Assembly: GCA_944376795.1 (NCBI GenBank)
Contig: CALWDW010000052.1
Location: 1 to 64,000, forward strand
Direction: 5' to 3'
DNA: 64,000 bases
DNA from: an uncultured Christensenellaceae bacterium
GTDB taxonomy: Bacteria; Bacillota; Clostridia; Christensenellales; UMGS416
Both the position numbers and the translations under genes were made by a program. This document shows, piece after piece, positions 1 to 64,000 of this stretch. Numbering within the stretch: position 1 is the stretch's first letter; each line of letters opens with the position of its first letter. The notes under the pieces were generated by a model, which saw nothing but the letters and a program-made list of their open reading frames with translations, did no database searches and was not told the origin of the DNA.

Positions 1-66
1 TTTTTTCTTTGTCCGCACCTGCGCCAGCTCGTCGCTGAATGCGGAAATCGTCATTTGTTTATCCAT
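1..66 (-). CDS. N-terminus of truncated CDS, possibly IS5-type transposase
   Basis: An ATG at 66-64 opens a frame that runs off the left edge after 22 codons. The visible peptide starts MDKQMTISAFSDELAQV and continues RTKKK. A short SDEL/AQVRTKKK-type start followed by a basic stretch is reminiscent of clostridial IS5-group transposases, but 22 residues cannot prove it. A TATAAT-like -10 box lies at 73-78 on the same strand; I see no good Shine-Dalgarno sequence. Confidence 0.4.
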   Translation of the reverse strand, partial: MDKQMTISAFSDELAQVRTKKK

Positions 67-130
67 GACTTTATTATATCACACTCGGCGGTATTTGGCA
101 CTTTTTTCTGTGCGGTATTGCCTTAAAAAA

Positions 131-1207
131 CTAAGACAGCTTGATCCGACGGGCCGCCGCCTCAGCGCGAAGGCAGAGCTCCGCCGCTTTCAAGGCGTGC
201 CTCTGGGTCATGGCATATTCAGTGCGGTTCAGGCAGTCCAGAATTAGCTGCCCGAAAAATGGATAGCCAATCCGGCCTCGCACACTGTATTTCCTTTCCC
301 GTATGCCATCCACAAGAATCACAACATCCCCCTCTTGGCCTGTTCCGACATCGATGTATTTTCTAAGTTCTATATAGCCTTCGGTCCCAACGATGAGGGT
401 ACGTCCATCCCCCCAGGTTCTCAGTCCATCAGGGGTAAACCAATCCACACGAAAATACCCAGTAGCGCCCTTGTCTCCCAGCAGCATGGCATCTCCGAAA
501 TCTTCCAGTTCAGGATACTGCGGATGGGCCAAATTGCCGATTTGGGCTGCTGTAATCTGTGCGTCTTGGGATCCCGTGTAGTACAAGAACTGTTCAATTT
601 GGTGGCTCCCAATGTCACACAGAATCCCGCCATACTGCGCCCGGTCGAAAAACCAGGGCGGCCGAGTATCCGCGTTCAGTCGGTGGGGACCTAGCCCCAT
701 CACCTGGATAACCTTTCCTATGGCGCCGTCTCGCACCAGTTCGCCGGCATGCACGCCGCTCTCCGAGTGCAGGCGCTCCGAATAATAGACCATATATTTG
801 CGGCCCGTGCGGCTCACAGCCTCCCTAACCTGATCCAGTTGTTTCAATGAAGTCATGGGCGCCTTATCGGTAAAATAATCCTTTCCCGCCGCCATGACGC
901 GCAACCCCAAAGCACAGCGCTGAGCGGGAATGGCCGCAGAAGCTACCAGAGCGATACGAGGATCCTCCAATACTTCCGCTTCGCTGCGCGCTGCTTTGGC
1001 GCCGGGATACTGGGCTGCCATGGCAGCTGCCTTCTCATAATCCGAATCATAAATCCAGCGCAGCGTCGCGCCGGCAGCAACCAATGCGCTTACCATGCCG
1101 TAGATATGGGGATGATCCAGGGCGACAGCAGCTATGGGAAATTCCCCAGGCTCCACGGCTTTTTTATTCTTTGCAAGTAACTCTTTGTATACACCGCTGC
1201 ACATCAT
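131..1207 (-). CDS. Gfo/Idh/MocA-family oxidoreductase
   Basis: Predicted NAD(P)-dependent sugar or inositol-type dehydrogenase of about 358 residues, with an N-terminal Rossmann half and a C-terminal GFO_IDH_MocA_C half. The frame is open further upstream, but the ATG at 1207 has GAGG nine bases before it; the longer starts at 1237 and 1288 lack well-placed sites. The usual dinucleotide-binding GxGxxG is not evident: the first strand reads VALDHPHIYGM. The family's EKP(L/M/A) active-site segment reads DKAPM. These substitutions suggest a divergent subfamily, perhaps with altered cofactor use. It follows the glucokinase gene by about 100 bases and may be read with it. Substrate unknown. Confidence 0.8.
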   Translation of the reverse strand: MMCSGVYKELLAKNKKAVEPGEFPIAAVALDHPHIYGMVSALVAAGATLRWIYDSDYEKAAAMAAQYPGAKAARSEAEVLEDPRIALVASAAIPAQRCALGLRVMAAGKDYFTDKAPMTSLKQLDQVREAVSRTGRKYMVYYSERLHSESGVHAGELVRDGAIGKVIQVMGLGPHRLNADTRPPWFFDRAQYGGILCDIGSHQIEQFLYYTGSQDAQITAAQIGNLAHPQYPELEDFGDAMLLGDKGATGYFRVDWFTPDGLRTWGDGRTLIVGTEGYIELRKYIDVGTGQEGDVVILVDGIRERKYSVRGRIGYPFFGQLILDCLNRTEYAMTQRHALKAAELCLRAEAAARRIKLS

Positions 1208-1305
1208 GCTCAACAGCCTCGCTGTACTTAAACGCATAAGTAAGCCGGACGATCCACAAGATCGTCCAGCCCGCTTTCTATCGTGCATATCCTAATGGGA
1301 ATCCT

Positions 1306-2265
1306 TTAGATCTGCCCCATTGCGCCCAGCATCGCCGCACCGATAATGCCCGCCTCATTGCCAAGGGGAGAAATGGTGATCTCCGCGTGAGGAATATCCT
1401 TATAGAAAATATGCTTCTCCACGTCGGCGCGCACCGCGTCCAGCAGGAAATCCCCCGCTTTGCTTACACCGCCTCCCAGTGCAATGACTTCAGGATCAAA
1501 GATGTTGATCAGCGAGACAATCCCCATAGCCAGGTGATGGACATACCGCTCAAAGATTTCCATGGCAATAATATCGCCGGATTTGGCTGCGTCTAGTACA
1601 ACCTTAGCGGTAACCTTCTCCATATCGCCGCCCACGGCTACATGGATGGCACTTCCGGGATTATCCACCACTGCCTGGCGGCCCATGCGGATCAGCGCCG
1701 TGGCCGAAGTGTAGCGCTCAAAGCAGCCGCGGTTGCCGCACGTGCACATCTCACCGTCGGTAACGGTAATCATATGGCCGATTTCCGCGCCCACATGGTG
1801 ATGGCCGCCCACAATACGGCCGCCCACAATCACGCCGCCGCCGACACCAGTTCCCAGTGTCAGAAGAATCACATCCCGGCGTCCCTTAGCGGAACCCGCC
1901 ACCATTTCAGCAAGCGCCGCCACATTGGCATCGTTGTCAATGGAAACGGGGATCGCGCCCAGATGCTTCTGCAGCTCCGCGCGGACCGGAACAAAATGCC
2001 AATACAGATTATTCGCAAAAACGATTTCGCCCTTCTCGGTGTCCGCTGCGCCGGGAGACCCTACGCCGACGCTCTCGATTTCGGCCATCGTATGTCCGCT
2101 GTCTGCCACAACCTTCTTCACCAGGTCTGCCATATCCTTGAGAATCATCTCATAAGGGCGTCCCACTCCGGTGGGCACGCTGTCCTGGTGAAGGATCTGC
2201 CCCTCCTTATCCACCAACCCGACGGCAATATTGGTACCGCCCAAATCTACGCCAATGTAATACAT
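1306..2265 (-). CDS. glcK: ROK-family glucokinase
   Basis: ATP-dependent kinase that phosphorylates glucose to glucose-6-phosphate in the cytoplasm. The 319 residues have the usual ROK glucokinase length. Visible are the phosphate-binding DLGGTN (7-12), the catalytic Asp in DNDAN (about 112), the GTGVGGG loop (138-144), and the ROK zinc site: EIGH (161-164) plus CTCGNRGC (174-181). The start is preceded by AAGGAGAGG. It lies 24 bases after hprK and follows a HAD hydrolase, so glucose phosphorylation appears co-expressed with the carbon-regulation kinase. Other hexoses cannot be excluded as substrates. Confidence 0.9.
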   Translation of the reverse strand: MYYIGVDLGGTNIAVGLVDKEGQILHQDSVPTGVGRPYEMILKDMADLVKKVVADSGHTMAEIESVGVGSPGAADTEKGEIVFANNLYWHFVPVRAELQKHLGAIPVSIDNDANVAALAEMVAGSAKGRRDVILLTLGTGVGGGVIVGGRIVGGHHHVGAEIGHMITVTDGEMCTCGNRGCFERYTSATALIRMGRQAVVDNPGSAIHVAVGGDMEKVTAKVVLDAAKSGDIIAMEIFERYVHHLAMGIVSLINIFDPEVIALGGGVSKAGDFLLDAVRADVEKHIFYKDIPHAEITISPLGNEAGIIGAAMLGAMGQI

Positions 2266-2289
2266 ATTCCCCTCTCCTTTTTCTGGAAA

Positions 2290-3216
2290 TTACGACTGCT
2301 TTGTCGAAGGCTGGAAAAAGCGCTTCTCCAATTCTTTCGCGGCATTGTAACCCAGCGCCTTTAGCTGGTAATTGTTGGCCGCAACTTCAATAATGATACC
2401 CAAATTCCTGCCTGGACGAACGGGCAGAACAATACGCGGCTTCTTCACGCCCAGGATCGTCGTATACTGGTCCTCTTCTCCCAGGCGATCGTACACCTTC
2501 TCATTATTCCACAGCTCCATCTCGATCACCATATCGATGTTTTTTTGCACCAGGACCGAACCAATCCCATACATTTGCCGGATATCAATGATTCCGATGC
2601 CCCGAATCTCCATAAAATGGCGCACCGACTCCGGTGCGGTGCCAATCAACTGATCCCTATACATACGGCTGATCTCCACCACGTCGTCTGATACCAGCCG
2701 GTGTCCGCGCTTAATCAATTCCAGGGCGGTTTCGCTTTTGCCGATGCCTGACTCCCCGGTGATGAGAATGCCGACACCATTGACATCCACCAGTACGCCG
2801 TGCCGCGTAATGCGTACCGCCAGTATCTGCTCCAGGTAATTGATTGCTTTGATCATCAGCTGGGTGGTAACCAGCGAGGAGCGAAAAATGGGCCGGCTAT
2901 ACTTTTGTGCCAGCTGGTACAGTTCATCCGGAACCGGCAAATTCCGCGAGACAATGACACAGGGAATCGGGTGGGACAGCACCACCTCCAGAGCATGGTA
3001 GCGTTGTGCGGCATCAAGCGCCTCGGTCAGGTAGGTCATCTCTACCTTACCGATTAACTGAATTCTGTCGCTGGCAAAATAATCGTCAAAGCCCGCCAGA
3101 TGCAGGCCCGGGCGGTTTACGTTGGCAGTCCGCAGTTCCAGCTGCTCCATACCACCATCGTAGAGGATTTCCAGCTCCAGATCCATGGCGAACTGCTTGA
3201 TTTTTACGCGGGCCAT
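2290..3216 (-). CDS. hprK: HPr kinase/phosphorylase
   Basis: Bifunctional enzyme that phosphorylates Ser46 of HPr and Crh in response to glycolytic intermediates and removes the phosphate when Pi is high; it is the sensor of Firmicutes carbon catabolite repression. The 308 residues match the family. Seen are a variable N-terminal domain, His139 in RHG, the Walker A motif GESGIGKS (about 154-161), SDDVV (176-180), and the HprK signature EIRGIGIIDI (about 203-212). Its start overlaps the end of the upstream HAD gene by 13 bases, implying translational coupling. A likely partner, a Crh-like protein, is encoded at 51.8-52.1 kb. Confidence 0.96.
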   Translation of the reverse strand: MARVKIKQFAMDLELEILYDGGMEQLELRTANVNRPGLHLAGFDDYFASDRIQLIGKVEMTYLTEALDAAQRYHALEVVLSHPIPCVIVSRNLPVPDELYQLAQKYSRPIFRSSLVTTQLMIKAINYLEQILAVRITRHGVLVDVNGVGILITGESGIGKSETALELIKRGHRLVSDDVVEISRMYRDQLIGTAPESVRHFMEIRGIGIIDIRQMYGIGSVLVQKNIDMVIEMELWNNEKVYDRLGEEDQYTTILGVKKPRIVLPVRPGRNLGIIIEVAANNYQLKALGYNAAKELEKRFFQPSTKQS

Positions 3217-4025
3217 TGGCTTCCAACCCTCCCGATAAATTTCTCAATGGCTTTTGCCACGCCGTCCTCCTTTTGAGAATCCGTCACATACTTCGCGACT
3301 CTTTTGACATCGGGATGCGCGTTCCCTACCGCAATGCCTAAGCCGGCGGCGGTAAGCATGGATATGTCGTTGGGCGCATCCCCAAAGGCCATGATATCCG
3401 TCATTTCCACTCCCAGAATAGCGGCCAAGCGACGTAAAGCATCTCCTTTATTGGCATCCGGATGGGTCACCTCCAGGTAGTTGGCCATAGAGGTTGTTAC
3501 CTCCAGCTTTCCATCAAAGAGGGCCTTCGCCTTGGGCAAAAGCTCCTGGATACGCGGAGGAGGCGCTATGATCAGCGCCTTCAGGGGATCATAGTCCAGC
3601 CGCTTCCACAGTGGAGCGCCCACAGGCGTCCCCTCCACACCGGCCAACCGGGCGTATCCCTCGCTTTCAGGGCAATGCGCTTCCATAAAATACCCTTCAG
3701 CTGAATAATACTGGGCGTAAGCGCCCTCCTCCTCCGCAAAACGCAGAAATTCCTGGGCTAAAGCCAAGGGGACAGGACGTTGGGAAAGCACCTCCCCCGT
3801 GCGCACGTCCACCACTGCCGCTCCCTGACAGGCTAAGACGGGAAGCTCAATATGCAGCGCCTGGGCAAAGCGGGCCATGGCGCCGTACATACGGCCCGAC
3901 GCCAAGGTAGTCATAACCCCCTGCGCCTGGGCATAATGGAAAGCCTCTATGGTACGACGACTTAGGGTAACCTTCTCATCAAGCAAAGTGGAGTCCAGAT
4001 CACTTACGATCAAACGGATAGGCAT
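3204..4025 (-). CDS. Cof-type HAD-IIB hydrolase
   Basis: Haloacid-dehalogenase-superfamily phosphatase of 273 residues, typical for the Cof/YidA group, which dephosphorylates sugar phosphates and similar small molecules. Motif I is D9-x-D11-x-T13, motif II lies in the TLASGRM segment, and the late GDAPNDISML segment supplies motif IV. It is the first gene of an operon with hprK and glcK and has its own sigma-A promoter just upstream. Position suggests a role in sugar-phosphate balance, but the substrate is not evident from sequence. Confidence 0.88.
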   Translation of the reverse strand: MPIRLIVSDLDSTLLDEKVTLSRRTIEAFHYAQAQGVMTTLASGRMYGAMARFAQALHIELPVLACQGAAVVDVRTGEVLSQRPVPLALAQEFLRFAEEEGAYAQYYSAEGYFMEAHCPESEGYARLAGVEGTPVGAPLWKRLDYDPLKALIIAPPPRIQELLPKAKALFDGKLEVTTSMANYLEVTHPDANKGDALRRLAAILGVEMTDIMAFGDAPNDISMLTAAGLGIAVGNAHPDVKRVAKYVTDSQKEDGVAKAIEKFIGRVGSQWPA

Positions 4026-4061
4026 CGTATAATCCTTTCACCGAAGGCTATAATGCTATTT

Positions 4062-4089
4062 ATTATAGCAAACTCGCCTTTTTCGTCAA
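4062..4089 (-). promoter_or_regulatory. sigma-A promoter of the HAD-hprK-glcK operon
   Basis: On the minus strand TTGACG (4089-4084) is followed after 16 bases by TATAAT (4067-4062), 37 bases before the HAD gene start. The -35 box overlaps the last codons of uvrC, so initiation occurs at the end of that gene. Confidence 0.75.
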
Positions 4090-5966
4090 GAGTTTTCCTT
4101 CGGAGTATGGAGATGTTCATAGAGTACCTGCGCACATTTTCCGTTCATCCCGGGGACCGCGGCCAATTCCTCCAGGGAAGCTTCTTCCATCGCCTTCCGG
4201 GTCACGTAGGTCTTCAGCAAGGCTTTCCGGCGTGCCGGCCCAATTCCCGGCACTGCGTCCAGCCAGGTCTGCAAAGCCTTGTGCCCGCGCAGGCTGCGAT
4301 GGTAGGTAATGGCAAAGCGATGCGCTTCATCCCGAATCCGCTGCAGGATGTGCAGCGAGGGATGGGTTTTGGGTAAACGTATGGGATCCGGCTCCCCTAC
4401 TCGGTAAATTTCCTCTTCTCTCTTGGCCAAGCCTACCGCAGGGATGTCCACCGCCCCGGATGCGTCCATCACTTCCCGGGCAAAGGCCAGCTGCATCGGG
4501 CCTCCATCAATCAGCACCAAATCCGGCATGCGTGTAAACTTTCCGGAAGACAGCGGCTTCCCTTGGGCGCTCAATTCTTCCCGTTCCTCTTGGGCGTGGC
4601 GGAACCTTCGCTGCACCACCTCCGCCATGCTGGCAAAGTCGTTGGCCCCTTCCACTGTCTGGATACGGAACCGCCGGTACTGATCCCGCGCAGGCTCCCC
4701 GCCCTCCATGACCACCATCGATGCCACGGAGTTCGTCCCCTGGATGTTGGAAATATCGTAGGCTTCGATACGGTAGGGAGGTTTCGGCAAACCCAAAATC
4801 TCCGCCAGTGCCTGGAGAGCCCCACCTGTGCGTTCCCACTCATGTTCCTGCATGAGCACCGCGCGCTCCAAGGCCTGCCGGGCATTGCGCACGGCCATAT
4901 CCACCAGCTTACGCTTTTCACCCCTCTCGGGAAGGCGAATCTCTACCTTGGTTCCTCGTTCTCCCGTCAGCCAAGTCTCCAGGGATTTCTCCTCCTCCGG
5001 CGGGCTGCTGAGTAGGATCAGCGGCGGAATGTAGGCCTGCTGGGCATAGTAATCCTGCATAAAAGCGCGCAGGACGGCGCCATCTTCTTCGTCCTCCGTA
5101 CCATCCATCTGGATGTGATCGCTGCCTATAAGAATCCCGCCGCGGATAACCAGGAGCTGAATCATGGCATAGCCGCGGTCGCGATAGAGTCCCAGTACGT
5201 CCCAATCCTCCCGCACGGTAGAGATTGCCCGCTGCCGGGCGCTGGCCACTTTCTCTATGGCAGCGATTCGGTCCCGCAGCATGGCCGCCTTCTCAAACTG
5301 CATTGCCTGAGAAGCCTGCAGCATATCGGATCGCATTTCCTCAATAACATCCTGCTCGTGCCCTTCCAAAAACCGGATGACCTGGCGCATGATGGCCTTA
5401 TAGTCTTCGGAAGAAATTTTTCCGGCGCAGGGGGCCATACACTTGCCAATATGATAATTCAGGCAGGGACGATCCTTCGGATTCGGATGGGACAGATCCT
5501 TCTTACAGGTGCGGATGGGAAAGGCCATGCGGATGGCGTCCACTGCCTTGCGCACGTCCATGGTGGAAAAATAAGGGCCGAAATACCGTGCCTTGTCGTG
5601 GTGCATCTTCCGCGTAATCTCCACCCGCGGAAAAGCTTCCCCCATATGGATACGTACGTAAGGATAGTGCTTATCGTCCCGCAGCTTAATATTGTAATAG
5701 GGACGATGCTGCTTAATCATATTGCATTCAAGGATGAATGCCTCGATCTCACTGTCGCACAGAATGTAGTCAAAGGTTGCGATATGGCTGACCATGGCCT
5801 CAACCTTGGGGCCGTGGTTCTTGGATGCCTGGAAATACTGGCGGACACGGTTCTTCAAAGAGATCGCCTTCCCTACGTAAATCACCGTGCCATTCTCATC
5901 CTTCATGAGGTACACGCCAGGATGATCAGGCAGCATACGCAGGAGCTGCTCCAAGGTATCGTTCAT
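4086..5966 (-). CDS. uvrC: UvrABC system protein C
   Basis: Excinuclease subunit that makes the 3' and 5' incisions in nucleotide excision repair with UvrA and UvrB. The 626-residue protein is full length. In order: GIY-YIG nuclease domain (HPGVYLMKD...YVGKA, about 16-34), a Cys-rich linker (CLNYHIGKCMAPC), the UVR helical motif that binds UvrB (around 200-235), the RNase H-like endonuclease half (AYDISNIQG...; VLIDGG), and C-terminal helix-hairpin-helix motifs (PGIGPARRKALL). The start follows AGGAGG. It has its own promoter. Confidence 0.97.
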   Translation of the reverse strand: MNDTLEQLLRMLPDHPGVYLMKDENGTVIYVGKAISLKNRVRQYFQASKNHGPKVEAMVSHIATFDYILCDSEIEAFILECNMIKQHRPYYNIKLRDDKHYPYVRIHMGEAFPRVEITRKMHHDKARYFGPYFSTMDVRKAVDAIRMAFPIRTCKKDLSHPNPKDRPCLNYHIGKCMAPCAGKISSEDYKAIMRQVIRFLEGHEQDVIEEMRSDMLQASQAMQFEKAAMLRDRIAAIEKVASARQRAISTVREDWDVLGLYRDRGYAMIQLLVIRGGILIGSDHIQMDGTEDEEDGAVLRAFMQDYYAQQAYIPPLILLSSPPEEEKSLETWLTGERGTKVEIRLPERGEKRKLVDMAVRNARQALERAVLMQEHEWERTGGALQALAEILGLPKPPYRIEAYDISNIQGTNSVASMVVMEGGEPARDQYRRFRIQTVEGANDFASMAEVVQRRFRHAQEEREELSAQGKPLSSGKFTRMPDLVLIDGGPMQLAFAREVMDASGAVDIPAVGLAKREEEIYRVGEPDPIRLPKTHPSLHILQRIRDEAHRFAITYHRSLRGHKALQTWLDAVPGIGPARRKALLKTYVTRKAMEEASLEELAAVPGMNGKCAQVLYEHLHTPKENS

Positions 5967-6001
5967 CGCCGCCTCCTAGACTCCAAGATTTCTTCCCTCA
6001 T

Positions 6002-6043
6002 ATTATAGTGGCTTTCCGCTCGTTTCTCAAGCCGAAAGCCACT
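6002..6043 (-). promoter_or_regulatory. uvrC promoter within a terminator-like hairpin
   Basis: Minus-strand TTGAGA (6030-6025), a 17-base spacer and TATAAT (6007-6002) form a good sigma-A promoter for uvrC. The same bases form an inverted repeat: AGTGGCTTTC at 6007-6016 and GAAAGCCACT at 6034-6043. The hairpin probably also ends the upstream MoxR-DUF58-DUF4129 transcript, though no strong U-run follows. Confidence 0.6.
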
Positions 6044-6054
6044 GTCTCCATTGA

Positions 6055-7362
6055 CTAAAGCTTTTTGAGGGTCTCCTTCCCCGCCGCAACTGCGGCGGCA
6101 TCCGCCGGATATTCGCCGAATCTTACCCGATTATAGGCGTCAATGAACGCATCTTTATCGGGCGTCTGCGGCAGGTGGCGCTCACCCAACTCCAGTGGCG
6201 TTTCGCTGGACTGATACCCGTCCTTCTTCTTGAGCCTCTCCAGCATCCAGATGTAAATCTGCCGTACCCTGGCCTCGTCGCTGGGCAGCTGATCCAGACG
6301 AACCCGCCGGAAGGGTTTGGTCATCCTCCGGATCGACTTTTTCGCCTCTTCCCGAACACGATCCCAGCTAAAGTTATCCTCCTGCTCATCCTCATACTCT
6401 GCCTTCTGTTCCTGCTGCCAGGCATCCATCCAGCGACGCAGACGTTCCAAAAGCCTTTTGCACAGCCGTATCACTGCACGGCCAATGAAGTACAGCGCAG
6501 CCAGCACAATCGCACAGGCCAGCACAATGAGGAAATACTTTAGGACATTCTGCAGCCATTGGGGCCAGGTGGCCGCCTCCTGTCCCAACGGGCCCATCAT
6601 TTCATCTCCCATAGCCTCGCCGCTTTCCTGCGCCTGCTGGGAACCCTCGCCGCCCAAGGAAGTCAGAAAGGCAATGATCGCTGTAACAACTCTCTGGATC
6701 AGCCTGCCGGCCGCCTGTCGGATCGTATCAAAATAGGCCGCAAAGAGCGTAATCATGGCCAGCAGCGAAATCATCACAACATTGCTGGTGCGAAGGGAAG
6801 CCGGGATCCGGGTTCCCCCACGGTTGTTGGCCATCTTGAGGGTAAAAATCCAATTCAGCAGGTAAAGCCCACCAAAAAAGCTGACCAAGCCAAAGGGAAG
6901 CAGCGCATCCGTCACAACGACGATGGCCTTTTCCATCACAAACCGTCCCACGTAAATCACGGCATAGGCGACACCGTACAGCGAAATGCACGTCACCACC
7001 GAGCCCGTAGTCATCGCTACATCCAGATCCTGGCAGCACCTGCGGTCGGTAACCATGGCGCCCACCGACGCTACCATCCCCGCTATGCCGCGGAACCACC
7101 ACGGGTCGTTTCCCCACGGCCATACCAACATTGTTAGGGCCAGCGGAAGGAGCAAAGTTAGCAGCACATGCCAGACTCCCTTGACGCGCCGGGGCAGAAA
7201 TACGGCCAGCGCCCAGCCGTACAGGCAAAAGGCCAGGTAAAACAAGAAGATCCCCCACGCCGGATAATCGCCCCCATAGAGGGCGAGCGGCGCAAAGACC
7301 ACCGGAAGGATCGTCAGCGCATACTGGAATGGTAAAATCAGTTTGAGCAGCTTTTCCTTCAT
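6055..7362 (-). CDS. Multi-pass membrane protein with DUF4129-like C-terminus
   Basis: A 435-residue protein with about eight hydrophobic segments (roughly 10-30, 35-55, 65-83, 90-105, 122-142, 152-172, 195-212 and 275-297), followed by a charged cytoplasmic tail. The tail (about 365-435: IYIWML...SSETPLELG...DAYNRVRFGEYP) resembles DUF4129, often found after MoxR and DUF58 genes and at the end of YebA-like transglutaminases. No transglutaminase Cys-His-Asp domain is visible, so this looks like a shortened version of that third partner. It overlaps the DUF58 gene by four bases and is last in the operon. Confidence 0.65.
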   Translation of the reverse strand: MKEKLLKLILPFQYALTILPVVFAPLALYGGDYPAWGIFLFYLAFCLYGWALAVFLPRRVKGVWHVLLTLLLPLALTMLVWPWGNDPWWFRGIAGMVASVGAMVTDRRCCQDLDVAMTTGSVVTCISLYGVAYAVIYVGRFVMEKAIVVVTDALLPFGLVSFFGGLYLLNWIFTLKMANNRGGTRIPASLRTSNVVMISLLAMITLFAAYFDTIRQAAGRLIQRVVTAIIAFLTSLGGEGSQQAQESGEAMGDEMMGPLGQEAATWPQWLQNVLKYFLIVLACAIVLAALYFIGRAVIRLCKRLLERLRRWMDAWQQEQKAEYEDEQEDNFSWDRVREEAKKSIRRMTKPFRRVRLDQLPSDEARVRQIYIWMLERLKKKDGYQSSETPLELGERHLPQTPDKDAFIDAYNRVRFGEYPADAAAVAAGKETLKKL

Positions 7363-8450
7363 GCGGCATACCTCCTCTCTGCCGGCAGATAGGTAACGGC
7401 ATTGCCCATGGCACGCAGGCGCTGCGCGCGATCCTCCAGCAAGTCACTCCAATAGGGAGAGATCACCACGATATCCATATCCCGCAGAGCCCGGCCCTGC
7501 AGTTCCTCCATAAAGGTCTGCATGCTGCTCTGGCGGCGGATACGCATCCGCGCCATAGTGTCCAGCAAAACAGAAAGGTGTTCCTGGCTATTCCGCGGAG
7601 GTATGTAAATCGTTTCACCCGTCTCATCTCCCACTAACTGCCCATTGCTGGAAAATCCCGTCTCAACGCCATGCTCAATCGCCCAGGCAGCCAGCGTTGC
7701 CGCCATGGAGAGTCCATACTCAATGGTCTCCCGTTGCTCTTCATTGAGCTCGCCCCACTGATCTTCTCGAAGCTGGACATTGAGAAGCAGCATGATTTTG
7801 GGCGATGCCGTATAGTCGTGTGTTTTGACCTGCAGGGCGCCAGTACGAGCCGTTGCCGCCCAGTGAACATCCCGTATGGCGTCTCCCTGACGATACTCAC
7901 GGATGCCATTAACCAGGAAGGGATCGGGCTGGATCCAACGCCGCACCAGTACATCTCCCTGCCAGCGATGGGATGGCACCACGATACTCTCTGGATCCAG
8001 GAAGGCCGGATATACCACCAATTCCGCATGGAGGTCTTTCTGACGAGACTGGCTGTACAGCCCCAGAAGGTCGCCGGATGTCAAGGTGACCGAGTTCAGG
8101 TTATAATACCCGCGTTTCAGGCAGGTGATATGGTGACGGCGGCGGATCCGCTTATAAGGGCCCAAGAAGAATACGCTGCGGTGATGCTGCTCATCGGATG
8201 TCAGATCCACCGCGCTCTGGCGAATAAACCCCAGATTCTTAGAGATTCTCGACTCTACCCGCAGCCAGGGAACGGGGGATAGTTTCTCATTGGCGATTTC
8301 CTCAATGAGTTCCACATGATCCCCTTGATTGGCTGCAGGCTGGCTGAAATAACGACGGTAGGTGACTTTGCGCAGGCCGGTGAAGGCAAAGAAGAATACC
8401 TGAACCAGGGTCATCAGCGCGGCCACCACCACAAGCCATAGCATATTCAT
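7359..8450 (-). CDS. DUF58 domain protein
   Basis: Membrane-anchored protein of about 363 residues. An N-terminal segment (MNMLWLVVVAALMTLVQVFF) is followed by a beta-rich region and the DUF58/vWA-like domain, with the diagnostic VNGIREYRQGDAIRDVHWAATARTG stretch around 190-215. The ATG at 8450 is chosen because GGAGG lies nine bases before it; the frame upstream only shadows the MoxR gene. MoxR ATPases and DUF58 proteins form conserved pairs thought to act like a chaperone and its vWA adaptor on envelope or metal-containing targets. The target here is unknown. Confidence 0.85.
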   Translation of the reverse strand: MNMLWLVVVAALMTLVQVFFFAFTGLRKVTYRRYFSQPAANQGDHVELIEEIANEKLSPVPWLRVESRISKNLGFIRQSAVDLTSDEQHHRSVFFLGPYKRIRRRHHITCLKRGYYNLNSVTLTSGDLLGLYSQSRQKDLHAELVVYPAFLDPESIVVPSHRWQGDVLVRRWIQPDPFLVNGIREYRQGDAIRDVHWAATARTGALQVKTHDYTASPKIMLLLNVQLREDQWGELNEEQRETIEYGLSMAATLAAWAIEHGVETGFSSNGQLVGDETGETIYIPPRNSQEHLSVLLDTMARMRIRRQSSMQTFMEELQGRALRDMDIVVISPYWSDLLEDRAQRLRAMGNAVTYLPAERRYAA

Positions 8451-8454
8451 ATTG

Positions 8455-9408
8455 TCATTCCTCCAGCCGCTCGGTAGGCACCTCCACCTGGGAGAGTACC
8501 TGTTCGACGGCCTTGGCCCCCGCATCCCCCACACCATGGAGGCTCCTGCACACCAAGCGATGGGCCAGCACCGGCTGCGCCATTGCCTTGACGTCATCGG
8601 GCAATACATAGCCCCGGCCCTTGATCACGGCATAGGCCTGGGATGCCCGCATCAGCGCCAGACTTCCGCGAGGGCTCACGCCCAGGATGACACCCTCGGC
8701 CGAGCGGGTGCGTTCCACGATATCTACAATGTACCTGCGTATAGCAGTGCCGACCTTGATGTGGGCCAGATAATCCTGCGCCTCCACCAATTCTTCTACC
8801 GTGACTACCGGCTGGAGCTCCTCGAGAGGATTCTGGTCAATAAACCGGTCCAAGATGGCCACAGCGTCCTGGGTATCGGGATAACCCATTTTGGTCTTAA
8901 TCAAGAAACGGTCCAGCTGCGCCTCCGGCAGCGGGAAGGTTCCCTGTGTCTCAATAGGATTCTGGGTGGCCACGACCAGAAAGGGGCGCTCCAAGGGATA
9001 GGTTACGCCGTCTATGGTGACCTGCCGCTCTTCCATGCATTCCAGGAGGGCGGACTGGGTGCGAGGCGTAGCGCGGTTAATCTCGTCAGCCAGCACAATA
9101 TTGACAAAGACAGGTCCCTGCTTAAAAACAAAGCTGCGCTTTTCCTGGTCGAAGATGCTCATGCCCGTTACATCCGAGGGAAGAATGTCCGGAGTGAACT
9201 GGATGCGGCCAAAGCTTCCGCTGAGAGACTTGGCCAGGGATTTGGCGATGACCGTCTTGCCCGTACCGGGGACGTCCTCCAAGAGCACATGCCCTCGGGC
9301 CAGCAAAGCTGTCATCAGCAAGTCCACCACTTCCAGCCGGCCCACGATCACCTTCGCAATATTCTCCCGCACCCTGGATACCATTTGAAACATTTGTCTT
9401 TCATCCAT
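8455..9408 (-). CDS. MoxR-family AAA+ ATPase
   Basis: AAA+ ATPase of about 317 residues. Walker A is EDVPGTGKT (about 44-52), Walker B is LADEINRA, and sensor 1 is ATQNPIE; the AAA lid follows. MoxR ATPases act as chaperone-like remodelers with vWA/DUF58 partners. An in-frame GTG at 9411 is an alternative start; the ATG at 9408 has AGGAG nine bases upstream. The DUF58 gene begins four bases after the stop, so the two are co-translated. Confidence 0.92.
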   Translation of the reverse strand: MDERQMFQMVSRVRENIAKVIVGRLEVVDLLMTALLARGHVLLEDVPGTGKTVIAKSLAKSLSGSFGRIQFTPDILPSDVTGMSIFDQEKRSFVFKQGPVFVNIVLADEINRATPRTQSALLECMEERQVTIDGVTYPLERPFLVVATQNPIETQGTFPLPEAQLDRFLIKTKMGYPDTQDAVAILDRFIDQNPLEELQPVVTVEELVEAQDYLAHIKVGTAIRRYIVDIVERTRSAEGVILGVSPRGSLALMRASQAYAVIKGRGYVLPDDVKAMAQPVLAHRLVCRSLHGVGDAGAKAVEQVLSQVEVPTERLEE

Positions 9409-9488
9409 CACACTGCACTCCTTTCAATCCTCGCGATTCTGCTGTCCCACCGGGTGATCCCGCTGCGTTCGCAGCTCTACTCTAAGCT

Positions 9489-11618
9489 CTACTCTATGAC
9501 CACGACTTCGTGATCGACCAGCTTCTCTATCGGAAAGGACACCTCTCCATTGGCTGCATCCAGGTCATACGTGCCGCCGGATACAAGCAGACGCAGATGT
9601 GCCTGCCCGGTACGCCAAGGAAGCGATACACGCAGCCCGTAAACCGGAAGCAAACGGTGACAGTATCCCGGCTGCACATCGCACCCGGACAGATTGACCA
9701 GGTGCAGGATGCGGCGCTCCCCTTGTGCATACAGACTGACATCCACAAACCCATCCCCTTCAACCCGCACGGGCAGCTCCCCATCCAGCGTCCAGCGGAT
9801 GGCATTCTCCAGCAGCCGGCCATGGTCGGGCAGGCGGTCCCGTCCAAAGCATCGATCTATGTCTGCCGCAAAATACACGACCCGGGACCCGTTAGGCAGC
9901 TCACCGGCAAAAATGGGATGCACCGCGTCATCAATCTCACGAATCCATGAGAATTCCGGGGGATAAATTGGAAAGGGTTTAACAAATCCTCCCATCGGAA
10001 CAAGCGTTCCTGAAGATACCGTCTCCCGGAGCCCGCCGCCAAAGCCCAGGATCTCCGTCATGGAGAAACCATCCCAAATGGGGTGCCTTTCCTGGGGCAG
10101 ATGCAGATAGGTATGCGCCTGGGGATGCTCCCAATCAGACGGCTGGGCCGTAAAAGCGCCATAGACTCTGCCCGTCTCGGACAAGCCCAGCACATCCCAA
10201 AGCTTTCTGCGGGAACGGGGCTGTCCGTCTTCATCCAGCGTAGCGGTTCCTCCGGTGAGGATGAGATTCCCTCCCTGTTCCAAATACCTGCAGACGCTGT
10301 CCTCCTGCTCCTCGGTCATGGCGGCTACGTCCGGAAGGATGAGTGTACGGACCCGCGAAGCATAGCGGGCTATATCATCCACATGGATCGGCAAAAAGGG
10401 GATCCTCCCCTCATGGAGCGCCAACGTAAATCCGCGCCACGGCAGCGCCACCCGCTCCCTTGCCTGATCCCTGCCGTAGAAATCCGCATTGGTCTGGCTC
10501 CAAACCAGCCCCACATTGGCCAAGCTCACCCTATCATAGAGGTAGGGCTCATGCTGTGCATGCCAGCGGAAAAGCGGCACCGGCGTCTCAAACTGCCGGC
10601 GGTCCCATTCGCCGCCGCCAATGTGATGGTACCAAGGAGAAATCCCTCCCGCGACACCGCTGACCATCCACATTTGGGTCTCCTGCCAGGGATTCGCCGC
10701 CAAGCGGAAGGTACGGCGTCCCCGCACATAGTTGGCAAAGCTCTCCGGCACGACCACCTGCTCCTGTGCGGCCAGGCGAAGCAGCATGCCGTTATCATGG
10801 TTTTGCTCAAAGCCATTGAGTCCATCCCGGGACTGATGATCGCTGAAAATAACCTTCGAACGGCTGCACAGCGCCTTGAGATCTCCAAAGGATCCGCCGG
10901 CATTGACGGGATCCCCATTGAGCATTCCCAGCCACAGGCAGTCCTCCCCGCCCTCCCGCTGGGTTACTTCGTTAAAAAGGTCCCAATTCTCCGTGCGGCA
11001 GTCGTAGCTCCAGCGGATCCAAGCACGGTATACGGGATTCTCCCAGTCCGGAGCGTCCGGCAGGTCGAGACCGGTTTTCTCTCGGAAAGCCTTGCGGCAG
11101 TTCTCACAGTAGCAGATCTGTCCCCGTCCCAGTCCCTTCCAGCTGTTGTCGGCAAAACCTTCGGGATGATACCGCTGGATGATCTCCGTCAGCACGGCGG
11201 GAATATACTCCTTATAATACCCGCTGTTAACACAGGAAAAATACCGCCCCTGGGACATGATCGGGTTGCCTTCCTTATCCCGGCAGAACCAATCCGGGTG
11301 TGCACGGAAAAAGTCCTCGGTGGCCCGGTTGATATCCATCCGCGCAATGACAGCCAAGCCCTCTTCCCGGGCCGCCTGGGCGAATTCGCCGAAATAATCC
11401 CCTTCACCCAGGGTCGCCGCCCTGTACTGCAGTCCAAAACGGCTGGGATAATAGGCTACAATCCCACCGCAGTTGACAATGACGCCCTGGATATGCGTAC
11501 GCTTCCACTGGCTGCGCCAGAAGTCAATATTGTGGCGGGCCGGGTCATCCTCCGTCAGGTTGGTCTGCCCCCAGCGCCGGACCCTTTGATACCAGGGAAG
11601 CTTTTTCGTCTCTTCCAT
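9489..11618 (-). CDS. Glycoside-hydrolase-like TIM-barrel protein, copy 2
   Basis: A 709-residue protein without signal peptide. The N-terminal ~350 residues look like a (beta/alpha)8 barrel of the hypothetical glycosyl hydrolase 6 / GH42-like type: VIVNCGGIVAYYPSR (about 46-60), ADNSWKGLG (156-164) and a CYC-ENC cysteine cluster (169-174). Residues about 370-480 resemble a beta-galactosidase trimerisation domain (glutamine-amidotransferase fold; LILPDVAAMTEEQ, GGNLILTGG). The ATG at 11618 has GGGAGG six bases upstream and is preferred to 11624. It begins 12 bases after a diverged paralog with the same architecture. Cytoplasmic location suggests action on imported oligosaccharides; catalytic residues cannot be assigned. 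Confidence 0.65.
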   Translation of the reverse strand: MEETKKLPWYQRVRRWGQTNLTEDDPARHNIDFWRSQWKRTHIQGVIVNCGGIVAYYPSRFGLQYRAATLGEGDYFGEFAQAAREEGLAVIARMDINRATEDFFRAHPDWFCRDKEGNPIMSQGRYFSCVNSGYYKEYIPAVLTEIIQRYHPEGFADNSWKGLGRGQICYCENCRKAFREKTGLDLPDAPDWENPVYRAWIRWSYDCRTENWDLFNEVTQREGGEDCLWLGMLNGDPVNAGGSFGDLKALCSRSKVIFSDHQSRDGLNGFEQNHDNGMLLRLAAQEQVVVPESFANYVRGRRTFRLAANPWQETQMWMVSGVAGGISPWYHHIGGGEWDRRQFETPVPLFRWHAQHEPYLYDRVSLANVGLVWSQTNADFYGRDQARERVALPWRGFTLALHEGRIPFLPIHVDDIARYASRVRTLILPDVAAMTEEQEDSVCRYLEQGGNLILTGGTATLDEDGQPRSRRKLWDVLGLSETGRVYGAFTAQPSDWEHPQAHTYLHLPQERHPIWDGFSMTEILGFGGGLRETVSSGTLVPMGGFVKPFPIYPPEFSWIREIDDAVHPIFAGELPNGSRVVYFAADIDRCFGRDRLPDHGRLLENAIRWTLDGELPVRVEGDGFVDVSLYAQGERRILHLVNLSGCDVQPGYCHRLLPVYGLRVSLPWRTGQAHLRLLVSGGTYDLDAANGEVSFPIEKLVDHEVVVIE

Positions 11619-11630
11619 GCCCATCCTCCC

Positions 11631-13637
11631 CTATTCTCCTTGGATAACCAGCGCCTCCCAAGCATCCAGCCGGGAAAGGCGGATGGCAGCCGATGACGCA
11701 TCCTGTTCCACAGAGAACTCCTGATTCTCCAACAGCGTTTGCACTCTTTTGCATCCCGGTAACTGCACCCGAATCTCAATATCCAAGAGGGGCGTCCGAT
11801 GATGCAGGGGCCGGGCACCGGCTCCATTCAGCAGCTGCACCACCAACGTTTTCTCCGTGCCATGGCACATAACATACAGCCCCTGCTTCCGGGTAACCTT
11901 CAGCTTGGGCGCAGGAAGCAGGATGCCCAGCAGATTGTCGCAAAGGAGAAGATGCTCCACCATGCCAATCTCATGATATAGGGTGGGGAGGGACACCATC
12001 AGCGCGGCTGCCTTCCCTTTTCCATAAGAATGCAGCGTACACAGCGGCAGCTGGGTATGCGCAACCCGGATGCTGGCCCTTTCCGGCGGTTTGCCGGCCA
12101 GCTGCGGCGGGTCAACAAAAGGCGGAACCAGTGTCGCCAGGGTTTGGGCCTCCCCAACTCGCGAGTACACAACCTCTCCCCGTACCCCTACCAAAGGCGT
12201 ATTTTCCAGTCCGCCTTGCGCCAATGCGGCGCCATCCTCTTCAAAACGCCAATATGCGGCCGCCAATGCTTTGCTATGGTGCTGATACCGCTGCAGGCCC
12301 AGAATGTCGTACAGCATGTCCAAATGATCGGGAATGTCCCCTTCATACAGCAGGCAGCCGCCGCCGGACACATAGGCCTCCAATTCCAAGAGGACCGGCT
12401 CTGTCAAAGAGAATTCCCGCGGCACGATAACCACAGGATACTCCGCCATATGGGCCAGTGTCAGGGTATCCCGCTCCAGCAGGACAAAAGGCCGCTGGCT
12501 GTCCGCAAGAATATCCATCCATCCCTTGGATGGATGAAAATGATCCCAAAGCACAGCAATCTGTGCAAAGGGACGCGTTCCCTCCAGCGCCGGAAAGATC
12601 TTGTGGGCGCAGCGGTTGGCGCGCTCCACACAGCCAAGAATGCGTTTATCATAAATCGTATCCGGAATTCCCGTCACCGAGTGCACCAAGGTCCAGCCGC
12701 CGGACACAATCTGGCTTAGCCAAAAATCATATTCCGCTTCCGGGATTCCCACGTGCCGCCAATCCAGCCCCGGCGCCGAGTGCACAAATCCCCATACCGG
12801 CGCGTCCTCCGTCTTATAGCTCTCAATGTGCTTCATGCTTACCTGGGGCATCCACACGTCGGCCAATTCCTCGGAAAGGGAGTCCCTCGTTTCCGCGCAG
12901 ATGATTTCCGCCGGATGTGCATTCTCCACCAGCGGCCGCTCCTCGCTATAGAGAACCAAGGGTGTCCCCGGCCGCGCCTCCTGGATTGCCTTATGAAGCA
13001 GCAGGGTATTCTCGCGATACAGGTAGCTGTGCCAGTCAGGGGCCAGTTCCCGTGCCTCCTCCGGCATCGCAACTCCATAGCGTGCGCGGTAAAGGCGGCG
13101 GCAGTGATCGCACCAGCAGTCTCGCGGATGTGGCCAATTGAAAAAGACGCCGTCTATATCATAGCGGCGCAGCGACTCCTGCAGCACAGGCACTGCCACC
13201 GCATCTCCGCAGTAGGGAGAATTGATGCATGTGGCATAGAGCAAATCCCAAGGGCCGGGACGCTTTTCACCGGCCAGCGTGCTTTCCCGCTGCGGCGTCT
13301 GGGTAAACCACTCAGGATACAGGGCATAGACATCATCATGAGCCAGGCTGAAATCATAGCGGGCAATAAAGCGAAGGCCGGCCGCATGGCATGCATCGAT
13401 TACTTCCTGCAGCAGATCCCGATCCTGGGGCAGGAATTCGTTGATGTGGTGGCATGGCACGGCACTGGGATACCAGGCATAGATGCCCCCCACGTTGAAA
13501 AGCAGAGCATCTGCATCCAGCTCACAAATCTGCTGCACCAGCCGCTCCGGATTGATTTTCGAGGTATCGGCTGCCTGCAGATTGGTCTGTACAATAACCA
13601 GCCTATTCTTCCACCAAGGTCTGGATGGTTCTGTCAT
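11631..13637 (-). CDS. Glycoside-hydrolase-like TIM-barrel protein, copy 1
   Basis: A 668-residue paralog of the next gene. The barrel region shows LLFNVGGIYAWYPSA (about 45-59), FIARYDFSLAHDD (90-102), DGVFFNWPHPR (162-172) and CWC-DHC (174-179). The middle has a trimerisation-like domain (VVIVPREFSLTEP, YVSGGGCLLYEGD), and the end is a small beta domain. The start is ATG 13637, eight bases after AGGAG; an in-frame GTG at 13646 overlaps that site and is less likely. No signal peptide is visible, so it is probably cytoplasmic. The shared CxCxxC cluster suggests a structural metal. Substrate unknown. Confidence 0.65.
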   Translation of the reverse strand: MTEPSRPWWKNRLVIVQTNLQAADTSKINPERLVQQICELDADALLFNVGGIYAWYPSAVPCHHINEFLPQDRDLLQEVIDACHAAGLRFIARYDFSLAHDDVYALYPEWFTQTPQRESTLAGEKRPGPWDLLYATCINSPYCGDAVAVPVLQESLRRYDIDGVFFNWPHPRDCWCDHCRRLYRARYGVAMPEEARELAPDWHSYLYRENTLLLHKAIQEARPGTPLVLYSEERPLVENAHPAEIICAETRDSLSEELADVWMPQVSMKHIESYKTEDAPVWGFVHSAPGLDWRHVGIPEAEYDFWLSQIVSGGWTLVHSVTGIPDTIYDKRILGCVERANRCAHKIFPALEGTRPFAQIAVLWDHFHPSKGWMDILADSQRPFVLLERDTLTLAHMAEYPVVIVPREFSLTEPVLLELEAYVSGGGCLLYEGDIPDHLDMLYDILGLQRYQHHSKALAAAYWRFEEDGAALAQGGLENTPLVGVRGEVVYSRVGEAQTLATLVPPFVDPPQLAGKPPERASIRVAHTQLPLCTLHSYGKGKAAALMVSLPTLYHEIGMVEHLLLCDNLLGILLPAPKLKVTRKQGLYVMCHGTEKTLVVQLLNGAGARPLHHRTPLLDIEIRVQLPGCKRVQTLLENQEFSVEQDASSAAIRLSRLDAWEALVIQGE

Positions 13638-13741
13638 GATATTCACTCCTTATTTCAGAATGGAGCCGCGCTGCGCGAGAGTCCATGGGCAAACGAATAT
13701 TTATATAAGTATACAGGCAGTGATTCATATTGAAAATAGTA

Positions 13742-13803
13742 CGGATCCTCCACTTCTATGGTGTAGATTGACTCATTGCGTCTACACCCATGGGGAGGAT
13801 CCG
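13742..13803 (-). terminator. Terminator of the FHA-FtsW-PBP operon
   Basis: Long two-part hairpin: outer arms CGGATCCTCC (13742-13751) and GGAGGATCCG (13794-13803), inner arms ATGGTGTAGA and TCTACACCCAT with one bulged base. On the minus strand it is followed by TACTATTTTC. It lies five bases beyond the PBP stop codon. Confidence 0.7.
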
Positions 13804-13807
13804 CCTC

Positions 13808-15208
13808 TTAATATCCGCTCTGAATGGCTTCTGCAAAAACCGCACTGGCAATCGGCGCGGCCACGCTTCCCCCGCCGCCGCCGTTCTCGACCACCACGGC
13901 AATGGCAAGGGGATGATCGCTGTCCGCCACATACCCTATGAACCAAGCATGCGGGCTCTTGGAGCCGCCAACTTCTGCGGTTCCGGTTTTCCCTGCCACC
14001 TCATACCCCGCCACGGCGGCCTTTTTCCCGGTGCCGGACGCTACCGTTTCCAGCATCATTTCCTGAATCGTCTGGGCGGTGGCTGTGCTCATGTAGCGCT
14101 GATCGGTCATCGTGCTGCGCAGAAAACCCGTTACCGTATCGCTGCGCACCACCAACCTTGGTTCCTTGGCAATTCCTCCATTGGCAACAGCTCCGGCCAG
14201 CATCGCCATATGCAAGGGGGTCACGGTATCCGTGCTCTGTCCGATCGCCGACCAAGCCAGGTCGTAGTCATCCGAATAAGCATTCATCTCGTACCGGCTG
14301 CTGTACAGGGTCAGATCTTGGAACATAAAATCCTCATTAAATCCGGCCTTTTCCGCAGCCGCCGCCATATTGGCCCCGCCTACCTCCAGGCCCAGAGCCG
14401 CAAAGGCCGTATTGCAGGACTGGGCAAACGCCTCTACTAAGTTCACTTTACCGTGCACGCCGGAGCAGGTCACTACGCCGCCATCCACCTCGATGGATCC
14501 CGTGCACGCAAACTCCCATGTGGTGCTGATACCGGCACGCTCCAGCGCAGCAATGGCTGTAACCACCTTGAAGATACTGCCGGGAACATACCGTCCCTGG
14601 GTAGCGCGGTTGATCAGCACGGCATCCTCGCTGCTGAAATCCGCAATGGATTCTGCTCCTTCAATGGCCGAAGGGTCAAATCCCGGTGTGCTGGCAAGAG
14701 CCAGAATCTCTCCGGTCTTGTAGTTAATCAGAGCGATGGCGCCTTTCTGGCTCCCCAACTGGGATGCAGCCAGCGTTTGCAGTTCCACATCGATAGTCAA
14801 GGTCAGATCATTGCCTCGCACCGGTTCTTGCAGAAGCACCTGACGAATCTGCGAGAGGATATCCGCATTATAGCCCAGGAGGGTCGAAGCATGGAACGTC
14901 TCCGCCCCCGTAGGGCAGAAGCCGTACGCATCGCCTACCACATGGCAATACGCCTTCCGTACGGCTTTTCTTCCGTTGTAAATGCGGTTTCCCTGGTCAT
15001 CCGTCGTAGCAAGAGTAACGCCGTTTCGGTCCAAAATATCGCCGGGAGTCACCAGTGCGCGCTGCTCACGGAGCCGGGGATTGTAAGGGCTGTTGACCCA
15101 TCGCCCGCCGTAGATTGCAGTATTGTATACCAGCGACACCACCAGCACCACAAAGAGGGTGATAAACACGGCGGCAATGAACCAAATATTCCGTCGCACT
15201 TCCTTCAT
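13808..15208 (-). CDS. pbpA: Penicillin-binding protein 2 (class B transpeptidase)
   Basis: Peptidoglycan DD-transpeptidase, 466 residues, anchored by one N-terminal membrane segment (about 8-28) with the catalytic domain outside. The active-site motifs are intact: S211-I-F-K214, S264-C-N266 and K407-T-G-T410. The short N-terminal region without a PASTA domain matches the compact PbpA type of actinobacteria and Clostridia rather than FtsI. Its start overlaps the end of the upstream SEDS gene by four bases, so the glycosyltransferase and its transpeptidase partner are translationally coupled, as expected for a FtsW/RodA-bPBP complex. Confidence 0.92.
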   Translation of the reverse strand: MKEVRRNIWFIAAVFITLFVVLVVSLVYNTAIYGGRWVNSPYNPRLREQRALVTPGDILDRNGVTLATTDDQGNRIYNGRKAVRKAYCHVVGDAYGFCPTGAETFHASTLLGYNADILSQIRQVLLQEPVRGNDLTLTIDVELQTLAASQLGSQKGAIALINYKTGEILALASTPGFDPSAIEGAESIADFSSEDAVLINRATQGRYVPGSIFKVVTAIAALERAGISTTWEFACTGSIEVDGGVVTCSGVHGKVNLVEAFAQSCNTAFAALGLEVGGANMAAAAEKAGFNEDFMFQDLTLYSSRYEMNAYSDDYDLAWSAIGQSTDTVTPLHMAMLAGAVANGGIAKEPRLVVRSDTVTGFLRSTMTDQRYMSTATAQTIQEMMLETVASGTGKKAAVAGYEVAGKTGTAEVGGSKSPHAWFIGYVADSDHPLAIAVVVENGGGGGSVAAPIASAVFAEAIQSGY

Positions 15209-16521
15209 ACGTCATCCTCCTGGTAATTGTCGTCGCCATCCTCCTCATCCCACTCTTCCTCGTCATAAGCTTCGTCCAGGGTTTCCGCGTCGGCACGCCC
15301 ATTCTCTTGGGAAACGGCCAGCAGAATCCCCATCAGCATCATGGTGGAAAGCATCGACGATCCGCCGTAACTGACCAGGGGCAGCGTCACGCCGGTCAGG
15401 GGGATCAGCTTAATGACGCCGCCAATGATGATGAAGCTCTGCAGTGCAATCATCACCGTAACCCCAAGCGCCAGCAGCGCATGGAAGGCATTATTGGCCC
15501 GGCGAGCAATGGCGGCCCCACGAAAGACCAGCAGTACGTACAGGCCGATGAGCAAAACGCCGAAGAGGATCCCGAATTCCTCGCTGATCACAGCAAAGAT
15601 ATAGTCAGTGCGGTACGCGGGAATATATTTGGGACTCCCCAGGCCCAAGCCGCTGCCAAATACCCCGCCGCTGACCAGCGCCATGAGCCCCTGTACGATC
15701 TGGTACCCTCCGTCATCCACCATGCTCCACGGGTTCTGCCACACCGCGACGCGCAGCCGTACGTGGTCAAAGAGCTTATAGCTTATTACGCCGCCTACGG
15801 CCAAAGCACCCAGGCCCGCGCCCAAATAGCCCCAATTGCTGGTAGCTACGTAGAGGAGCAGCAAAAACGTCATATAAAACAGCAGTGCCGCGCCCAAATC
15901 CTTCTGCAGTACAAGGAGAATCACACTGATTCCCACGAAAGCAAACAGCGGCGTATATCCCCAAAATCGTCGTTTTTCTCGCAGATAGCAGGCCAGCACG
16001 AAAACAAGGGCCACCTTTGCAAACTCCGAAGGCTGCAGGGTAAAGCTTCCAATCTCAATCCAGTTGCGCGCTCCACGGGTGACGGTACCAAAAACCATCG
16101 CCACACCCAGAAGCAGCAAACCAGCCGAAAAGTAGAGCCACCGCCTTCCTTCGTGAAGCCAGCCGCTCTGGAAGATGCCGATAATCACGGCCATTGCCAC
16201 TAGGCCTATGGTAAAGAACAGCATTTGCTTAACCGCGATCTGAGCGTTGAGACGGTACTGCATCACGATCCCCACCGCAAAGAGGGTATTATACAGGATC
16301 ATAACATACCGGTCGATATAGCGAAACAGCGCCGGAAGCAGCCAATATTGCAGAATCAGAAGAAACAGAGCGCCTGCCATCAGGATAATACCCATAGGGT
16401 CAATAAGATGCTCTGCAAGGCCCAGTGCTCCCTCGCGTATGGAAAGAATCGCAAAACCAAAAACTTCAAACAGCGCAATAAGCATAAAGGGGGCGCCGCT
16501 GCGTCTTGAAATCGATAGCAT
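15205..16521 (-). CDS. SEDS peptidoglycan glycosyltransferase (FtsW/RodA/SpoVE family)
   Basis: Polytopic membrane enzyme of 438 residues that polymerises lipid II into glycan strands. Family signatures include PSEFAKVALV (about 165-174), the LQKDLGAALL segment (about 200-209) carrying the catalytic Asp, and the late LIPLTGVTLPLVSYGGSS (about 373-390). The extreme C-terminus is unusually acidic (runs of D and E over about 30 residues). It sits between an FHA gene and the class B PBP. Whether it serves division or elongation cannot be told from sequence. Confidence 0.92.
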   Translation of the reverse strand: MLSISRRSGAPFMLIALFEVFGFAILSIREGALGLAEHLIDPMGIILMAGALFLLILQYWLLPALFRYIDRYVMILYNTLFAVGIVMQYRLNAQIAVKQMLFFTIGLVAMAVIIGIFQSGWLHEGRRWLYFSAGLLLLGVAMVFGTVTRGARNWIEIGSFTLQPSEFAKVALVFVLACYLREKRRFWGYTPLFAFVGISVILLVLQKDLGAALLFYMTFLLLLYVATSNWGYLGAGLGALAVGGVISYKLFDHVRLRVAVWQNPWSMVDDGGYQIVQGLMALVSGGVFGSGLGLGSPKYIPAYRTDYIFAVISEEFGILFGVLLIGLYVLLVFRGAAIARRANNAFHALLALGVTVMIALQSFIIIGGVIKLIPLTGVTLPLVSYGGSSMLSTMMLMGILLAVSQENGRADAETLDEAYDEEEWDEEDGDDNYQEDDV

Positions 16522-16523
16522 CG

Positions 16524-16961
16524 CTATTCCTCCTCATCCCACAGCCGCAGTCGCAGCGTCACATTGCCCAACTGAATCAGATCACCGTCATGCACACAGG
16601 TTTTGCGGGAAATCGTTTGTCCATTCACCCGGAGGGGCCGCCTTCCGTTCATGCTGTAGAGGATCCATCCATCCCTTCCCCAATAGAGATGGACGCCAAC
16701 GGGTGCCACCGATCGGTGCAGCAAGGTAATATCACAGCGCCGGGAACGCCCAATCACATTGTCCCGGGTAATACCGTAGTGAATGCTCTCCCCGCCGCGC
16801 ACCGTTTCCAGTACCCCGCAGTATGCGCTGTCGCCCGGCCTCCTGGCCCACCGATGCTCCTGCACAGCCAGGGACACCATTCGGAAAAAGAGAACCGCCA
16901 AAATCAGGATAAATACATAGCGGAAGCTCGTGGCAAGAAGATTATACAAGGATTCTGTCAT
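16524..16961 (-). CDS. Membrane-anchored FHA domain protein
   Basis: A 145-residue protein with one N-terminal transmembrane segment (about 8-28) and a C-terminal FHA domain (about 60-140; VIGRSRRCDITLL, HLYWGRDGWILYSMNG, VNGQTI). FHA domains normally bind phosphothreonine. Here the Gly-Arg of strand 3 is kept, but the usual S-R-x-H loop reads SVAPVGVHL, so the second phosphate contact looks altered. It is the first gene of the operon, three bases from ftsW-like. In actinobacteria FHA proteins sit with FtsW, PbpA and the Ser/Thr kinase PknB; no kinase gene is next to this copy. Confidence 0.85.
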   Translation of the reverse strand: MTESLYNLLATSFRYVFILILAVLFFRMVSLAVQEHRWARRPGDSAYCGVLETVRGGESIHYGITRDNVIGRSRRCDITLLHRSVAPVGVHLYWGRDGWILYSMNGRRPLRVNGQTISRKTCVHDGDLIQLGNVTLRLRLWDEEE

Positions 16962-16987
16962 GGCCCCACCTCCTTATCGGATACCCC

Positions 16988-17016
16988 ATTATACCATCCT
17001 GCAGGGAAAATTACAA
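16988..17016 (-). promoter_or_regulatory. sigma-A promoter of the FHA-FtsW-PBP operon
   Basis: Minus-strand TTGTAA (17016-17011), a 17-base spacer and TATAAT (16993-16988), 27 bases upstream of the FHA start codon, which is preceded by AAGGAGG. Confidence 0.8.
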
Positions 17017-17160
17017 AAAGCAGCCCTTCCCTTCCTTGCATTCTTGGAAATAGGACGATGCATCCCGTTATAGAATTCCCTTGCAAAGGAAGGTGTTTCC
17101 AGTCCATGCCATTGTTTCATTTGAGACAACTTCATTTGCCATGATAGGATAATTCTCAAT

Positions 17161-17484
17161 AATGCATTCTTTAATAAGTTTGCATAATCCGCAAAAAAAT
17201 GAGAAGGGGCTTCTCTTTTCTCATCAGCCGGAGGCGTCGCTGCAAACCGGAAAGCAAAAGCCCCAGTTCGGCATACAGCATCGCCAGAATCTTCTCTCCA
17301 TCCAGCTTCGAATCTTCTCTACGCCTTCGGGAAGCGGAAGCTCCCGGTCGCTGAAAACGATATCCGCCTTCTCCAGCTGCTCTACAGCCTCCGAAGCCGG
17401 CATCCGTGCAAAGTTGTATGCTGTCCTACCCGGTTCCTCGATGCTGTAGTGAGGCAGCCGCTGCACCAATACCAGAATCTTCTC
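17161..17484 (-). pseudogene. Possible remnant of an unidentified gene cut by an IS
   Basis: A minus-strand frame free of stops (ILVLVQRLPHYSIEEP, then ARMPASEAVEQLEKADIVFS) reads like real protein but has no plausible start, because it meets the IS3 relic near 17485. At about 17300 the frame appears to shift: an adjacent frame continues as GEKILAMLYAELGLLLSGL and ends at 17161. The bases GAGAAGATTC occur twice about 20 bases apart at the break, consistent with a small duplication causing the shift. I do not recognise the family. Confidence 0.3.
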
Positions 17485-17990
17485 AACCAAGATTTCACGC
17501 AGAAGCACCGAACCGCAAATGGGTGACCGATATTTCCTATATTCAAACCAAACAGAGCATATTATATCTGTCCATGACCTGGGATCTGTATGACAACAGC
17601 ATTGCGGCCTGCAAGACCGCAACACCGCAAACGGTAGACCTGGTACTGGACACCATCCGCCAGGCAGTGCGCAGAGAAAAAAAGGTCACCGCGGAGTTGC
17701 ATCTCCACAGCGACCAAGGCTTTCCATACGCATCCCAAGCATATTTTAAGCTGACTAAACAATACGGCATTACGCCTTCGATGCCAAGACGTGGGAGCCC
17801 TTACGACAACGCAATGGCGGAAAATCTCCTTTTCATCCTCAAAACAGAATGCATCTGCCGCCACAAACCGGCTGCCTTCTTAGAAGCGAACGAGATGATT
17901 GACCGCTGCATCCATTTTAACAATTCCCAGCACATTCAAAGCAAAACAGGAATGGCGCCGCTAACGCTGCGCCATTCCTACTCAAACTGA
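17481..17990 (+). pseudogene. Truncated IS3-family transposase (OrfB, integrase core)
   Basis: About 170 residues of an IS3-type OrfB. The recognisable sequence starts at FHAEAPNRKWVTDISYI (first catalytic Asp near 17532), continues through LHSDQGFPY (second Asp) and NAMAENLLFILKTE (catalytic Glu region), and ends with FNNSQHIQSKTGMAPLTLR. The helix-turn-helix half and OrfA are absent and no ribosome binding site precedes the frame, so it is a 5'-truncated relic. Terminal inverted repeats were not identified. It abuts a broken minus-strand frame. Confidence 0.8.
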
Positions 17991-18078
17991 ATATTCCTGC
18001 ACCAGTGGCTTTTCTGTACTGTCCGCACAATCTGGTTCGTTTCACCTTCCGCATGCTTTCCCTGCGAGGCGCTGTGGG

Positions 18079-18600
18079 TTATTCCACAAAAACCGCAGCA
18101 TACCAGTTCTGCTCCTCCTGCCCGGGATCCGTGAGGGTATAGATCGGAAGCCCCAGCCTGCGAACTGTGGCAAAAACATCGATCCCCACACTGTGAAAAG
18201 CCGGACGGGCCTTTTTAGGAAACCGGCAGGGAGCGCCATCGTGCCCTGCACAGCGGGCGCATAGGCCGCAGTCGCTCATGGAGAAAGCAAAGTAATAGCC
18301 GCTCTCAAAAGCCAGCCGCTCTAGCTCCAGGCTGACCTGTTGATTGGTATGCTTATCATGGGCGTGGACAATAATCCCCCAAGTGTAGCGGGTCAGCATC
18401 TCCCGGTACATTTCCAAGGTAACCTCGGGATGTTCGGATGGGCAGGTATGCCCCTTTCCCCAGTCGTCACAGCCATACATGCACTTGAGCAGCGTACGAG
18501 GATCATAGACGATATCCTCCCGCACAAAGGGCACCGCATCTACTGCACCAAGCTCCAGGGCCTTGGCGATCAGTTCCTCTTTTGTCAGTTTCTCTCGCAT
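18079..18600 (-). CDS. DUF2284 cysteine-rich metal-binding protein
   Basis: A 173-residue soluble protein of the DUF2284 family (predicted metal-binding). Cysteines cluster in CMYGCDDWGKGHTCP (about 40-55) and DCGLCARC-AGHDGAPC (about 115-131), followed by the family's KKARPAFHSVGIDV segment. Function is not established; the cysteine spacing fits an Fe-S cluster or zinc site. It lies nine bases downstream of a J-domain gene whose product also ends in a cysteine-dense tail, and the two may be co-expressed. Confidence 0.85.
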   Translation of the reverse strand: MREKLTKEELIAKALELGAVDAVPFVREDIVYDPRTLLKCMYGCDDWGKGHTCPSEHPEVTLEMYREMLTRYTWGIIVHAHDKHTNQQVSLELERLAFESGYYFAFSMSDCGLCARCAGHDGAPCRFPKKARPAFHSVGIDVFATVRRLGLPIYTLTDPGQEEQNWYAAVFVE

Positions 18601-18609
18601 TGTTTCCTC

Positions 18610-19263
18610 CTAACAGCACGGTACGCAGGGGACGCCGCCACAGCAGCAATTGGCACAGAGTAGCATCGTGCAAAGGTTGTCGCAGCAAGAGGCACTGGAC
18701 GGGCCTCCGGTGCGGTAGGTCTGTTGGGTATACTGGCGCGTCTGCCCCATAATGGATTCCAGCGCGTTACGGTACTCCGCGTTTCCCGGATCCATGTCCA
18801 CAGCCTGCTGGATATGGGACCGCGCCTGGGCATACCAACCCCTGCGCAGATAGACCACACCGCGCAGGAAGTACCACTCGGCATTGTGAACCTGCATCCC
18901 CTCCAGGAGCTGTTCGGCCATCATGATATTCCCCGAATCAATCATCTGTCGAATGTAGAGGAAGGAGTGGGGATCGCTCCCGGTAGGCCTTCCGCCATAT
19001 TGGTTATAGCCGCCGCCAAAAGGATTGTAGCCACCATAGGGATTATAGCCGCCCGCTCCCTGTCCCTGGCCCGCGCCTCCCCGTTTGGTAAGGATGTCAT
19101 AGGCCTGGTTGATCTCCTGCATTTTTTTCTCGGCCTGGTCCTTCAGCGGGCTGTCCACATAGCGGTCAGGATGGTACTTCTTGGCAAGGGTGCGATAGGC
19201 CTGCTTAATTTCTTCCTCTGTCGCATCGGGGGATACGCCCAATACTTTATAAGGATCCTGCAT
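18610..19263 (-). CDS. J-domain protein with cysteine-dense C-terminal tail
   Basis: A 217-residue protein. Residues 1-62 are a J domain with the HPD motif at 31-33, the contact that stimulates DnaK. A Gly/Tyr/Asn-rich linker (about 62-95) follows, then a helical region of TPR-like character (about 105-170), and finally a tail with ten cysteines in the last 25 residues. The start is ATG 19263 after GGAAAGGAGG; the open frame upstream is a shadow of the DUF5685 gene, with which it overlaps by 17 bases. The zinc-finger and client domains of DnaJ are missing, so this is a specialised co-chaperone. The tail could bind metal or be lipidated; neither is proven. Confidence 0.85.
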   Translation of the reverse strand: MQDPYKVLGVSPDATEEEIKQAYRTLAKKYHPDRYVDSPLKDQAEKKMQEINQAYDILTKRGGAGQGQGAGGYNPYGGYNPFGGGYNQYGGRPTGSDPHSFLYIRQMIDSGNIMMAEQLLEGMQVHNAEWYFLRGVVYLRRGWYAQARSHIQQAVDMDPGNAEYRNALESIMGQTRQYTQQTYRTGGPSSASCCDNLCTMLLCANCCCGGVPCVPCC

Positions 19264-20140
19264 GTTGACCTCCTTTCCCCTTGCTTGGCTTTGAATCTCT
19301 GGGATGTTCCGCAACACGTTCCAATGTGGAAGGCATGCCGGCATAAAGTAGATTGTACAAAATCCCGTGGGCAGGTCCTTCTTCCGGCAGAAGGTCGAAG
19401 GCATTCGCCGCCTGCATGGCCGCCCACTGGGCCGTTTCCCGTGCCAGGCCCCGAACCGCCTGCGGACTTCCCTCCGCCAGTCGCAGCACATTATACGCGC
19501 CAGTCTCCGCGTCCACCAGCTGGTCGTCCAGGGCGTCTACCAAGTAGAGCCAGCGTCCCAGCTGCAAGCCCATCCAGCGCAGGGGTTCCCGCATATCTTC
19601 CCCAATGCCTTCAAAGCTCATCACTACCTGGGCCACTGTCTGCCCTGACAGCTCAGCCATCCGGTCCATATCGCTGCAGCCCTCCTGTTCCAGCGCACCG
19701 ATCTCTCTTACCAGAGCTTCCACATTCCGAAATGTCTCTTGTGCCGCTGCATTTCGTGCCGTCATATGCCGCACGGCAGGGCCCAGTATTCCCAAAGCTC
19801 CTCGCGCCTGCAGATCCTTCTCATCGGCAACGGCATCTTGGGCACGGAAATAGGCTAAAAGCACACAGGCGCGTGCTGCCGCATCCAACGCAGGGTCATC
19901 GGCCACAATGGGCTGCGTAACGCCCGGATGCAGGATACAGGCCCGCTTTTCCAGGGGAATCTGATCCCGATCCGTCAACCAAAGCAGTGCCAATACCGCC
20001 GCGTCGTACTGCAAGTATAGGCGGGAGAGATGGCCGCAGTTTTTCCCGATCGCCCGGCATACGCCGCAATACACAGCTCGGTAGAGCTGGGCCTCCCGAA
20101 CCTTCAGCTCAGGAAGCAGCGGCCGCAGGTAGCCAAACAT
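19247..20140 (-). CDS. DUF5685 family protein
   Basis: A 297-residue mostly helical protein of the DUF5685 family. It begins MFGYLRPLLPELKVREAQ and carries YCGVCRAIGKNCGHLSRLYLQYD (about 20-42), typical of the group. The ATG at 20140 is chosen because AGGAGG lies six bases upstream. Its 3' end overlaps the J-domain gene, indicating translational coupling. DUF5685 genes are often followed by a J-domain gene in Clostridia (from general knowledge); no biochemical role is known to me. Confidence 0.75.
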   Translation of the reverse strand: MFGYLRPLLPELKVREAQLYRAVYCGVCRAIGKNCGHLSRLYLQYDAAVLALLWLTDRDQIPLEKRACILHPGVTQPIVADDPALDAAARACVLLAYFRAQDAVADEKDLQARGALGILGPAVRHMTARNAAAQETFRNVEALVREIGALEQEGCSDMDRMAELSGQTVAQVVMSFEGIGEDMREPLRWMGLQLGRWLYLVDALDDQLVDAETGAYNVLRLAEGSPQAVRGLARETAQWAAMQAANAFDLLPEEGPAHGILYNLLYAGMPSTLERVAEHPRDSKPSKGKGGQHAGSL

Positions 20141-20326
20141 TCCCTTCCTCCTTGGCTTATCACTGTCATCAAAAATCATTGTCCTCTTCCCTATGGAATC
20201 AGACTATTTTTTATTGTAGCACAGATCCCCTTCCTTGGCTAGCAGGAGGATCCAGCGGAATGAAAACCTTTTGTAAATCCATGGATAAAAAACCGCAAAC
20301 CTGTTCCCCCGCACGGGAAACTATGC

Positions 20327-20332
20327 TATACT
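20327..20332 (+). promoter_or_regulatory. Extended -10 promoter of the tandem esterase genes
   Basis: TGCTATACT places an extended -10 box (TG-n-TATACT, hexamer 20327-20332) 37 bases before the first esterase start. No convincing -35 is present at the expected distance. Confidence 0.5.
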
Positions 20333-20369
20333 TATTTTATCGGCAAAATTAAACAGGAGGAGATCTGTC

Positions 20370-21164
20370 ATGGCATTGATGCACGTCGACTTTTTCTCGG
20401 ACACATTGGGGATGTGCGCCGAAATGGACGTTATCCTTCCCCAGCAAACCTCCGGGCAGATTGGTATGGAGGGAAAGGCCGGCTCCGGCAAGTATCCGAC
20501 ACTCTATCTGCTTCACGGTATGAGCGATGACCACACCATCTGGCAGCGCCGCACCAGTATTGAGCGCTACGTCAGTGAAATGGGCATTGCTGTAGTCATG
20601 CCCAGCACCCATCTAGGGTGGTATACCGATATGTACCTGGGTTTTGACTACTTCACCTACATCAGCCAGGAGCTGCCCGCCATCTGCCGTTCCTTCTTCC
20701 CCAACATGTCCAGCCGACGGGAAGACACCTTTGCCGCCGGGCTCTCTATGGGCGGCTACGGCGCGCTGAAACTGGGTCTATCTGCCTCCGACAGTTTCGG
20801 AGCGGTGGCTTCCCTCTCCGGTGGCCTCGACGCGGCCTCCATCTGCGAGGAAAATGCCCGCTCGGAAAAAAGAGTCCAGCTCTGGGAGGACATTTTCGGC
20901 CCCGCGGAAGCCGTCCGCGGCGGAAAGAACGACCTCTTCGCCGAAGCCGAACGTCTCAAGGCTTCCGGTAAGCCTCTGCCTAAGGTCTACATGTGGTGTG
21001 GTACAGAGGACTTCCTCTACCGTGCGAACACCGACATGCGGGATCACCTGCAGAACCTCGGCTACGACCTGACCTATGAAGAATCCCCCGGCGACCACCA
21101 GTGGAAGTATTGGGATGAAAAGATCCAGACCGTCCTTCAGTGGCTTCCCATTGAGAAAAAGTAA
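20370..21164 (+). CDS. Alpha/beta-hydrolase esterase (tributyrin esterase/EstA-like), copy 1
   Basis: Cytoplasmic serine esterase of 264 residues in the esterase D / S-formylglutathione-hydrolase-like group that includes lactococcal tributyrin esterase. The nucleophile elbow is G-L-S126-M-G-G, the oxyanion segment is YLLHGMSDDHTIW (46-58), the acid is likely Asp in CGTEDFLY, and the base is His in PGDHQWKYWD. AGGAGG precedes the ATG. A second, closely related esterase begins 13 bases after the stop, a clear tandem duplication. Short-chain acyl or acetyl esters are likely substrates; the true substrate is not known. Confidence 0.88.
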   Translation: MALMHVDFFSDTLGMCAEMDVILPQQTSGQIGMEGKAGSGKYPTLYLLHGMSDDHTIWQRRTSIERYVSEMGIAVVMPSTHLGWYTDMYLGFDYFTYISQELPAICRSFFPNMSSRREDTFAAGLSMGGYGALKLGLSASDSFGAVASLSGGLDAASICEENARSEKRVQLWEDIFGPAEAVRGGKNDLFAEAERLKASGKPLPKVYMWCGTEDFLYRANTDMRDHLQNLGYDLTYEESPGDHQWKYWDEKIQTVLQWLPIEKK

Positions 21165-21177
21165 GGAGGAGAAAACC

Positions 21178-21984
21178 ATGGCACTACTGCACGTCAACTT
21201 TTTTTCCGAAAGCCTGGGAATGAGCGTGGCCTGCGATGTGATCCTTCCCCAGCGGGCTACCAAGCAGATTGGCATGGCCGCCGAAGCGCGGCAGGATAAG
21301 CATCCGGTGCTCTGGCTCCTCCACGGTGCCAGCGATAACCATACCATCTGGCAGCGCCGTACCAGCATTGAGCGCTACGCTGCGCCGCTGGGGCTGGCTG
21401 TCGTTATGCCCAACGCCCATCTGAGTTCCTATGCGGACATGGTACACGGCGGAAAATACTACACCTACATCAGTCAGGAGCTTCCTGCCATCATGCGCTC
21501 CTTCTTCCCCCTGTCCGAGAAGCGGGAGGACAATTTCATCGCCGGGCTCTCCATGGGCGGCGCAGGCTGTCTGAAGATCGGGCTAGCCAATCCGGAGCAT
21601 TACGCCGCCATCGGCTGCCTGTCCGCCGGCGCATCCAACGTCCCCCGCAAGGCTCCCGCCAACCCTTCTTGGGAACGGCGACTCAAGCTCCTTTACGATG
21701 GAAAGGACATCACCGGCACGGTGGAGGATACCTTCTACAGCGCACAAAAGATCCTGGAAACCGGCGCTCCCGTCCCGCGGATCTTCCATGCCTGTGGCAC
21801 TGAGGACTTCGTCCTAGAAAACGCCCGGGCAACCCGCGACTTCTTCCTTGGTTTGGAAGGGAACCCCTTTGACTACACCTACGAGGAGCATCCCGGCGCC
21901 CACACCTGGGAATTTTGGGATGAGCACATCCAGCATTTCCTGAAGTTCATCGACTTGAAGCCCCTGGAGGATATCCGGAACTAA
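21178..21984 (+). CDS. Alpha/beta-hydrolase esterase, copy 2
   Basis: A 268-residue paralog of the preceding esterase, alike from the first residues (MALLHVNFFSESLGM against MALMHVDFFSDTLGM). The nucleophile is S125 in GLSMGG, the acid Asp in CGTEDFVLE, and the base His in PGAHTWEFWD. The loop before the nucleophile differs (AHLSSYADMVHGGKYY against THLGWYTDMYLGFDYF), so the two may act on different esters. AAGGAGG lies before the ATG and the pair ends in a strong terminator. Confidence 0.88.
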   Translation: MALLHVNFFSESLGMSVACDVILPQRATKQIGMAAEARQDKHPVLWLLHGASDNHTIWQRRTSIERYAAPLGLAVVMPNAHLSSYADMVHGGKYYTYISQELPAIMRSFFPLSEKREDNFIAGLSMGGAGCLKIGLANPEHYAAIGCLSAGASNVPRKAPANPSWERRLKLLYDGKDITGTVEDTFYSAQKILETGAPVPRIFHACGTEDFVLENARATRDFFLGLEGNPFDYTYEEHPGAHTWEFWDEHIQHFLKFIDLKPLEDIRN

Positions 21985-21997
21985 TCGACCCACACCA

Positions 21998-22040
21998 AAG
22001 AAGGCCCGTACAAGCGTGCTTGCGCTGTACGGGCCTTCTT
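21998..22040. terminator. Bidirectional terminator between convergent genes
   Basis: Perfect 15-base arms, AAGAAGGCCCGTACA (21998-22012) and TGTACGGGCCTTCTT (22026-22040), around a 13-base loop. T-rich flanks occur on both sides. It serves the plus-strand esterases and the minus-strand phosphatase that ends at 22048. Confidence 0.85.
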
Positions 22041-22047
22041 CATACTC

Positions 22048-23157
22048 TTATTCGATTCTGCCTTGGTACCAACCGCATATGCCCCGGGCCTTGGCGTATA
22101 CGCCGCGGGAAGTCCGTAATAGGAGCTTGATGGACTCTCCTGCACGAATGGGGAGCTGATAGTCCGCATAGTCCATGGTCTCCCATCCATCCTCCAACGG
22201 ATAGACAAAAGCATTTGGTATGAATAAGCGGTGGCCCGTCCGCTGGTGCGCAACGTAGGCAAAGTCCTCCTGACGATCCAGGATCTGGACGGCATTATCT
22301 CCCCAGTGTATATAGAAAGAATGCTCTGAGGCTTCCTGGCTGTCCAAGGCCGTGGCGGCGGGCATGGCATCATAACTTACATATTCTGCATTTTCCCTCT
22401 CCACGTCCGGAATCATCAATACATTGAGCTGACCGAAATCCTTCAGCCCACAGCCTCCGTCAATATTGATAATATGCTGCGTCCTGCTGACCAGGGGATC
22501 CATGCTGTGAAAATTGGTGCGGTAAAGGCAGGTGGGCCAGTGTCCAACCACCACATACCGGTCGAACCGCAGGCCTTCCTCCTGAAACGCGTCCCACTTC
22601 ATGAAGCGATAGGGATCCTCTCCCTGGAAAGCATTCAAATTCTCGTGCGGAATCCCTCCGTGGACAAAGATGTAGCGCCCCGCCTCCAGGATTGTGGGAA
22701 GCCCATGGATAAAGTCCCACTCCTCGGCATAAGCCTTCAGCAGCGTGCCCCGCGCCCGCAGAAGATCTGCCGCCGTATGCAGCTCCAGGCCCTGCTCCAT
22801 GAACATCTCCTGCAAAAGGCTGTGACCAAACCAGCGCAATTGGCCGCAATGCCGTGCGAAGACGGTCTCTGCCGAGGAGCCGTCCAAGGTTTCCAGCATT
22901 TGAAAGGTCCAGGGATCGTTATTCCCCATGACAGCATAGACGCCACCCTGCCGGCACAGGCGCATCACGGAGCGCAAAGCCTCCAGGCTCCTGGGACCCT
23001 TCTCCACATAGTCGCCCAGGAGAATCAGCGTGTCGTCCTGACCGTAGCCTGCCGCGCGGAGCGCTCCCTCCAGATACCCGGGCTCCCCATGGATATCACT
23101 CATAACCAAGACCCTGCTTCCCTTGGGGATACTAAGCTTTTGTATGACGGTTTTCAT
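22048..23157 (-). CDS. Calcineurin-like metallophosphatase (Ser/Thr phosphatase type)
   Basis: About 369 residues. The N-terminal two-thirds is a PPP-like metallophosphatase: MSDIHGEPGYL (about 18-28), LLGDYVEKGPRS (46-57), VMGNNDPW, and later FVHGGIP and VVGHWPT, giving the metal-binding Asp, His and Asn residues. The C-terminal ~100 residues form a separate beta-rich segment ending LLRTSRGVYAKARGICGWYQG, possibly SH3-like. The ATG at 23157 follows AAGGGAGG; the long open frame upstream lacks a start site. The substrate may be phosphoprotein or a small molecule. No cognate kinase gene lies nearby. Confidence 0.8.
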   Translation of the reverse strand: MKTVIQKLSIPKGSRVLVMSDIHGEPGYLEGALRAAGYGQDDTLILLGDYVEKGPRSLEALRSVMRLCRQGGVYAVMGNNDPWTFQMLETLDGSSAETVFARHCGQLRWFGHSLLQEMFMEQGLELHTAADLLRARGTLLKAYAEEWDFIHGLPTILEAGRYIFVHGGIPHENLNAFQGEDPYRFMKWDAFQEEGLRFDRYVVVGHWPTCLYRTNFHSMDPLVSRTQHIINIDGGCGLKDFGQLNVLMIPDVERENAEYVSYDAMPAATALDSQEASEHSFYIHWGDNAVQILDRQEDFAYVAHQRTGHRLFIPNAFVYPLEDGWETMDYADYQLPIRAGESIKLLLRTSRGVYAKARGICGWYQGRIE

Positions 23158-23607
23158 TGCATAACCTCCCTTGGCAAGGGCTGAATATAGCCGGCAGTGC
23201 GCATTCTGACCGTTTGCCGCTGCACGGAGCCAGCACCAGAAGGGGAAAAGCACCCCCGACAACATGATAAAAGGATGACACCATCCTAAGCAGAAAATGC
23301 CGGCCGTAACGGATGCATGGAAATGATCCGCACCGGCCGAGGAAAGAGGCCAGAGTATCTCCTTTCCCGAATCGTCTGGGCATCCGGGAGGAACAATGCA
23401 CCCTCTTTCCTGCCGGTTTCCGCGGCGGCTTTCCCGCCTTCTGCCCAAAGAACGAAGGGAAACAACCTCCACAGCCATTCCCTGCAGTAAGGACTTCCCC
23501 ATGCATGCCATCTTGAGAAATACAGTGGGGCGATCCCTGGCCGCAGAGTTAGCCGTGCTGCGCATCACCGTCCCAATTGACTCGCAGAAACCGGAATGCG
23601 CCTTGAC
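23158..23607. other. 450-base stretch without a recognised gene
   Basis: Between the phosphatase start and the trpS stop. The minus strand is open throughout in frame with the phosphatase, but there is no internal start with a ribosome binding site and the translation is rich in Arg, Trp and Cys, unlike its neighbours. I see no riboswitch signature or strong terminator. Confidence 0.5.
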
Positions 23608-24615
23608 CTAGGGCATCACAAAGCCCACCTTTTTTTTGACCTTGGATAGGGTCTTGTTGGCCACATAAGAGGCGCGCTCCGCCCCGGCCTTGAGAATGCC
23701 CGCGAGGTATCCTTTATCGGCCAACAGTCGCTTCACCTCTGCCTGCAGAGGAGCGAGCACATCCACCACACTGTCGGCAACGGCCATCTTAAAGTCGCCA
23801 TAGCCCACGCCCGCAAACTCCCGGGCGATGTCGTCCAGCGATTTTCCGGTCATACAGCTCATGATGGTCATCAGGTTGGACACCCCCGGCTTCTTTTCCG
23901 GGTCATAACGCACCTCAGTCTCCAGATCGGTAATCGCCCGCTTAAACTTGCGGCGGATATCATCCATACTGTCCATCAGGAGGATGCACCCGGTATCTCC
24001 TGCTTCATCCGACTTGCTCATCTTGGAGGTAGGATCTTGCAGGCTCATCACCTTGGCGCCCACCGGGGGAATATAGGCCTCCGGAACCTTAAACGTAGGC
24101 GAATATGCATTATTAAAGCGAATCGCAATGTCCCGAGCAATCTCCAGGTGCTGTTTTTGGTCTACGCCCACCGGTACCAGGTCTGTCTGGTACAGCAGAA
24201 TGTCCGCCGCCATCAGCACGGGATAGTCAAAAAGTCCCACCGTAATGGAGTCATCCTTCAGCTTAGCAGACTTCTCCTTAAACTGGGTCATACGGCTCAT
24301 TTCGCCCATGTAGCTGTAGCAGTTCAGAATCCACCCCAGCTCCGCATGGGCTGGAACCTGGGACTGCACAAACATGACTGACTTCTCCGGATCGATGCCG
24401 CAGGCCAAGTAGGTGGCGATCAGCGTCAGCGTCCGCCGCCGCAGGTCGGCAGGATCCTGCCGGACGGTAATGGCATGCATGTCCGCTACCCAGTAGTAGC
24501 AGGTACCCAGCGCTTCCATGGGCTTTAAGTTGCGTAGCGCGCCAATATAGTTCCCCAGCGTCAAATCCCCGGAGGGCTTGATCCCCGTCAAAACGACCTT
24601 CTGATTCTCATCCAT
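23608..24615 (-). CDS. trpS: Tryptophan--tRNA ligase
   Basis: Class I aminoacyl-tRNA synthetase that charges tRNA-Trp. The 335-residue length is normal. The HIGH-type signature is in PSGDLTLGN (14-22) and the KMSKS loop is KMSKS (198-202). The tryptophan-pocket segment DMHAITVRQDP (45-55) is present. The start is fixed by GAAGGAGG just upstream. Expression is controlled by a T-box leader immediately before the gene, so it should rise when tRNA-Trp is uncharged. Confidence 0.96.
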   Translation of the reverse strand: MDENQKVVLTGIKPSGDLTLGNYIGALRNLKPMEALGTCYYWVADMHAITVRQDPADLRRRTLTLIATYLACGIDPEKSVMFVQSQVPAHAELGWILNCYSYMGEMSRMTQFKEKSAKLKDDSITVGLFDYPVLMAADILLYQTDLVPVGVDQKQHLEIARDIAIRFNNAYSPTFKVPEAYIPPVGAKVMSLQDPTSKMSKSDEAGDTGCILLMDSMDDIRRKFKRAITDLETEVRYDPEKKPGVSNLMTIMSCMTGKSLDDIAREFAGVGYGDFKMAVADSVVDVLAPLQAEVKRLLADKGYLAGILKAGAERASYVANKTLSKVKKKVGFVMP

Positions 24616-24630
24616 GGTAAATCCTCCTTC

Positions 24631-24893
24631 AAAAAACATAAAGCCCTGTCCTCCTTGTAGGACAGGGCAAGCCTGCGGTACCACCTGCATTGATGCAAAT
24701 GCATCCCCTCACGGCGTGCCAATACACGCCCCGGCTGTCACGGGCCGGCCCGTCGGAGCCTACTTGCCGCACGACTTTCGGTCCGCACTCAGAAGTCCAT
24801 TCACCACAGAATCCAGACGAGGCTCACACCATCCCTCGCTCGCTTCCAGGACAGCCCGCGGCTACTCCTCTTCGTCAACGCTTTGCCTTTATT
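24631..24893 (-). promoter_or_regulatory. T-box leader of trpS, tryptophan specifier
   Basis: Minus-strand leader between the promoter and trpS. The T-box core AGGTGGTACCGCA lies at 24676-24688. It is followed by a terminator (GCCCTGTC ... GGACAGGGC, then a T-rich run; 24668-24631). Upstream, an AGTA element in GAGGAGTAGCC and a Stem I ending in GAATGGACTTCTGAGTGCGG give a specifier codon TGG (24799-24797), matching tryptophan and the gene it controls. The variable base after UGG in the antiterminator bulge is U, which would wobble-pair if the tRNA discriminator is G. Confidence 0.93.
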
Positions 24894-24922
24894 ATTATAC
24901 CATAGTTTTTCTACAAAATCAA
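24894..24922 (-). promoter_or_regulatory. sigma-A promoter of the T-box-trpS transcript
   Basis: Minus-strand TTGATT (24922-24917), a 17-base spacer and TATAAT (24899-24894), just before the T-box leader and within 50 bases after the manA-like stop. Confidence 0.85.
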
Positions 24923-24940
24923 GGGTCCCTGCTGCCACCG

Positions 24941-26068
24941 CTAAAGAGGATCCCCGATTTGCCGCTCCCCATCCGGCGTTTCGTACCTTACGCCCTCTGG
25001 ATGGCATAAAATAATTTCTAGCTCACCCTCCGCCCGAAGCTTTGGCACCGCGTAAGGAAGAAAAACCTCATCCGCCTGCTGCAGTGGCATGGTACCGCCC
25101 CCATAGACAAAGCGACCCTCTCCCTTTGTGACAATCGCGATTTGCGGAAAGCCCGTATTCCGCAAAGGAGCCGCTTCCTTCCCCCTAACGGTAAGACGGG
25201 TAAAGGAGAAATAACTCGTTTGTTCAGGACCGATAAGGATAGATTCTTCTCCCCACCCTCCTTGGCGGAAGCACTGCGGCGGTATCCTCCAGCGCCGGAA
25301 ATTTTCCTCACGGCTGCATCCACTGTAGACGTAGGCACCCAAAAGGCGGCGATCATAGAGTGCCGCTGCATCAGGATCCGCTGCCGCTGCCACCTCTGGC
25401 ACGGGAAGAGCGCCCAGGGTAATATCACTGGGCTCCTGGACCTCGATCACAAAGCAGCCTTCTCCCAGCGCGTGGGGGCAGCCACCGCCTACAAAATAGG
25501 TCTCACCCGGATGCACTTCGATCCTGTGACAGAGCGCCTCCAGCCCCGCCAGATCGCGGGCATAGTAACGCTCCTCCCACATCTGCCGGGTTACGCCCTC
25601 TCGGAAACCCAGCAGAATATACGCCGGCCGCGACGTATCATCCCGGGTAGAGAGCACGTACCAGCTCTCCTCCTTCCCATAGGGGCTCCCCCACATGGAC
25701 TTCGCCCAAGCGCGGGTTGGGTGGCACTGCAGGCCATACTGCCGCTGGGCGTCCAGGTATTTGATAAGCATACCGAGGCCCCGGCCATGACGCGCCTGGT
25801 GCTCCAAACCGAGGATCTCGTCGGGAGCCAGTTCGATGGCACGATAAAGGTACATCTGCCGCCCGTCCGGTAGAAGAACCTCGCTACACCCATAGTCAGG
25901 ATGGCCAGTCGGCGGATGCTCCACCCGCGTTACCGAGCCAATCCACGCCTCCGATCCATAAGAGGTATCCAACGCCGGCGCAATACCCCGAAACCGATCG
26001 ATTTCCCGTCCGCCCTGGCCGCGGATATGGTTGGGCACCAAACGCCAAGGCTCGTGATACATGGACAT
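24941..26068 (-). CDS. Type I phosphomannose-isomerase-like protein
   Basis: A 375-residue cupin of the class I mannose-6-phosphate isomerase family (interconverts mannose-6-P and fructose-6-P using zinc). Recognisable are LQCHPTRAWAKSMWG (QVHPDD-type zinc site), GKEESWYVL (GKTEMWYIL type), and GETYFVGGGCPHALGEGCFVIEVQEPSD. The canonical DD after HP is replaced by TR and the acidic GKTE is GKEE, so catalysis may be altered. ATG 26068 is preferred, with GGAG ten bases upstream; GTG 26077 is also in frame. It follows the GHMP kinase by 18 bases, hinting that both act on the same sugar. Confidence 0.75.
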   Translation of the reverse strand: MSMYHEPWRLVPNHIRGQGGREIDRFRGIAPALDTSYGSEAWIGSVTRVEHPPTGHPDYGCSEVLLPDGRQMYLYRAIELAPDEILGLEHQARHGRGLGMLIKYLDAQRQYGLQCHPTRAWAKSMWGSPYGKEESWYVLSTRDDTSRPAYILLGFREGVTRQMWEERYYARDLAGLEALCHRIEVHPGETYFVGGGCPHALGEGCFVIEVQEPSDITLGALPVPEVAAAADPDAAALYDRRLLGAYVYSGCSREENFRRWRIPPQCFRQGGWGEESILIGPEQTSYFSFTRLTVRGKEAAPLRNTGFPQIAIVTKGEGRFVYGGGTMPLQQADEVFLPYAVPKLRAEGELEIILCHPEGVRYETPDGERQIGDPL

Positions 26069-26086
26069 AGTGTCCACGCTCCTTCC

Positions 26087-27220
26087 CTAATCCGGGTCAA
26101 CCCGGTTGCCCTGGTCAGGTTGCAGAATCATTCCCGGGAAACCAATGGCCTGTACCGCATCCAGGACACGCTCCGCCGATTCCCGATCCGGACAATACAC
26201 ATAGCAGCAACCTCCGCCGCCGGAGCCGTTGATCTTGCCCCCCAGCGCCCCGTGCTCCATGGCTGTATCCAGAATGCGCTCAATGGTCGGCGTAGAGATC
26301 CCGAATCCATCCCGCAGGTTCACGTGATGCCGATAGATCATCTGACCAAAGCTCACCGGATCGAACTGCCCTTTTTCAAAGAAACGAAGCGCTTCCCGCA
26401 GTATGACGTAATTGTCATAGGAGGCCTGCAGCTTCTTCGTATGCCACTCGTCCAAATGCTTCAACAGCTCCAGCTTGGACGGATTCTGATAAAGGTCCCG
26501 AATGCCTTCCACGCCGTAGGGCTTCAGCTGTTCCAGCGCTTCCATAACCGGCTGCTTTGCCTGACTCAGCACCCGAATGGTATCCTTGTCGCACAGGGAG
26601 TCAAATAGCACGAAGTAACCGGGAATCTCAGTGTCCAGCCGGGTAGGCTTCACCGTTCCGCCGGCAAAATCCAAATGGACCAGCCCTCCATAAGCCGACG
26701 TGTAGTGATCCATCATACCGCCGGGCTCGTGGAACTCCTCCACCTCCGCCCGGTACCCCAGGTAAGCCAGTTCCGAGAGATCCTCCTTGACGGGAGCGCC
26801 CGACGCCTCCAGCAGCGCGCGCAGAATAACCATAATCATAGTGGTGGAGGAACACATACCCTTGCCGATGGGGATTTTGGCGTCCAGGGAAATATCATAT
26901 CCCTGCTGCGGATTCAAATAGCCTTCCTTCAGAAGAAGATTGACGCAGCTATTCATATAGTCGCGCTTATGCTGGTATACGATGGGCTTGCTTAGGTCAA
27001 TCCAATACTCCTGCGGAGGATATTCCGTGCCGTCACTGCCCAAGCTGCCAAGGCGCTCGTCACGAATAGAAATATGGATCTGCTGATCCTCCCGAGGAGA
27101 AATCGAAGCACAGAAGCGCAGATTGATTGCCAGCGCCACAACCTCCAGGCCCAGATAATCCAAATGCTCGCCAAAGAGGCAGATGCGGCTGGGCGTGGAA
27201 ACACGGATGGGATACATCAT
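26087..27220 (-). CDS. GHMP-family sugar kinase (galactokinase-like)
   Basis: ATP-dependent small-molecule kinase of 377 residues. Motif 1 is PSRICLFGEHLDYLG (about 9-23), close to the galactokinase signature; motif 2 is IPIGKGMCSSTTM (about 114-126), the phosphate loop; motif 3 is KINGSGGGGCCYVY near the C-terminus. Galactokinase itself has a different N-terminal sugar-binding segment, so the substrate is uncertain. The start follows GGAG at ten bases. It begins an operon with the ManA-like protein and has a candidate promoter at 27243-27271. Confidence 0.82.
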   Translation of the reverse strand: MMYPIRVSTPSRICLFGEHLDYLGLEVVALAINLRFCASISPREDQQIHISIRDERLGSLGSDGTEYPPQEYWIDLSKPIVYQHKRDYMNSCVNLLLKEGYLNPQQGYDISLDAKIPIGKGMCSSTTMIMVILRALLEASGAPVKEDLSELAYLGYRAEVEEFHEPGGMMDHYTSAYGGLVHLDFAGGTVKPTRLDTEIPGYFVLFDSLCDKDTIRVLSQAKQPVMEALEQLKPYGVEGIRDLYQNPSKLELLKHLDEWHTKKLQASYDNYVILREALRFFEKGQFDPVSFGQMIYRHHVNLRDGFGISTPTIERILDTAMEHGALGGKINGSGGGGCCYVYCPDRESAERVLDAVQAIGFPGMILQPDQGNRVDPD

Positions 27221-27242
27221 AGGGGACTATCTCCTTCTCATC

Positions 27243-27271
27243 ATTGCATAAAATCCGCCACACATCGTCAA
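27243..27271 (-). promoter_or_regulatory. Candidate promoter of the GHMP kinase operon
   Basis: Minus-strand TTGACG (27271-27266), a 17-base spacer and TGCAAT (27248-27243). The -35 is strong and the -10 moderate. A CACAT/ATGTG inverted repeat lies just upstream at about 27273-27289. Confidence 0.5.
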
Positions 27272-27299
27272 CACATGTCAGGGATGTGCTAAGTATAGA

Positions 27300-28145
27300 T
27301 CAAAAATCCAGGTTTTTCAAGAAATCCATGGCCAAGACCGGCCACCTACCTACAACGGGATCCCCCTGCGCCAGGCCCATGCCGTGGTGGCCGTGGGGGA
27401 AGATATGCATTTCCATGCAAATCCCATTTTTCGCCAGCGCGCTTCCCATCAGCAGGCTGTTGGCGACGGGAACCGCCTCATCATCAGCGGTATGCCACAA
27501 AAACGTAGGCGGTGTCATGGCGTTCACCCGTGCATCTGCCGACAGAGACAAAGCCTCCGGCGTCTCGCTGTCCACCCCCAAGAGGCAGGCCCGAGAACCC
27601 TCGTGCACGATCCCATCTCGCATGGATATGACCGGATAGCAGAGCACCGCTGCGTCAGGACGGCTTGACACACCGTCCACCGGATCGTTTTTCCGGAAAT
27701 ACGCAGTCTCCGCCTCCATCGCGGCAGCCGTGGCGGCCAGATGCCCTCCCGCGGAAAACCCAATGATTCCGATATGATCAGGCCGCACATGCAGGGCGTC
27801 CGCGTGGCAGCGCACATACCGGATGGCCCGCTGGGCATCCAGCAGAGGAGCCGGATGGCGGAAAGGAGCTACCCGGTAATTGAGGACAAAAGCATGAATC
27901 CCCCCTGCATTCAGCCAGCGAGCAATGGGCTCGGCCTCATGCATTGCCTTCATCGCATATCCGCCGCCCGGGAAAACAATGACCGCGCCACGGGGTGCAT
28001 TGTCTACCAGGAAGGGCGTAAGGGAAGGCCGATCCTGTATTCCGTCGTCCTGGGCCGGCATTCCGTCTTGCCAGAGCGGAGGCACGTCCTCCCACAGCAA
28101 AATAGGATACAATTCGGGAAAGTTACGCCATTGATTCGCGTCCAT
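27300..28145 (-). CDS. Alpha/beta-hydrolase esterase (acetylxylan esterase/lipase-like)
   Basis: A 281-residue serine esterase of the Aes/BD-FAE type. The oxyanion segment is VFPGGGYAM (57-65) and the nucleophile elbow is G-F-S131-A-G-G-H. The acid is Asp in HTADDEAVPVANS, and the base is His in FPHGHHGMGLAQGD. The ATG at 28145 has GAGGAGG six bases upstream. No signal peptide, so probably cytoplasmic deacetylation of imported carbohydrate. It begins 11 bases after the HAD phosphatase and is last in the G1P dehydrogenase operon. Confidence 0.85.
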   Translation of the reverse strand: MDANQWRNFPELYPILLWEDVPPLWQDGMPAQDDGIQDRPSLTPFLVDNAPRGAVIVFPGGGYAMKAMHEAEPIARWLNAGGIHAFVLNYRVAPFRHPAPLLDAQRAIRYVRCHADALHVRPDHIGIIGFSAGGHLAATAAAMEAETAYFRKNDPVDGVSSRPDAAVLCYPVISMRDGIVHEGSRACLLGVDSETPEALSLSADARVNAMTPPTFLWHTADDEAVPVANSLLMGSALAKNGICMEMHIFPHGHHGMGLAQGDPVVGRWPVLAMDFLKNLDF

Positions 28146-28156
28146 GGCTGTCCTCC

Positions 28157-28969
28157 TCACAAAATGTACGTCAGCATATCACTGAGCCGGTTAAACACCA
28201 AATCGGGCTGCACCGACGACGCTTCAATATCCTCCGGCGAACTCTCCCCGGTCAGTACGCAAACCGATAGAATGCCGTGGTTCACCCCGGTAGCGATATC
28301 AGTATACAGCCTGTCACCGCAGATACAGAGCTTCTCCGGCGGCAGGCTCGTCATCTCCAGCATGCCCTGGACAATATCACCGTAAGGCTTTCCGATGATC
28401 CGGTCAGCCTTTCTTCCTGTGGAGGCCTCGATGAAGGCCATAATGGCCCCAATATCCGGCTCAAACCCTGATTCAACGGGGCAGTTAAAATCCGGATGCG
28501 TGGCAATATACGGCAGACCCGCGCGCACAAAGTCGCACACCCGGCACATTTTACGGTAGTCCAGCGTTGTATCATAGCCCACTACCACCAGCTGCGGATC
28601 ATCCTCCACCAGGGAAATCCCATAGCGGCGGAATTCTCCCGCCAAGTGCTCGTTTCCCAGAAGGAAGACCCGTGCCTTCGGATAGTTCCGGAGCACATAC
28701 TGGCATGTCGCCATGCCGGAGGTATAAATATCCTTAGAAGAAGTAGGGCATCCCATCCTTTCCAACTTCTCCGCATAGTACAGTCCATCCCGCGAGGAAT
28801 TGTTGGTCAGAAATAGAATCCTTTTCCCCACACCCCGCACCCGATGAAAAAACTCCAGCGAACCCTCCAGCAGCTGGTTTCCCAAATAAAAGGTGCCGTC
28901 CATATCTAACACAAAGCAAGCAACTTCTGAAAGGCGGCGCAAATTCTCGGCTGTGTTAGAAAACTTCAT
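28157..28969 (-). CDS. HAD-IIA phosphatase (NagD-like)
   Basis: A 270-residue HAD phosphatase of subclass IIA. Motif I is D22-M-D24-G-T (nucleophile Asp22), motif II is FLTNNSSRD, the cap is of the NagD type, motif III uses Lys in GKPYGDIVQ, and motif IV is CGDRLYTDIATG. The start at 28969 has GAGGAG seven bases upstream and overlaps the preceding gene by 14 bases. Relatives dephosphorylate glycerol phosphates, nucleotides or sugar phosphates. Coupling to a G1P dehydrogenase makes a glycerol-phosphate-type substrate attractive but unproven. Confidence 0.88.
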   Translation of the reverse strand: MKFSNTAENLRRLSEVACFVLDMDGTFYLGNQLLEGSLEFFHRVRGVGKRILFLTNNSSRDGLYYAEKLERMGCPTSSKDIYTSGMATCQYVLRNYPKARVFLLGNEHLAGEFRRYGISLVEDDPQLVVVGYDTTLDYRKMCRVCDFVRAGLPYIATHPDFNCPVESGFEPDIGAIMAFIEASTGRKADRIIGKPYGDIVQGMLEMTSLPPEKLCICGDRLYTDIATGVNHGILSVCVLTGESSPEDIEASSVQPDLVFNRLSDMLTYIL

Positions 28970-30278
28970 CCAGGATCTCCTCAACAATGCCGTCCAGGCA
29001 TCCCCACTGGGCCGCAACGGTCAAAATTGTGGGCCGCCCGCCGCGGATAAAGCGGGCATAGCGCATGGCATCGGCTATATCGCCGCGGCTGTAGCCCATA
29101 TCCTGTGGAGTGACCGGGCCATGGGCTGCGCGAAGCGCCTGGGCTCCTGCCGCACGGAGTGCCGGGAAGGCTGCTGCGGTCTTCTGGTACCGGGCCCAGT
29201 TCTCGATTACGTGCGCTTTCCAGTCCTCCCAATCGGACGGCAGATTTAGGTAAGAGCCGCTTTCCTGCATGATGCCGTCAAAAGCAGGGCCATAAGCCTT
29301 CTGCAGTGCCGCGACCAGTTCTTCCCCCGCCAGCACCTTACCCTGAGCGGGAGGATTCCCGGCAAAGAACTTTTCATAAACCCGCAGGGCAAGCAAAGAC
29401 GCCACTCCGACCTTGTCGCCGTGATAGGTGCTGGGACGTCCGCGGGCCATATCCCGCATCTCCAGAAAATGGGAGATGTGGTGCTCCGCTCCCGAAGCAG
29501 GACGGGAATTGCCCATCATCTGCATCGCAATCCCCGAAAGGGCCAGGGCGTTCATCAGACCGCCTACGGCTTCGGGACTACGGCTGGGAAGCTGGGGCGC
29601 CACGGCCAGGCAGGCCTGCAGGGCTTCCTCCATCATGCCGGCAATGGTCGGGCAGTAGAATTCACCCGTCATGGTCTGGCCCAGGGCCCAGTCCACCAGC
29701 GCCACGCGTTTGCCCAGGATATCCCCGAATCCCGCAGCCATCATGGGCAGAGGAGACTGGCACAGAACCTCCAAGTCCCCAATCACCTGTGTTGGATGAA
29801 TTCCGGGATAGGTAATTTTGAAATGATCCCGGATCACTGGGGTTACCGAGGACGCAAAGCCATCCATAGAGGGCGCCGTGGCCACGATAAGGTAAGGAAT
29901 TCCCAGGCGATGGGCACAGAAGCGAGACAGATCGTTGATGGTCCCCGTGCCCACTGCGACGATTACATCCGCCACCGGCTCCATCGCCACCATGACCTCG
30001 CCGATACACCGGCTGTCGGCGTGAAGCTCTTCTCCGCGCAGAATGTGGTAGCGCACGTTTCTTCCCGCTCCCGTCAGGATCTGATACACTTGGCGTCCAG
30101 CGGCCTCCCAGGTACGCTCATCTGCCACCAAGAAAACATCGCCCGTCAGGCCGTCCTGCAACATCCACTGGGGCAATTCCGGCAGAATATGCCGTCCAAT
30201 CTCTACACGTTTCGTCAAAACAGCGTGGTCCCGGCCGCATTGGCAATGATGGACCCTGCCTAACAGATTTGCATCCAT
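28956..30278 (-). CDS. egsA: sn-Glycerol-1-phosphate dehydrogenase (AraM/EgsA family)
   Basis: Predicted cytoplasmic enzyme reducing dihydroxyacetone phosphate to sn-glycerol-1-phosphate, the archaeal-type stereoisomer. The 440 residues resemble Bacillus AraM. Seen are the nucleotide-binding VAVGTGTINDLSRF (about 107-120), TAPSMDGFASSV (134-145), the metal site around GFGDILGK, SRPASGAEHHISHF (His ligand pair), and the late STYHGDKVG. The start is preceded by GGGAGG. It leads an operon with a HAD phosphatase and an esterase. In Bacillus, AraM product feeds heptaprenylglyceryl phosphate synthesis by PcrB; no pcrB is in this window. Confidence 0.9.
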   Translation of the reverse strand: MDANLLGRVHHCQCGRDHAVLTKRVEIGRHILPELPQWMLQDGLTGDVFLVADERTWEAAGRQVYQILTGAGRNVRYHILRGEELHADSRCIGEVMVAMEPVADVIVAVGTGTINDLSRFCAHRLGIPYLIVATAPSMDGFASSVTPVIRDHFKITYPGIHPTQVIGDLEVLCQSPLPMMAAGFGDILGKRVALVDWALGQTMTGEFYCPTIAGMMEEALQACLAVAPQLPSRSPEAVGGLMNALALSGIAMQMMGNSRPASGAEHHISHFLEMRDMARGRPSTYHGDKVGVASLLALRVYEKFFAGNPPAQGKVLAGEELVAALQKAYGPAFDGIMQESGSYLNLPSDWEDWKAHVIENWARYQKTAAAFPALRAAGAQALRAAHGPVTPQDMGYSRGDIADAMRYARFIRGGRPTILTVAAQWGCLDGIVEEILDEVF

Positions 30279-30387
30279 TGCGCTATCCTCCCAAGCATTT
30301 TCTGGGCATGCGAAAATATTCTATCACACTTACCCTATAAAATCACCTGTTCATCATAAAATATAGAGAAAATGTGAAAGATGTGAA

Positions 30388-30423
30388 AAACCGCTTGCGC
30401 CTACTTGGCGGTTTCATTAAAAT
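30388..30423 (+). promoter_or_regulatory. Promoter with inverted-repeat operator before the oxidoreductase gene
   Basis: TTGCGC (30395-30400), a 17-base spacer and TAAAAT (30418-30423) form a plausible sigma-A promoter. An inverted repeat, AAACCGC (30388-30394) and GCGGTTT (30408-30414), brackets the -35 box and spacer, as expected for a repressor site. The same hairpin, read on the minus strand, is followed by TTTTTC and could act as a terminator, but no minus-strand gene needs one here. Confidence 0.55.
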
Positions 30424-30454
30424 GTAGGCAAGCATCGCAAAGGAGGATATCTGT

Positions 30455-31546
30455 ATGCGTGAAATTCATGTAGGTATCGTAGGTTGCGGCGGGATTGCCA
30501 ACGGCAAGCACCTGCCCTCCCTGGCGCAGCTTCCCTACGTCAAAGTGGTCGCTTTCTGCGACATTATCGAGGAACGCGCTCAAAAAGCCGCCAAAGAGTA
30601 CGGCACGGAAGACGCTCGCGTTTATACCGACTATCAGGAAATGCTGTCCAAGGAAGGTCCCGACCTGGAAGCCGTCCACGTCTGTACCCCCAACCGCAGC
30701 CATTCCCCCATCACGGTTGCCGCGTTGGATTCGGGCCGCCACGTCCTCTGCGAAAAGCCCATGGCCATTGATGTGGCCGGAGCCGAGGCCATGCTGGAGG
30801 CCTCCAAGCGGAATGGCAAAATTCTAACCATCGGCTACCAGACCCGGAACTATCCCCAGTGGGTATACCTTAAGAACGCCATTGAGCATGATGAGCTAGG
30901 CGAAATCTATTATGCCCGCGCTTTGGCGCTGCGCCGCCGGGCCGTTCCCACCTGGGGTGTCTTCCTCAATGAGCATGAGCAGGGCGGCGGTCCCCTGATC
31001 GACATCGGCACCCACGCGCTGGATCTAACCCTCTGGCTGATGAACAACTATGAGCCGGCCATGGTGGTTGGTTCTTCCTACAAGAAGCTCTCCCAAACCA
31101 AAAACGCCGCCAACGCCTGGGGCCCCTGGGATCCGGAGAAGTTCACAGTGGAGGATTCTGCTTTTGGGTTTATTCGCTTCAAGAATGGTGCTACCGTCGT
31201 TCTGGAAAGCGCCTGGGCTCTGAATACCTTGGAGGTCCGCGAGGCACAGTGCATTCTCTGCGGCACCAAGGCCGGTGCGGATAACTATGATGGTCTCCGA
31301 ATCAACGGCGAAAAGTACGGACGCACCTACGTGACCAAGCCGGAAATCGGAGACGATGCGGGCGTTGCTTTCTTTGATGGGGAAAAGGGCGCGACTCCTC
31401 CCGTCATTGAGGCCAGCCTGTTCTACAGCGCCATTATCAACGGCACTGAGCTTCGGGTCAAGCCTGAGCAGGCTCTGGTAGTAACCAAAATCTTGGCTGC
31501 CATTTACGAGTCGGACAAGACCGGTCAGCCCGTCTACTTTGACTGA
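30455..31546 (+). CDS. Gfo/Idh/MocA-family oxidoreductase
   Basis: NAD(P)-dependent dehydrogenase of 363 residues acting on a sugar, inositol or derivative. The Rossmann motif GIVGCGGIANGKH (about 8-20) and the catalytic EKPMAID (about 104-110) are intact, as is the GGGPLIDIGTHALDL helix (about 180-194) carrying the conserved Asp and His. AGGAGG precedes the ATG. It is a single-gene unit with its own promoter/operator and a strong terminator, followed by an AEC transporter. Substrate unknown; the neighbouring sugar isomerase and ribokinase suggest a sugar acid or polyol. Confidence 0.9.
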   Translation: MREIHVGIVGCGGIANGKHLPSLAQLPYVKVVAFCDIIEERAQKAAKEYGTEDARVYTDYQEMLSKEGPDLEAVHVCTPNRSHSPITVAALDSGRHVLCEKPMAIDVAGAEAMLEASKRNGKILTIGYQTRNYPQWVYLKNAIEHDELGEIYYARALALRRRAVPTWGVFLNEHEQGGGPLIDIGTHALDLTLWLMNNYEPAMVVGSSYKKLSQTKNAANAWGPWDPEKFTVEDSAFGFIRFKNGATVVLESAWALNTLEVREAQCILCGTKAGADNYDGLRINGEKYGRTYVTKPEIGDDAGVAFFDGEKGATPPVIEASLFYSAIINGTELRVKPEQALVVTKILAAIYESDKTGQPVYFD

Positions 31547-31575
31547 TATCTCTATCTTATGCGTAGGCAGTAGCG

Positions 31576-31618
31576 AAGGATCCCATGCAGGCAAAGTCAC
31601 TGCCTGTATGGGATCCTT
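31576..31618 (+). terminator. Terminator after the oxidoreductase gene
   Basis: Arms of 18 bases, AAGGATCCCATGCAGGCA (31576-31593) and TGCCTGTATGGGATCCTT (31601-31618), with one G-T pair and a 7-base loop, followed by TCTT. Confidence 0.75.
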
Positions 31619-31654
31619 TCTTGCCAGCGCAGAAACCGCAAGAGGAGCGACTGT

Positions 31655-32593
31655 ATGGAAAACCTTCTTCTTTCCTTTCATGTCGTCATGCCCCTGTGCC
31701 TCATCATGGCGCTGGGCTACGGTATCCGGCAGTTGGGCTGGATCGATGACAAGTCCGTTCGCACCATCAACAACCTGGCCTTCCGGGTCTTTATCCCCAT
31801 CTTAATTTTCTACAATGTCTACAATACGCGTTTGGATGGAGACTTTCAATGGGAGGTCTTTGTCTTTGCCGTGGTAGGTGTCCTGGCGCTATTCGGTATC
31901 CTTTTCCTGATTATTCCCCGGATCGAACCCGAAAACGCCAAACGAGGCGTCTTAATCCAAGGCATCGGCCGCAGCAACTTTGTGCTCTTCGGTCTTTCGG
32001 TTGCCGAGGCCCTCTACGGCGCGGGAAACTCCGGCGTAACAGCGCTGCTTGTAGCCGTGGTTGTTCCCATGTTCAACGTCCTATCGGTGGTAGCTCTGGA
32101 AGTGTATGGTACGGAAGCCACCCACCCAAAGAAGATTATCAAGGGTATCCTTACCAATCCGCTAATCATTGCGTCTATTTTGGGGATTTTGGTCATGGCT
32201 GTTCGTCTTAAGCTTCCTTCTTTTGTAGAAACAACCGTGTCCGATCTGTCCAAGATTGCCACCCCATTGGCTCTTTTTGTCCTCGGCGCCTCCTTTTCCT
32301 TCTCTAAGGTGGGAGGAAACCTACGTCAGCTGCTGATTGGCGTAACCGGCAAGCTGGTTATCAATCCGCTCATCTTCCTAACAGCTGGCGTACTATGTGG
32401 GTTCCGCGATATTGAGCTAGCCAGTCTTATGGTCATTTTTGCGGCGCCGACTGCCGTCAACTCTTTCACCATGGCCCAGCAGATGGGAGGCGATGCCGAC
32501 CTAGCCGGGCAACTGGTGGTTTTCACCTCTGTGTTTGCCGTCATCACCATGTTCATGTGGATCTTTGTTACCAAACAGATGGGGTGGATCTAG
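31655..32593 (+). CDS. AEC-family (auxin efflux carrier-like) membrane transporter
   Basis: A 312-residue polytopic protein with about ten transmembrane segments, including the paired hydrophobic stretches at about 40-60, 65-85, 105-130, 165-185, 200-225 and 285-310. Family features are GRSNFVLFGLSVAEALYG (about 102-119) and the PLALFVLGASFSF segment (about 203-215). Bacterial AEC members export or exchange malate, other carboxylates or similar anions. GAGGAG lies before the start. Its location after a Gfo/Idh/MocA gene suggests transport of a related acid, but no substrate can be read from the sequence. Confidence 0.85.
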   Translation: MENLLLSFHVVMPLCLIMALGYGIRQLGWIDDKSVRTINNLAFRVFIPILIFYNVYNTRLDGDFQWEVFVFAVVGVLALFGILFLIIPRIEPENAKRGVLIQGIGRSNFVLFGLSVAEALYGAGNSGVTALLVAVVVPMFNVLSVVALEVYGTEATHPKKIIKGILTNPLIIASILGILVMAVRLKLPSFVETTVSDLSKIATPLALFVLGASFSFSKVGGNLRQLLIGVTGKLVINPLIFLTAGVLCGFRDIELASLMVIFAAPTAVNSFTMAQQMGGDADLAGQLVVFTSVFAVITMFMWIFVTKQMGWI

Positions 32594-32749
32594 CGTCCGA
32601 GCGTTCACAGTTTCTTTATTTTCTGCTCGTGATTTGGCCATATTTTTTCAGTAATCTATTCCTTGAAAGGAGCCGAGCTCCTTGGCGTTCCAAAATTCAC
32701 GATTCCAATATACACCTTTCCCCTTTTCCTTTTTCTTCTCCTTTGTTCG

Positions 32750-32784
32750 ACCGCTTGAGAACAACGCCTTCTTAAGCGGTTTCC
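32750..32784 (+). terminator. Terminator downstream of the AEC transporter
   Basis: Stem ACCGCTTGAGAA (32750-32761) with TTCTTAAGCGGT (32769-32780), one wobble pair, then TTCCTTCT. It lies about 160 bases after the stop codon. Confidence 0.55.
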
Positions 32785-32928
32785 TTCTGTAAGTTTTACA
32801 GAATGTCATCTTTTTTTTACCAATTCACCATACCCTGTACATAAAACAGCAGTATGCTAAAGCCATGGGTCCAAGGGTCCATCAAACAATTTGATTGCAA
32901 GAGTTTTGCTCTTTCTCCTTCTCATACG

Positions 32929-32950
32929 AGAGCCGCCGCAAGGCGGCTCT
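32929..32950. repeat. Perfect 9-bp hairpin with GCAA tetraloop
   Basis: AGAGCCGCC (32929-32937), GCAA, GGCGGCTCT (32942-32950). No U-run follows on either strand, so it may be an RNA stem or a weak terminator. Confidence 0.5.
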
Positions 32951-32977
32951 TAGTCTGTCGAAAAAGCTATGGGAATA

Positions 32978-32995
32978 CTTCATGAATTCATGAAG
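32978..32995. repeat. 18-bp perfect palindrome, possible operator
   Basis: CTTCATGAATTCATGAAG is identical to its reverse complement. It stands in non-coding DNA far from any start codon, so a regulatory role is only a possibility. Confidence 0.45.
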
Positions 32996-33283
32996 AACCC
33001 TATCCCCTTCATCTACAATCCGCAGCGTCAACATGTGTAGTGCGAGGAGCAGCAAAAAGCCACTTTCTCTGATCATTTTCCGTCTATGCACTTGTACACG
33101 CAGCAAAATGATATTTTCATCGCTGCAAAAAGCGTTAGCAGTCTTGCAATGTCAAACCGTTAGCAACACTTTATTGACGGCCAAATGCCCGAGAAAAGGA
33201 CGAAAGGGCAGGTTGCAAAAGCGGCTGCCAAGGCGCCTCTGACGTAGCAAAGCCTGGCAGGCCAGCCATTCTTCCCCCAAGTC

Positions 33284-33330
33284 AAAAAAGCCCGATTCCT
33301 TTGCAGCGTGCCAGCAAAGAGAACCGGGCC
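33284..33330 (-). terminator. Terminator after the sugar isomerase gene
   Basis: On the minus strand GCCCGGTTC-CTTTGC pairs with GCAAAG-GAATCGGGC around a short loop and runs into TTTTTTG. It lies about 40 bases beyond the stop. Confidence 0.8.
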
Positions 33331-33370
33331 TTCGAAGGCTTCTCAACGGCCTACCGGAGAAGGCTTTCTC

Positions 33371-34192
33371 CTATTCGACAAATCCAGTCTCTTTCATATT
33401 GTAATAGGCAGCCCGCACCGCCTCTTCCATGGTCAGATGGTACTGCATATCCTGCTCAATGATCGCCCACCGTACGCCGGCTTCGTAGGCTGCCCGCAAA
33501 CACGCCTCCAGATCCACCATGCCGGTTCCGGGCGCCGTATACCGCGGCACCAGCACGCGGCGCGCCGGCTTGTTTTCATAGTTCTCACCCCGAGCATAGT
33601 CCTTGACATGAAGCGCGTTAATCCGATCGCCAAGCTGGGCAATCAATCCCGCCGGATCCACCCCGGCATACTGCACCCACCCCAAGTCCAGCTCGAACTT
33701 TACATGCTCAGCCTTGGCCGCAATGTGCCAGAACAGTGGAACGCCCTTGTAACAGGTTAGGAATTCCTGGTCATGATTATGGAACTGAAGCAAAAGCCCT
33801 TCCTTTTCCAGTTCCACAGCCAGCTTCTCCATCTTTTCGATCTCCCGCATGGCTTCGTCGTAATCCGGCAGGCTAGGCCTGTCCGCAAACCGCCAGGAGG
33901 TCGCGCTGCTATGATAAATGGTAACCCAATCCACATCAAACCGATGGGCTTGCTCAGCCAATTCTCCAATATCGGGATACCGGTCTCCTTGCACTGAAGT
34001 ACTGACCGTCAAAAACCGCAGCCCCATTTCCTTGATCCGCGCCATTCCTTCCTGGGGATCTATGCCACTGCGCAGCAGTCCCCATCCACTCTCACAGGCG
34101 CGGTAGCCGATCTGGGCGTATGTTTGCAGTGTTGCAAAGTAATCAGCCCCTTTAGGGACGAATCCGGTAAATCCTGCCTTCATCTTTTCCAT
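33371..34192 (-). CDS. Sugar phosphate isomerase/epimerase family (AP endonuclease 2 barrel)
   Basis: A 273-residue TIM-barrel protein of the xylose-isomerase-like superfamily. Metal-binding positions are suggested by LLQFHNHDQEF (about 131-141), FELDLGWVQYAG (about 161-172), INALHVKDY (about 187-195) and the final IIEQDM (about 238-243). Such enzymes include inosose dehydratase/isomerase and ketose epimerases. It is transcribed alone, with promoter and terminator. Near a Gfo/Idh/MocA dehydrogenase and ribokinase, it fits polyol or rare-sugar use, but no product can be assigned. Confidence 0.87.
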   Translation of the reverse strand: MEKMKAGFTGFVPKGADYFATLQTYAQIGYRACESGWGLLRSGIDPQEGMARIKEMGLRFLTVSTSVQGDRYPDIGELAEQAHRFDVDWVTIYHSSATSWRFADRPSLPDYDEAMREIEKMEKLAVELEKEGLLLQFHNHDQEFLTCYKGVPLFWHIAAKAEHVKFELDLGWVQYAGVDPAGLIAQLGDRINALHVKDYARGENYENKPARRVLVPRYTAPGTGMVDLEACLRAAYEAGVRWAIIEQDMQYHLTMEEAVRAAYYNMKETGFVE

Positions 34193-34225
34193 TGCTTGAT
34201 CTCCTTTGGCTTAGAGGATAGTCTC

Positions 34226-34254
34226 ACTATAGCAAAGCCTACCGACCAAGTAAA
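34226..34254 (-). promoter_or_regulatory. sigma-A promoter of the sugar isomerase gene
   Basis: Minus-strand TTTACT (34254-34249), a 17-base spacer and TATAGT (34231-34226), 34 bases before the start codon. Confidence 0.75.
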
Positions 34255-34419
34255 GCGCGAAGAAATAGGAAGTCACTCCCGTCAATATTTTCCCATCAAC
34301 ACGACAACATAAAAAGTTATGGAGCAAAAAGCGCCATAGCCAAAATATACAAACCCTCTCTGTCAGAACATATCGCTCCGTAGACCGTCCAGCCCTTCCA
34401 GCCGCTTAACGGACGGCCG

Positions 34420-35343
34420 CTATGCTTTTGCCAAGAGCGCCTCGGTTTCCGCCAGCGTCGGCAGCGAAGGCTGCGCCCCTTTCCGGGTCACCGCCAAGCC
34501 CCCAGCCGCATTGCCGTAACGCATGGCGCGATCCATATCGCCGCTGCGAAGCCACTCCGCCGTCATGGCTGCGGTAAAAGAGTCCCCGGCGGCCGTGGTA
34601 TCCACCACACGGATGTCTGGCATAGCTGGATAGCGCTGCATCCGTTTCCCATCGTAGAGCATGGCGCCCCGTCCCCCCAGCTTAAGCACAATGTATCGCG
34701 CGCCCGAACGCTCCATAAGCTTTTGGCACGCCTGCCGCGCCGATGCCTCATCCTCTACCGGGAATCCTACCAGCGCCTCCGCTTCGGTCTCGTTGGGAGT
34801 CAGGATCGTCACGCCGTGAATCTCTTCCAGAGGGAAACTCCGCGCAGGCCCCGCATCCACCACCACGGGAATCCCCCTGGCTGCCGCAGCCTGGCACGCC
34901 GCCTTCACCGTCTCCTCCTCAATTTCAAACTGCAGCATTACGCAGTCGCAGCCACCCTCCACGGCCTCTCTGGCGTCATCGGCAGACAGTCGCCCATTGG
35001 CCCCTGCCAAGACAATGATCCGGTTCTGGCCGCTGCTATCCACAGGGATCACCGCCAGGCCCGTAGGCGCATGGGCATCCTCACGGAAATAATCCAGCCC
35101 CATGCCTTCCGCCAGGAGCCCCTCGCGCAGCACACGGCCATTGGCGTCACAGCCAACCCGCGCCGCGAACTGTACATCCGCTCCCTGGCGCAAGGCCGCC
35201 ACCGCCTGGTTAGCTCCCTTTCCTCCCGGAACATAGCGGTAATTCTCGCCCATGACGGTTTCGCCCGCCAGCGGCATCCGCTCCAGTTCCACCATCAGAT
35301 CCATGTTAATGCTACCAATTACCAGAATTCGGGGTCTATCCAT
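34420..35343 (-). CDS. rbsK: Ribokinase
   Basis: PfkB-family carbohydrate kinase of 307 residues, predicted to convert D-ribose to ribose-5-phosphate. N-terminal signature GSINMDLM (10-17), GGKGANQAVAAL (41-52), and the C-terminal DTTAAGDSFTAAM with the catalytic Asp are intact; NETEAEAL is typical of ribokinases. It starts 10 bases after the cobC-like gene's stop, so it may be read with that group. No ribose transporter or rbsD is nearby; deoxyribose or another pentose is possible. Confidence 0.9.
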   Translation of the reverse strand: MDRPRILVIGSINMDLMVELERMPLAGETVMGENYRYVPGGKGANQAVAALRQGADVQFAARVGCDANGRVLREGLLAEGMGLDYFREDAHAPTGLAVIPVDSSGQNRIIVLAGANGRLSADDAREAVEGGCDCVMLQFEIEEETVKAACQAAAARGIPVVVDAGPARSFPLEEIHGVTILTPNETEAEALVGFPVEDEASARQACQKLMERSGARYIVLKLGGRGAMLYDGKRMQRYPAMPDIRVVDTTAAGDSFTAAMTAEWLRSGDMDRAMRYGNAAGGLAVTRKGAQPSLPTLAETEALLAKA

Positions 35344-35352
35344 GAAGCCCTC

Positions 35353-35967
35353 CTATGCAAACCAACTTCGCACGTCATCTTCCACCATTTTCAGCACGGC
35401 GTCACCGTCAAAAATATGGAATTTCGCCATTCGTGCATTTCCGATGGAAAAACGCGGCACATTCACTGCGGTCCCTCCCGTCAGCCGCGCCATAATGGAC
35501 GCCAATGCCAAATAATGGGAAACCAGCAGGATCCGCTGGTATCCTCGCTCCTCCGCCAGCGCCAGGTACCGCTCCAGTGCTTCACCGGTCCGGCGAAACA
35601 CATCCCATCCGCTCTCGCCGCCCGGCGGGCAAAAGTCCGCCATGTCCTTCATCCAGTGGGGCATCAGGTCGGGGAATTTGGCCTCCGCCTCCGGCCAGGT
35701 CAGTCCCTCCATCTCTCCAAGGCCCACCTCCAGGAACCCCGGATCGGTCACGATCTCGCAGCCAGGGCAGGCCAGCTGCGCCGTCTCATAGGCCCGGGAC
35801 AGCGGACTGGAAAGGAGAAGCTCCGGTACAAAATCTCCCAGCCTCCGTCCGGCATCCCGCGCCTGCTCCCTGCCCAGTTCGGTCAGGGGCAGGTCCATCT
35901 GTCCCTGAAAGATCTTTGCCAGGTTCCCCTCGCTCTGACCATGCCGCAAAAGTATGAGCTCAATCAA
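35353..35967 (-). CDS. cobC: Histidine phosphatase, probably alpha-ribazole phosphatase
   Basis: A 204-residue histidine phosphatase of the phosphoglycerate-mutase superfamily. The catalytic RHG is at 8-10 (LLRHGQSEGN), the second Arg is in SSPLSRAYETA, and a late His sits in LLVSHYLAL. CobC removes the phosphate from alpha-ribazole phosphate in cobalamin nucleotide-loop assembly. The assignment rests on its place directly after cobS and cobU; in isolation it could be a generic phosphatase. Confidence 0.75.
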   Translation of the reverse strand: MIELILLRHGQSEGNLAKIFQGQMDLPLTELGREQARDAGRRLGDFVPELLLSSPLSRAYETAQLACPGCEIVTDPGFLEVGLGEMEGLTWPEAEAKFPDLMPHWMKDMADFCPPGGESGWDVFRRTGEALERYLALAEERGYQRILLVSHYLALASIMARLTGGTAVNVPRFSIGNARMAKFHIFDGDAVLKMVEDDVRSWFA

Positions 35968-36021
35968 AACAGCCTCCTATTCTGCCTCCCGCAGGCGACA
36001 GCCCCGCATCAATGAAATCGC

Positions 36022-36792
36022 TTAACGCCACGCCGCCACGGCCAGCAGGAAGAGAACCTCTCCCACCTCATTGGCCGCGCCAAGGCAATCTCCCGTCAAC
36101 CCTCCAAGTTTATGCGAGAGCGTAACGCATAGGAAAACCGCCGACAGTTGAGCGATCGCCCAGCCCGCAAACCAGCTCCAGCGCGCGGTGATGGCCAGCA
36201 GCGCCGTTCCCATCAGGAAGGCAGGGATCCATTGGCGCCAACCCATGTCGGCCAAAAAGATCCGTCCCGCCCCGTCGGGACGCGCCGGCTTTCCCAAAGC
36301 GGCCGCCGTGACAATGCTCATGCGTCCCGCCATGGCCGTCATGGACCAGAGCAGCAGCCCGGACAGCCATTCCCCCTCTGCCAGGATTCCGCCCAACAGA
36401 ACGGTCTTCATCAAGAGCGTTAGGCACATACCCAGCACACCAAAGGCTCCCGACCGGCTGTCCTTCATGATTTCCAGGGCACGCTCCCGGGTGCGTCCCG
36501 AGAACACGCCGTCACAGGTATCTCCCAGTCCGTCCAGATGCAGGGCGCCCGTAATCATAGTCACCCCTAGGATCCCGGCCACCGCGCCCACATAGGGCAG
36601 ATGGGTCAGCCGGTCAGCCAGCAACCAGATTCCGAAGCCAAAAACCCCGACGGCCGCTCCTACCCACGGAAAAAAAACGGCGCAGCCCGGGAAATCTCCC
36701 TCTCCAATGCGCAGCGAAACATTGATGGGAATGCGCGTCATAAACTGCAGCGCCAGCACAAAACGCCGCCCCAACGTCCTTATTCCCTGCAT
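36022..36792 (-). CDS. cobS: Adenosylcobinamide-GDP ribazoletransferase
   Basis: Integral membrane cobalamin synthase, 256 residues, joining adenosylcobinamide-GDP with alpha-ribazole (phosphate). The N-terminal QFMTRIPINV and the conserved LHLDGLGDTCDGVFSG (about 83-98), followed by ERALEIMKDSRSGAFG (about 102-117), are diagnostic. Several hydrophobic segments follow. The start overlaps the end of cobU by 13 bases. With cobU and the cobC-like gene it gives the late steps of B12 assembly; the rest of the pathway is not in this window. Confidence 0.95.
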   Translation of the reverse strand: MQGIRTLGRRFVLALQFMTRIPINVSLRIGEGDFPGCAVFFPWVGAAVGVFGFGIWLLADRLTHLPYVGAVAGILGVTMITGALHLDGLGDTCDGVFSGRTRERALEIMKDSRSGAFGVLGMCLTLLMKTVLLGGILAEGEWLSGLLLWSMTAMAGRMSIVTAAALGKPARPDGAGRIFLADMGWRQWIPAFLMGTALLAITARWSWFAGWAIAQLSAVFLCVTLSHKLGGLTGDCLGAANEVGEVLFLLAVAAWR

Positions 36793-37352
36793 ATCGGTCC
36801 TCCCTTGACATAAAGAGGTAAGCCGGACACCATAAAAATCACGGTGCCGGCCTGGGCAGCCAGCCGTTGATTAGCCCGGCCGGCAATATCCCGAAACGCT
36901 CTGCCCATAGGATACGCAGGAACCATGCCCATGCCGATCTCGTTGGTTACAGCCAACACCTCCCCAGGATATGCTACAGTTCCTCGAAGCAGCTTGCCGA
37001 TTTCCTCTTCCACATAGCGCTCGGCTTGGGCAATGGACTCCAAAGACGGTGCATCCCAATCCAGCTCGCATTCCATCAAAAGATTGGTAATCATCAGCGT
37101 CACGCAGTCCAGAAGGATCACCCCAGGCTGCGCCGAGGCCATCACCTGGTCCAGATCCTTATAAGCCTCCACGGTCGGCCAGCTGTCCGGCCGCTGGGCA
37201 CGATGCCGGCGAATCCGGTCCTCCATCTCCGCATCGCTGGGCGTCGCCGTGGCCAAGTAAGTAACCGGTACTCCGCGCTCTTTGGCCAGCTGCTCGGCCA
37301 TACGGCTCTTGCCGCTGCGGGCGCCGCCGGTCAGCAGCGTCAATCCACCCAT
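36780..37352 (-). CDS. cobU: Adenosylcobinamide kinase / guanylyltransferase
   Basis: Bifunctional enzyme of about 190 residues that phosphorylates adenosylcobinamide and transfers GMP to it. The P-loop is GGARSGKS (9-16) and the family's TYLATATPSDAEMEDRI-RRH segment (30-50), with the conserved RH where the guanylylated His is expected, is intact; VTNEIGMGMVPAYPMGRAFRD is a CobU hallmark. ATG 37352 is used because GGGAGG lies ten bases upstream. It overlaps both neighbours (NUDIX by 13 bases, cobS by 13). Confidence 0.95.
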   Translation of the reverse strand: MGGLTLLTGGARSGKSRMAEQLAKERGVPVTYLATATPSDAEMEDRIRRHRAQRPDSWPTVEAYKDLDQVMASAQPGVILLDCVTLMITNLLMECELDWDAPSLESIAQAERYVEEEIGKLLRGTVAYPGEVLAVTNEIGMGMVPAYPMGRAFRDIAGRANQRLAAQAGTVIFMVSGLPLYVKGGPICRE

Positions 37353-37801
37353 GATCCACAGTCCTCCCATTCTCTCCACAAGGCGGCGGTATGGGCAAGG
37401 AAAGCATCCCCTCGCGCGGCAATCCGTCCAATCATCTGCCGGTCGGCCGGCAGAAAGAGCGCAGGCTCCAGCTCCTGCGGCGTTTTCCACAGGAACTGTG
37501 CCACGCCGTCCAACGGCTGCGGTGTCTGTCCTTCTTCCATCCGGCAGTGGTAAAAGAGAAGCGTTACCCGCTTCTCAAACTGTTCCACCACCATGGCGTC
37601 CATGATGGGGCCCACCTGGACACGGATTCCTAATTCCTCGATCATTTCCCGCGCAAGAGCCTGCCGCGGCGTTTCGCCCGGATCCACCTTGCCGCCGGGG
37701 AATTCCCAAAACCCTCCCCCTGTCAGCACGTTCTCCCGCTGGCTCACCAAAAGCCGGCCTTCCCGCTGAATCAGCGCGGCCACAACTACAATCTGCTTCA
37801 T
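37340..37801 (-). CDS. NUDIX hydrolase (MutT-like)
   Basis: A 153-residue NUDIX protein. The Nudix box begins GGKVDPGETPRQALAREM and ends IEELGI, with all catalytic glutamates. The QRENVLTGGGFWEFPGG lead-in is typical of MutT proteins, which hydrolyse 8-oxo-dGTP and keep the nucleotide pool clean. It starts by an ATGA overlap with the GNAT gene and ends by overlapping cobU. ATG 37801 has GGAG eight bases upstream. Substrate specificity among MutT-like enzymes cannot be decided here. Confidence 0.88.
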   Translation of the reverse strand: MKQIVVVAALIQREGRLLVSQRENVLTGGGFWEFPGGKVDPGETPRQALAREMIEELGIRVQVGPIMDAMVVEQFEKRVTLLFYHCRMEEGQTPQPLDGVAQFLWKTPQELEPALFLPADRQMIGRIAARGDAFLAHTAALWREWEDCGSWVD

Positions 37802-38940
37802 ACATACATCTCCTGGAGCCACATGCTCCGCGGCGGAAAAACCGCTTGCAGCTGGGCTATCGTCGTATCCTCCTTGTCCTGTGCGAAAACCAATCCAGCG
37901 GTTTCCGGCGCCGCATATCCCATAAGTACCGCTGTCCATGCACGGATATCCCCCCACGCGCGCGGCGCTTCGTCCTCTCTTTGACAGTGAATCTGGCCCT
38001 CTTTCTCCGACAGCCGATAACAGCCGCTATTGACCGGAAGAAAGGGATCCTCCACCGCGATGACGCAGTCCAATCCCTCCGGGCATTGTATGCCTTCAAG
38101 GCAGGCCGCAAAATTCAGGACCCGCACCATGTCTCGATCCACCACGGTACGCACTGCGCCCGGGATACCCACTGCGTCATCCAACGGTGAAAGCCAAGCC
38201 GCCTCAGATACCTTCCCCTCGGCGAACAAAGCAAGCATGAGTCCCTTCATATCCTCGCCGGCCCAGTCGGCGACCGACCAACGGCCTTCCGAACACGATG
38301 CCAGCAGATAGCCTTCCGACGTTCCCGACTCCCAAAAAGCCAGCCGGGCGCCTCCCATCGCCTCATCCTCATAGCGCTGACGCATATCCAACGAATCCCG
38401 CAGACGGTAGCCGTCCAAGGTCTTAACCCATTCGCGATAAATCCGCGCCATATGCGCAAATTCCTCGGATGCGGGACGCTCGATCCACTGGAGAATACCG
38501 TCGCTTCGGCCGCAGTGCACGGCCTGCGCCGCAGATAGTTTCCACGAAAAAGCGCGATACCCTGCCGTCCATCCGTATTTTTCGTAGAACGCATAGGAAA
38601 ACGGATACAGATACGCCAGTGCCGTCCCCTCCCTCCGCAGGATACGGTGACTCTCATCCAGCAGCGTACGCGCCAGCCCGCGGCCCCGGCAGTCCTGCGC
38701 CGTGGCCACACCCGCCACGGCACAGGCTGGCAGTTCCCGGCCGCGCAGCGCCAACGTGCTCCGGTTTAGGTGCACCATACTGGTCAAACGGCCGTCCTCC
38801 CGGATTCCCAGGATGCTTCCTTCCCGGACGAAATTTTCGGCATACCACGCTGTCCATTGCCGGCTGTCCTCCGGAAATGCCTCCAGCCAGAGCGCCATCC
38901 AATCCTCTCGATCCGCTTCGGTCAGTGTGATTCCCCGCAT
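37798..38940 (-). CDS. Eis-like GNAT acetyltransferase
   Basis: A 380-residue protein with an N-terminal GNAT domain (acetyl-CoA loop VATAQDCRGRGLARTLL, about 78-94), a central GNAT-like region (about 130-270), and a C-terminal sterol-carrier-like domain (about 280-375), the three-part plan of Eis. Such enzymes acetylate lysines or, in resistant strains, aminoglycosides. ATG 38940 follows AGGAG; the in-frame GTG at 38946 overlaps that site. It overlaps the DUF2156 gene by 19 bases. Target unknown. Confidence 0.85.
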   Translation of the reverse strand: MRGITLTEADREDWMALWLEAFPEDSRQWTAWYAENFVREGSILGIREDGRLTSMVHLNRSTLALRGRELPACAVAGVATAQDCRGRGLARTLLDESHRILRREGTALAYLYPFSYAFYEKYGWTAGYRAFSWKLSAAQAVHCGRSDGILQWIERPASEEFAHMARIYREWVKTLDGYRLRDSLDMRQRYEDEAMGGARLAFWESGTSEGYLLASCSEGRWSVADWAGEDMKGLMLALFAEGKVSEAAWLSPLDDAVGIPGAVRTVVDRDMVRVLNFAACLEGIQCPEGLDCVIAVEDPFLPVNSGCYRLSEKEGQIHCQREDEAPRAWGDIRAWTAVLMGYAAPETAGLVFAQDKEDTTIAQLQAVFPPRSMWLQEMYV

Positions 38941-39845
38941 GCGCACTCCTTCTCCCGTAGCGTATACTTGGGAAGCAGCAAAACCGGCTTATAGGAGAGC
39001 TTAGCCTTACGCATCCCTTCAATTCCCATGTCTTCCGCCCGATTCAGCAGGGCCACCTTCCCGTCCCAGTACTGGGCGCCCAGCATATTGATCATTGCAA
39101 ATGCACCGTTATAGTCCGGATCAGCCTTCTCCAGGTGAACCAGCGCCATATCCGGCGCATACTGTTCTCCAACCTGGAAGGCAACAGGCCGGTCCTCCAC
39201 CGTAAGGAGTACGCCGTGAAGCTCCAGCGCCTCCATATGGGTCAACGCTTGGATCACCACTTCCCGCTCTGCCAAATCTACAATCCCGTCTTCCTCTCTT
39301 TTCCCGGCGGCCCAGCGGTCGAAAACAGCGAGGCAGTCCTCCAAATCATCCGGCGTCAATTCCCGCGACGCATAGGCGTAGCTGCGCACAAAGGCATTCA
39401 CATGGTTCTTCTTTCCATGATACCGCTTTCCCCGCAGGGTCGCCAGGTCCGTCGTATTGTAAACATATTCCGCGTTATCCCTATCGTCTTCCACGGAAAA
39501 ACAGTCCCGGCAGTACGCCTGCATCCGCTCCAAGCATGCATCCCCCGCTCCCTTAAGCAGAAAGCGCCAGCCGCGATCCTTAGCGTCCTGCCGCAGGACG
39601 TCCATGGCATGGGCAAAATCCGCGCCGTCCGGCGCCAGAGGTGGATAATAACCCTGGTGCCCTCCCAGCGCTCCGTCTCCGCACAAATAGATCGCGTCTT
39701 CATCAAAGCAAATCTGGATATTCCACTCCTTCTGCCACAGGAACATATTCCCAAAGCAGTAATTGGCGTTGTCATACTTCATATGCCGCAGCATTTCTTT
39801 AAATGGAGCCCGGTCTTCTAAGGTGATGTGCCGAAAGGCTAGCAT
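38922..39845 (-). CDS. DUF2156 (LPG synthase C-terminal-like) protein
   Basis: A 307-residue soluble protein of the DUF2156 family: a tandem GNAT fold related to the catalytic half of MprF, which moves amino acids from tRNA to phosphatidylglycerol. Seen are YDNANYCFGNMFLWQ (about 24-38), the RGKRYHGKKNHVNAF stretch (about 138-152), and the final NRAEDMGIEGMRKAKLSY (about 270-287). It lacks MprF's membrane domain, so the aminoacyl acceptor is probably soluble. ATG 39845 follows AAAGGAGG. It heads an operon with the Eis-like, NUDIX, cobU, cobS and cobC-like genes. Confidence 0.85.
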   Translation of the reverse strand: MLAFRHITLEDRAPFKEMLRHMKYDNANYCFGNMFLWQKEWNIQICFDEDAIYLCGDGALGGHQGYYPPLAPDGADFAHAMDVLRQDAKDRGWRFLLKGAGDACLERMQAYCRDCFSVEDDRDNAEYVYNTTDLATLRGKRYHGKKNHVNAFVRSYAYASRELTPDDLEDCLAVFDRWAAGKREEDGIVDLAEREVVIQALTHMEALELHGVLLTVEDRPVAFQVGEQYAPDMALVHLEKADPDYNGAFAMINMLGAQYWDGKVALLNRAEDMGIEGMRKAKLSYKPVLLLPKYTLREKECACGESH

Positions 39846-39870
39846 GCTACTCCTCCTTTTTCCCGCACTC

Positions 39871-39899
39871 ATTATAGCACGGCGCCGGCATAATTCCAA
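39871..39899 (-). promoter_or_regulatory. sigma-A promoter of the DUF2156-GNAT-NUDIX-cob operon
   Basis: Minus-strand TTGGAA (39899-39894), a 17-base spacer and extended TGCTATAAT (hexamer 39876-39871), 26 bases before the DUF2156 start. Confidence 0.8.
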
Positions 39900-40017
39900 C
39901 TATTTTTATCAACATTATGGATACACTCCATTGGAGCCGTCCATACGGTCAAGCTCTCCGGTTCTAGGATTCCCTGCCCGTACCACGTTCGATCTGTCTT
40001 TTCTCAGCCGCCTTCCC

Positions 40018-40051
40018 GCAAAAAGGCGGCCGGAATCCCCATTCCGGCCGC
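40018..40051 (-). terminator. Strong terminator after the NUDIX gene at 40.1 kb
   Basis: Perfect 11-bp arms GCGGCCGGAAT (40026-40036) and ATTCCGGCCGC (40041-40051) around a CCCC/GGGG loop; the minus strand runs into CTTTTTGC. Confidence 0.85.
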
Positions 40052-40114
40052 GCAGCCTCCTGCCCGCACGGCAGCCTCGCCAGTGCAGGATAAACTGGCA
40101 GCCTCCATACGCTA

Positions 40115-40525
40115 TCAGCCCCGGATTTTCTCCAGCTCAGCAAAGAGAACCGGCGTAATATCTCGATAGGTTAGGTTCTCGGGCAGAGCTGCAAACGTCC
40201 CAACTTCCGCCATTTCGCTCTCCGGCAGTGCGCCCAGATCACGGATCTCCGCCACAAACACCATACCCGCGGAGCCTCCAGCCGCATCCCCCGCCCAATA
40301 ATCACACAACGGCGTTATCGTGAAGGAAATGGCTCCCGCTTCCTCAAAGAGTTCCCGCTTCGCGGCGTCCAAAGGGCTCTCTCCCGGCTCAATGTGGCCT
40401 CCCTGGGTTTCCCAGGTATCCCGCTCCTTGTGCCGGCTCAGCAGGATTTTCCCCCGGTACAGGGACAGAACCACCACGTACCGGTACTCCCCTAAGGTAT
40501 ACAGCTCGTACGTCTGGCACATCAT
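40115..40525 (-). CDS. NUDIX hydrolase
   Basis: A 136-residue NUDIX protein. The box starts GGHIEPGESPLDAAKREL and ends FEEAGA, with the catalytic Glu residues intact. It begins by overlapping the end of the kinase-GNAT fusion gene (TGA inside ATGATG), so the two are co-translated. Relatives act on nucleotides, dinucleotide polyphosphates or nucleotide sugars. It is one of three NUDIX genes within 5 kb and the last of its operon, before a strong terminator. Confidence 0.87.
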   Translation of the reverse strand: MMCQTYELYTLGEYRYVVVLSLYRGKILLSRHKERDTWETQGGHIEPGESPLDAAKRELFEEAGAISFTITPLCDYWAGDAAGGSAGMVFVAEIRDLGALPESEMAEVGTFAALPENLTYRDITPVLFAELEKIRG

Positions 40526-41538
40526 GGGTTTTCTTCCTCCAACCGGCCAGCCTTGCGCACAAGTCGCTGCACGGGATAGCCGTTCTCCAGCAGCAGTTCC
40601 CCTTCCTCGAACCCAAATCTTTTGTACAGCGCCCGCGGAGCATCCCCCTTCGCGTCCTCTTGGCGGAAGGTGGTCACGGTCATATCCCTTCCCGAATCCA
40701 TGCGCTCCATCGCCTCCCGGAGCAGGCGCGACGCGATACCCTGCCGTCGATGATCAGGGGACACCGCCAGACAGCATAGCATGTTATGCTTTCGGGAAAA
40801 AAGCAGTACGCCTACCACCGCCCCGTCTTCCTTGACACAGAGGGCGCGCTTCTCCCCCATAAAACGCTGCACCGTTTGGCGGTGCTGCGCCAGCGCTTCC
40901 GGCGTCTCCAGTCCGGGAAAGTTCCACGCAACCCGTTCCACCAGCGCCATCCAAGAATCCAGATCTTCGTCCGCTCCATATTGGACGCACTTGTCTAGGG
41001 TTTTGCGATAAGCATTCGCAATGGCCGCGGCGTTTTTTTCCAACGGCTGTGCTCCATCCAACCGCAGCACAGGGCACGCCAGCTGACCGAGCCACGCCTC
41101 GTGCCGCTCCCGGGTACAGGAGGCGGCAGCGGTCTCATAGCCTGCGGCATCCTGCAGGAAGGCCTGGTGATTCTGGTACATATCTCCTCCAGGCAGGACG
41201 CGCGGGCCGAATTCCTCTTCCTCCCGGCGCCGCACGCGGGCGACGCGCAGCGCCGCATCGGCCGTCAAATACACAGCCAGCCGAAAAAACGGGTCAAAAT
41301 ACTGATGGAAGCTGTCCATTGATCCCGCCATGACGAATTCCCCCGCCTTCCTGGCCGCGTCCATCAGCCGGTAGATCCTTTCTGGGCGGGAAAACATTAC
41401 CGTGTAGGGTACTTCCGTATCCGTTCGCCATATGTAGTCATCGATATCCAGAAACGCGATGCCCAGCTCTTGGGCCACAAGTTTTCCAACACTCGTCTTT
41501 CCGGCTCCCGCCGGTCCAAGTATGATCATTCCCCACAT
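40522..41538 (-). CDS. P-loop kinase - GNAT acetyltransferase fusion
   Basis: A 338-residue two-domain protein. Residues 1-180 form a shikimate-kinase/adenylate-kinase-like P-loop domain: GPAGAGKTS (8-16), FLDIDDYIWR (about 29-38) for the Mg/substrate side, and a lid region with VRRREEEEFG. Residues about 190-335 are a GNAT domain with the acetyl-CoA loop LAVSPDHRRQGIASRLL. ATG 41538 follows AGGAGG by six bases; longer in-frame starts lack a site. It lies between two NUDIX genes. A single substrate that is both phosphorylated and acetylated is an inference only. Confidence 0.75.
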   Translation of the reverse strand: MWGMIILGPAGAGKTSVGKLVAQELGIAFLDIDDYIWRTDTEVPYTVMFSRPERIYRLMDAARKAGEFVMAGSMDSFHQYFDPFFRLAVYLTADAALRVARVRRREEEEFGPRVLPGGDMYQNHQAFLQDAAGYETAAASCTRERHEAWLGQLACPVLRLDGAQPLEKNAAAIANAYRKTLDKCVQYGADEDLDSWMALVERVAWNFPGLETPEALAQHRQTVQRFMGEKRALCVKEDGAVVGVLLFSRKHNMLCCLAVSPDHRRQGIASRLLREAMERMDSGRDMTVTTFRQEDAKGDAPRALYKRFGFEEGELLLENGYPVQRLVRKAGRLEEENP

Positions 41539-41576
41539 GGGGCGCCTCCTGCCTCTGTCCGCAACAGTCGTATTCC

Positions 41577-42101
41577 TCACCCGGCGTGTCTCTCCCAGCC
41601 CTCACACCGGCATGCCGCCTCGTCCTCGCCGGAAGAAACGCCGTAAAGATAACCCCAGCCCCGCTGAGGGTTCGCGGCATATGGAATGGGCAGGAGTCCC
41701 CCCTTCCCATAGACGGCGCACCGTATAAGCTGCTTAGTGAGATCCGGAACATCCTCCCTTTCCAGGGCTTCCTCCCAATCCATCCAGACCACCGCATCGT
41801 TCTCGTCATGATCCGAAACCGCTTCGCCGGAAATATACTCCACCCCAAAGGCTATGTACCAATCGTGGGGATTAAAGCGAATCGCCAAAATCTGCCGGGG
41901 TTCAACCCGTACCCGTGTCTCTTCATAGAACTCTCGCTTGACCGCGTCCTGCGGCGTTTCCCCGTACTGCACATAGCCCCCCGGCACGATAAACTTGCCC
42001 CTTCCGGATCCATAGGTATGCCGTGCAAGCAGCACCTTTCCCTCCCGGAGAACAACGCCGGTAACCGATTGACACCAGTTGGTTTGACTTCCTTCCTCCA
42101 T
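41577..42101 (-). CDS. NUDIX hydrolase
   Basis: A 174-residue NUDIX protein. The box reads GGYVQYGETPQDAVKREF then YEETRV, with the first catalytic Glu in place. The first Nudix Gly-Gly is preceded by FIVPGG, typical of ADP-ribose/nucleotide-sugar-like members. An extra C-terminal ~40 residues (PYAANPQRGWGYLYG...) extends beyond the usual fold. ATG 42101 follows AAGGAGG. It precedes the kinase-GNAT fusion by 38 bases in the same direction. Confidence 0.85.
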   Translation of the reverse strand: MEEGSQTNWCQSVTGVVLREGKVLLARHTYGSGRGKFIVPGGYVQYGETPQDAVKREFYEETRVRVEPRQILAIRFNPHDWYIAFGVEYISGEAVSDHDENDAVVWMDWEEALEREDVPDLTKQLIRCAVYGKGGLLPIPYAANPQRGWGYLYGVSSGEDEAACRCEGWERHAG

Positions 42102-42343
42102 TGAGAACCTCCTTTTCGCAATGCCTTCGCCCATCGTTTTCCATTCTCCCGGCTCATGCAAAGGAGGCGCAGCCCTTCCTTAAGCAGCAGGAAGGGGCCA
42201 AGCACCCCCACCCTATTTTCCTTCCTTCATGCTTCCGCCAGCCACATCGTCTGCGGCGCGGCATTCCCATGCCTTCAGTCTTTGGCCGGCACCCCAGCCG
42301 CAGGCTTGCGCCGTCCTGATCAGCGCCCGATCAAAGGCATCGC

Positions 42344-43012
42344 CTATACGCAGGGCCCAACCTCCGGCGGTCCAAAGCCAAAGTGCTCTGCGACAAGCCG
42401 TGCAGTTGCTTCGGCGGTGCGGGTATCTTCCCGTTCCAGCCAAAAATACCGGCTCCCCTTGACATCTTCCCAAAGCGCGCGGTTCACGGTCTCCAGCGCC
42501 CTCTGACAGTTTTCCTTTGCGACGGCGGGATCAGCCGCACTCTCGATGTACCGCCGGAAACCTTCATGATCATGGCGTTGGCAGTATTCCTCTATAACGC
42601 CAGAAGGCTCACGGAGAAGATAGGCAATACGCTTCTCGTCGGTCAATGCCTCCGCCTCATCCAGGAACAGGTGTGCATCGCATAGCACCCTTTGGTCTGC
42701 AGACAGCCGAATCAAGTCCAAAATCACAAAGTCCAGCTGCTGCCGGGTATTGTTCACGAGCCAGCGGCTGTACTCCTCTACCGGGCGAAGAAAGAATGCA
42801 TCGGCACTGGCAAACACCAGATTCATATCCGGTTGATCGGCCGGGGTAGACAGTTCCCTGTGGCGGTCAAATGCCGCATCCACGTCATAGACTGGCATGG
42901 AATACCACGCACCCAGCAGACGCGAGACGGTGCTCTTTCCCCCGCAGGCCGTCCCCGCGATAAAGTACACGTTTTTCAAGTACTCCTTCAGCACATGATC
43001 CTGTATCCGCAT
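42344..43012 (-). CDS. P-loop kinase-like protein
   Basis: A 222-residue protein with a Walker A motif GTACGGKST (20-28) near the N-terminus, followed by YDVDAAFDRHR (about 38-48), resembling nucleoside/shikimate-type kinases. The rest is mainly helical and ends in WLEREDTRTAEATARLVAEHFG, similar to (d)NMP kinase C-termini. Function not recognised. ATG 43012 follows AAGGAG. It sits between the bile salt hydrolase gene and a NUDIX gene, separated by about 100-240 bases on each side. Confidence 0.7.
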   Translation of the reverse strand: MRIQDHVLKEYLKNVYFIAGTACGGKSTVSRLLGAWYSMPVYDVDAAFDRHRELSTPADQPDMNLVFASADAFFLRPVEEYSRWLVNNTRQQLDFVILDLIRLSADQRVLCDAHLFLDEAEALTDEKRIAYLLREPSGVIEEYCQRHDHEGFRRYIESAADPAVAKENCQRALETVNRALWEDVKGSRYFWLEREDTRTAEATARLVAEHFGFGPPEVGPCV

Positions 43013-43121
43013 GGAGATCTCCTTCATCCTTTTATTGCATGGGCGCAAAAGCGCGCCCCGCCATCGCAGGCAAGCGCTGTCCGTATGAAACCCGTGCGGC
43101 TTCTTTCTCTACAGCCCTGGA

Positions 43122-44096
43122 TCAGTTCTGTAAGTAGATGCTCTGCCTGTTCCGCAGCGGATAGCAGATGATCTCCGCGCCATCCAGATTTTCTCGATGC
43201 ATGTCCACCGCCGAGATTTGCCGGTTCTCATAGGTTGTATAATAATAGATTCCCCTGTCCATATTGCAGCAGGACGTATAGACCGTTATCCCGTAGCGAT
43301 CCTCCCCTGTATGGGTACATCCGCGGGTCTCCCCAACGGAGTCAAGGATATGGAAGAACTGGCCGACACTCTCTTCCTCCGACGAGCCTGATACGGAATT
43401 CAGCCGGGTAAAAGCCGCCCTTACAAAGCGTGAAGGTGAGGACGGATCGCCCGGCAGCCCCATCGCGCCCATACCGGTACAATATGGTTTCAGCTCCAAG
43501 CCTTCTGCGAAACTGTTTCGAGGCTCCTCACAGGTAAGCTGCATGTAGTGATGCAAATGGAGCATCTGGTACCCAAATGGCGGCTCATTGGTCAAGACGC
43601 CCACCGGGTTATCATAGACTTGTAAGCCTTCCTTCACCGCCTCCACCACAATAGCGCCGCTCTGATCGGCAATGAACCAGTGCAGCGGCGCCAAAGGCAG
43701 TTCTGGGCTAAAGGAAACATCCAATAGGTTCATACGAGAGAGCAGCTGCCGCGCCTCCGTCAGCGTGCCGCACCGGCCAAGCAGCCAGGGAATGAACTCA
43801 AAGGGGGTGATATTGTCATAGCCATCCCGTTCCGCCTTGTACTCCGCACTCACGGGAAAATTCAGCCCCGCCATGCTTAGTCCCTTTTCATTGGTGGCGT
43901 CATAATATAGAGGATAGCCGTCCACTGCGAGGGCCATGCCAATCATCGCATAGTGGCGGCTGAGCGTCCCCGCACGGCGGAAAGCAAATGGGTATTGGCG
44001 AGGCGTGATGACAACGGTTTCATTGCGAAAGCAGTCAAGATCAAGATTCCTGCCAAAGTAGTGTTCTCCCGAGGTATAGGTGATCGCTGTACACAT
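43122..44096 (-). CDS. bsh: Bile salt hydrolase (choloylglycine hydrolase)
   Basis: N-terminal-nucleophile amidase of 324 residues that removes glycine or taurine from conjugated bile acids. The ATG at 44096 (GGAG eight bases upstream) places the nucleophile at Cys2, exposed after Met removal. Other active-site residues are visible: Arg16 and Asp19 in FGRNLDLD, Asn69 in ATNEKGL, Asn170 in GVLTNEPPF, and Arg223 in PSRFVRAAF. The segments LHWFIAD and HRENLDGAEI resemble clostridial BSH rather than penicillin V acylase. No signal peptide, so cytoplasmic. It is transcribed among NUDIX and kinase genes with no bile transporter nearby. Confidence 0.92.
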   Translation of the reverse strand: MCTAITYTSGEHYFGRNLDLDCFRNETVVITPRQYPFAFRRAGTLSRHYAMIGMALAVDGYPLYYDATNEKGLSMAGLNFPVSAEYKAERDGYDNITPFEFIPWLLGRCGTLTEARQLLSRMNLLDVSFSPELPLAPLHWFIADQSGAIVVEAVKEGLQVYDNPVGVLTNEPPFGYQMLHLHHYMQLTCEEPRNSFAEGLELKPYCTGMGAMGLPGDPSSPSRFVRAAFTRLNSVSGSSEEESVGQFFHILDSVGETRGCTHTGEDRYGITVYTSCCNMDRGIYYYTTYENRQISAVDMHRENLDGAEIICYPLRNRQSIYLQN

Positions 44097-44460
44097 AAGT
44101 ATTTCTCCAATCAAAAGTTAGTCTGCTTAACCCAGTAGCCAGTATCCTTCCCCAAAACAAAATTTTTTCTCACCGGAGACTTCCATCCGGCACCACGAAC
44201 CCACTCCTCCCGGCAATGCCGCAAGCCCGCCTTTTCGGTCGGTATCTCTCTGTGCAGTTCTCTGCCGGCCCATCGAAACAACGCCATTATCCCAGGCTTC
44301 CCGGTCAGCAGCCCTTCAGCAGCATATCCTGTTCCATACGCCGCCACGCATCCCCAAGCAGCGTGCTCTTCTGATGTCATCCCGTTTGTTGGTTCCGGGC
44401 GGCGGCATTTCCGGCAATTGGCAGCCGTCGGCCGGTAACTCCGATCCGCCGCCCTATGCC
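44097..44460. other. 364-base stretch without a recognised gene
   Basis: Between the BSH start and the cyclase-fold gene's stop. A minus-strand frame from an ATG at 44383 to 44111 (about 90 residues) could encode protein, but has no ribosome binding site and matches no family I know. I see no riboswitch; a promoter for bsh is expected here but none is convincing. Confidence 0.4.
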
Positions 44461-45309
44461 TTAGCCGCCCAGCGCAGCAAGTAGGCGCCGGATCCGAAAG
44501 GTGCTGTCCGCAATCCTTGAGTCCCGGTCCCAGCGGTCGGACAACGGAAAATACACCCCGTCTTTTGCCTTTGCTCCCAAATCCCATCGACCGTCCTTCT
44601 CCTGGTTGGTATAGAGCCAGTCTACGACAAAGCCCAATTTGCCGGGCGCTTGCTCGTACCGGCTCAGTACCTCTATAGCGGCCAAATAGCAGCTTGTTGC
44701 CCGGGAAGCAAATGCTTCCGGCGTTTGGTTCAGCGGCTTATCGTAGATGTAAAACATTCCATCCGGCTTTGATAGGTAATAATCTAAAAAACGGCCTTCT
44801 GTTTTGGGGGACAGCACGCCGGGAAGCAGCGCGGCATGATAGAACATCCCGAAGCCGGTTTCGAATCCGCTCCGAGGCCTACGCTCTTTCCACGCCATAA
44901 AGGCCGCCCTGTCATCCTCCGGGCTGTAGGATCCCCTGGAAAACGCCTTTTCGACAACCCGAGCCCACTGGTATGCCACTTCCAGCGCAGCTTCATTCTG
45001 CGGATCCAAGATGCGCAGCCATGCGGACAGCATCAGTTTTTCAAAGAAAGGCCAGTCGTGGGTCTTCTCGGAATAATTGTCTACCGCCTGCTCTCCCTTA
45101 ATACACTGTTCCATGCGCTTCATCACCGTCTGTATCACGGGATCCTCCGCGGTGTAGCCGAGAAAGTACAGCCGCCGGATCGCCTGCTCCGTCGTATAGC
45201 TTCTTCCAGCAACAGGCTGACTCAGCGTATGGAAATTGCCCCAGAGGCCATCCTCCTGACGCATAGCGAGAATCTGCTTCGCCCATTTGCCGTTTTTGTA
45301 GTCTTCCAT
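44461..45309 (-). CDS. Prenyltransferase/squalene-cyclase-fold repeat protein
   Basis: A 282-residue helical protein. Repeats with aromatic/Gly turns (QEDGLWGNFHT near 20-30, KDGRWDLG near 240-247) and the paired-helix pattern suggest an alpha/alpha toroid like terpenoid cyclases and prenyltransferases. Neither DXDD nor other cyclase catalytic motifs are evident, so it may be a non-catalytic or divergent member. ATG 45309 follows AAGGAGG. It follows rlmD by about 40 bases in the same direction. Function unknown. Confidence 0.55.
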   Translation of the reverse strand: MEDYKNGKWAKQILAMRQEDGLWGNFHTLSQPVAGRSYTTEQAIRRLYFLGYTAEDPVIQTVMKRMEQCIKGEQAVDNYSEKTHDWPFFEKLMLSAWLRILDPQNEAALEVAYQWARVVEKAFSRGSYSPEDDRAAFMAWKERRPRSGFETGFGMFYHAALLPGVLSPKTEGRFLDYYLSKPDGMFYIYDKPLNQTPEAFASRATSCYLAAIEVLSRYEQAPGKLGFVVDWLYTNQEKDGRWDLGAKAKDGVYFPLSDRWDRDSRIADSTFRIRRLLAALGG

Positions 45310-45348
45310 TCCGCAGCCTCCTTGCGCCAGGGCAGCATATATGTCCAA

Positions 45349-46722
45349 TCACCCTATGGAACAGGGGCTAGAAAAGAGCGCCACCGTCTCAACCCCCGTT
45401 GTCTGCGGAAACATGTCCACCGGTTGGATACGGTCGATACGGTAACCTTCCTTCGCCAAAATTGCTGCGTCCCGGGCTAAAGTTGCCGGATTGCAGGACA
45501 CATAAACGATCTTGCTGGGCAAACAAGCCGCCGCAGCCTGCAGGAAGGAAGGATGGCACCCCTTCCGCGGCGGATCCACGATGATCACATCTGGATGAAT
45601 CCCCTGCTCCAGCCACTTGGGAAAAACCTCCTCCGCCCGTCCCCCCGCATAGTGCGCGTGCGGAATGCCATTGCGGCGAGCGTTCTCCCTGGCACAGTTC
45701 ACGGCGGATTCCACTTCCTCTACACCATAGATCTCCGCCGCGCCATCCGCCAGATACTGTCCGATGGTCCCTACGCCGCAATAGGCATCATAGACCCGTT
45801 CGACGCCGGTCAAGGCAGCAAAATCCTTCACCACATCATAGAGTACCCGGGTCTGCTGGGGATTGACCTGGAAAAAGGAATGGGGCGTAATGGTAAACCG
45901 CACCTTGCCAATACAGTCTTCAATGGCCCCCTCTCCCCAGAGGGTAATGTTCTTCTTTCCCAGGATAACGTTGGTGGGAAGCGGCTGGATATTCTGTACC
46001 ACCGTACCCAATCCCCTCACCTCCCGCCGCAGGGCATCCAATAGTTCCCGACGATGGGGAAGCGCTTCCTCCCGGGTAACTAGGACAGCCATGACCTGAC
46101 CTGTACCATAGCCAACGCGCCCCATAACGTGCCGGACCAGTCCCGTATGGTTAGACTCATCATAAGCCGAAATGCCATGGTTCCTCATCCATCGCTGTAC
46201 AGCCAGCATAACGCTATGGATGCGCTCATCCTGGAGACGACAGACGTTCACCGGTATGATACGATGGCTCCGGGCTGCGTACATACCCATAGCAAATCCA
46301 CCTGGACCCTTGGCGGCTCCCACAGGAAAAACCCCTTTATTGCGGTAATAGAACGGATGCTCCATACCTAAAGCGGAAGGGACATCGAGGCCGGAAAACC
46401 CACCGATTCTGGCCATGCACTGTGCAACCATCTTTGTCTTGAATTCCAGCTGCTTCTCGTAGCGCATGTGCATGATCTGGCAGCCTCCGCATTGCGCAGC
46501 ATGCGGGCATGGCGCTTCCACGCGCCAGGGGCTGTCATCTCCTATACGTTTCAAAACCTTCCCCACCGCATACTGGGCAGTGACTTTGATGATGACCACC
46601 CGTACCCGCTCAGGCGGCAAAGCGTCCGGTACATAGACGACAAACCCGTCCACCTTTCCAATTCCCGTTCCCTCGCTGGACACATCGAGAATATCCAGCG
46701 TTATGTGCTCGTTTTTCTCCAT
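45349..46722 (-). CDS. rlmD: 23S rRNA (uracil-5-)-methyltransferase
   Basis: SAM-dependent RNA methyltransferase of 457 residues making m5U in 23S rRNA (RlmD/RumA type; Gram-positive RlmCD). An N-terminal TRAM domain (about 1-60) is followed by the [4Fe-4S] ligands C72, C78, C81 and C161. The SAM-binding DAYCGVGTIGQYLA and DPPRKGCHPSF motifs come next, and the catalytic Cys is in YVSCNPATLARD. The start is ATG 46722 after GAGG. Confidence 0.92.
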   Translation of the reverse strand: MEKNEHITLDILDVSSEGTGIGKVDGFVVYVPDALPPERVRVVIIKVTAQYAVGKVLKRIGDDSPWRVEAPCPHAAQCGGCQIMHMRYEKQLEFKTKMVAQCMARIGGFSGLDVPSALGMEHPFYYRNKGVFPVGAAKGPGGFAMGMYAARSHRIIPVNVCRLQDERIHSVMLAVQRWMRNHGISAYDESNHTGLVRHVMGRVGYGTGQVMAVLVTREEALPHRRELLDALRREVRGLGTVVQNIQPLPTNVILGKKNITLWGEGAIEDCIGKVRFTITPHSFFQVNPQQTRVLYDVVKDFAALTGVERVYDAYCGVGTIGQYLADGAAEIYGVEEVESAVNCARENARRNGIPHAHYAGGRAEEVFPKWLEQGIHPDVIIVDPPRKGCHPSFLQAAAACLPSKIVYVSCNPATLARDAAILAKEGYRIDRIQPVDMFPQTTGVETVALFSSPCSIG

Positions 46723-46805
46723 AGCGCCCTCTAAGATATATAAAGGCAACACACCTTACGTATGCTGCCCTTGTATAAAACGTTTACATTCAATATGGAC
46801 ACCGT

Positions 46806-47798
46806 TTAACGTACGCTGCCCAGCTGCTGTGCCAAGTCGTACAGGTCCTTATTAATGGTCTGCTTCATCTGCAGCGCCTCGACAATATCCATATCGATAA
46901 TCTGATTATGCCGCACACCAACCACGCGGTTGCCAATCCCCTTATGCAATAGCTCCACCGCGCGTTCTGTCATCTGGATCGCGTAGCTGCGGTCGCGTAC
47001 CGAAGGATATCCACCGCGCTGCATGTGCCCCAGAACTGTCGAACGAATCTCTAATCCCGTCCGTTGGACAAGTGCATCGCAAAGGACCTCCGCCCGGTTC
47101 GGCGTGTCATATTCCACCCCTTCCGCCAGGATAATCAGGCCGCTCTTGGCGCCCTCACTCGAAAGCTTGGTGAGGCGTTTGGCAATATTCTCCATATCAT
47201 ACGGGGTTTCGTACTGAATCTCTGGCACAAGGATATAGTCCGCCCCCACGACAAGGCCCACTGACAAGGCAATATCCCCACAGCGGCGGCCCATCACCTC
47301 AATGATGCCAAACCGATGATGGCTGGTCATGGTATCCCGAATCTTCATCGCCGCTTCGGTCGCCGTATTGCATGCCGTATCATAGCCAATGGTGAAATCC
47401 GTATAGGCCAAGTCGTTATCAATAGTTCCGGGAAGACCAATGGTGGGAATCCCCCGCTCCGAAAGGGTCTGGGCTCCGCGGTACGAACCGTCACCGCCGC
47501 AGACAATGATGCCCTCAATACCAAACTCGCGGACGACGGTTGCAGCCTCATCCCGTCCTTCATCGGTCATCATGGCCTTACACCGGGCGGTACCCAGGCA
47601 AGTTCCCCCCAAATCCAAGCAGTTTCCCAGTTCCTTCGCCGTCAGCTCATGAACACGGCGCTCAATCAGGCCCTGATACCCGTCTTCGATACCCATGACC
47701 TTCATACCGCGAGCGTGGGCCGCACGAACCGTCGACCAAATCACCGCATTCATGCCCGGAGCATCGCCGCCGCTGGTCAGTACGCCAATACACTTCAT
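46806..47798 (-). CDS. pfkA: ATP-dependent 6-phosphofructokinase
   Basis: Committed-step glycolytic enzyme making fructose-1,6-bisphosphate. The 330 residues are the usual bacterial length. Seen are the ATP loop TSGGDAPGMNA (8-18), CGGDGSYRGA (about 101-110) with the Gly of ATP-using enzymes, the catalytic TIDNDLAYTDFTIGYDTA (about 125-142), MGRRCGDIA and the effector-site arginines. It is separated from mtrB by about 70 bases. Glucokinase, PFK and pyruvate kinase all lie in this 64 kb window. Confidence 0.96.
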   Translation of the reverse strand: MKCIGVLTSGGDAPGMNAVIWSTVRAAHARGMKVMGIEDGYQGLIERRVHELTAKELGNCLDLGGTCLGTARCKAMMTDEGRDEAATVVREFGIEGIIVCGGDGSYRGAQTLSERGIPTIGLPGTIDNDLAYTDFTIGYDTACNTATEAAMKIRDTMTSHHRFGIIEVMGRRCGDIALSVGLVVGADYILVPEIQYETPYDMENIAKRLTKLSSEGAKSGLIILAEGVEYDTPNRAEVLCDALVQRTGLEIRSTVLGHMQRGGYPSVRDRSYAIQMTERAVELLHKGIGNRVVGVRHNQIIDMDIVEALQMKQTINKDLYDLAQQLGSVR

Positions 47799-47866
47799 CC
47801 CATAACCCTCCTATAATTTGCGCCGCCCGCACTGCCTTACCGGCACCGGCCGCGAAATCAATTGTT

Positions 47867-48103
47867 CTATCCTTCCAGCCCTGACTCGAGCTGTGCAAAG
47901 CTAGTAAATACTTGCGCTCTCCCCCGGATCTTCATGGCAGCGGTATTCTCGGTAAACTCCGCGACCATCACCTCGCCCGCGTCCAGCTTCTCGGTATGAT
48001 GCAGGCGCGTATCTTTCCCCCGGGTCATGCCAATGACCTGCACGCCATCCTCTAGCGCCTTTATGCAAATATACATGCCGCTCCCGGCCGTATCCTCCGG
48101 CAT
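47867..48103 (-). CDS. mtrB: trp RNA-binding attenuation protein (TRAP)
   Basis: A 78-residue protein aligning without gaps over its core with Bacillus TRAP, which forms an 11-mer ring, binds tryptophan, and then wraps (G/U)AG repeats to shut off trp genes. Conserved are [16 protein letters not shown] (14-29), [11 protein letters not shown] (35-45) and [13 protein letters not shown] (49-61). The RNA-contact residues Lys37, Lys56 and Arg58 of Bacillus correspond to Lys39, Lys58 and Arg60 here; Trp-pocket Thr25 and Thr30 correspond to Thr27 and Thr32, while Ser53 is Ala55. ATG 48103 is taken, after GGAAGGTGATGA. A TGCTATAAT promoter lies upstream (48169-48174). No trp operon is in the window. 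Confidence 0.92.
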
Positions 48104-48168
48104 TTCATCACCTTCCTTCCCGGTATCGATAACGCATACTCTTATCAATCCAGATAGGATTTCTTTTC

Positions 48169-48174
48169 ATTATA
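48169..48174 (-). promoter_or_regulatory. Extended -10 promoter before mtrB
   Basis: Minus-strand TGCTATAAT (hexamer 48174-48169), about 66 bases before the mtrB start and 41 bases after the dnaE stop. The -35 region (TTCCTT) is poor, so activity would depend on the extended -10. Confidence 0.5.
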
Positions 48175-48214
48175 GCATAGCCTGTCTGACAAAGGAAGAC
48201 CTTTTTCCCGCAAA

Positions 48215-51200
48215 TCACGAGGAAGCCCCCTTTATCGACTGCAGAACAATGCAGGACGCGGGAAGGAGCTGATGCAGGGCCTCCTGCAGCACCTGCTCCG
48301 CCGTTACGCAAACATCCTTGACACGGTACTTCTTCCCACTGGCTTCCTCCAGTATAAAAACCGGCACATCTCCCGGATACCGAGCCAGCGTATCCTGAAT
48401 CTGCCCCAAAAGCGCAGGCCTTGCCGCACGCGGAATTTTCAGGCACAGGCGGAAATCCTTGGCTTCTTGCAGTGCAGGCTTCACATTTCCCGGCTGCACC
48501 TCCTTTGTGTCCTCCGTCAACAAATAAATATCCTGGGCGATAAGCTTTCCCGCCTCGCCTTCCCGGAGGCTTACACGTCCCACTACCTTAATGAGCTGGT
48601 CCGGCTGGACAATACGCTGCACCCTGCGATAGACGGCGGGAAAAACAATGACCTCTACCTCTCCGTACAGATCCTCCAGCGTGATAAATGCCATCGTATC
48701 ATTCTTCTTGGTCAGCTTTGTTACGCACTGATCCACGATGCCGCCGATCTGCACCACCTGGCCATCTTCCAAAGCGGACCGTCCCATTGCCTCCTCCTGC
48801 TCATCCGCAGCAAACATATCCGCATGCACGGTAAACCGCTCCATCTCCTCTCGCACCTCGTCCAAAGGATGCGCCGAAATGTAGACGCCCGTCATCTCCT
48901 TCTCCATCGAGAGAAGCGTACGGAGGCTGTGCTCCGGGACCTGGGGCACCACCGGCCGCGCCATAACGGCAGGCGCAGTGGCATCCCCCGATAAATCAAA
49001 GAGGGACACCTGACCGGCAAGATTCTCCTTCTTGGCGCGCTGTGCACCATCCAGCGCCTGTTCATAGATGGCCAAAAGTTGGCTTCGGGTTGCTCCCATA
49101 TTGTCAAAAGCACCCGCCTTGATCAGGCTCTCTACTAGGCGCTTATTGACGGCCTCTCCCTGCAGTCGGTCCACAAAGTCAAACAAATCCACATACGGTC
49201 CCCGTGCCCGTCGTTCCTGCAGGATCTGTTCTACAGCACCTTTTCCCACATTCTTTACCGCAGCCAAACCCATCCGGATGCCGCCATCCTGCACCGAGAA
49301 CTTGAGCTCGCTGGAGCGGATATGCGGCGGATACACTGGAATATTGTGGCGTCGGCAATACTGGATATAGAGGGAAATCTTGGAAGCGTTACCCATGACG
49401 GAATTCATCAGCGCCGCCATGAACTCCATGGGATAATACACCTTTAGCCAAGCTGTGCGATAGGCCACCACTGCGTAAGCTGCGGCATGGGCCTTATTAA
49501 AGGCATAGTTCGCAAAGTCCATCATGTCGTCAAAGACCTTATTGGCGATCTCTGCAGGGACGCCGCGCCTGACGGCCCCGGGTACAACCACCTTTCCATC
49601 CTCCACCAAACCATGGATGAAGATCTCGCGTTCCTTCCGCATAACATCATGCTTCTTCTTGGCCATAGCCCGGCGCACCAGATCCGAACGCCCCAGTGAA
49701 TAGCCCGCCATATCCCGCACAATCTGCATGACCTGCTCCTGGTAGACCATGCATCCATAGGTGACGGAGAGAGCATTTTCCAGGATGGGGTGATCGTAGT
49801 GTACGGACGCCGGATTATTCTTCCCTTCCACATAGCGAGGGATATAATCCATGGGCCCCGGACGATACAGAGAAATCCCTGCCACAATATCTTCAAAGCA
49901 ATCAGGATTCAGTTCCCGCATAAAGGAACGCATCCCCGCGCTCTCCATCTGGAACACGCCGTCGGTATCTCCCTGACTGATCATGGCATACACCGCCGGA
50001 TCATCCATAGACATCTGGGAAAAGTCCACCTTAACGCCGCGGCCCGCTTCAATCATGTCCAAAGCGTCCCGGATCACCGTCAGCGTCCGCAGTCCCAGAA
50101 AATCCATCTTCAGCAGACCCAGCTGCTCCACTACTGTCATGGGGTATTGGGTGGTGATAACGTCCCCATTCCGATTGAGCGGAAGATATTCGGTAACAGG
50201 AAGCCTTGTAATCAGCACACCAGCCGCATGGGTAGAAGCGTGACGTGGAAGCCCCTCCAGCTTCCGTGCCATCTCCATCAGGCGTTTCGCGGCCGGATCC
50301 TCCGAGCATCGGATGCGCAGCTCCGTCGAAACAGAGAGCGCCTTCTCCAGTGTCATTCCCAGCTCCATGGGAACCATCTTGGCAATGGCATCCACCTCGG
50401 CATAGCTCATGTTCAGCGCACGGCCTACATCGCGAATGACGGCCCGCGATGCCATCGTCCCAAAGGTAATAATCTGGGCTACATGATCCGCTCCGTATTT
50501 GCGAATCACATAATCAATGACCTCACTGCGGCGCTCATAGCAGAAATCAATATCAAAATCCGGCATTGAAACACGCTCCGGATTGAGAAAGCGCTCAAAG
50601 ATAAGATTATACCGAATGGGATCCACGGCCGTGATTCCCAGAGCATACGCTGCTAAGCTGCCGGCGCCGCTTCCCCGCCCCGGTCCCACCTCAATGCCCA
50701 CCGTATGCGCATAGTTGACAAAATCCCACACAATGAGGAAATAATCCACATACCCCATCGTTACAATGGTGTTCAATTCATACTGCAGCCTCTCTTTGAG
50801 CACGTCGGTCACAGGATCATAGCGGCGGGCCAGTCCTTCCCAGCAGAGATTCCGCAGGTACGTCTCATTATCCATCCCATCCGGCGCGTGAAACAGCGGC
50901 AGATGCAGCGTAGAGAAATCAAAGTCAAAGTGGCACATCTCCGCGATAGTCTGGGTACGCTCTACGGCGTCAGGGCACCACGGGAAAAGATCCTGCATTT
51001 CCTTTGGGGACTTCAGGTAAAACTCCTCCGTCTCAAAGCGCATACGGTCGGGCTCGTCCACCGTATGCTGGGTCTGGATGCACAGCAAAATATCCTGTGC
51101 CGCGGCGTCTTCCTTACGCACATAGTGAACATCATTGGTGGCCACTAGCGGGATTCCCGTATCCTGCGAGAGACGGAGCAACCCTTGGTTTACCTCTCTC

Positions 51201-51745
51201 TGCTCAGGGATACCATGGTCCTGCACCTCCAGGAAGAAATGGTTGGGCCCAAACATGCCTGCAAGCCGAAGAGCCAACGCCTTCGCCGTTTCATACCGGC
51301 CATCCCGCAGAAGCTTGGGAATATCGCCAGCCAGGCAGGCGGATAGGCAGATTAAGCCTTCGCTGTATTGCTCCAAAAAATCATAATCGATGCGGGGCTT
51401 GTAGTAAAAGCCATCAACAAAGCCCTTGGAAACCAGCTTGCAGAGATTTTTATATCCCGTTTCGTTCTCGCAAAGGAGGATCAAATGTGCCGATTCACGA
51501 TCCTGCGCTTCCATATCATAAAGCGTCCGGGCCGCCATATAAACCTCGCAACCAATGATTGGCGTAATCCCCTGGGCCTTGGCCTCCTTATAAAAATCCA
51601 CCGCGCCATACATAACCCCATGGTCTGTCATGGCCAGGTGGGTCATTCCCTGCTCCTTACAGGCGGTCACCAGCTCCGGGATCCTCGCAGCCCCATCCAG
51701 GAGACTGTACTCGGTATGGACATGCAGATGTGCAAAGGTAGCCAT
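48215..51745 (-). CDS. dnaE: DNA polymerase III alpha subunit, DnaE type
   Basis: C-family replicative polymerase, 1176 residues. The N-terminal PHP domain starts HLHVHTEYSLLDGA (about 6-19). The catalytic palm carries PDFDIDFCYERR (about 390-401), with the Asp pair. GPGRGSGAGSLAAYALG is the family's active-site glycine-rich loop. The C-terminal part has helix-hairpin-helix and OB-fold regions. There is no proofreading exonuclease insertion, so this is DnaE rather than PolC. ATG 51745 follows GGAGGAGG by ten bases; ten more codons upstream are open but unsupported. Confidence 0.97.
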   Translation of the reverse strand: MATFAHLHVHTEYSLLDGAARIPELVTACKEQGMTHLAMTDHGVMYGAVDFYKEAKAQGITPIIGCEVYMAARTLYDMEAQDRESAHLILLCENETGYKNLCKLVSKGFVDGFYYKPRIDYDFLEQYSEGLICLSACLAGDIPKLLRDGRYETAKALALRLAGMFGPNHFFLEVQDHGIPEQREVNQGLLRLSQDTGIPLVATNDVHYVRKEDAAAQDILLCIQTQHTVDEPDRMRFETEEFYLKSPKEMQDLFPWCPDAVERTQTIAEMCHFDFDFSTLHLPLFHAPDGMDNETYLRNLCWEGLARRYDPVTDVLKERLQYELNTIVTMGYVDYFLIVWDFVNYAHTVGIEVGPGRGSGAGSLAAYALGITAVDPIRYNLIFERFLNPERVSMPDFDIDFCYERRSEVIDYVIRKYGADHVAQIITFGTMASRAVIRDVGRALNMSYAEVDAIAKMVPMELGMTLEKALSVSTELRIRCSEDPAAKRLMEMARKLEGLPRHASTHAAGVLITRLPVTEYLPLNRNGDVITTQYPMTVVEQLGLLKMDFLGLRTLTVIRDALDMIEAGRGVKVDFSQMSMDDPAVYAMISQGDTDGVFQMESAGMRSFMRELNPDCFEDIVAGISLYRPGPMDYIPRYVEGKNNPASVHYDHPILENALSVTYGCMVYQEQVMQIVRDMAGYSLGRSDLVRRAMAKKKHDVMRKEREIFIHGLVEDGKVVVPGAVRRGVPAEIANKVFDDMMDFANYAFNKAHAAAYAVVAYRTAWLKVYYPMEFMAALMNSVMGNASKISLYIQYCRRHNIPVYPPHIRSSELKFSVQDGGIRMGLAAVKNVGKGAVEQILQERRARGPYVDLFDFVDRLQGEAVNKRLVESLIKAGAFDNMGATRSQLLAIYEQALDGAQRAKKENLAGQVSLFDLSGDATAPAVMARPVVPQVPEHSLRTLLSMEKEMTGVYISAHPLDEVREEMERFTVHADMFAADEQEEAMGRSALEDGQVVQIGGIVDQCVTKLTKKNDTMAFITLEDLYGEVEVIVFPAVYRRVQRIVQPDQLIKVVGRVSLREGEAGKLIAQDIYLLTEDTKEVQPGNVKPALQEAKDFRLCLKIPRAARPALLGQIQDTLARYPGDVPVFILEEASGKKYRVKDVCVTAEQVLQEALHQLLPASCIVLQSIKGASS

Positions 51746-51775
51746 GGCACGATTTCCTCCTCCACTATAAACCAA

Positions 51776-51799
51776 GGGCTGACGGCCGCCGTCAGTCCC
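51776..51799 (-). terminator. Hairpin between crh and dnaE
   Basis: GGGCTGACGG (51776-51785) pairs with CCGTCAGTCCC (51789-51799) with one mismatch. The minus strand then reads TTGGTTTA, so it is a modest terminator for the murB-crh operon. Confidence 0.55.
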
Positions 51800-51827
51800 T
51801 GATCCTAACCGTTTCTAGGCAATGCCC

Positions 51828-52088
51828 TTATTCCGGTAACTGCTGCAAAAACTTCACCAGCTCGTCGATGGCCTCCGCTTCATCCGGACCGGACGCAACC
51901 AGTTCAAACGTACTTCCCCCCATTAGCTTCAGGGAAAGGATCCCCATCATGGATTTGGCATTGACATGATGGGTTCCCTCGTCAATCCAAATCATGGACT
52001 TGTACTTTCCAGAATGCTGGACCATGATGGATACGTTCCGGGCAGACAGGGCCTGGTTTCCATGCAGGGTAATCTGTTTTCGTTTCAT
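51828..52088 (-). CDS. crh: Crh-like HPr-family protein lacking the catalytic histidine
   Basis: An 86-residue HPr-fold protein that aligns position-for-position with Bacillus HPr. Ser46 and its surroundings (VNAKS46MMGILSL) are conserved, so HPr kinase could phosphorylate it. The PTS phosphoryl-carrier residue His15 is Ser15 and Pro18 is Asn18 (ALS15ARN18), so it cannot pass phosphate through the PTS. This is the defining state of Crh, which has Gln15 in Bacillus and acts as a CcpA co-regulator. It overlaps whiA by an ATGA and occupies the same slot as Bacillus crh after rapZ-yvcK-whiA. Ortholog or convergent loss cannot be separated by eye. Confidence 0.85.
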   Translation of the reverse strand: MKRKQITLHGNQALSARNVSIMVQHSGKYKSMIWIDEGTHHVNAKSMMGILSLKLMGGSTFELVASGPDEAEAIDELVKFLQQLPE

Positions 52089-53038
52089 GATTCTCCCTCT
52101 CCTTTACGATATTGGTTAGCCAATTCCACCAGTTTCCGCAGCCGGTGGTTCATTGCAGATTTTGACAGCCCTGGAGCGGCTTCGCTCAGCTCCTGCAGGG
52201 TCGCTTCCGGATAGGCCATCCGCAGTTCTGCCGCCTCTCGAAGCGCGGGACTCAACCGGTGCAGTGCACCTATCCTCTCCAGGCACGCGATGGCTTCCAT
52301 CTGCCGGCCTGCCGCGTCGACGGTCTTGTCCAGGTTGGCATTTTCGCAGTTGACCTGCCGGTTGACTTGGTTGCGCAGGCTCTTTTCGGCCCGCACGTTT
52401 TCCATTGCAAGCACCGCCTCGTGGGCCCCTATGATGCCAAGGAAATCTACAACCTGATCTCCTTCCTTCAAATAGACCACCCATTGTTCTCTGCGGATCG
52501 CCGTGTGCGCGCGCAAGGCATGGGAAGCCAGCACCCGGACTATGAGCTGGGCCATCTCTTCATCCCGCGCAGCGATCTCCAGATGATAGCCGCCGGACGG
52601 ATCGCTGATGGTGCCAGCAGCCAGAAAAGCTCCGCGCAGGAAAGCCGCCTTGCAGCACGGACGATCAATCCTCCCATCGGGAAGCTGCGGCGCTTCCGGG
52701 TCCCAGTCCCCCGAAAGATGAATACCCGCGTCTTCCAGCACACTGGCCGCCGCGCCCGCTTCCATGATATGCAGTTGAAAACTGTTTTTCTTCTGAAGGC
52801 GCCGTCCCTCCCGCATGGTCATCTGACCCTGGACATGGTAGAGCGACCGAATGAGGGCAGCCATCCGGCGGGCTACCTCCAGGCTTTCCGTATCGAAGCG
52901 AAGCCCCAGCTTGCCGCCGGAAAGGATCTCAATGGTCCCGCCCATGCGTACCATGGCCGCCGTCTCTGCACGGCGGCAACAGCGTTTTCCCAGGGACAGC
53001 CCTGCCAATTCCTCCTTAGCGTTGGACGAAAACGACAC
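52085..53038 (-). CDS. whiA: WhiA sporulation/division regulator
   Basis: DNA-binding protein of 317 residues with an N-terminal LAGLIDADG-like fold (EELAGLSLGKRCCRRAETAAM...; RGAFLAAGTISDP, about 137-149) and a C-terminal helix-turn-helix (SPALREAAELRMAYPEATL...MNHRLRKLVELA, about 260-310). In Gram-positives WhiA affects cell division and, in Streptomyces, sporulation; nuclease activity is lost. It lies between yvcK and crh as in Bacillus. Confidence 0.94.
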   Translation of the reverse strand: MSFSSNAKEELAGLSLGKRCCRRAETAAMVRMGGTIEILSGGKLGLRFDTESLEVARRMAALIRSLYHVQGQMTMREGRRLQKKNSFQLHIMEAGAAASVLEDAGIHLSGDWDPEAPQLPDGRIDRPCCKAAFLRGAFLAAGTISDPSGGYHLEIAARDEEMAQLIVRVLASHALRAHTAIRREQWVVYLKEGDQVVDFLGIIGAHEAVLAMENVRAEKSLRNQVNRQVNCENANLDKTVDAAGRQMEAIACLERIGALHRLSPALREAAELRMAYPEATLQELSEAAPGLSKSAMNHRLRKLVELANQYRKGEGES

Positions 53039-53059
53039 CCAATCCCCCCCCGCGTCAAG

Positions 53060-54340
53060 CTAGCTCTTCCCATGGTAGATATCCAGGATTGCCTGGGCCA
53101 CCGCAGCGGGATGATGCCGGACCTGGCCTGACGAAATATCCAGCAAATCCCTTTCCACCACCCGAACCCCCATGGAACGAATCGCGTCCGCGTCATATGC
53201 AACAGGCACGCTGCGATCCTCCCTGTAGCGATTGCGAACATCCACGGGCATGACCGTATTATGATTGAAAAGAACCACATCCACCATACCGGCGCCGCAG
53301 TGATCATAAAGTGCCTGCAAATGGTCACGTCCCGTATATCCCTCGGTCTCTCCGGGCTGGGTCATCACATTTCCCACCACAATACGGGTTCCCTGTGCCT
53401 CTCGGATGGCGTCGGCTACCCCAGGTACCAGCAAATTGGGCAAAAGCGACGTATAAAGGCTTCCCGGGCCCATGACAATGATATCCGCTTCGCGAATGGC
53501 AGAGAGGACTTCCGGAACCGGCCGGCAGTCGCTGGGATCCAGCCAAACCCTTTGGATCCTAGCCGCACCATTCTTTTGACAGTGGCCAATAGTGGACTCT
53601 CCCCGTAGGACAGTCCCGTCCTCCAGTTCTGCACAGAGGTGGATATTGTCCAGGCTGACGGGCAGTACCCGGCCTACCACGGCCAAAACATTGCTCATCT
53701 GCTTGACGCCTTGCAGGAATCCACCGCAAAGCTGATCCATGGCCACTAGAAGGAGGTTGCCCATACACTGGCCTGCCAGCGCGCCCTCCTTAAAGCGGTG
53801 CTGCAAAAGCTGTTCCATGGCGGGTTCCACCCGAGACAGTGCGGACAGGCAATTGCGGATATCCCCCGGAGGTAAGCTTCCCAGCTCCTCCCGCAGCTGT
53901 CCGGAATTCCCACCGTCATCCGCCACGGTCACCACCGCCGTGATCCGGCTGGTAATGGTCTTCAGCCCCCGCAGCAGGGTGGAGAGTCCCGTGCCACCGC
54001 CAATGGCAACAATCTTGGGACCATGCCCCAGCACCGCATATTGCCGATATACGTCCTTGAGCTTTACATTGGTCCCCAATCCGCTGGCCGCTTGAATGCG
54101 GAAAAGCCGGTACGCTATTACGACAATACCTACAATAAAGATGAACATCCCTGCCGTCAGCAAGATCAGCGGCAAGCCATACCGTCGGAGCACCGCGCTG
54201 GTATTGATGGCCTCCAGCACCCAGATGCCTCCCGCCAGCGCAATCATAAGCCCTGCCAGCGCCACAGCCATTAGGCTCAGCGTTGTGCGCCCTAGGCTGT
54301 ACCAATGTCTTTGCTTTCGCAGTCGCTTGCGCCCCGTCAT
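53060..54340 (-). CDS. yvcK: YvcK/MgfK-type gluconeogenesis factor (CofD family)
   Basis: A 426-residue protein with two N-terminal membrane segments (about 20-45 and 50-75), then a CofD/UPF0052 domain: AIGGGTGLSTLLRGLK (about 118-133), TVADDGGNSGQLREELG (about 142-158), GNLLLVAM, and IVMGPGSLYTSLLPN. YvcK binds UDP-GlcNAc and is needed for growth on gluconeogenic carbon and for cell-wall balance. Bacillus YvcK has no membrane anchor; the extra N-terminus, found in other Clostridia and actinobacteria-like forms, would tether it to the membrane. Its start overlaps rapZ by four bases. Confidence 0.93.
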   Translation of the reverse strand: MTGRKRLRKQRHWYSLGRTTLSLMAVALAGLMIALAGGIWVLEAINTSAVLRRYGLPLILLTAGMFIFIVGIVVIAYRLFRIQAASGLGTNVKLKDVYRQYAVLGHGPKIVAIGGGTGLSTLLRGLKTITSRITAVVTVADDGGNSGQLREELGSLPPGDIRNCLSALSRVEPAMEQLLQHRFKEGALAGQCMGNLLLVAMDQLCGGFLQGVKQMSNVLAVVGRVLPVSLDNIHLCAELEDGTVLRGESTIGHCQKNGAARIQRVWLDPSDCRPVPEVLSAIREADIIVMGPGSLYTSLLPNLLVPGVADAIREAQGTRIVVGNVMTQPGETEGYTGRDHLQALYDHCGAGMVDVVLFNHNTVMPVDVRNRYREDRSVPVAYDADAIRSMGVRVVERDLLDISSGQVRHHPAAVAQAILDIYHGKS

Positions 54341-55218
54341 GTACGCTTTCCTTCCGTCTGCATGTCTCGGTGATCCAGGATGCAGCGATACCCCGCCTCT
54401 GTCAGCGCCTTTGCCAAGGCATCGGCGATAACTACCGAGCGGTGCATGCCGCCCGTACAGCCAATACCAATGATCAGCTGCCCTTTCCCCTCCTGGATAT
54501 ACTCGGGAATCAAGTACAGCATCATATCTTGAAGCTTTTCCAGAAAGATCTTCGTCTGCTCAAAACCCATTACGTAGTCCCGAACCTCGGCGTCCAGCCC
54601 AGTATGGCGCTTCAATCGGTCTACATAAAACGGGTTATTGATGAACCGTACGTCAAACACCAGATCGGCATCCTGTAGGATGCCATACTTAAACCCAAAG
54701 GAGACCACGTGGATCGTAAAGCCACTGCCTGTCTCCTGATCTTGAAAGAGGGCGAAAAGCTTGGCGCGAAGCTGGGACGGCTTTAATTCACTGGTGTCGA
54801 TGGTATAGTTGGCGTTTTCCCGGATACGCTGGAGGATGGAGCGCTCCTCCATCAGGCTCTCGGTTACCGTGCCCGCCTTGGCAAGAGGATGAACCCGGCG
54901 GCTCTCCTTAAAGCGGTTAATCAGCACACGGTCGCTGGCGTCCAGAAAGAGGATTTCATAGCGAACATTGTACTGCCGGAGGTTATAGAGCGCGCTGTAA
55001 ATGCTGTCAAAGAATTCTCCACCCCGTATATCCACCCCAATGGCGATTTTATCGTAGCTGGCCTTTTTCTCTTCACTTTGCTTGGTAAAAAGCCCTACAA
55101 ACGTCTCAATCAGCATGGGGGGAAGGTTGTCCACGCAGAAATACCCCATATCCTCCATGCAGTTCAACGCGACAGACTTCCCGGCACCGGAAAGCCCGGA
55201 GATAATCACAAGACGCAT
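54337..55218 (-). CDS. rapZ: RapZ/YvcJ nucleotide-binding protein
   Basis: P-loop protein of 293 residues. Walker A is GLSGAGKS (8-15), then CMEDMGYFCVDNLPP (20-34). The C-terminal half carries GFKYG, DVRFINNPFYVDRLK and CTGGMHRSV (about 255-263). In E. coli RapZ is an RNA-binding adapter controlling GlcN-6-P synthase; in Bacillus YvcJ is a GTPase linked to competence. It follows murB by about ten bases. Confidence 0.95.
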   Translation of the reverse strand: MRLVIISGLSGAGKSVALNCMEDMGYFCVDNLPPMLIETFVGLFTKQSEEKKASYDKIAIGVDIRGGEFFDSIYSALYNLRQYNVRYEILFLDASDRVLINRFKESRRVHPLAKAGTVTESLMEERSILQRIRENANYTIDTSELKPSQLRAKLFALFQDQETGSGFTIHVVSFGFKYGILQDADLVFDVRFINNPFYVDRLKRHTGLDAEVRDYVMGFEQTKIFLEKLQDMMLYLIPEYIQEGKGQLIIGIGCTGGMHRSVVIADALAKALTEAGYRCILDHRDMQTEGKRT

Positions 55219-55227
55219 ACCTTCCTC

Positions 55228-56154
55228 CTACGCAAGCGGCGCTTCTTCGCCTACCACTCGAATCTCCAGTTCCAAGCGGACCCCCGCGTGGGCGTATACC
55301 CGATCCCGAACCATATCAATCAGCTGCAGAAGCTGGGCTGCGGTGGCCTCCCCCAGGTTGACGATAAAGCCGGCGTGCTTGGGCGATACCTGGGCGTCGC
55401 CGACGCGGCAGCCCTTCAACCCGGCTTCTTCGATCAGCGCCGCGGCAAAATAGCCGGCGGGACGCTTGAAAACGCTGCCGCAGCTAGGATATTCCAGGGG
55501 CTGCTTCTCTCGCCGCCGCTTTGCCAATTCATCCATACGGGCACGGATCTCGGCCTGTGGAGCCCGACGCAGTGCCAACCGAACCCCGGTAACAATCCAG
55601 CCTTCCTCCATAGCCCGGCTGTGGCGGTAGCCAAAGTCCATATCCTGGGCCGAAACCCAGAAGAGGCCGCCGTCCCGCGGCAATACCTGTACCCGCTCCA
55701 CGATATCCTTCATCTCGCCGCCGTATGCGCCGGCATTGATAGCTGTCCCGCCTCCTACGGTGCCTGGAATCCCACTGACGCACTCCATGCCCGACAAGGA
55801 AGCATGGCAAGCGAAATTCGCCGCGCGGGAAAGCAACATTCCACCCGAAACCTCCATGGTTTCCCCTTCACATCGTGGGATGGAGCCAGAATCCACCCAC
55901 TGCAGCACCGCCCCACGATAGCCGCCGTCCCGAAAAAGGATATTGCTGGCATTCCCCATCACAAGATAGGGTACGCCCTCTTTCCGACACACCGACACCG
56001 CGGCAGCCAATTCCTGCGCCGTCTGCAAAGACAGGTAACAGTCCGCTTTTCCCCCTGCCCGCATCGAGGTATGATACCGCATGGGCTCATCCCGCTTAGC
56101 GGCAATATGGGGAAGCGCCTGCGTCATGGCCTCCCAAAATGATTCCTTTAACAT
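55228..56154 (-). CDS. murB: UDP-N-acetylenolpyruvoylglucosamine reductase
   Basis: FAD enzyme of 308 residues making UDP-MurNAc in the cytoplasm. FAD-binding signatures are VMGNASNILFRDGGYRG (about 61-77) and VSGIPGTVGGGTAINAGAYGG (about 106-126). The catalytic Ser lies in PSCGSVFKRP (about 208-217), and GLKGCRVGDAQVSPKHAGFIVN is typical of the type IIb form without the extra loop. It is the first gene of the murB-rapZ-yvcK-whiA-crh operon. Confidence 0.96.
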   Translation of the reverse strand: MLKESFWEAMTQALPHIAAKRDEPMRYHTSMRAGGKADCYLSLQTAQELAAAVSVCRKEGVPYLVMGNASNILFRDGGYRGAVLQWVDSGSIPRCEGETMEVSGGMLLSRAANFACHASLSGMECVSGIPGTVGGGTAINAGAYGGEMKDIVERVQVLPRDGGLFWVSAQDMDFGYRHSRAMEEGWIVTGVRLALRRAPQAEIRARMDELAKRRREKQPLEYPSCGSVFKRPAGYFAAALIEEAGLKGCRVGDAQVSPKHAGFIVNLGEATAAQLLQLIDMVRDRVYAHAGVRLELEIRVVGEEAPLA

Positions 56155-56190
56155 AACAGCTCCCTATTCACTCCCACGGGGATTGATTCT

Positions 56191-56219
56191 ATTGTACATG
56201 ATTTCCAGAAAATTATCAA
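56191..56219 (-). promoter_or_regulatory. sigma-A promoter of the murB-rapZ-yvcK-whiA-crh operon
   Basis: Minus-strand TTGATA (56219-56214), a 17-base spacer and TACAAT (56196-56191), 37 bases before murB and immediately after the stop of the solute-binding-like gene. Confidence 0.85.
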
Positions 56220-56230
56220 CTCTATTCGCT

Positions 56231-57427
56231 TCACGGTGTGGTCGGCGGGCTTTCGTCCCCCGTCCAGTCCACAAAGACCTGCCCCAGCCGCAGCGCCGCG
56301 CCGGCATCACCGGTTGCCGCCGGCAGGATCTCCTCGATATCCAGCGCACAGCCTGGGCGCAGCATGCGCACCGCCCCATGCTGTAAACGGTCATACAGGC
56401 GCTGCTGCATGGCGCTTAGTACAATGCCTTCGCCGATCTCCACGCCCGGCAGACATCCCGTATCCGACGCGATCTTTTTCTGCACAGCATCCCCGAAAAG
56501 CGCATAAACAAGTTCCCTGGCCAATTGATCCTTACCTTCATCCCCGCTTTCCATAGCTCCAACCCACTGCACCATGAAATGTGCTGGGAGTTCCTCCGGC
56601 ATGTCTAGCACCTCCCAACGAAATCCACGACCCGCCTCCTCCTTACGCTGCATGGCCGCACAGTCCCAGAGTGTCCCCGCCAGGATCACTGTCTCCTGGG
56701 CGAAGAATCGGTCCCATGCCTGCCTGTAACCCAACGTCTCGCCGTCCACACTGCCCGGAAGAAGGCTGCCCGATCCCCCCGCAAAGGGAAGAAGGCTGCC
56801 CGATCCCCCTCCCAGGCCATAGATGGTCGTCGGATTCTTTTTCCCCCGTTGATGGGTCAACTGCATCATCGTCTCCGCAAAGGCCTCACCAGCCAACCCC
56901 GCCTGAACCGCCTCGGTTTCCCAGCCTGCCTCTTCCGCTAAGGCTGGATTGAGCAGGAGCAAGCTTCCCGTACCCATCCATGGAAGCGCCCAAAGGTTCT
57001 CTTCCAAAACGGACGCCGCTTTGGCAAAGGGAATGCTGAGGGTTTCCGGCGGTTCCAATGTCTGCATTTTGTCCGCCAAGGGGATTTCCACGCCTCCCGG
57101 AAAGCAGAGAATGTCCGGCTGGCGTCCCGCCGCCAACGCCGCCATGAACGTGTCTGGCGTATAATCCGTGATTTCCACAAAAACACCAGGATATGCCTTC
57201 TCCAGGCGGGTAATCGCCGTCTGAAGACAACTATTCCGGCTCGAAGCTGCAACCGGCCAATCATGGATATGCCAAAGCTGCAGCACGCCTTGCCAGGGCG
57301 GCTCCGGTTCGGCCAGAAAGCTTCGCGCCGTCTCCGGATCCAGAATCCATGGCATCCGAAAAATGCTCACCCACACCGTCACAACGGTTACCAGAACCGC
57401 CAGCCACGTTATCACCCGTCTTGCCAT
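56231..57427 (-). CDS. Membrane-anchored extracellular solute-binding-like protein
   Basis: About 398 residues. One N-terminal hydrophobic segment (about 6-26) is followed by a family-1 extracellular-solute-binding-like fold: LQLWHIHDWPV, AYPGVFVEITDYTPDTFMAAL, GRQPDILCFPGG, and ALPWMGTGSLLLLNPALAEEAGW. There is no lipobox, so it is either secreted by signal cleavage or membrane-tethered. No permease or ATPase is adjacent, so it may be an orphan receptor or a sensor. ATG 57427 follows GGGAGG. An internal in-frame duplication is annotated separately. Confidence 0.75.
   Translation of the reverse strand: MARRVITWLAVLVTVVTVWVSIFRMPWILDPETARSFLAEPEPPWQGVLQLWHIHDWPVAASSRNSCLQTAITRLEKAYPGVFVEITDYTPDTFMAALAAGRQPDILCFPGGVEIPLADKMQTLEPPETLSIPFAKAASVLEENLWALPWMGTGSLLLLNPALAEEAGWETEAVQAGLAGEAFAETMMQLTHQRGKKNPTTIYGLGGGSGSLLPFAGGSGSLLPGSVDGETLGYRQAWDRFFAQETVILAGTLWDCAAMQRKEEAGRGFRWEVLDMPEELPAHFMVQWVGAMESGDEGKDQLARELVYALFGDAVQKKIASDTGCLPGVEIGEGIVLSAMQQRLYDRLQHGAVRMLRPGCALDIEEILPAATGDAGAALRLGQVFVDWTGDESPPTTP
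56757..56809. repeat. In-frame 23-bp direct repeat, 30-bp period
   Basis: Two identical 23-bp copies begin at 56757 and 56787, inside the solute-binding-like gene. They encode GGSGSLLP twice, 10 residues apart, so the frame is kept. The arrangement suggests a recent tandem duplication by slippage. Confidence 0.85.
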
Positions 57428-57449
57428 GGCTTGCCTCCCACCCACGGTA

Positions 57450-57478
57450 TTGCATCCCCCAAGGATTCTGCATATGAT
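57450..57478 (+). promoter_or_regulatory. sigma-A promoter of the phosphoesterase gene
   Basis: TTGCAT (57450-57455), 17-base spacer, TATGAT (57473-57478), 48 bases before the start codon. It is in the 99-base divergent spacer shared with the solute-binding-like gene. Confidence 0.7.
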
Positions 57479-57526
57479 ACTATGTAGCAAAGATACAATG
57501 CATGTCTTTGAAGAAACGGAGGCACC

Positions 57527-58222
57527 ATGAGAAAAAAAATAGCGCTGATTAGCGACATTCACGGAAATCTGCCAGCTCTCCAGGCTGTGCTTGCCGATAT
57601 AGCCCAAAGGAACATCCACACAATCTACTGTCTAGGCGATATCGTAGGAAAAGGTCCCAGTTCCCCGGAATGCCTTTCTCTTTGCAGAGAGGCCTGCCAG
57701 CTCATTTTGGCAGGAAACTGGGAACTGCTCCTTGCCCAAGGCAGCGCTTCCTGGTGGGGTCGGCAGCTTGGCCGGGAAACTCTCCAAAGCTTTCACTACC
57801 TCCCCCGGCAGCATAGCTTTATGCTGGGCGGAAAGCATATCCTGCTCTACCATGGCCGACCCTTGACGCCTCTTGTAGAACCCTATGGGTCTCTGGAAAG
57901 CAAGGAAGCCATTTTCTCCCATTTTTCTGAAGAAAACCCCGACTGGATCGGTTATGGCGATACCCACCGCAGCTATATCCAGGCACTGTCGGGAAAGGTT
58001 TTGTTCAACACGGGCAGTGTGGGAAACTCCTTGGGGATTCCCATGGCCTGCTATACCATTCTCGAAGAGACCCTGTACGGCCCCAGTGTCGAAACCATTT
58101 ACCTTCCCTACGACCGAGAACAGGCCATTGCGCTCGGTTTTGCCGCTGACCTTCCCTTTGCCGACGGTTATGCCCAGGAACTCCGCACCGGGCAATACTT
58201 TAACCGGAGAAATGGCTCATGA
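57527..58222 (+). CDS. Metallophosphoesterase (YfcE/MJ0936-like)
   Basis: A 231-residue phosphodiesterase of the calcineurin superfamily. SDIHGNLPAL (about 9-18) and GDIVGKGP (about 37-44) are intact, followed by GNWE where most relatives have GNHD/E, then LYHGRP, GYGDTHR where GHTH is usual, and NTGSVGN. The His-to-Trp change in GNHE removes a residue that protonates the leaving group, so activity or substrate may differ. GGAGG precedes the ATG. Confidence 0.8.
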   Translation: MRKKIALISDIHGNLPALQAVLADIAQRNIHTIYCLGDIVGKGPSSPECLSLCREACQLILAGNWELLLAQGSASWWGRQLGRETLQSFHYLPRQHSFMLGGKHILLYHGRPLTPLVEPYGSLESKEAIFSHFSEENPDWIGYGDTHRSYIQALSGKVLFNTGSVGNSLGIPMACYTILEETLYGPSVETIYLPYDREQAIALGFAADLPFADGYAQELRTGQYFNRRNGS

Positions 58223-58461
58223 AAGCAGTTTCCTTCCTTTGTCGAAATATCGGAAAGCGCATTGCTTCCAGGCGGTATCGGGTACAAACGAACGCCTGTG
58301 CAAAGGGAGACAACTTATGCGGTACGGTGCGTCCCCATCGAGAGGCGTCCTCTCCAGCGGATCATAGGGCAGCGTCCCGCAACTCCACCGTCTGCTGAAA
58401 AAGGCGGCCGAAAACTTTTCGCACGGAATCTTTCCAGGTATACTTTTTTAGCGGACGGGGA
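58223..58461. other. Intergenic region before a strong terminator
   Basis: No gene recognised. The phosphoesterase transcript, or a separate small RNA, would run through these 240 bases to the terminator at 58462-58487. I found no known riboswitch core. Confidence 0.4.
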
Positions 58462-58487
58462 GGCTGTCGTTTTCGACAGCCTTTTTT
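58462..58487 (+). terminator. Intrinsic terminator
   Basis: GGCTGTCG (58462-58469), TTTT loop, CGACAGCC (58474-58481), TTTTTT. A textbook plus-strand terminator. Confidence 0.9.
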
Positions 58488-58497
58488 GTTGCGCCGC

Positions 58498-58526
58498 TTT
58501 ACAGTCTCGGCGAAAACTGCTATACT
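58498..58526 (+). promoter_or_regulatory. sigma-A promoter of the APH-fold kinase gene
   Basis: TTTACA (58498-58503), 17-base spacer, TATACT (58521-58526), 11 bases after the terminator's T-run and about 97 bases before the TTG start. Confidence 0.8.
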
Positions 58527-58623
58527 GGAGCCACTAAAAACCAAATTCTTTCCGTATCCTACAGCTGTTTTCTCATCCTGCACGTCTGCCGAGAACTTCA
58601 TTCTCAAAACAGGAGGTAGCCAT

Positions 58624-59544
58624 TTGATTTCCAACGAATTGAACATTGCCCTGGTTCGCAAGGCCGTATCCGGCATTCTTGAAAAGCACGCAACGTTGGA
58701 ACGCGTTACCGAAGGATCATCCACATACGTCTATAGAGTTCGCGAAAAGCACCGAATCCTTTACCTGCGAATACTACCTGAGGATGCCAGCTTTGCCATC
58801 GAGGTCCACGTTCACAAGCTATTGCAGCTGCGAGGCCTCCACGTGCCCCAGGTCCTCTACTATGAGGAACGAAATCCGCTTCTGGGGCTGTCTCTCATGC
58901 TCACCGAAGAGATCCCCGGAAGCCCCGTGCGCCCGCCGGCGAACCCAGAGGTTTTTCGCGCAGCCGGACGGGAAATTGCCATCGTCCATTCCATCCCCGT
59001 AACCGGCTTTGGCTGGATCGACCGGAACCACCCTACATCTCTATATGGTGTATCCCCGTCCTTTGAAGCCTTTTATGCCCAAGATATCGACCACGGAATG
59101 GCCTGCCTCACCGGGGCAGGAATCTGCCGCTCTGTACGGGATTGGATCCACGGCGAACTGGAAAGTGTTTTCACGGCCCTGCAGACCCAGAGCGCCCGTC
59201 TGGTACACGGTGACTTCGATATCTCCCACATCTTTCAGCTGGGCGGAAACTACACAGGGCTGATCGATTTTGGGGAAATCATGGGGAACGCTCCGCTTTA
59301 TGATCTGGCCCTCTTTCGGTTTTACTCCGATCTTTCGGAAGACGAAAGCGGATTTTCATCCCTGGTGGAGGGCTATCACGAAATCACGCCCCTATCCTTA
59401 CAAGACCTTCGCACCATTGATGCCATAGCCCTATTTTTTGGCGTATGGAAATATGGAAAAAAGCAGGGAGTAAATCCTGCTTTTGCGAATTTTCTGCTGG
59501 AGCGCGTACTCCGGCAGCATGAAAGGCTCACTGCGCCGAGCTAG
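58624..59544 (+). CDS. Aminoglycoside-phosphotransferase-fold kinase, TTG start
   Basis: A 306-residue APH/choline-kinase-fold protein. The catalytic loop is VHGDFDISHIF, with HGD kept and the distal Asn replaced by His, and the metal loop is LIDFGEIMGNAPLYDLALF. The start is TTG 58624, with AGGAGG seven bases upstream; the in-frame ATG at 58486 lies in the preceding terminator and before the promoter's -10. Targets of this fold include antibiotics, choline, sugars and methylthioribose; nothing here selects one. Its stop shares a CTAG with the opposing gene. Confidence 0.82.
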   Translation: MISNELNIALVRKAVSGILEKHATLERVTEGSSTYVYRVREKHRILYLRILPEDASFAIEVHVHKLLQLRGLHVPQVLYYEERNPLLGLSLMLTEEIPGSPVRPPANPEVFRAAGREIAIVHSIPVTGFGWIDRNHPTSLYGVSPSFEAFYAQDIDHGMACLTGAGICRSVRDWIHGELESVFTALQTQSARLVHGDFDISHIFQLGGNYTGLIDFGEIMGNAPLYDLALFRFYSDLSEDESGFSSLVEGYHEITPLSLQDLRTIDAIALFFGVWKYGKKQGVNPAFANFLLERVLRQHERLTAPS

Positions 59545-60500
59545 GACAGGCGATCCTCTATTACCAAAACCTGGAGCGCGTCGGCAGTCCTTCCTCGGCT
59601 GAGAATGAAGGCCGTACACATAACGCCCCTCTGTACCTGCACGTAGAAAGAGAGCAGCGCCTGCGTCGCATCGATAACCGAAGCGTCCGCAATGCCCAGT
59701 GTTTCAATGTCTTCATCCCGCGGAATCGGCGTAAAATCGGTTTCAGCCAGATAGAACTGGTAGCTGCCCAGACGGATGCGCTTGGCTGCCGTAACTTCCT
59801 TGTAGCGGACATCTCCAAAGACTACGCGCCCATCCCGCAACAGCACATCCAGTGGATTGCTGTTGTACGCCAGATTTGCAACGCGGAAGCAGGACATGAC
59901 GTTAGTTCGCTGGCAAGGCGTATCAGAAATCTGGATCAAATCCAGGCCGCTGAGCGTACGGATGATGGCCAAGGTCGCCGATTCATTGGCGCGGATGGGC
60001 ATAGTCTTTTGCAGATAAATATAGCCATCATACCCTGTCACGGTCACTTTTTGGTACCCGCTGGCTATACGGCTATAGGGCGTAATGGAGGCAAAGGAAA
60101 GCCCATTGGCCACAAGCCGATTTTGGACATACACCCGGAAGGACGGATAGTCATTGGCGGCATTCAAAAACCTTACATTCCCCGTACGTGCCGTTCCACA
60201 AGTATAACAGGGCGGCAGCGTTGGTCCAGGCGCCACCGGACCTCCCTCTCCTGGGTTGGGCAGCGGGATCACCGGTACGCCTCCGTCCCCCGCGTCCATC
60301 GGGCCTCCCTCTCCCGGGTTTGGCAGCGGGATCACCGGTACGCCTCCGTCCCCCGCGTCCACGGGTCCTCCCTCTCCTGGGTTGGGCAGCGGGATCACCG
60401 GTACGCCTCCGTCCCCCGCGTCCACCGGGCCTCCTTCTCCCAGGTTCGGCAATGGGATTACTGGTACGGCTCCGTCTCGGCTGTCTTGGTTTACACGCAT
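59541..60500 (-). CDS. DUF4397 protein with N-terminal Pro/Gly tandem repeats
   Basis: About 319 residues. The first ~100 comprise four near-identical 21-residue repeats rich in Gly, Pro, Asp and Val (GGVPVIPLPNPGEGGPVDA...). These are followed by a CYTCGTA segment and a DUF4397 region (VRFLNAANDYPSFRVYVQNR..., about 125-235), a beta-sandwich domain common in surface proteins. No signal peptide or anchor is seen. ATG 60500 follows AAGGAG by ten bases. The repeat spacer plus adhesion-like domain suggests a structural or surface (possibly spore) protein, which is inference. Confidence 0.75.
   Translation of the reverse strand: MRVNQDSRDGAVPVIPLPNLGEGGPVDAGDGGVPVIPLPNPGEGGPVDAGDGGVPVIPLPNPGEGGPMDAGDGGVPVIPLPNPGEGGPVAPGPTLPPCYTCGTARTGNVRFLNAANDYPSFRVYVQNRLVANGLSFASITPYSRIASGYQKVTVTGYDGYIYLQKTMPIRANESATLAIIRTLSGLDLIQISDTPCQRTNVMSCFRVANLAYNSNPLDVLLRDGRVVFGDVRYKEVTAAKRIRLGSYQFYLAETDFTPIPRDEDIETLGIADASVIDATQALLSFYVQVQRGVMCTAFILSRGRTADALQVLVIEDRLS
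60237..60490. repeat. 63-bp coding tandem repeats, about four copies
   Basis: Units of 63 bp (21 codons) start near 60245, 60308, 60371 and 60434 inside the DUF4397 gene. The inner copies differ by only a few bases, and the outermost is the most diverged. The exact multiple of three allows copy-number change without frameshift. Confidence 0.9.
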
Positions 60501-60622
60501 ATTCCCCGATCTCCTTTCTATCCTGTAAAAGCATTGTATGGCAAAGAAAGGATTTCTGTGCATGTGCCAACTCCGTCCCACAGCCAAGTACCGTTGAGCC
60601 GGGAGCCGCACCGCATTTCTGC

Positions 60623-60656
60623 AAAAAAACTCGCTGCCGGGCTTTCCGGCAGCGAG
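60623..60656 (-). terminator. Terminator of pyk
   Basis: Perfect 11-bp arms CTCGCTGCCGG and CCGGCAGCGAG (60630-60640, 60646-60656), followed on the minus strand by TTTTTTT (60629-60623). Confidence 0.92.
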
Positions 60657-60683
60657 GAACCATGCCCATGCCAGCGGCGCCGG

Positions 60684-62432
60684 CTATGTATTCATGTTGC
60701 TGCTGACAATCCCGCGGGCGGCGTCCATGGTCACCGCCGTTCCCGCCTTTAGGATCCGCGTTGCATTGGCAGCGCCCACGATAACCGGGATATTCAGCGC
60801 CATACCAAAAATAGCCGCATGCGAATTGAGTCCACCCATCTCCGTAATAATGCCCGCAGCCCGCCGCATATAGGAAATAATCGCGTTGCTCGTTTGGCTG
60901 ATCACCAGGATATCGCCATCCCGAAACTCTCGCGCGACCTCCTCCTCACTGCAGCAGACGCAGAGATTGGCCACCGTACTCAGCTGGGTTACCCCTACCC
61001 CCTGCACCAAGATATGACCCACGATGTGAACCTTCATCAGGTTGGTAGTTCCGGGAACCCCCAGCGGCACGCCGGCCGTGATCACGACCAAATCGCCATT
61101 GGCCACCAATCCCGCATCCTCCGACACCTGCACAGCATGCTCGAAGAGATCATCGGTGTTATTCTTCTCCTCTACCAGAAGGGGGGTCACGCCCCAGGAA
61201 AGATTCAGCTGACGGCAGACCTGGGGATCGGTGCTGCACCCGATAATGGGGCTCATGGGGCGGTACTTGGAGATCATGCGGGCGGTTTTACCCGACTTGG
61301 TAACCGTAATGATGGCGGTTGCGCCCAGGTCGTGGGCGGTTGTGCAGGTAGCGTGGGAAATGGCGTTGGTGGCGTTGGGCGCATCCATAATGCCATTGCT
61401 TTGGAAGCGCTGGATATAGTCGATATCCCCCTCCGCGCGGCGGGCAATGCGGTCCATGGTACGCAGGGACTCCACCGGATAGAGCCCGGCAGCCGTCTCT
61501 CCGGACAGCATAATAGCGCTGGTACCGTCATAAATCGCGTTGGCCACGTCGGTAGCCTCCGCGCGGGTAGGCCGGGGATTTTTCATCATGGAGTCCAGCA
61601 TTTGGGTTGCCGTAATCACCTGCTTCCCGCTGCCATAGACCTTCTTAATCATCATTTTCTGCAGAATCGGCACCTCTTCCAGGGGGATCTCCACCCCCAT
61701 GTCTCCCCGCGCCACCATAATGCCATCAGAGACGTGGATGATCGCATCCAGATTATCAATGCCCTCCAGGTTTTCGATTTTGGCAATGATCCGGATCTGA
61801 TCGGCTCCTTTATCATGCAGAATGGCACGGATGGCTTGGATATCCTCCGCCGAGCGGGTAAAGGACGCCGCAATAAAATCAAAGCCCATCTCAATACCAA
61901 AAAGGATATCACTGCGGTCCTTTTCACTGATATATGGCATGCTCAGGTGGATGCCGGGTACATTCAGGCCCTTATTGTTGGCAATGTAGCCATCATTCAT
62001 CACTCGGCAGACGATCTCCCGGTCGTCAAAGTGCTCCACCTTCATCTCGATCAGGCCGTCGTCAATCAGAATGGTGGTGCCTACATGAATATCCCGTGGA
62101 AGCTCCTGATAGGAAATGCTGGCGCGCTGGCAGTTCCCCAAGATCGGCTCGGTAACCAAGGTAAAGATATCGTCCTTGTGCAGCAAAACCCTGTCGTTTT
62201 CAATCATGCCTAGGCGGATCTCCGGCCCTTTGGTATCCAAGAGGGTCGCAACGGGCAGATTCAGTTCCTCCCGAAGACGCACCACCATATCGTAGCGCAT
62301 CTTATGCGCCGCGTGATCCTGGTGTGAGAAATTAAAGCGAGCCACGTTCATGCCGGAAAGCATGAGTTCTCTCATGACGTTTTCATCATCGGTAGATGGA
62401 CCCAGTGTGCAAATGATTTTGGTTCTTCTCAT
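60684..62432 (-). CDS. pyk: Pyruvate kinase with C-terminal PEP-utiliser domain
   Basis: Glycolytic enzyme converting PEP and ADP to pyruvate and ATP; 582 residues. The barrel carries ARFNFSHQDH (about 31-40), DTKGPEIRLG (about 66-75), and the IAKIENLEGIDNLDAI catalytic region (about 220-235); MVARGDMGVEIP and TATQMLDSM follow. The last ~90 residues are the extra swivelling domain found in Bacillus and clostridial PK (GGLNSHAAIFG). There the usual TSH reads NSH: the His is kept and Thr is lost. ATG 62432 is used. The promoter region contains an operator-like repeat. Confidence 0.96.
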   Translation of the reverse strand: MRRTKIICTLGPSTDDENVMRELMLSGMNVARFNFSHQDHAAHKMRYDMVVRLREELNLPVATLLDTKGPEIRLGMIENDRVLLHKDDIFTLVTEPILGNCQRASISYQELPRDIHVGTTILIDDGLIEMKVEHFDDREIVCRVMNDGYIANNKGLNVPGIHLSMPYISEKDRSDILFGIEMGFDFIAASFTRSAEDIQAIRAILHDKGADQIRIIAKIENLEGIDNLDAIIHVSDGIMVARGDMGVEIPLEEVPILQKMMIKKVYGSGKQVITATQMLDSMMKNPRPTRAEATDVANAIYDGTSAIMLSGETAAGLYPVESLRTMDRIARRAEGDIDYIQRFQSNGIMDAPNATNAISHATCTTAHDLGATAIITVTKSGKTARMISKYRPMSPIIGCSTDPQVCRQLNLSWGVTPLLVEEKNNTDDLFEHAVQVSEDAGLVANGDLVVITAGVPLGVPGTTNLMKVHIVGHILVQGVGVTQLSTVANLCVCCSEEEVAREFRDGDILVISQTSNAIISYMRRAAGIITEMGGLNSHAAIFGMALNIPVIVGAANATRILKAGTAVTMDAARGIVSSNMNT

Positions 62433-62489
62433 CGAAAAGCAGCCCCCCCATTTCGTCATACTGCGGTTCTGCATACTTCATACATTTTT

Positions 62490-62550
62490 ATTGTAGCACA
62501 GCAGGGAAAAAAAGTATACAACAAGTGCGCAACAAGTGCGGGTTGTATAC
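62490..62550 (-). promoter_or_regulatory. pyk promoter region with operator-like inverted and direct repeats
   Basis: A minus-strand TACAAT (62495-62490) is the likely -10 of pyk. Upstream, GTATACAAC (62514-62522) and GTTGTATAC (62542-62550) form perfect 9-bp inverted arms 19 bases apart. Between them CAACAAGTGCG occurs twice in direct tandem (62519-62529, 62530-62540). The repeats sit over and just above the -35 position, as expected for a repressor or activator site. Confidence 0.6.
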
Positions 62551-62612
62551 GTATGCTTTTCACAATCTGTTCATTCTCTAGCCACAACAAAGATACAACT
62601 CTCCGGTATGAT

Positions 62613-62748
62613 AGAACTATCGGCGGACGATAAGAGCTTCCACCGTTGAGACGATAGATTTCCTTCTTTCCTTCTCCTTCCCCTGCAGGCAGCCAACGCG
62701 CTGCCAACTTCCCAGAGTGGGCTTCCCCTGTTGGAAGCCCATTTCTTT
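62613..62748 (+). ncRNA. Candidate small RNA ending in an intrinsic terminator
   Basis: No plus-strand gene follows, yet a strong terminator (GGGCTTCC 62719-62726, GGAAGCCC 62733-62740, then ATTTCTTT) lies here. A TATGAT box (62607-62612) stands about 110 bases before it; the -35 is poor. The 5' part can fold through CTATCG (62617-62622) with CGATAG (62652-62657). No known RNA family is recognised. Confidence 0.3.
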
Positions 62749-62780
62749 ATGCCGGCATGCAGTGACCCGTCCAAAAGCAA

Positions 62781-62815
62781 AAAGAAGGGCGCGGTCTGCC
62801 CGCGCTCTTCGCAGC
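62781..62815 (-). terminator. Terminator after the small P-loop gene
   Basis: On the minus strand GAAG-GCGCGG pairs with CCGCGC-CTTC and is followed by TTTTTGC; about 20 bases beyond the stop codon. Confidence 0.75.
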
Positions 62816-62831
62816 ATAAAGCATTCTGTTC

Positions 62832-63245
62832 CTAGATGATGTAGTCCTTCAGGAAGGGCTCGGGATCATCCTGGTTTCCACTGATGCTGAGCACAAACTC
62901 TACATTATTCTTCTCTGCCATGGCCAGAATCTTCCCAAAGAAGGCCTCCAGCTCCGCAGCGGAAGAAAGCCCCGTAATTGACGGCAGCGCATCGATGAAA
63001 ATCGTCACGATATCAAAGTTCGCAGCAATCATACCCTGGATGAAGCCGCAGAAAATATTCACGTCCTTATCAATATATTCGGACGCATTCACATAGCGGA
63101 TCTCGTGAGGCAGATCCAGCATGCAGCGGTTGTCCTTCTCAACAAAGACAACATGTCCATTGCTGTTTTTGGCCTCATCCTTGGCCATGGTGATCATACG
63201 ATTGGTCTTCCCGGAACCGCGCCTGCCGTAAATGATCTTTACCAT
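62832..63245 (-). CDS. Small P-loop NTPase
   Basis: A 137-residue protein with Walker A GRRGSGKTN (7-15) at the very N-terminus and a hydrophobic strand ending in IFIDALPS (about 82-89), a Walker-B-like segment, then a FVLSISG strand (about 118-124). It looks like a minimal RecA/AAA-type core. The start follows GAGGAGG. It is transcribed from its own promoter region and terminated before pyk. Function unknown. Confidence 0.8.
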   Translation of the reverse strand: MVKIIYGRRGSGKTNRMITMAKDEAKNSNGHVVFVEKDNRCMLDLPHEIRYVNASEYIDKDVNIFCGFIQGMIAANFDIVTIFIDALPSITGLSSAAELEAFFGKILAMAEKNNVEFVLSISGNQDDPEPFLKDYII

Positions 63246-63295
63246 TGGTGGACTCCTCCTCGTATTTATGTCCTGAACTTATATCTATTATATAC

Positions 63296-63347
63296 GAAAA
63301 GAGGGCAATTGAAAAGTGAATTTTATAAAAACACTTCTCCTGCCCTC
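63296..63347 (-). terminator. Terminator after the Re-citrate synthase gene
   Basis: On the minus strand GAGGGCA ... TGCCCTC (63347-63341 and 63307-63301) with an inner GAAGTG/CACTTTTC stem, followed by TTTTC. It overlaps the promoter region of the small P-loop gene, whose TATAAT lies about 20 bases further on. Confidence 0.65.
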
Positions 63348-63367
63348 AAAAGCGCCCAAATACTTTA

Positions 63368-64000
63368 CTAAATTTTTTCCTTGTGATAGAAGATCAGCTG
63401 ACGGTGAAGCTCAGGATCAAACTGATAAACCATCTCGTCCAACTCCTGGTCGCCGAAGGTTGTCGTCCGGCCCTGGGCAAACTGCTTGTCCACCTCCTGC
63501 TTAATCGCGGCCACTACGGGATGGGTCTTTTCAATGGCCATGTGGCCGCCCAGCTTGTAGTAGGACATCATCCAGTGCGCAATACCAGCTGCGCCGGAAT
63601 GCGTGCCCACCATCACCGTCGGCGCCCGACCCAGAATCTTCTGCGTATCGAAGATATTGTAGATCTCCTCGTCCTTCAGCAGGCCGTCGGCATGGATCCC
63701 CGCGCGGGTCGCGTTGAAGTTTCGCCCCACAAAGGGCGTCCGGGGAGGAATCACATAGCCCAACTCCTCTTCAAAGAACTCCGCAATGGCCGTGATGGCC
63801 GAAAGGTCCATGCCGTCGGTGGTTCCCCGCAGGGAAGCGTACTCGATGGCCATGGCCTCCAGGGGACAGTTACCCGTTCGCTCGCCAATTCCCAGCATGG
63901 AGCAGTTCACCGAGCTGCAGCCATATAACCAAGCGGTCGCGGCATTGCAAACCACCTTATAGAAGTCGTTGTGTCCATGCCACTCCAGCATTTCCGAAGG
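63368..64000 (-). CDS. Re-citrate synthase (homocitrate-synthase-like), C-terminal part
   Basis: The 3' 210 codons of a gene entering from the right edge. The product is a DRE-TIM metallolyase C-terminal half: EWHGHNDFYKVVCNA (metal-binding HGHND), WLYGCSSVNCSMLGIGERTGN, PFVGRNFNATRAGIHADG, and GTHSGAAGIAHW. This pattern resembles Re-citrate synthase of Clostridium kluyveri more than 2-isopropylmalate synthase, and there is no LeuA regulatory domain. The enzyme condenses oxaloacetate and acetyl-CoA to citrate with opposite stereochemistry to the normal Si enzyme, feeding glutamate synthesis in anaerobes. Homocitrate synthase is the main alternative. Confidence 0.82.
   Translation of the reverse strand, partial: PSEMLEWHGHNDFYKVVCNAATAWLYGCSSVNCSMLGIGERTGNCPLEAMAIEYASLRGTTDGMDLSAITAIAEFFEEELGYVIPPRTPFVGRNFNATRAGIHADGLLKDEEIYNIFDTQKILGRAPTVMVGTHSGAAGIAHWMMSYYKLGGHMAIEKTHPVVAAIKQEVDKQFAQGRTTTFGDQELDEMVYQFDPELHRQLIFYHKEKI

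Follow-up and report, generated by a model that had tools for sequence, protein, structure and literature searches.

A Crh-like protein with serine at position 15, encoded after whiA in a genome without a detected phosphotransferase system

HprK and HPr are usually viewed as parts of the regulation of the phosphotransferase system (PTS). Crh of Bacillus subtilis, a relative of HPr, has a second known target beside CcpA, namely MgsA, which it controls in that organism (PMC9631020). Clostridium (Ruminiclostridium) cellulolyticum is said to lack both an HPr ortholog and a cognate EII; its Crh-like protein, Ccel_0806, was proposed to act as a signal to LacI proteins that resemble CcpA (PMC3656788). 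HPr and Crh occur together in Thermoanaerobacterium saccharolyticum (PMC3526391), and in a 2008 survey of 222 genomes HPr without EI was found in a few species only (PMC2405797). Given precedents such as that of C. cellulolyticum, PTS-free Crh signalling is already a known idea. What is new here is the order-wide pattern, the variety of residue 15, a second paralog that has only the serine site, and the absence of the usual targets.

The gene under study lies in a window (the whole stretch of DNA that was analysed) of 64,000 nucleotides, which contains the following features.

1306-2265, minus strand: ROK-family glucokinase, directly after hprK (TIGR00744, 281.1 bits, cut-off 260)
2290-3216, minus strand: hprK, HPr(Ser) kinase/phosphorylase with the P-loop GESGIGKS (TIGR00679, 363.6 bits, cut-off 240)
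51779-51795, minus strand: terminator-like hairpin 3' of the Crh-like gene, before dnaE (consensus match alone)
51828-52088, minus strand: Crh-like HPr-fold protein of 86 amino acids with Ser15, Arg17, Asn18 and Ser46; the reading frame is intact
52085-53038, minus strand: whiA (TIGR00647, 255.7 bits)
53060-54340, minus strand: yvcK, UDP-GlcNAc-binding (TIGR01826, 365.8 bits)
54337-55218, minus strand: rapZ (NF003828, 344.8 bits)
55228-56154, minus strand: murB (NF010480, 338.7 bits)
56191-56219, minus strand: promoter-like site TTGATA-17-TACAAT upstream of murB (consensus match alone)

An earlier note on this DNA had placed a Crh-like gene at 51828-52088, after murB-rapZ-yvcK-whiA, the position of crh in Bacillus. 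Both the coordinates and the locus were borne out, with the minus strand as the coding strand. The gene has a clear ribosome-binding site (AAAGGAG) and an ATG start, and this start overlaps the 3' end of whiA by 4 bp. Downstream are dnaE, mtrB and pfkA; the mtrB-like (TRAP) gene between dnaE and pfkA (47867-48148, minus strand) scores 115.5 bits, just under the cut-off of 117. Promoter-like and terminator-like sites are no more numerous in this region than chance would give, and an Rfam search of the window gave zero matches. The window also encodes, at 59541-60611 on the minus strand, a protein in which a unit of about 21 residues is repeated in tandem (PVIPLPNPGEGGPVDAGDGG).

The alignment of the 86-residue product (MKRKQITLHGNQALSARNVSIMVQ...HVNAKSMMGILSL...) with Crh and HPr of B. 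subtilis is free of gaps up to Ser46. As the earlier note had read it, Ser15 stands in place of His15 and Asn18 in place of Pro18, and Ser46 is retained; Arg17 is retained as well. An independent search of a structure database gives Bacillus Crh in the same register. Ser46 is flanked as NAKSMMG and is invariant in relatives. The match to the HPr family is far above chance: Pfam PF00381 gives 69.2 bits, its cut-off being 23. Among NCBIfam models, the one for Crh (NF010354) scores highest at 69.1 bits, with TIGR01003 second at 55.4 bits. Since the NF010354 cut-off of 123 is missed by this protein, and also by a Gln15 relative (93.3 bits), we call the protein Crh-like and do not place it in NF010354. 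Its AlphaFold model (pLDDT 91.7) has the HPr fold; in Foldseek it matches solved structures of HPr, and Crh bound to CcpA, with TM scores of about 0.9. The fold matches include 7ff5, a phosphocarrier structure from R. cellulolyticum. In sequence, the solved structures closest to the protein are those of Thermoanaerobacter HPr and Bacillus Crh.

The protein has the fold and the Ser46 site of HPr (PtsH), but it lacks His15 in the active-site loop, having Ser15 instead, and Pro18, and no EI partner was found. With B. subtilis Crh it shares the locus, the fold, the replacement of His15, which bars phosphorylation by EI, Arg17 and Ser46 with its flanks, and the presence of HprK in the genome. It differs from that protein in having Ser15 and Asn18 rather than Gln15 and Pro18, in its identity of only 31% and in falling under the Crh model cut-off, and searches of its genome found neither a PTS nor MgsA, nor any CcpA with the residues that contact HPr.

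The source genome is a draft of 2.68 Mb in 62 contigs that is 95% complete, and it was searched one family at a time. HprK has intact motifs in an alignment with the solved HprKs 1ko7 and 1jb1, and the ROK glucokinase beside it probably allows glucose to be phosphorylated without the PTS. Searches of this 95% complete draft for the EI N-domain (PF05524) and for EIIC gave no match, and they yielded no His15 HPr, the only two HPr-family matches being the whiA-adjacent protein and a short protein on another contig (C41). Because the genome is a draft, these absences fall short of proof. However, EI is also missing from 6/7 other genomes of the family, which makes a gap in a single assembly a poor explanation. 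The draft state alone leaves room for a continuing PTS role, in which the searches would have missed an EI and a different loop residue would be phosphorylated, and the lack of EI in most genomes of the family and of any EI or EIIC match in this one makes such a role extremely improbable. We know of no EI phosphotransfer to a serine at position 15; a PTS role through Ser15 was rejected, as no EI was found.

The loss of His15, the retention of Ser46 and the failure to find other PTS components point most readily to a pure carbon-status signal. We therefore think it likely that the protein serves in signalling, as Crh does, rather than as a phosphocarrier, and that it conveys an HprK-dependent, PTS-independent signal of carbon status. 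Sugars would enter by non-PTS routes, and kinases, for example the ROK glucokinase next to hprK, would phosphorylate them. HprK would phosphorylate Ser46 when glycolytic intermediates are high and take the phosphate off when they are low, and the free and phosphorylated forms may bind different partners. A classical CcpA is an improbable partner in the source genome, and so is MgsA. Ser15 itself most likely has no catalytic role, its loop having perhaps drifted after an earlier Gln15 state. The earlier suggestion of a PTS-independent sensor formed with hprK thus fits the gene content, with HprK present and no PTS found in the 95% complete draft.

Residue 15 was tabulated at the whiA-adjacent locus in 61 genomes of one order, comprising the source genome and 60 relatives. 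An HPr-like gene adjoins whiA in 33 of these, and all 33 copies have Ser46 and none has His15. Residue 15 is Gln in 7 copies, Arg in 6, Lys in 3, Leu in 2 (L008 has Leu), Asp in 2, and Ser, Ala and Asn in one each; the loop of the other 10 is shortened or unalignable. By comparison, His15 is present in 11/11 EI-adjacent HPrs of order genomes. The earlier note had held that His15 in close relatives at this locus would speak against its reading; the six other whiA-adjacent copies of the same family have Gln15 (five) or Ala15 (one), which leaves that reading standing.

Outside the order, 61 whiA-adjacent copies all have Ser46, and residue 15 is His in 22, Gln in 21, Glu in 7, Asp in 3 and Asn in 3, with single others. 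His15 occurs at the locus in Paenibacillus, Thermoactinomycetaceae, Anaerosolibacter and Pseudobacteroides. Gln15, the residue with which the earlier note had described Crh as best known from bacilli, is found in B. subtilis Crh but is not universal at the locus in Bacilli, given the His15 of Paenibacillus and Thermoactinomycetaceae. A class survey gave His15 in 10 of 30 whiA-adjacent copies, which were chosen by their score against an alignment (A4), so that its proportions are not frequencies. In an unrelated family (f75), the whiA-adjacent HPr-like proteins include an independent Ser15 (L217, genome G204) and a Thr15 (L220, genome G120). In three loci of another family of the same class outside the order (f78; L260, L292 and L297), an HPr-like gene with Glu15 lies directly before a diverged EI-like reading frame that scores 39-45 bits to the EI N-terminal query, and the whiA-adjacent HPr of the same genomes has His15. 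These three Glu15 HPrs were left out of the 11 EI-adjacent HPrs.

Since the locus is often His15 elsewhere in Bacillota, residue 15 must have switched repeatedly. On a WhiA tree, at least 7 changes are needed between His and non-His and at least 30 among all states of the residue, counts from which the direction of change cannot be read. Of the two origins that had been suggested for Ser15, repeated loss of His15 at the locus accords with these changes, whereas an old Ser15 state does not accord with the tree, in which the protein is sister to the Ala15 protein (SH-aLRT 97) and nested among the Gln15 members of its own family. Most simply, Ser15 arose late, within the family, and followed Gln15.

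The whiA-adjacent and EI-adjacent copies conserve opposite sites of HPr. The whiA-adjacent proteins that could be aligned, 23 in number, have a mean pairwise identity of 0.47 for residues 12-18, 0.16 for position 15 and 0.86 for residues 42-53, the Ser46 helix. Among the EI-adjacent HPrs it is 0.82 for residues 12-18 and 0.33 for residues 42-53, the latter figure being blurred by an insertion in one row.

If the protein is a signal, its output is a matter of partners. One interpretation is that it acts as an ordinary CcpA co-repressor, its Ser46-phosphorylated form binding a LacI/GalR protein to repress catabolic genes as in Bacillus. The retained Arg17 and Ser46 surface is consistent with this, as are the two LacI-type proteins of the source genome, the better of which has CcpA as its top match in a search of solved structures (32% identity). 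Tyr295 and Arg303 of CcpA are needed to hold HPr-Ser-P, however, and the CcpA segment at positions 295-303, YDIGAVAMR, is replaced by QLIAQSAAQ and EEIGRRAVE in these two proteins, so that both residues are missing from both. Furthermore, the CcpA equivalog cut-off was reached by 0/61 order genomes, and 7 order genomes that have HprK and a whiA-adjacent protein showed no CcpA-like match at all. We therefore regard the CcpA co-repressor interpretation as unlikely, and a CcpA output is not supported. The source genome resembles C. cellulolyticum in having a Crh-like protein and no detected PTS phosphocarrier. The output proposed for Ccel_0806 is through LacI-type CcpA homologues, whereas the source genome has only two LacI proteins, both without the CcpA contact residues.

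MgsA was not found in the source genome either and was dropped as a present target there. It may bear on the history of the loop in relatives, in which the free protein would restrain MgsA as B. subtilis Crh does; that contact would maintain the Gln15-Ser-Arg-Pro loop, which would drift to Ser/Asn or Ala/Leu after the loss of MgsA. Within the family, MgsA is present in all five Gln15 genomes and absent from the Ser15 and Ala15 genomes. Across the order, MgsA is present in the genomes of 7/10 copies that have an Arg17-Pro18 loop, compared to 4/23 copies without the loop (Fisher 0.006), but the test is post hoc and ignores kinship, and five of the seven positives belong to one family. Three genomes (G013, G033 and G056) also retain the loop without MgsA. 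We consider this contact doubtful; it concerns relatives and not the present function, and it is compatible with the carbon-status signal proposed for the protein.

A second candidate substrate of HprK, which could be the main one, is the short Ser-only protein on C41 (C41:18187-18408; L002 1396-1698; L176 5119-5421). Proteins of this type, found in 26 other order genomes as well, have 75-83 amino acids, no His loop and a near-invariant VDAKSILGIFSL; the C41 protein scores 23.5 bits with PF00381, barely above the cut-off of 23. Conceivably the short protein is the true substrate and the Crh-like gene is a relaxed paralog that is being lost. In line with such a loss, the loop is more degraded than in Gln15 relatives, and one genome of the same family (G006) lacks the whiA-adjacent copy yet retains HprK and the short paralog. 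Nevertheless, the intact reading frame with its good ribosome-binding site and whiA overlap, the retained invariant positions of the Ser46 helix and the conserved gene order around the gene all argue against decay, which we judge quite improbable.

At least one Ser46-bearing HPr-like gene is present in 46/47 order genomes with HprK, compared to 1/14 without it (Fisher 3e-11). This value overstates the association because the genomes are related and independent pairs are few: among phylogenetically independent pairs, 4 agree, 0 oppose and 1 is tied, with which a sign test cannot reach 0.05. HprK and EI show no association across the 61 genomes (p 0.43), and EI is absent from 37/47 genomes with HprK. 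We tentatively suggest, as a possibility for the order as a whole, that HprK signalling persisted after the PTS, and in some lineages CcpA as well, had been lost, and that the substrates of HprK are one or two HPr-like proteins with only the serine site, the whiA-adjacent one and the short one without a His loop, which would control a CcpA-independent target. If this is true, the Ser46 switch would be a stand-alone carbon sensor, kept in nearly all HprK-containing genomes of the order, most of which lack EI. Genomes with neither a PTS nor a recognisable CcpA would allow a direct search for other targets, and the label "HPr family phosphocarrier protein" would mislead for many genes of PTS-less bacteria. 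The sole genome without HprK that has a Ser46-bearing HPr-like gene (G004) has a congener with HprK (G007). Conversely, one genome with EI (G017, L024) lacks HprK and has an EI-adjacent His15 HPr with Leu46, the serine apparently having been lost together with its kinase.
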